Shown one piece after another: positions 1 through 10,591 of a stretch of DNA of 10,591 nucleotides. The DNA lies in assembly GCA_023249895.1 (NCBI GenBank), contig JAHFBS010000018.1, forward strand, positions 1 to 10,591, in the 5' to 3' direction. The notes under the pieces are model-generated. The model did not search any database, was not told the origin of the DNA, and saw nothing but the letters and a program-made list of their open reading frames with translations. This stretch comes from a bacterium. Lineage in GTDB: Bacteria > Babelota > Babeliae > Babelales > RVW-14. The translations under genes were made by a program, and so were the position numbers. The stretch's first letter is position 1, and each line of letters begins with the position of its first letter.

Positions 1-1512
1 AGATATTGCCGCAGGTTTTTCAACAAGCACCGCTTTTCCTGCGTGCAAACAGGCAAGTGCCTGTTCTGTATGGTAAGCATGTGGTGATGCAATAATGACC
101 AGATTTGTACGATCATCATTAAGTAGAACCCGATAATCATTATGAGCATTGGGTGCGTTGTAAACGCGTGCAAGCGTAAGCGCTGAAGCCATATCGGTGT
201 CAATAATTGAATGAAGCATAGCGCGCGTGTGTGTGGTAATTAAGGGTAAAATTTTTGTTTTTGCAAATCCACCGGCTCCAATAAGTGCCACCTGATTTTT
301 GCCTGCTGGAAGCTTGTATGTCTTGACTTCAGATGCGTCTACAGGGGTTTGCTCGGATAAAAGATCTGTTGATTGTGGTATGTGGTCGTAAGAAAGTACA
401 ACGCCAAGCGCGCCTTTATTGAGTTGTGCGTATGCTTCTTGAGCATGTTCAAGCGGGTAGTTATGCGTGATGAGATGATCGAGTTTGAGTTCTTTTTTTT
501 CAATCAACCGCACTATGTATGCCATATTTCGTTGCTCGGTCCATTGAACATAAGCATAAGGATAATCAATGCTTTGTTGCTCGTAAGCAACATCGTAACG
601 TCCAGGCCCATATGAACATGAAATAAAAAAATCAATTTCTTTGGCATAAAATGGATCGCGATCAAACGAAAGTTTTACATCGCCGACAACAACAACCCGT
701 CCTTTGCGACGCGTCATGAGCATGGCATTTTGTACAATATGCTCAGACTGAGATGCCGCAGTAATCAATGTTACATCTACCCCCTGATGATCAGTTGCAT
801 AATTAATTTCACGAATAACATCAGTGGTGTTGGAATTAAAACATTTTTCTGCGCCACTTTGATAGGCCAATGCAATTCTGTCATCTCGTATATCAATACC
901 AATGACGGTGCATCCCGCTTGCCGTGCAAGTTGGACGGTGAGTTGTCCAATAAGCCCCAATCCTACAACGCAAACTGTTTGGCCTATCTCAAGTTGTGCA
1001 CGACGAATTCCTTGAAGAGCAATTGCACCAAGAGCCGTAATGCTTGCTGCTTTGAGAAATTCGGCATGTGAAATACGTACAACCAAATTTTGCGGCACGC
1101 TTACGTTATCGGCGTGATACGCATGAGCAGATCCGGCGCATGCGACATAATCACCTATGCGTAAATTTCTTACTTTGCTGCCACATGCAACAATCTGTCC
1201 TGCGCATGAATATCCCAGCGGCATTACTTTGTAACGACGTTCTTGGACCAGCGCACGAGTTCCCGCATAACCATGTTCTTTAAGTGCCGCATATAATTTG
1301 CTGGTGTAACGCGTGAGATTATTAATGTAGGTTGCAAATGGTGATGTCGCAGCTGCTTTAACGGTTGAACTTTCTGTTCCTGAACTTATAAAAGAATAAT
1401 GCATGCGTACCAAAACATTGTGTTCTTGTACGAGTGGCGTTGGGACCGATTCGACAGAAATCTTACCGCGGCGTAAAAAAACTTGTCGTGATGATAATCG
1501 TTGATGCTCCAT
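1..1512 (-). CDS. Bi-domain oxidoreductase (MDR dehydrogenase fused to Gfo/Idh/MocA domain), 3' end off window
   Basis: This is an open frame of 504 codons with no stop before the left edge, so the C-terminus is missing. Residues 1-385 form a medium-chain dehydrogenase/reductase unit, with an SSGTE motif near residues 43-47, GYSCAG near 100-105 and a Rossmann loop GLGLIG at 184-189. Residues from about 405 begin a second Rossmann domain of the Gfo/Idh/MocA type, with IGAGGFAK at 411-418 and VEKP at 497-500. I see no four-cysteine structural zinc lobe. Proteins with this fusion are usually about 700 residues long, so roughly 200 may lie outside the window. They are typical of polysaccharide clusters and probably act as an NAD(P)-dependent sugar oxidoreductase in the cytoplasm; the exact substrate is not known. 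The start ATG lies 8 bases after the wecC stop with only a weak purine-rich AAAAGAG ahead of it, which fits translational coupling in the same operon. Fusion architecture is clear, substrate is unknown. Confidence 0.88.
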   Translation of the reverse strand, partial: MEHQRLSSRQVFLRRGKISVESVPTPLVQEHNVLVRMHYSFISSGTESSTVKAAATSPFATYINNLTRYTSKLYAALKEHGYAGTRALVQERRYKVMPLGYSCAGQIVACGSKVRNLRIGDYVACAGSAHAYHADNVSVPQNLVVRISHAEFLKAASITALGAIALQGIRRAQLEIGQTVCVVGLGLIGQLTVQLARQAGCTVIGIDIRDDRIALAYQSGAEKCFNSNTTDVIREINYATDHQGVDVTLITAASQSEHIVQNAMLMTRRKGRVVVVGDVKLSFDRDPFYAKEIDFFISCSYGPGRYDVAYEQQSIDYPYAYVQWTEQRNMAYIVRLIEKKELKLDHLITHNYPLEHAQEAYAQLNKGALGVVLSYDHIPQSTDLLSEQTPVDASEVKTYKLPAGKNQVALIGAGGFAKTKILPLITTHTRAMLHSIIDTDMASALTLARVYNAPNAHNDYRVLLNDDRTNLVIIASPHAYHTEQALACLHAGKAVLVEKPAAIS

Positions 1513-1520
1513 GCTCTTTT

Positions 1521-2819
1521 TTAACCCCAAAGATTGGTGTTTGTTTTGGTGGCGCCTTCAAGAAAAGCTTGTGATTGTTTTTGGTGAATGCTGTGCATAA
1601 GTCCACAGGTATCAATAAGAACTTTGTTATCAAAAGTGTCTTCGCGCATGAGGGTAAATTCTTTGTGCTTAACCAGGACAAGAATAATATCTGCCCAGGC
1701 AATTCCTTCCCATACGTCGTCAATCAATTCAATTCCGCGCTGTGTTGCTTCTTGTTTGGCGACATTATGATCGTATGCACGAAATTCAATGAGATCTTTT
1801 TTTGTTGCAAGCCCTTGTGCGATGTGGAGGGCTGGCGACTCGCGTAAATCATCAACATCTGGTTTAAAGGTAAGCCCAAGCGCAAGTATTTTTGGTTTGG
1901 TAATACCAAACATGCGTAACCCTTCCGCTTTCGAAAGGGTACGAGAGAGGATGTGTTGAGGTTTGTTATCATTAATAGCGCGTGCGGTGCGTAAAAGTTC
2001 AGTATCCTCAGGAAAACTTTCAATCAAGAACCAGGGGTCTACTGCAACACAATGTCCGCCAACACCACAGGTAGGAGTAAGTATTTTGACGCGCGGATGT
2101 TTATTAGCAAGTTCAATTACGGAGTAAGGATCAATTCCCGCGCGACAGCACATAGTTGCAATCTGATTGGCAAAAGCAATTTGTACATCGCGGCTTGAAT
2201 TTTCAACAAGTTTAACCATCTCTGCTGTTTTATCGTCGGTGACGTGTATGACGCCTCTTACAAATTTTGTATAAAAAGAGAAAGCTCGCTCGCAGGCGTG
2301 TTGGCACATGCCGCCAATGACGCGATCATTTTCAACAAGTTCTTTAAAAATGTGTCCAGGTAATACGCGCTCAGGACAATAAGCGACAAAAAAATCGACA
2401 CTTAATTTGAGGCCTGAGTTTTCTTCTAAAAAGAGAGCTAGCTTTTCAGTTGTTCCTACAGGAACCGTTGATTCGAGTATAACAAGATTGCCGGGCATAA
2501 GCCGTTTTGCAATTGATTCTGCAGCGTGAAAAACATGCCGCACGTCAGCAGATTTATCGTCTTTAAAAGGTGTTGGCACGGTGATGATAAAACAGTCTGC
2601 GTATTGAAGCTCATTAAAAACTTTAAAATTACCTGTTTTTAAAACTTTCCAAAGACGTTCAGAAAGTTCTGGTTCAAAAATAACCGGATCACCTTTGTTG
2701 ATTCGATTAACTTTTTCTTGATTAATGTCGTATCCATAAACATCGTAGCCAACGCTTGCTGCTTGGATTGCTGTTGGGAGTCCGATGTAGCCGAGTCCGA
2801 CGACTGAAATGCGCTTCAT
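1521..2819 (-). CDS. wecC: UDP-N-acetyl-D-mannosamine dehydrogenase (UDP-ManNAc to UDP-ManNAcA)
   Basis: A 432-residue member of the UDP-glucose/GDP-mannose dehydrogenase family, close to the usual length of about 420. It carries out the NAD-dependent four-electron oxidation of UDP-ManNAc to UDP-ManNAcA in the cytoplasm. Visible marks are the N-terminal NAD loop VVGLGYIGLP (6-15), TVPTPF (80-85), ESTVPVGTTE (116-125), YCPERVLPG (147-155), the central-domain Lys203 in VKLVENSSRD, the catalytic Cys257 in GVGGHCVAVDPWF, and LGLTFKPDVDDLRESPA (314-330) of the C-terminal UDP-binding domain. The HCVAVDPWF variant and the wecB neighbour favour ManNAc dehydrogenase over UDP-glucose 6-dehydrogenase (Ugd). 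A UDP-GlcNAc dehydrogenase of the WbpA type is the main alternative. The start is fixed by a strong AGGAGGAAGG just upstream. It sits between wecB and the fused oxidoreductase. Confidence 0.93.
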   Translation of the reverse strand: MKRISVVGLGYIGLPTAIQAASVGYDVYGYDINQEKVNRINKGDPVIFEPELSERLWKVLKTGNFKVFNELQYADCFIITVPTPFKDDKSADVRHVFHAAESIAKRLMPGNLVILESTVPVGTTEKLALFLEENSGLKLSVDFFVAYCPERVLPGHIFKELVENDRVIGGMCQHACERAFSFYTKFVRGVIHVTDDKTAEMVKLVENSSRDVQIAFANQIATMCCRAGIDPYSVIELANKHPRVKILTPTCGVGGHCVAVDPWFLIESFPEDTELLRTARAINDNKPQHILSRTLSKAEGLRMFGITKPKILALGLTFKPDVDDLRESPALHIAQGLATKKDLIEFRAYDHNVAKQEATQRGIELIDDVWEGIAWADIILVLVKHKEFTLMREDTFDNKVLIDTCGLMHSIHQKQSQAFLEGATKTNTNLWG

Positions 2820-2823
2820 GAAT

Positions 2824-2833
2824 CCTTCCTCCT
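2824..2833 (-). promoter_or_regulatory. Strong ribosome binding site of wecC
   Basis: On the minus strand this reads AGGAGGAAGG, with the AGGAGG core 8 bases before the wecC ATG. It lies in the 24-base gap after the wecB stop. It is much stronger than the sites in front of wecB and the fused oxidoreductase, so wecC may be the best translated gene of the operon. Confidence 0.75.
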
Positions 2834-2843
2834 TTATGTGAAT

Positions 2844-4037
2844 CTACATCATTAAAGCATGGGGTGCTGGTTGCGCATAATGGCTTTTAGATGGAGATGT
2901 TCGGTGTCTCAAAATTCCAAAATATTGTGCGAAAACTTCAACAATACGATCAGATGCTTTGCCGTCGCCATAGATAAAGCTTGTTTGAGGAGTGCTGTTT
3001 TCTTGGCACAGCATAGTGATGCCGTGTGTTATGGCTTCTTGATGAGTGCCGACCAACATTGCCTTGTTTTCCCATATTGCTTCTATACGTTCGGTTGTTT
3101 CTCGAAGTACCAGTACCCTTTTGCCTAATGCACCAGCTTCTTCTTGAATTCCGCCAGAATCTGTTATAACAAATGCTGCGCAAGAAAGCACGCTTACAAG
3201 ATCTTGGTAAGCAAGTGGAGGACAACACCATATTTGAGGGATTGTGCGTATACCAGAATCGGCAATTATTTTTTGCATATGGGGGTTGGGGTGAGTAGGG
3301 AAAATAAACTCAATTTCTTGATGTTGCTGTGCGCTTTTGATGATTGCTTCAAGTACGTGGGCAGCTCCTTGCGTAAATGATTCACGTCGGTGCATGGTAA
3401 AAAGGACAATCTTTTTATTTTCTGCGCGACAGCGAGCAATGAATTCCTGAACCTGCTGATTTGTTTTCAAAAGTCCGGTATCAATTTTTTGTTTAATAGC
3501 AAAAAGTGTGTCGACAATAGTGTTGCCAACGCAAAATGTTGTTTTTTCATCAACCCCTTCATGCAAAAGATTAAGTGTATTAAGTGGGGTGGGCGTGAAA
3601 TGCAAAGAGCTTATGGTGGTGATGAAGCGGCGATTTGCTTCTTCGGGAAATGGTGCTTGTAAGTTTCCTGTTCTCAGGCCGGCTTCAATATGAGCGACTG
3701 GAATAGTAAGATAAAAAGCTGCAAGTGCGGCTGCAAATGAACTTGAGGTGTCGCCTTGGACAACGACCATTGAAGGTTTGCATGCAGTAAAAAAATCGAA
3801 TGATGCCTGTAATGCGGTGCTGGCAATATGTGCAAGTGTTTGTCCCTCATGCATAATCTGTGCTGAGGCATCGGGCGTCATATCAAAAAGTTTGAGTACA
3901 TCATCAAGCAGGGAGCGATGTTGGTGAGTGGCATATAACAAACAGGGAATGGCAAATTGTTGAAGCTTTTTATAGACCGGCACCATCTTGAGCGCATCGG
4001 GGCGTGTGCCGACTACCAGAATGATTGGGCCTCTCAT
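2844..4037 (-). CDS. wecB: UDP-N-acetylglucosamine 2-epimerase, non-hydrolysing
   Basis: A 397-residue enzyme of the non-hydrolysing UDP-GlcNAc 2-epimerase family (GT-B fold, usual length about 375). It interconverts UDP-GlcNAc and UDP-ManNAc in the cytoplasm and supplies the substrate of the next gene, wecC. Motifs seen: GTRPDALKMVP (10-20), where the family usually has GTRPEA; Asp96 in VQGDTSS; Glu118 in HIEAGLRTG; Glu132 in PFPEEANRRF; His216 in TMHRRES; THPNP (248-252); and TDSGGIQEEAGALGK (292-306) followed by LRETTERIEA. Asp96, Glu118, Glu132 and His216 line up by spacing with the known catalytic residues of the E. coli enzyme, so it should be active. The C-terminus has about 20 residues beyond the usual end. 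It is first in the operon; its ribosome binding site is only a purine-rich AGAGAAAGA stretch. Confidence 0.95.
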   Translation of the reverse strand: MRGPIILVVGTRPDALKMVPVYKKLQQFAIPCLLYATHQHRSLLDDVLKLFDMTPDASAQIMHEGQTLAHIASTALQASFDFFTACKPSMVVVQGDTSSSFAAALAAFYLTIPVAHIEAGLRTGNLQAPFPEEANRRFITTISSLHFTPTPLNTLNLLHEGVDEKTTFCVGNTIVDTLFAIKQKIDTGLLKTNQQVQEFIARCRAENKKIVLFTMHRRESFTQGAAHVLEAIIKSAQQHQEIEFIFPTHPNPHMQKIIADSGIRTIPQIWCCPPLAYQDLVSVLSCAAFVITDSGGIQEEAGALGKRVLVLRETTERIEAIWENKAMLVGTHQEAITHGITMLCQENSTPQTSFIYGDGKASDRIVEVFAQYFGILRHRTSPSKSHYAQPAPHALMM

Positions 4038-4061
4038 CTTTCTCTTTCTCTAATTTTTTAC

Positions 4062-4085
4062 GTCATCTCTCGTGGAGGGAATGAC
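4062..4085. repeat. Short GTCAT...ATGAC palindromic relic in the wecB leader
   Basis: A 24-base imperfect palindrome bounded by GTCAT (4062-4066) and ATGAC (4081-4085). It has the same ends as the longer element at 4250-4347 and may be a decayed or minimal copy of the same family. It lies between the candidate promoter and the wecB start, so it would be transcribed as a weak hairpin in the leader. Confidence 0.45.
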
Positions 4086-4107
4086 CTCGTTGGGCATTTC
4101 TTTTTGA

Positions 4108-4135
4108 AAGATAGCAGAGCATAGAGGGAAATCAA
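4108..4135 (-). promoter_or_regulatory. Candidate sigma70-type promoter of the wecB-wecC operon
   Basis: On the minus strand TTGATT (4130-4135) and TATCTT (4108-4113) are separated by 16 bases, and the -10 is preceded by TG in the extended position (TGCTATCTT). This places the start of transcription near 4100, about 65 bases before the wecB ATG. It is assigned by eye from consensus only. Confidence 0.45.
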
Positions 4136-4167
4136 ATTTTGTATGACTTTGTTGTGCGTAACTATGA

Positions 4168-4221
4168 GGGCTTTTGAGAAGGGGAGAAGTGATATTAAAC
4201 TTCTTCTGAAGCCCGTTTTTT
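4168..4221 (+). terminator. Terminator-like hairpin with T run on the plus strand, no known upstream gene
   Basis: GGGCTT (4168-4173) pairs with AAGCCC (4209-4214), and inside it AGAAG (4185-4189) can pair with CTTCT (4200-4204). The plus-strand 3' side continues as G and six T. The orientation is opposite to all neighbouring genes, so it could end an unannotated plus-strand transcript, block antisense reading, or be chance. Confidence 0.28.
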
Positions 4222-4249
4222 AATACGGATTTTTTGGGCGTTGTCCTTT

Positions 4250-4347
4250 GTCATTCCGGGCAATGACCCGGAATCCAAGCACATTACGTGGATCCCCGAT
4301 CGGAGTCAGCCTGCCCGCCGAAGCCTTGGCGAAGGAGGGGGGATGAC
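4250..4347. repeat. GTCAT-type interspersed repeat element, apparently interrupted by a second repeat
   Basis: The stretch begins GTCAT and ends ATGAC. It contains a perfect 8-base stem, ATTCCGGG (4253-4260) with CCCGGAAT (4267-4274) around the loop CAATGA. After GGATCC a second hairpin appears to start with CCCCGATCGGAGTC, but the expected complementary arm is displaced by about 30 bases of GC-rich sequence (about 4308-4336, containing GCCCGCCGAAGCC and TTGGCGAAGG) before GGGGATGAC resumes. This layout matches the widespread GTCATTCC...GGGGATGAC intergenic elements known from many bacteria, with another short repeat nested in the right stem. No protein is encoded by it. Confidence 0.6.
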
Positions 4348-4423
4348 AAAGATCTCGCATACTAACGTCTTTCTTTCAGACTGTTACACCGAAATAGGTT
4401 TCGAAAGTGGTCTATTTTTGTTT

Positions 4424-4455
4424 AAAGATAAAAAGGGCATCGTGTAATGCCCTTT
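4424..4455 (-). terminator. Rho-independent terminator of the 293-residue protein gene
   Basis: On the minus strand a perfect 9-base stem AAAGGGCAT / ATGCCCTTT (4447-4455 with 4432-4440) closes a 6-base loop. It is followed by a T-rich stretch TTATCTTT. It begins 24 bases after the stop codon, as expected for the end of this transcription unit. Confidence 0.75.
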
Positions 4456-4479
4456 GATAACAGTTGTTAGTCGACAAAT

Positions 4480-5361
4480 TTAATTGGTTGTGCGAGTAGT
4501 GGCAGCTTTCCAGCTGCCACTAGCTCCAAAGTTATTAGTTCCGCAGCCAGAAGAGTCTTGTTGATTGACGCCCGTATAGTATGCTTGCTGGCTTCGCATT
4601 GGGTAAGCAAACGAACTTGCAATCTTAGTTGCAGCGATAGACACAACAACCATACCGATTACAGCAAGCAGCGAATAGGTGATAAGATTTGCACCTTTCC
4701 ACCATCCATCTCTGTGGACAGCGTCGGTTTGGACATATAATGCCAATTGTACTTCATAGCCATCTGAAGCAAGAAGCGCGGTTAACTTTTTATCGATTAA
4801 ATCGTTGTATGCGGTGATGCTTTTTTTCTTTTGGTGACACGTATCATCAAGCTTATACAAACGATCTTTCTCTTGAGCGCTTGTTTTTTTGTCTTCAATG
4901 GCTTTTTTTATTGCATCGCGAGCTTCAGTGATGCAACGATCAGCGGCTGCAAGCTGTGCAGCTTGAGCTACCAAATAATTCTGTGCCAAGATTAAAGGAA
5001 ATTGAGATTGGGTAAAAAGCTTGGTTGCTTGCAGGGCAAGATTGCTGTCATTTTCTGCTTCGATTGGGTCGTTTATGAACGTGTCTTTACTGATATCAGT
5101 AAGTATGGTGGTCGCTGTTGCAATTTTGCCTTCAATCGTTTGATTGGCCATTTTGTTTTTGTATATACGATATCCGGCATAGCTCGCTATGGCCACAAGC
5201 GCGGTTAAACCAGCCGCTTTACTGAAAGAGAGTGATTGGATTGAGTCATTTAGTGGACACGAAGATGAACAATTGCCTGTTTCCATACCCATAAGCTGTA
5301 CAGAGGAAATAGTGCTTGCAAGTAGAGCGCTGCAGAGCACGGTGCGAAATGTTGTATTCAT
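4480..5361 (-). CDS. Hypothetical exported protein with two membrane segments and a helical middle
   Basis: I do not recognise this 293-residue protein. Residues 1-23 look like a signal peptide (short N-region, hydrophobic LCSALLASTISSV). A first hydrophobic helix lies at about 48-66 and ends in YRIYKNK. Residues 75-215 are alpha-helical in character, rich in Ala, Lys, Asp and Gln, with a charged stretch DAIKKAIEDKK near 149-159, and may form a coiled or bundled domain. A second strong membrane segment is at about 224-248 (ANLITYSLLAVIGMVVVSIAA). The tail of about 45 residues is rich in Gly, Ser, Asn and Gln. Four cysteines lie outside the signal region (31, 35, 175, 273). The helical domain and the tail should lie on opposite sides of a membrane. 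A good AAAGGA site 8 bases ahead supports the start. It lies 29 bases after the 83-residue gene, so the two are probably cotranscribed. Function unknown. Confidence 0.8.
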   Translation of the reverse strand: MNTTFRTVLCSALLASTISSVQLMGMETGNCSSSCPLNDSIQSLSFSKAAGLTALVAIASYAGYRIYKNKMANQTIEGKIATATTILTDISKDTFINDPIEAENDSNLALQATKLFTQSQFPLILAQNYLVAQAAQLAAADRCITEARDAIKKAIEDKKTSAQEKDRLYKLDDTCHQKKKSITAYNDLIDKKLTALLASDGYEVQLALYVQTDAVHRDGWWKGANLITYSLLAVIGMVVVSIAATKIASSFAYPMRSQQAYYTGVNQQDSSGCGTNNFGASGSWKAATTRTTN

Positions 5362-5390
5362 TACGAGAATCCTTTCGTTGGATTATGAGG

Positions 5391-5642
5391 TTAAGATTTT
5401 TTTATGAATCGGTTTGGTTGCTTTTCAAACCAAAGAACAACGCCATATTGTTGTAATTGAGCAATGAATTGAAGAAAATTATTTTCTTGTGAAGGAGGGA
5501 CAAGGAACTCAAGCGTGTCTTGCTGATTTTCAAGCGCACGTTCAAATGCAACGTGATCTTCGTTACGAAGTGCGCCAACAACAAACCATGTTTTCTCGCG
5601 TTTGACGCCAGCCTGATAATATAAACAATGTTGAGTATCCAT
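5391..5642 (-). CDS. Small hypothetical protein, 83 residues
   Basis: A short gene supported by an AAGGAAA ribosome binding site, a good promoter immediately upstream and no overlap with its neighbours. The product is probably cytoplasmic: no signal peptide and no membrane helix. Visible stretches are KTWFVVGALRNEDHVAFERA (15-34), then DTLEFLVPPSQENNFLQFIA (42-61), then YGVVLWFEKQPNRF. The alternation of strands (WFVVGAL, LEFLVPP, GVVLWFEK) and helices (EDHVAFERAL, ENNFLQFIAQL) suggests a small alpha/beta fold of ferredoxin-like type. A resemblance to small DUF4911-like proteins crossed my mind but I cannot support it. It is the first gene of a two-gene unit with the 293-residue membrane protein, so the two products may work together. 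Function unknown. Confidence 0.72.
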   Translation of the reverse strand: MDTQHCLYYQAGVKREKTWFVVGALRNEDHVAFERALENQQDTLEFLVPPSQENNFLQFIAQLQQYGVVLWFEKQPNRFIKKS

Positions 5643-5661
5643 TCAGTTTCCTTGCAAAAAT

Positions 5662-5675
5662 AATACCGCAGTATT
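5662..5675. repeat. Short inverted repeat at the -10 and start of transcription
   Basis: AATAC (5662-5666) and GTATT (5671-5675) flank CGCA. The repeat overlaps the -10 box and the expected transcription start, so it could be an operator for a dimeric regulator or a small hairpin at the mRNA 5' end. The arms are only 5 bases, so chance is possible. Confidence 0.3.
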
Positions 5676-5701
5676 GTAGAGATAAAAAAAGAGGCATGCA
5701 A
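5673..5701 (-). promoter_or_regulatory. Sigma70-type promoter of the 83-residue / 293-residue gene pair
   Basis: On the minus strand TTGCAT (-35, 5696-5701) and TACAAT (-10, 5673-5678) are exactly 17 bases apart, a close match to consensus. Transcription should begin near 5666, leaving a leader of about 23 bases with AAGGAAA before the ATG. The -35 lies inside the hairpin of the terminator of the upstream gene. Confidence 0.65.
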
Positions 5702-5712
5702 TCGCACGCCTC
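5684..5712 (-). terminator. Strong rho-independent terminator of the proline-rich protein gene
   Basis: On the minus strand GAGGCGTGC (5704-5712) pairs with GCATGCCTC (5691-5699), a 9-base stem with one G-U pair and a 4-base loop, followed directly by seven T (5684-5690). It lies 23 bases after the stop codon of the proline-rich gene. Confidence 0.88.
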
Positions 5713-5735
5713 AAAAATTCTTAAATAATGTTTTT

Positions 5736-6443
5736 TTATGCAGCAGGAATGTTATCTGTTGGCGGTTGAGGTACTTCTGGCGTTGGCGCAGGCATAACTG
5801 GTATTACAGGAGTTGTTGGTGGCGCAGGAATTTCAATAGTGGGTGCTGGAGCAACTTCAGTAGGTGGTGTTGGAACAGTAACTTCGGGCATTGGGGTTGG
5901 CATTTCGACCACCGGTTCTGGCATTGGCACATCTGCTGCCGGTGTTATTTCAGATGGTGTTGGCGCCGGTGCTTCTGGAGCTTGTGGGGCAGGAACAATA
6001 ATTGGTTCAGGAATTGGCGTTTGAATTGGTTCTGGTTGAGGAACTGTTATAGGTTGTGGTGCTGCTACTATTAGAGCGGCTGTTGGTGCAATACCTGGTG
6101 TTGGCGTAGGAGCTGGGGTAGTTACTGGAGCGGTAATTGGTTGAGCAGGGGGTACTATGACAACTGGAGAAATTGGTTGTGGTGTTTGTACGCCAAGCCC
6201 CGTTTTGAATGTTTTGATTGCTTCATCAGCTTGGGTTACGCGGCGTTCAAGCTCTTGCGGAGAAGCATATTCAGTAGTTGATAACAGTGTAAGAAGTGGC
6301 TCTTTGAGCTCTTGCTTGATCTTGGCAACCATGCTGGTACCAATTTCATCATTTTGAGCGTAACCATTCTTAGCACACAGCGAATTGCAGCTGATAAGCG
6401 CCAGGCACAGCGTGCTATAGCGTGTAATTTGATATCGTTTCAT
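5736..6443 (-). CDS. Proline-rich exported protein, probable lipoprotein
   Basis: A 235-residue protein with three parts. Residues 1-24 are an export signal: MKRYQITR then a hydrophobic core ending LALISCN, where LISC-19 fits a lipobox; cleavage after SLCA-24 by signal peptidase I is the alternative. Residues 33-82 are helical and charged (KIKQELKEPLLTLL, QELERRVTQADEAIKTFK). Residues 87-235 are a low-complexity tail of Pro with Ala, Thr, Val, Ile and Glu, containing repeated PTP, PEP and PAP units, likely an extended rigid rod. Such tails span the periplasm or cell wall in TonB-like and adhesin-like proteins, but no TonB C-terminal domain is seen. The frame is open 20 codons further upstream, but TTAGGAGGAA sits 7 bases before the ATG at 6443, so that start was chosen. 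It is transcribed alone, ending at a strong terminator. Function unknown. Confidence 0.8.
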   Translation of the reverse strand: MKRYQITRYSTLCLALISCNSLCAKNGYAQNDEIGTSMVAKIKQELKEPLLTLLSTTEYASPQELERRVTQADEAIKTFKTGLGVQTPQPISPVVIVPPAQPITAPVTTPAPTPTPGIAPTAALIVAAPQPITVPQPEPIQTPIPEPIIVPAPQAPEAPAPTPSEITPAADVPMPEPVVEMPTPMPEVTVPTPPTEVAPAPTIEIPAPPTTPVIPVMPAPTPEVPQPPTDNIPAA

Positions 6444-6450
6444 TGATTTG

Positions 6451-6460
6451 TTCCTCCTAA
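6451..6460 (-). promoter_or_regulatory. Ribosome binding site that fixes the start of the proline-rich protein
   Basis: On the minus strand this reads TTAGGAGGAA, with 7 bases (CAAATCA) to the ATG at 6443. It decides against the upstream in-frame ATG at 6503, which would put the site inside the gene and bury the signal peptide behind 20 residues. Confidence 0.8.
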
Positions 6461-6541
6461 GGATAAAATTGTGCAATATTTTAATTTGACAACCAGAAAA
6501 CATAATGCATGAAGTTTATGATAAGATTGTGCGGTGAGTCA

Positions 6542-6952
6542 ATGAAACATTTTAAACTTATTGAGCATACGGCTGACATTCGACTTTATGTTGAGGCGAC
6601 AACTTATGAAGAACTTTTTGCAACGGCACTTCAGGGAATGGCTTCTATTATTTGTTCTCATGATGCAACACTGAACAATGATCAAAGAGGTGAAATACGT
6701 ATTGAGTCTCAGGATATTACGACGTTGTTGATTGATTTTTTATCTGAGGTTCTTACACGTGTGCAGACTGATAAGGTGCTTTTTTGTTCGGTAACATTTT
6801 TAAAATTTACTCAAACAATGATGCATGCGCGACTTGAAGGCTTCAATGTTGATCATTTTGATGAAGATATTAAAGCGGTAACGTATCATGAGGCGGAGGT
6901 AAAAAAGAATAATCGCGGAAATTATGAAACGATTATAGTTTTTGATGTTTGA
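6542..6952 (+). CDS. Archease family protein (RtcB RNA ligase cofactor)
   Basis: A 136-residue protein matching the archease family in length and motifs. IEHTADIRLYVEATTYEELF (7-26) matches the family N-terminus with the HTAD motif, and IKAVTYHEAEVKK (110-122) with the C-terminal IIVFDV matches the family end. Archease binds a metal ion through acidic residues such as those in HTAD and near VFDV, and speeds GTP-dependent activation of the RNA ligase RtcB, allowing multiple turnover in tRNA or RNA repair. No rtcB is in the window. The frame is open from 6509, but family proteins begin a few residues before EHTAD and a GGTGAG lies just ahead of the ATG at 6542, so that start was chosen. The gene is first on the plus strand, divergent from the proline-rich gene, and only 27 bases before the first propeller gene, with which it may share a transcript. 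Confidence 0.9.
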   Translation: MKHFKLIEHTADIRLYVEATTYEELFATALQGMASIICSHDATLNNDQRGEIRIESQDITTLLIDFLSEVLTRVQTDKVLFCSVTFLKFTQTMMHARLEGFNVDHFDEDIKAVTYHEAEVKKNNRGNYETIIVFDV

Positions 6953-6969
6953 TTAACCTAAGAGGAGTA

Positions 6970-7927
6970 GGGAGTTTGTATGAAGTATCTACAAAGATTA
7001 TGTGTAGGTGTAGTGCTTGTTGCTATCAATACACCACTTGCAGCGAGTAGTTTAACCGCCTACAACAATCAAACGGTATATGAAACAAAAAATCATGTAT
7101 TTCGCAAAAATGAAGTTGCCCAGGGATTTGTGCGTCTCAATGATGGCTTTACGGTGATGCCACAATCATGTGTGAACATGGATGTTCTGGTTACGATATC
7201 AGGCGGCATTGATTTGCGCGAAACGAGTACCATTCGCATGCTTAATGATCTTGGTTTTGATTCTGGAGTAACGTTAACAACAAGTGGCTATATCGACGGT
7301 CGAGGACATACCTTACTTTTGAATGGCGATTTTACCATTCCAGCTGGTAAAGTTTTGCATTTTAACGGTAGTACAATTCTTGATGCTCAAGGACATGAGC
7401 TTATCATTGGCGAGAATGCAGAGATATTTGTTGATACCAATGTGACGTTGACGATTGCCAATGCAACGATCAAAACAACCCGCAATGCACCAACATTTCC
7501 CGCATTACGTTGTGGCGCGCTCAACAGTAAGCTTGCACTTGATAATGTCATATTTGCACCAATTAATGATTTTCTATTTCAAAATGGTCAACTATTTATA
7601 CACAATGATGTCATGATTACGGGCACCTCAGCATTTATCTACCATTCACCGGCGTCAAGCTTTATTACCAAAAATTCGTGCTTATATCTTGATCATGGGG
7701 TAACGCTTTCTATAGCTCCAGCAACGTTTACCGATGCACCGTATTCTTTGAACAATACGTATACCAATAACAATTTTATAAAAATGGCAGATGAGACATC
7801 GGTGTTATATCTTAACGGTTGTTCTCTTCAAACAACCACGACCGGCTGGCGCTTAACAACCGGTACGGTGAATTTTGATGATCGCGTACAGGTAAAAACC
7901 GACACAACGCTAACGCTGACATCGTTA
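6970..7927 (+). repeat. First copy of a tandem gene-scale duplication (leader to end of N-terminal domain)
   Basis: This part corresponds to 9123-10079. The ribosome site, the opening ATGAAGTATCTAC and the whole N-terminal domain are shared. By hand count residues 25-190 are about 85% identical and residues 190-315 about 73%. Similarity falls sharply at the first propeller blade. Confidence 0.85.
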
Positions 7928-9109
7928 AATTTAAGATCAAGAAAAAGTTATGAAAGTAACACGCTCTGGTCGGTTAATTGGAGCCCCGATGGTCGTTATT
8001 TAGCGATTGGTGGGTCTGCTAATTTTGGGCCAACCGATTACGAATTACAGGTATATCGTTTTAATGGGGTGTCTTTAACACTCGTAGCTCAAGCTACGAT
8101 TGGTGGCTTTTTTGATGCAGGTGAGTCGATTAATTGGAGCCCTGATGGACGTTACTTGGCAATTGGCGGCGCTTGTTTTACATTTAGCGGCACTGTTTCC
8201 ATAGCAGTTTACAGCTTTGATGGAACATCTTTGACGCTACTACCTGCTACGCAAATTGCGTTGAATAATGCTGTTAGATCGGTGAATTGGAGTCCGGATG
8301 GACATTATTTAGCCATTGGAGAATCAGGTCCAACGGGTGGTTTTGTGACAAGAGTCTATGCCTTCGATGGAACGTCTTTAACGCTTATACAGGCTCTGGT
8401 GAATGATCTTGATGGTTGTTTGGCTGTTAATTGGAGTCCGGATGGAAACTATTTAGCAATTGGCGGTGGTAGCTTAACCGGTGGATATGTGCTTCGGGTT
8501 TATAGTTTTAATGGGAAAACGCTGACATTATTGCCAGGAACGCAATTTACTTTTGGTAATACTCTTAATTCGGTTAACTGGAGCCCCGATGGGCGCTATT
8601 TGGCTATTGGTGGATTTACCCCAACGAGTGGATATGAGCTGCAGGTATATAGGTTTGATGGAATAAATCTGGTGCTTGTTCCCGGAGCGCGGATTGATTA
8701 TGGTACGGTGATTTATTCGGTTATGTGGAGTCCCGATGGACGATATGTGGCTGTTGGCGGAGATTCGCCAGCGGGTGGCCATACGATATTGGAAGTATAT
8801 AGTTTCGACGGTGTATCATTGACTCTTATTCCAGCCGCACAAATCGCTTATAGCGGTGCAATTTGGCAGGTGAATTGGAGTCCTGATGGTCGTTATCTTG
8901 CTATTGCGGGACAAAACCCAACCAATGGATTCCAGCCAATCGAAGTGTATAAAGTTAATTATGTTAACAACTCTATCCCGCAAGCAGTAACACGTAGCAT
9001 GGTCTTTGGTGATAAAGCCAAAGGAGCTGCGTATGATGCACATCTGCGCTTGCAACCAGGTGCCAGCATAAATCTTGCTGGCAAGATGCTTTACGATAAC
9101 GTGAATTAA
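6980..9109 (+). CDS. Secreted protein: N-terminal beta-solenoid-like domain plus seven-bladed WD40-like propeller
   Basis: A complete 709-residue protein. Residues 1-23 are a clear signal peptide ending PLAAS, so it is exported. Residues about 25-320 form a domain with runs of short alternating hydrophobic strands and turns (GYIDGRGHTLLLNGDF, GKVLHFNGSTILDAQGH, NVTLTIANATIK, CLYLDHGVTLSI), which suggests a right-handed beta-solenoid. From residue 330 there are seven repeats with core WSPDGRYLAIGG. Their Trp residues are at 334, 386, 437, 485, 534, 583 and 633, a spacing of 48-52. Each repeat ends with a (V/L)YxFDGxSLTL strand. Seven repeats fit one closed seven-bladed propeller. A tail of about 50 residues (from about 660) follows and may return to the solenoid style. 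No catalytic motif or anchor is seen; a binding or scaffold role on the surface or towards a host is an inference. GGGAG lies 5 bases before the ATG. A paralogue follows 25 bases later. Confidence 0.9.
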   Translation: MKYLQRLCVGVVLVAINTPLAASSLTAYNNQTVYETKNHVFRKNEVAQGFVRLNDGFTVMPQSCVNMDVLVTISGGIDLRETSTIRMLNDLGFDSGVTLTTSGYIDGRGHTLLLNGDFTIPAGKVLHFNGSTILDAQGHELIIGENAEIFVDTNVTLTIANATIKTTRNAPTFPALRCGALNSKLALDNVIFAPINDFLFQNGQLFIHNDVMITGTSAFIYHSPASSFITKNSCLYLDHGVTLSIAPATFTDAPYSLNNTYTNNNFIKMADETSVLYLNGCSLQTTTTGWRLTTGTVNFDDRVQVKTDTTLTLTSLNLRSRKSYESNTLWSVNWSPDGRYLAIGGSANFGPTDYELQVYRFNGVSLTLVAQATIGGFFDAGESINWSPDGRYLAIGGACFTFSGTVSIAVYSFDGTSLTLLPATQIALNNAVRSVNWSPDGHYLAIGESGPTGGFVTRVYAFDGTSLTLIQALVNDLDGCLAVNWSPDGNYLAIGGGSLTGGYVLRVYSFNGKTLTLLPGTQFTFGNTLNSVNWSPDGRYLAIGGFTPTSGYELQVYRFDGINLVLVPGARIDYGTVIYSVMWSPDGRYVAVGGDSPAGGHTILEVYSFDGVSLTLIPAAQIAYSGAIWQVNWSPDGRYLAIAGQNPTNGFQPIEVYKVNYVNNSIPQAVTRSMVFGDKAKGAAYDAHLRLQPGASINLAGKMLYDNVN
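7964..8940 (+). repeat. Seven tandem coding repeats (propeller blades) in the first paralogue
   Basis: The Trp codons of the WSPDG motifs lie at 7979, 8135, 8288, 8432, 8579, 8726 and 8876, giving units of 144-156 bases that keep the reading frame. The core DNA (AATTGGAGYCCNGATGG and ATTTAGCNATTGG) is strongly conserved between units, while the outer strands vary, which points to duplication of blades within the gene. Confidence 0.85.
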
Positions 9110-9122
9110 TTCAGGATTGGTA

Positions 9123-10079
9123 GAGGGAGCGTATATGAAGTATCTACGTAGTTTATGTTTACTTTTGTTATCGTTTATTTCAACGTCACTTTTGGCCAAC
9201 AGCATCACGGCCTACAATAATCAAACTGCGTATGTCACCAAAAATTTTGTATTTCATAATGAAGCATTAGCGCAAGGCTTTGTGCGGCTTAATGAAGGTT
9301 TTACTGTTGCGCCGCACTCATGTGTCAACATGGATGTGTTGTTTACGATTTCTGGTGGTATAGATTTGCGCGAGACAAGTACGATCAGAATGCTCAAAGA
9401 TCTTAAGTTCGATTCTGGGGTAACGCTGACTACCGGCGGAAATATCGACGGTCGAGGGCATACATTAATTTTGAATGGTGATTTTAGAATTCCCGCTGGC
9501 AAAGTTTTGCATTTTAATGGAGACACGATTCTTGATGCTCGTGGCAATGAAATAATTATTGGCGAAAATGCAGAAATATTTGTTGATACCAATGTGACGT
9601 TGACGATTCTTAATGCAACGATCAAAACAACGCGCAATGCGCCAACATTTCCTGCATTACGTTGCGGTGCCTTCAACAGTAAACTTGCACTTGATAATGT
9701 AGTACTAGAGCCTGCTGATGATTTTCTGTTTTTGGGTGGACGATTTTTTATTCACAACGATGTAGCAGTTACCGGGACGTCGGCATTTGTCTATAATTCG
9801 CCAGTACCAAGTTTTATTACCAAAGATTCGTGTTTATATCTTGATCATGCAGTGACGTTTTCTATGGCGCCAGCAACGTTTACTGATGCGCCGTATTCGC
9901 TCAAAAATACGTATACCGATAACAACTTTATCAAAATGGCTGATGAAACATCAGTTTTGTATCTGGATGGTAACACGCTCCAAACAACCAATACCGGTTG
10001 GCGTGTGACCACCGGCACGGTGAGTATTGATAATCGCCTCCAGATAAAAACCGATCCAACATTGACCATGACAGCCCTG
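9123..10079 (+). repeat. Second copy of the tandem gene-scale duplication
   Basis: Partner of 6970-7927. The closest DNA match is around 9560-9665 against 7420-7510, where only a few bases differ. The copies are in direct orientation about 2.15 kb apart, so recombination between them could delete or convert one copy. Confidence 0.85.
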
Positions 10080-10591
10080 GAGCCGATTGTTGTCTTGCAG
10101 AATAGTGATTGGGTTGAAGCTGATGCCGTTGCCTGGCATCCGAGTGGAAATTATCTTGCGGTTGGTAATGGTCTTGGTGCTATCAATGTCTATTCCTTTG
10201 ATGGATCGATACTTACATTTGTTGCGCAAGCCGGTGCTCCGGCGTACGCTATGAATTGGAGTCCTGATGGCAGATATTTAGCGGTAGGAGTCCCCGCTGA
10301 TTATGGGCCTACTCCAGGAAGTATTTTTAGATTTGACGGTACGTCATTGACCTTTGTAGCCAATACTGGTGAAATCCCTTGTTGGAGCCCTGATGGTAGA
10401 TACATAGCATCTACCTCTGGTGGCACCACGTTGCAAATCCATAGATTCGATGGTTTAGCATTGGAATATATTACTCAGCTTGGGGTAAATGATTTGTATT
10501 TTTTATCATGGAGTCCCGATGGACGTCATCTTGTTGGTGGAGGAGCTACTGGACTTGCTGACAGGATAAACGTGTATGATTTTGATGGAAC
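9135..10591 (+). CDS. Secreted beta-solenoid-like / WD40-like propeller protein, second paralogue, 3' end off window
   Basis: An open frame of 485 codons continuing past the right edge; paralogue of the gene ahead of it. Residues 1-22 are a signal peptide (MKYLRSLCLLLLSFISTSLLAN). The N-terminal domain runs to about residue 315 and is close to that of the first copy (ISGGIDLRETSTIRML, GENAEIFVDTNVTLTI, PTFPALRCGA and others are shared). The propeller then differs. The first blade has WHPSGNYLAVG in place of WSPDG, with Trp334; the next Trp are at 375, 417 and 459, a spacing of 41-42 residues, shorter than the 48-52 of the first copy. Four blades are visible, so at least three more may lie outside. 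The start is supported by AGAGGGAG 5 bases upstream, and the gap to the first paralogue is only 25 bases, so the two are probably cotranscribed. Function unknown; export is well supported. Confidence 0.88.
   Translation, partial: MKYLRSLCLLLLSFISTSLLANSITAYNNQTAYVTKNFVFHNEALAQGFVRLNEGFTVAPHSCVNMDVLFTISGGIDLRETSTIRMLKDLKFDSGVTLTTGGNIDGRGHTLILNGDFRIPAGKVLHFNGDTILDARGNEIIIGENAEIFVDTNVTLTILNATIKTTRNAPTFPALRCGAFNSKLALDNVVLEPADDFLFLGGRFFIHNDVAVTGTSAFVYNSPVPSFITKDSCLYLDHAVTFSMAPATFTDAPYSLKNTYTDNNFIKMADETSVLYLDGNTLQTTNTGWRVTTGTVSIDNRLQIKTDPTLTMTALEPIVVLQNSDWVEADAVAWHPSGNYLAVGNGLGAINVYSFDGSILTFVAQAGAPAYAMNWSPDGRYLAVGVPADYGPTPGSIFRFDGTSLTFVANTGEIPCWSPDGRYIASTSGGTTLQIHRFDGLALEYITQLGVNDLYFLSWSPDGRHLVGGGATGLADRINVYDFDG

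Follow-up and report, generated by a model that had tools for sequence, protein, structure and literature searches.

Open reading frames place two adjacent genes, A and B, on the same strand at the end of the window (the whole stretch of DNA that was analysed, 10,591 nucleotides), as had been predicted (Table 1). The contig end cuts B after blade motif 4, and full-length B is represented by protein P0006 (682 aa), which differs from the window at a single position in 485 residues. The archease gene directly upstream of A, across a gap of 27 bases, is a neighbour outside the propeller/beta-helix family. At a score of 40, no tandem repeats were detected in the window itself. The same genome holds at least two further close copies, C (head 78%) and D (head 77%); the E-values of the close heads are 2e-138 or lower, so these matches are not due to chance.

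Table 1. Coordinates of genes and protein regions in the window
Feature	Positions	Strand	Description
Archease gene	6509..6952	+	PF01951, 2.8e-29 for 6524-6949
Gene A	6980..9109	+	709 aa; ORF, Pfam; probable signal peptide, predicted beta-helix head, nested seven-bladed propeller, tail
A leader, probable signal peptide	6980..7048	+	About residues 1-23; helix 2-17 in the model; hydrophobic by eye
A head, predicted parallel beta-helix	7049..7924	+	Residues 24-315; beta-strand ladder in the model
A propeller, seven blades	7946..8968	+	About residues 323-663
A tail, predicted last part of beta-helix	8990..9106	+	Residues 671-709; aligns with the C-terminus of propeller-less homologues
Gene B	9135..10591	+	Contig end falls in blade 4
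B head	9204..10076	+	Residues 24-314; 80% to A, 93% to paralogue C
B propeller, blades 1-4	10101..10591	+	W at 334, 375, 417, 459; Pfam WD40, 41.8 bits

Architecture of the proteins

Both A (80 bits) and B score above the PF00400 (WD40) cut-off of 27. The AF2 model of A has a pLDDT of 89.9 and a pTM of 0.88, and its propeller has the seven four-stranded blades of a WD40-superfamily beta-propeller, with the blade W residues at positions 334, 386, 437, 485, 534, 583 and 633. The predicted blade spacing was recovered (48-52 residues in A, 41-42 in the window part of B, with 41-50 in full-length B), as was the difference in the blade 1 motif, WSPDG in A and WHPSG in B. The WD dipeptide is absent from the propellers of A, B, C and D, and GH occurs twice in A, once each in C and D, and not in B; because GH and WD dipeptides are not found in each blade, these are filed only as WD40-like and not as canonical WD-repeat proteins. 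Nor were they classed as highly repetitive propellers, defined by a median blade identity above 60% (PMC9218822): blade-to-blade identity, computed as means and not medians, is 0.54 in A, 0.36 in B and 0.59 in D, three blades of D being 0.76-0.96 alike.

The heads of A and B are 80% identical over 292 codons, as originally predicted by hand count, and that of A is 80% identical to that of C. The claim that this similarity extends to the leader and the ribosome site did not survive alignment: the leaders are 50% identical over 22 codons, and 12 of the 30 bases upstream of the ATG match without gaps, the first 13 coding bases being identical. The predicted loss of similarity at the propeller is correct as to the break, at about residues 315-320, but similarity resumes beyond the propeller, in a conserved 37-residue C-terminal tail (86% identical between A and C, 78% between A and D). 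Of the 120 proteins searched, which were those listed among 160 found, 117 end in this tail; the tail HMM scores A at 1e-23, A being one of its 81 source sequences.

Relatives lacking the propeller, of about 356 aa, have a head that runs directly into the tail. The propeller-less paralogue has 35 homologues, 32 of them without a blade motif; 30 of the 35 were aligned, including P0151, which ends in a blade motif. Since propellers filled the fold lists for A, the helix fold was examined through the propeller-less protein P0121, whose model is one continuous beta-helix up to the last residue; in one Foldseek search with P0121, no match reached E 0.001. The beta-helix fold of the A head, assigned via this homologue, is predicted to be a right-handed parallel one, i.e., a continuous single-chain solenoid of short strands, and no Pfam family covers 7049..7924. 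Because head and tail join into one helix in the propeller-less relatives, the WD40-like seven-bladed propeller is predicted to be a domain nested in the beta-helix, just before its last rung.

The leader of A combines a hydrophobic helix in the model with an A-x-A-like site, seen by eye. A classical autotransporter was considered and rejected: the chain of A ends at the tail, with no C-terminal outer-membrane beta-barrel, for which there was no Pfam match at E up to 1.

Two layers of propeller divergence

The B and C blades correspond in 14 of 14 cases, and their same-position identity of 0.63, versus 0.35, was reached by 0.0002 of permutations. Between these two genes, the head has a dS of 0.50 and a dN of 0.040, and the alignable core of the propeller a dS of 0.58 and a dN of 0.190, so that dS is similar but dN is 4.8-fold higher; silent-codon differences number 65/265 in the head and 31/95 in the propeller (Fisher p 0.14). 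Gene conversion limited to the head, the alternative offered in the original prediction, is thus disfavoured here relative to divergence at the protein level.

The A and B propellers, 44% identical over 166 aligned codons, have 0 of 14 blades corresponding (p 0.44), so that a dN/dS profile across them is not interpretable and was abandoned. The possibility that the two propellers are modules acquired separately, named in advance as grounds for refutation, is thereby borne out in part. Correspondence is also low for A-C (2/14), A-D (3/14), B-D (4/14) and C-D (1/14); A, B/C and D are three unmatched propeller types in one genome. By comparison, A and P0002, its likely orthologue, match in 14/14 blades. 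P0029 and P0032 share a head identity of 0.94, yet only 4/14 blades match. A cyclic shift of blades does not account for the missing correspondence, as the best shifts gain at most 0.05 (listed pairs with heads at least 80% identical). These blade comparisons indicate that whole propellers have been rebuilt or replaced between close heads.

D carries a 135-bp blade array (3.3 copies, 91%), and its blades 2 and 3 are 96% identical in DNA. We also compared blades across an alignment of 81 of the 120 listed proteins, picked mainly by length (651-737 aa), using the 39 of the 81 in which all seven segments reach 28 aa: blades are more alike within than between proteins in only 16 of the 39, and a blade pair at least 80% identical is present in only 4. 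For 37 of the 81 proteins, the nearest neighbour by head is in strong disagreement with that by propeller, and conversion or exchange may have occurred outside B-C. It should be noted that fast propeller change is not universal, because in eight pairs on contigs of unequal length, whose heads are at least 75% identical, head and propeller are similarly conserved (propeller/head distance ratio 0.6-1.5), and in the G004 pair L064/L065 propeller identity (66%) is above that of the head (60%). Silent sites are mostly saturated in within-genome pairs of four other genomes.

Conserved and variable faces

Over the 81 sequences, the commonest residue has a mean share of 0.33 in the BC loop and 0.31 in the DA loop, which lie on one face, versus 0.78 in the AB turn and 0.51 in the CD turn; the gap shares are 0.31 and 0.15 for the BC and DA loops versus 0.00 for the AB and CD turns. 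Conservation is weak in strands A and D as well (0.38 and 0.39), and the lower turns hold the propeller fold's own motif. Between A and P0002, differences affect 21/88 positions of the upper loops versus 5/58 of the lower turns (p 0.026); the upper loops differ no more than the strands (48/186). Propeller dN/dS is below 1 in every pair computed (0.32-0.53, with 0.33 in the core and 0.41 in the upper-face segments for B-C), which gives no evidence of selection for change; relaxed constraint would suffice.

Discussion

Babelota bacteria are parasites inside single-celled hosts. Family heads are present in 37 of 101 genomes of the phylum, the source genome included, with up to 25 matches in one 1.1-Mb genome, and head-plus-propeller copies are numerous in several genomes. 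Architecture, nesting, copy number, both divergence layers and blade duplication are direct results of the computation. We consider it fairly probable that the proteins pair a conserved beta-helix mount with a changing nested propeller that likely recognizes other molecules, most probably those of the protist host. A and B would be members of a multi-copy family in Candidatus Babeliales, probably exported by Sec and built around a right-handed parallel beta-helix that starts in the head and ends in the tail; this helix would be the conserved mount and the propeller the changing part. Change would take two forms: matching blades of duplicated genes would quickly diverge in amino-acid sequence, as for B and C, and, over longer times, entire propellers would be rebuilt or replaced, with blade-by-blade tandem duplication visible in D. 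The propellers of each genome would then present different upper faces on a common rod, binding other molecules. We infer the export route, the surface location, the binding and the host as target; that the propeller binds host molecules is a reasonable inference from the sequences. The originally predicted fixed head with a variable module stands as far as the multi-copy, exported-looking family is concerned, but head and tail form one predicted beta-helix around the propeller.

Gene conversion confined to the head, which would homogenize paralogue heads and leave the propellers simply to age, is, in our view, unlikely. It would fit 13 pairs taken to share a contig because their contigs are equally long: their heads, too, are at least 75% identical, and their propeller/head distance ratios are 3.6-13.0 compared to those of the eight pairs above, but many pairs on contigs of unequal length also have high ratios, up to 16.6. 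The G006 tandem pair L056a/L056b (pS of 0.46 in the head, 0.73 in the propeller and 0.66 in the tail) points the same way, as does the A-B excess of silent differences (head 93/228 versus propeller 43/70, p 0.003), although the latter says little because A-B blades do not correspond. Among six B-type proteins, the head data reject the propeller tree by the AU test (p 0.024) but with a KH p of 0.059, and the head tree is compatible with the propeller data (AU p 0.16). Moreover, dS and silent differences are similar in the B-C head and propeller core, a search of the four heads, with that of D only partly covered, yielded no conversion tract (p > 0.1 throughout), and, since the tail is conserved to roughly the same degree as the head, conversion would have to hit both ends and skip the middle.

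Somewhat unlikely, too, is a propeller that serves as a loosely constrained spacer or structural disc and diverges through relaxed constraint without selected specificity. The dN/dS values below 1, the strands of A and P0002 differing as often as the upper loops and the existence of conserved propeller-less members are all consistent with such a role, but propellers retain their fold motifs, one face is conserved while the other varies in sequence and length, and several genomes keep many head-plus-propeller copies. We regard as highly improbable a carbohydrate-active enzyme, lyase or hydrolase like, with the propeller as a substrate-targeting module: polysaccharide lyases and phage tailspikes are frequent among the helix's structural neighbours, but a parallel beta-helix by itself shows no function. 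The helix has no Pfam or NCBIfam enzyme family, and the solved structure closest to it in sequence (E 0.09) is not convincing. For the mount-and-propeller reading, a further version would have recombination in the conserved flanks on either side swapping whole propellers between loci and blade amplification making new ones, giving Babeliales strain-specific repertoires of host-binding receptors; we hold this to be doubtful.

Beta-helix adhesins (L. reuteri SRRP, 5nxk; TibA, 4q1q; antigen 43, 7koh) are structural neighbours of the helix in the same score range as the lyases and tailspikes, but none matched it in sequence at E up to 1. We know of no such adhesin with a nested propeller, and found no description of a propeller nested in a beta-helix in open-licence literature, including that on Babeliales and Dependentiae. 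The best structural neighbours of the A propeller include 7big (a WRAP-named design) and the highly repetitive 2ymu, tied with 5yzv. WRAP and highly repetitive WD40 propellers, in the portions of PMC9218822 used here, are likewise seven-bladed and renewed by blade amplification; however, most of the highly repetitive regions described there are terminal in their proteins, and WRAP follows a STAND ATPase, unlike the A/B propellers, which are nested in an exported-looking beta-helix. In the same phylum, Babela massiliensis is reported to have WD40 and other beta-propeller proteins, for some of which secretion is predicted and a host-directed role proposed (PMC4378268); the word beta-helix is absent from the main text of that paper, and its passages on these proteins mention neither nesting nor blade turnover. 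A term search of PMC12172432 returned nothing on propeller/beta-helix proteins.

No mechanism is known to us by which Dependentiae/Babelota parasites select and deal with their protist hosts. Proteins with a conserved mount and a changing nested propeller are concrete candidates for this recognition, and the genome that encodes them also has a propeller-less member to serve as a natural control. Because the reference domain flanking the propeller on either side stays constant, this family also lends itself to tracing how propellers arise by blade amplification.

Results

Tandem genes A and B lie in a genome of 914 kb and 142 contigs, where the window is contig C31. The genome belongs to Candidatus Babeliales, a name that several close homologues also bear. 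The complete form of B is P0006, a protein of 682 aa encoded on an 11,419-base contig, with one mismatch to the window across 485 residues. As the original prediction held, similarity drops at the propeller (the nested seven-bladed WD40-like domain): A and B share 80% identity over 292 codons of the head, i.e., the N-terminal beta-helix part, and 44% over 166 aligned propeller codons. The predicted blade spacing (48-52 versus 41-42 residues, A versus the window part of B) and blade-1 motifs (WSPDG versus WHPSG) were likewise found. The high similarity claimed for leader and ribosome site was not: the two leaders have 50% identity, and of the 30 bases upstream of the start codon 12 match.

Positions of the genes and related features (features marked e were assigned by eye)
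Feature	Location	Strand	Description
Gene A	window 6980-9109		709 aa
Gene B	window from 9135		incomplete at contig end
Surface-sugar set (e)	window 1-4037	-	putative two-part oxidoreductase, nucleotide-sugar dehydrogenase, UDP-GlcNAc 2-epimerase; beside A/B
Exported-looking protein (e)	window 5736-6503	-	long proline-rich C-terminal part
Paralogue C region	L018 2629-6561 (G000:C70)	same strand	flanked by putative ABC-transporter ATPase and ABC-2 type permease genes (e)
Array in paralogue D	L019 742-1190		135-bp unit (one blade), 3.3 copies, 91% alike
Barrel-like protein (e)	L024 2965-5442 (C117)		825 aa, resembles outer-membrane barrel; adjoins head-like paralogue
Repeat extensions	P0042 1-144; other homologues; L070 3-4274		NSNAI/SNALxY-type repeats before head; L070 protein ends in similar repeats
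Early-propeller paralogues	L073 9961-12063, 12056-14338, 14345-16441; L022 1-999		propeller in first third of beta-helix, not before last rung
Long relatives	L055 1527-5516; L060 1006-4137; L067 1323-4430, 4445-7753		~1035-1330 aa; at least two propeller matches after head
Double-head relative	L064 868-3423		two consecutive head HMM matches, then propeller

The proposed comparison of dS and dN along paralogues was informative for B and C, the blades of which correspond (14/14 best matches; identity 0.63 at the same position versus 0.35 elsewhere). Their dS is similar in head and propeller core (0.50 and 0.58), and dN is higher in the propeller core (0.190, against 0.040 in the head); in the upper-face segments, where the alignment is less certain, dN is 0.558 and dS 1.37. 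Conversion of the head only, the suggested alternative, does not fit this pair: silent-codon differences do not differ significantly (head 65/265, propeller 31/95, p 0.14), and a run test found no conversion tracts in the heads of A-D. The B-C head and propeller are equally old, with the propeller protein changing faster. Positive selection on the propeller is not demonstrated, because its dN/dS is below 1. Elsewhere the heads may undergo conversion: the tandem pair of genome G006 has a pS of 0.46 for the head, compared with 0.73 for the propeller and 0.66 for the C-terminal tail.

Faster propeller change is not uniform. Among pairs on contigs of unequal length with heads at least 75% identical, many have high propeller/head distance ratios, but in eight the two parts show similar conservation (ratio 0.6-1.5); in pair L064/L065 of genome G004, conservation is higher in the propeller (66% identity) than in the head (60%). 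For six B-type proteins the AU test gave an asymmetric outcome. The propeller tree was rejected on the head data (p 0.024; KH 0.059), whereas the head tree was not rejected on the propeller data (p 0.16).

Between propeller types the pattern differs. Blades were delimited so that each starts with the W of its WSPDG-like motif, and were scored out of 14: A-B 0, A-C 2, A-D 3, B-D 4 and C-D 1, none of which beats shuffled blade order (fractions 0.18-0.78), despite head identities of 74-80% in these pairs. Blades of A match those of its likely orthologue P0002 (14/14), and homologues P0012 and P0013 match in 7/7 rows. Homologues with nearly identical heads can lack correspondence: P0029-P0032 (heads 94%) and P0047-P0062 (95%) each score 4/14. 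This comparison covered 39 of the 81 aligned proteins. In 24 of the 81 aligned proteins the head's nearest neighbour agrees with the propeller's; in 37 the two disagree strongly. Lost correspondence under close heads, together with this disagreement, indicates that whole propellers are replaced or rebuilt while the mount is kept. The blade-order test, 14/14 for B-C and no better than shuffled order for the other five pairs among A-D, strengthens the reading of two layers of change. The array in D marks a recent blade duplication and is a direct sign of propeller rebuilding; two blades of D reach 96% identity at the DNA level. In 16 of the 39 proteins testable for blades, these are more alike within the protein than to those of the nearest head.

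Besides the four close heads (A-D), the genome has five places of weaker head match on C58, C82 and C117, the C82 place being the start of D. Paralogue C sits as though inserted into a putative ABC-transporter ATPase/ABC-2 type permease operon. Counting the window's genome, heads occur in 25/49 genomes (E 1e-3), 8/101 of the order (E 1e-30) and, by alignment-based search (E 1e-10), 37/101 of the phylum, with up to 25 matches per genome. More than 80 residues, mostly with NSNA-type motifs, precede the head in 34/120 homologues; the NSNAI/SNALxY-type extensions are possibly a coiled-coil stalk. The early-propeller paralogues suggest a second insertion site, and the L064 beta-helix seems extended by duplication.

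Discussion

Blade-amplifying propellers are known, and amplification is shared here; the difference, and the novelty, is that such a propeller forms the variable insertion within a conserved beta-helix that looks exported. A search of open-licence papers for this nested architecture found no description.

The BC and DA loops, which form one face of the propeller (the upper), vary in sequence and length, the AB and CD turns of the other face are conserved, and two of the four strands are almost as variable as the loops. The upper face is a common binding surface of WD40 propellers. Published work describes predicted signal sequences in 44% of C. destructans proteins (PMC6561590). B. massiliensis is reported to have propeller proteins of the WD40 and other kinds, some of them with predicted secretion (PMC4378268).

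The bacteria concerned have been described as intracellular parasites of protists. In such parasites, the N-terminal leader, rod-like helix and many copies make recognition of host molecules, by predicted binding and location, the most likely role of the family; the variable upper face of a propeller mounted on the rod-like helix would bind them.
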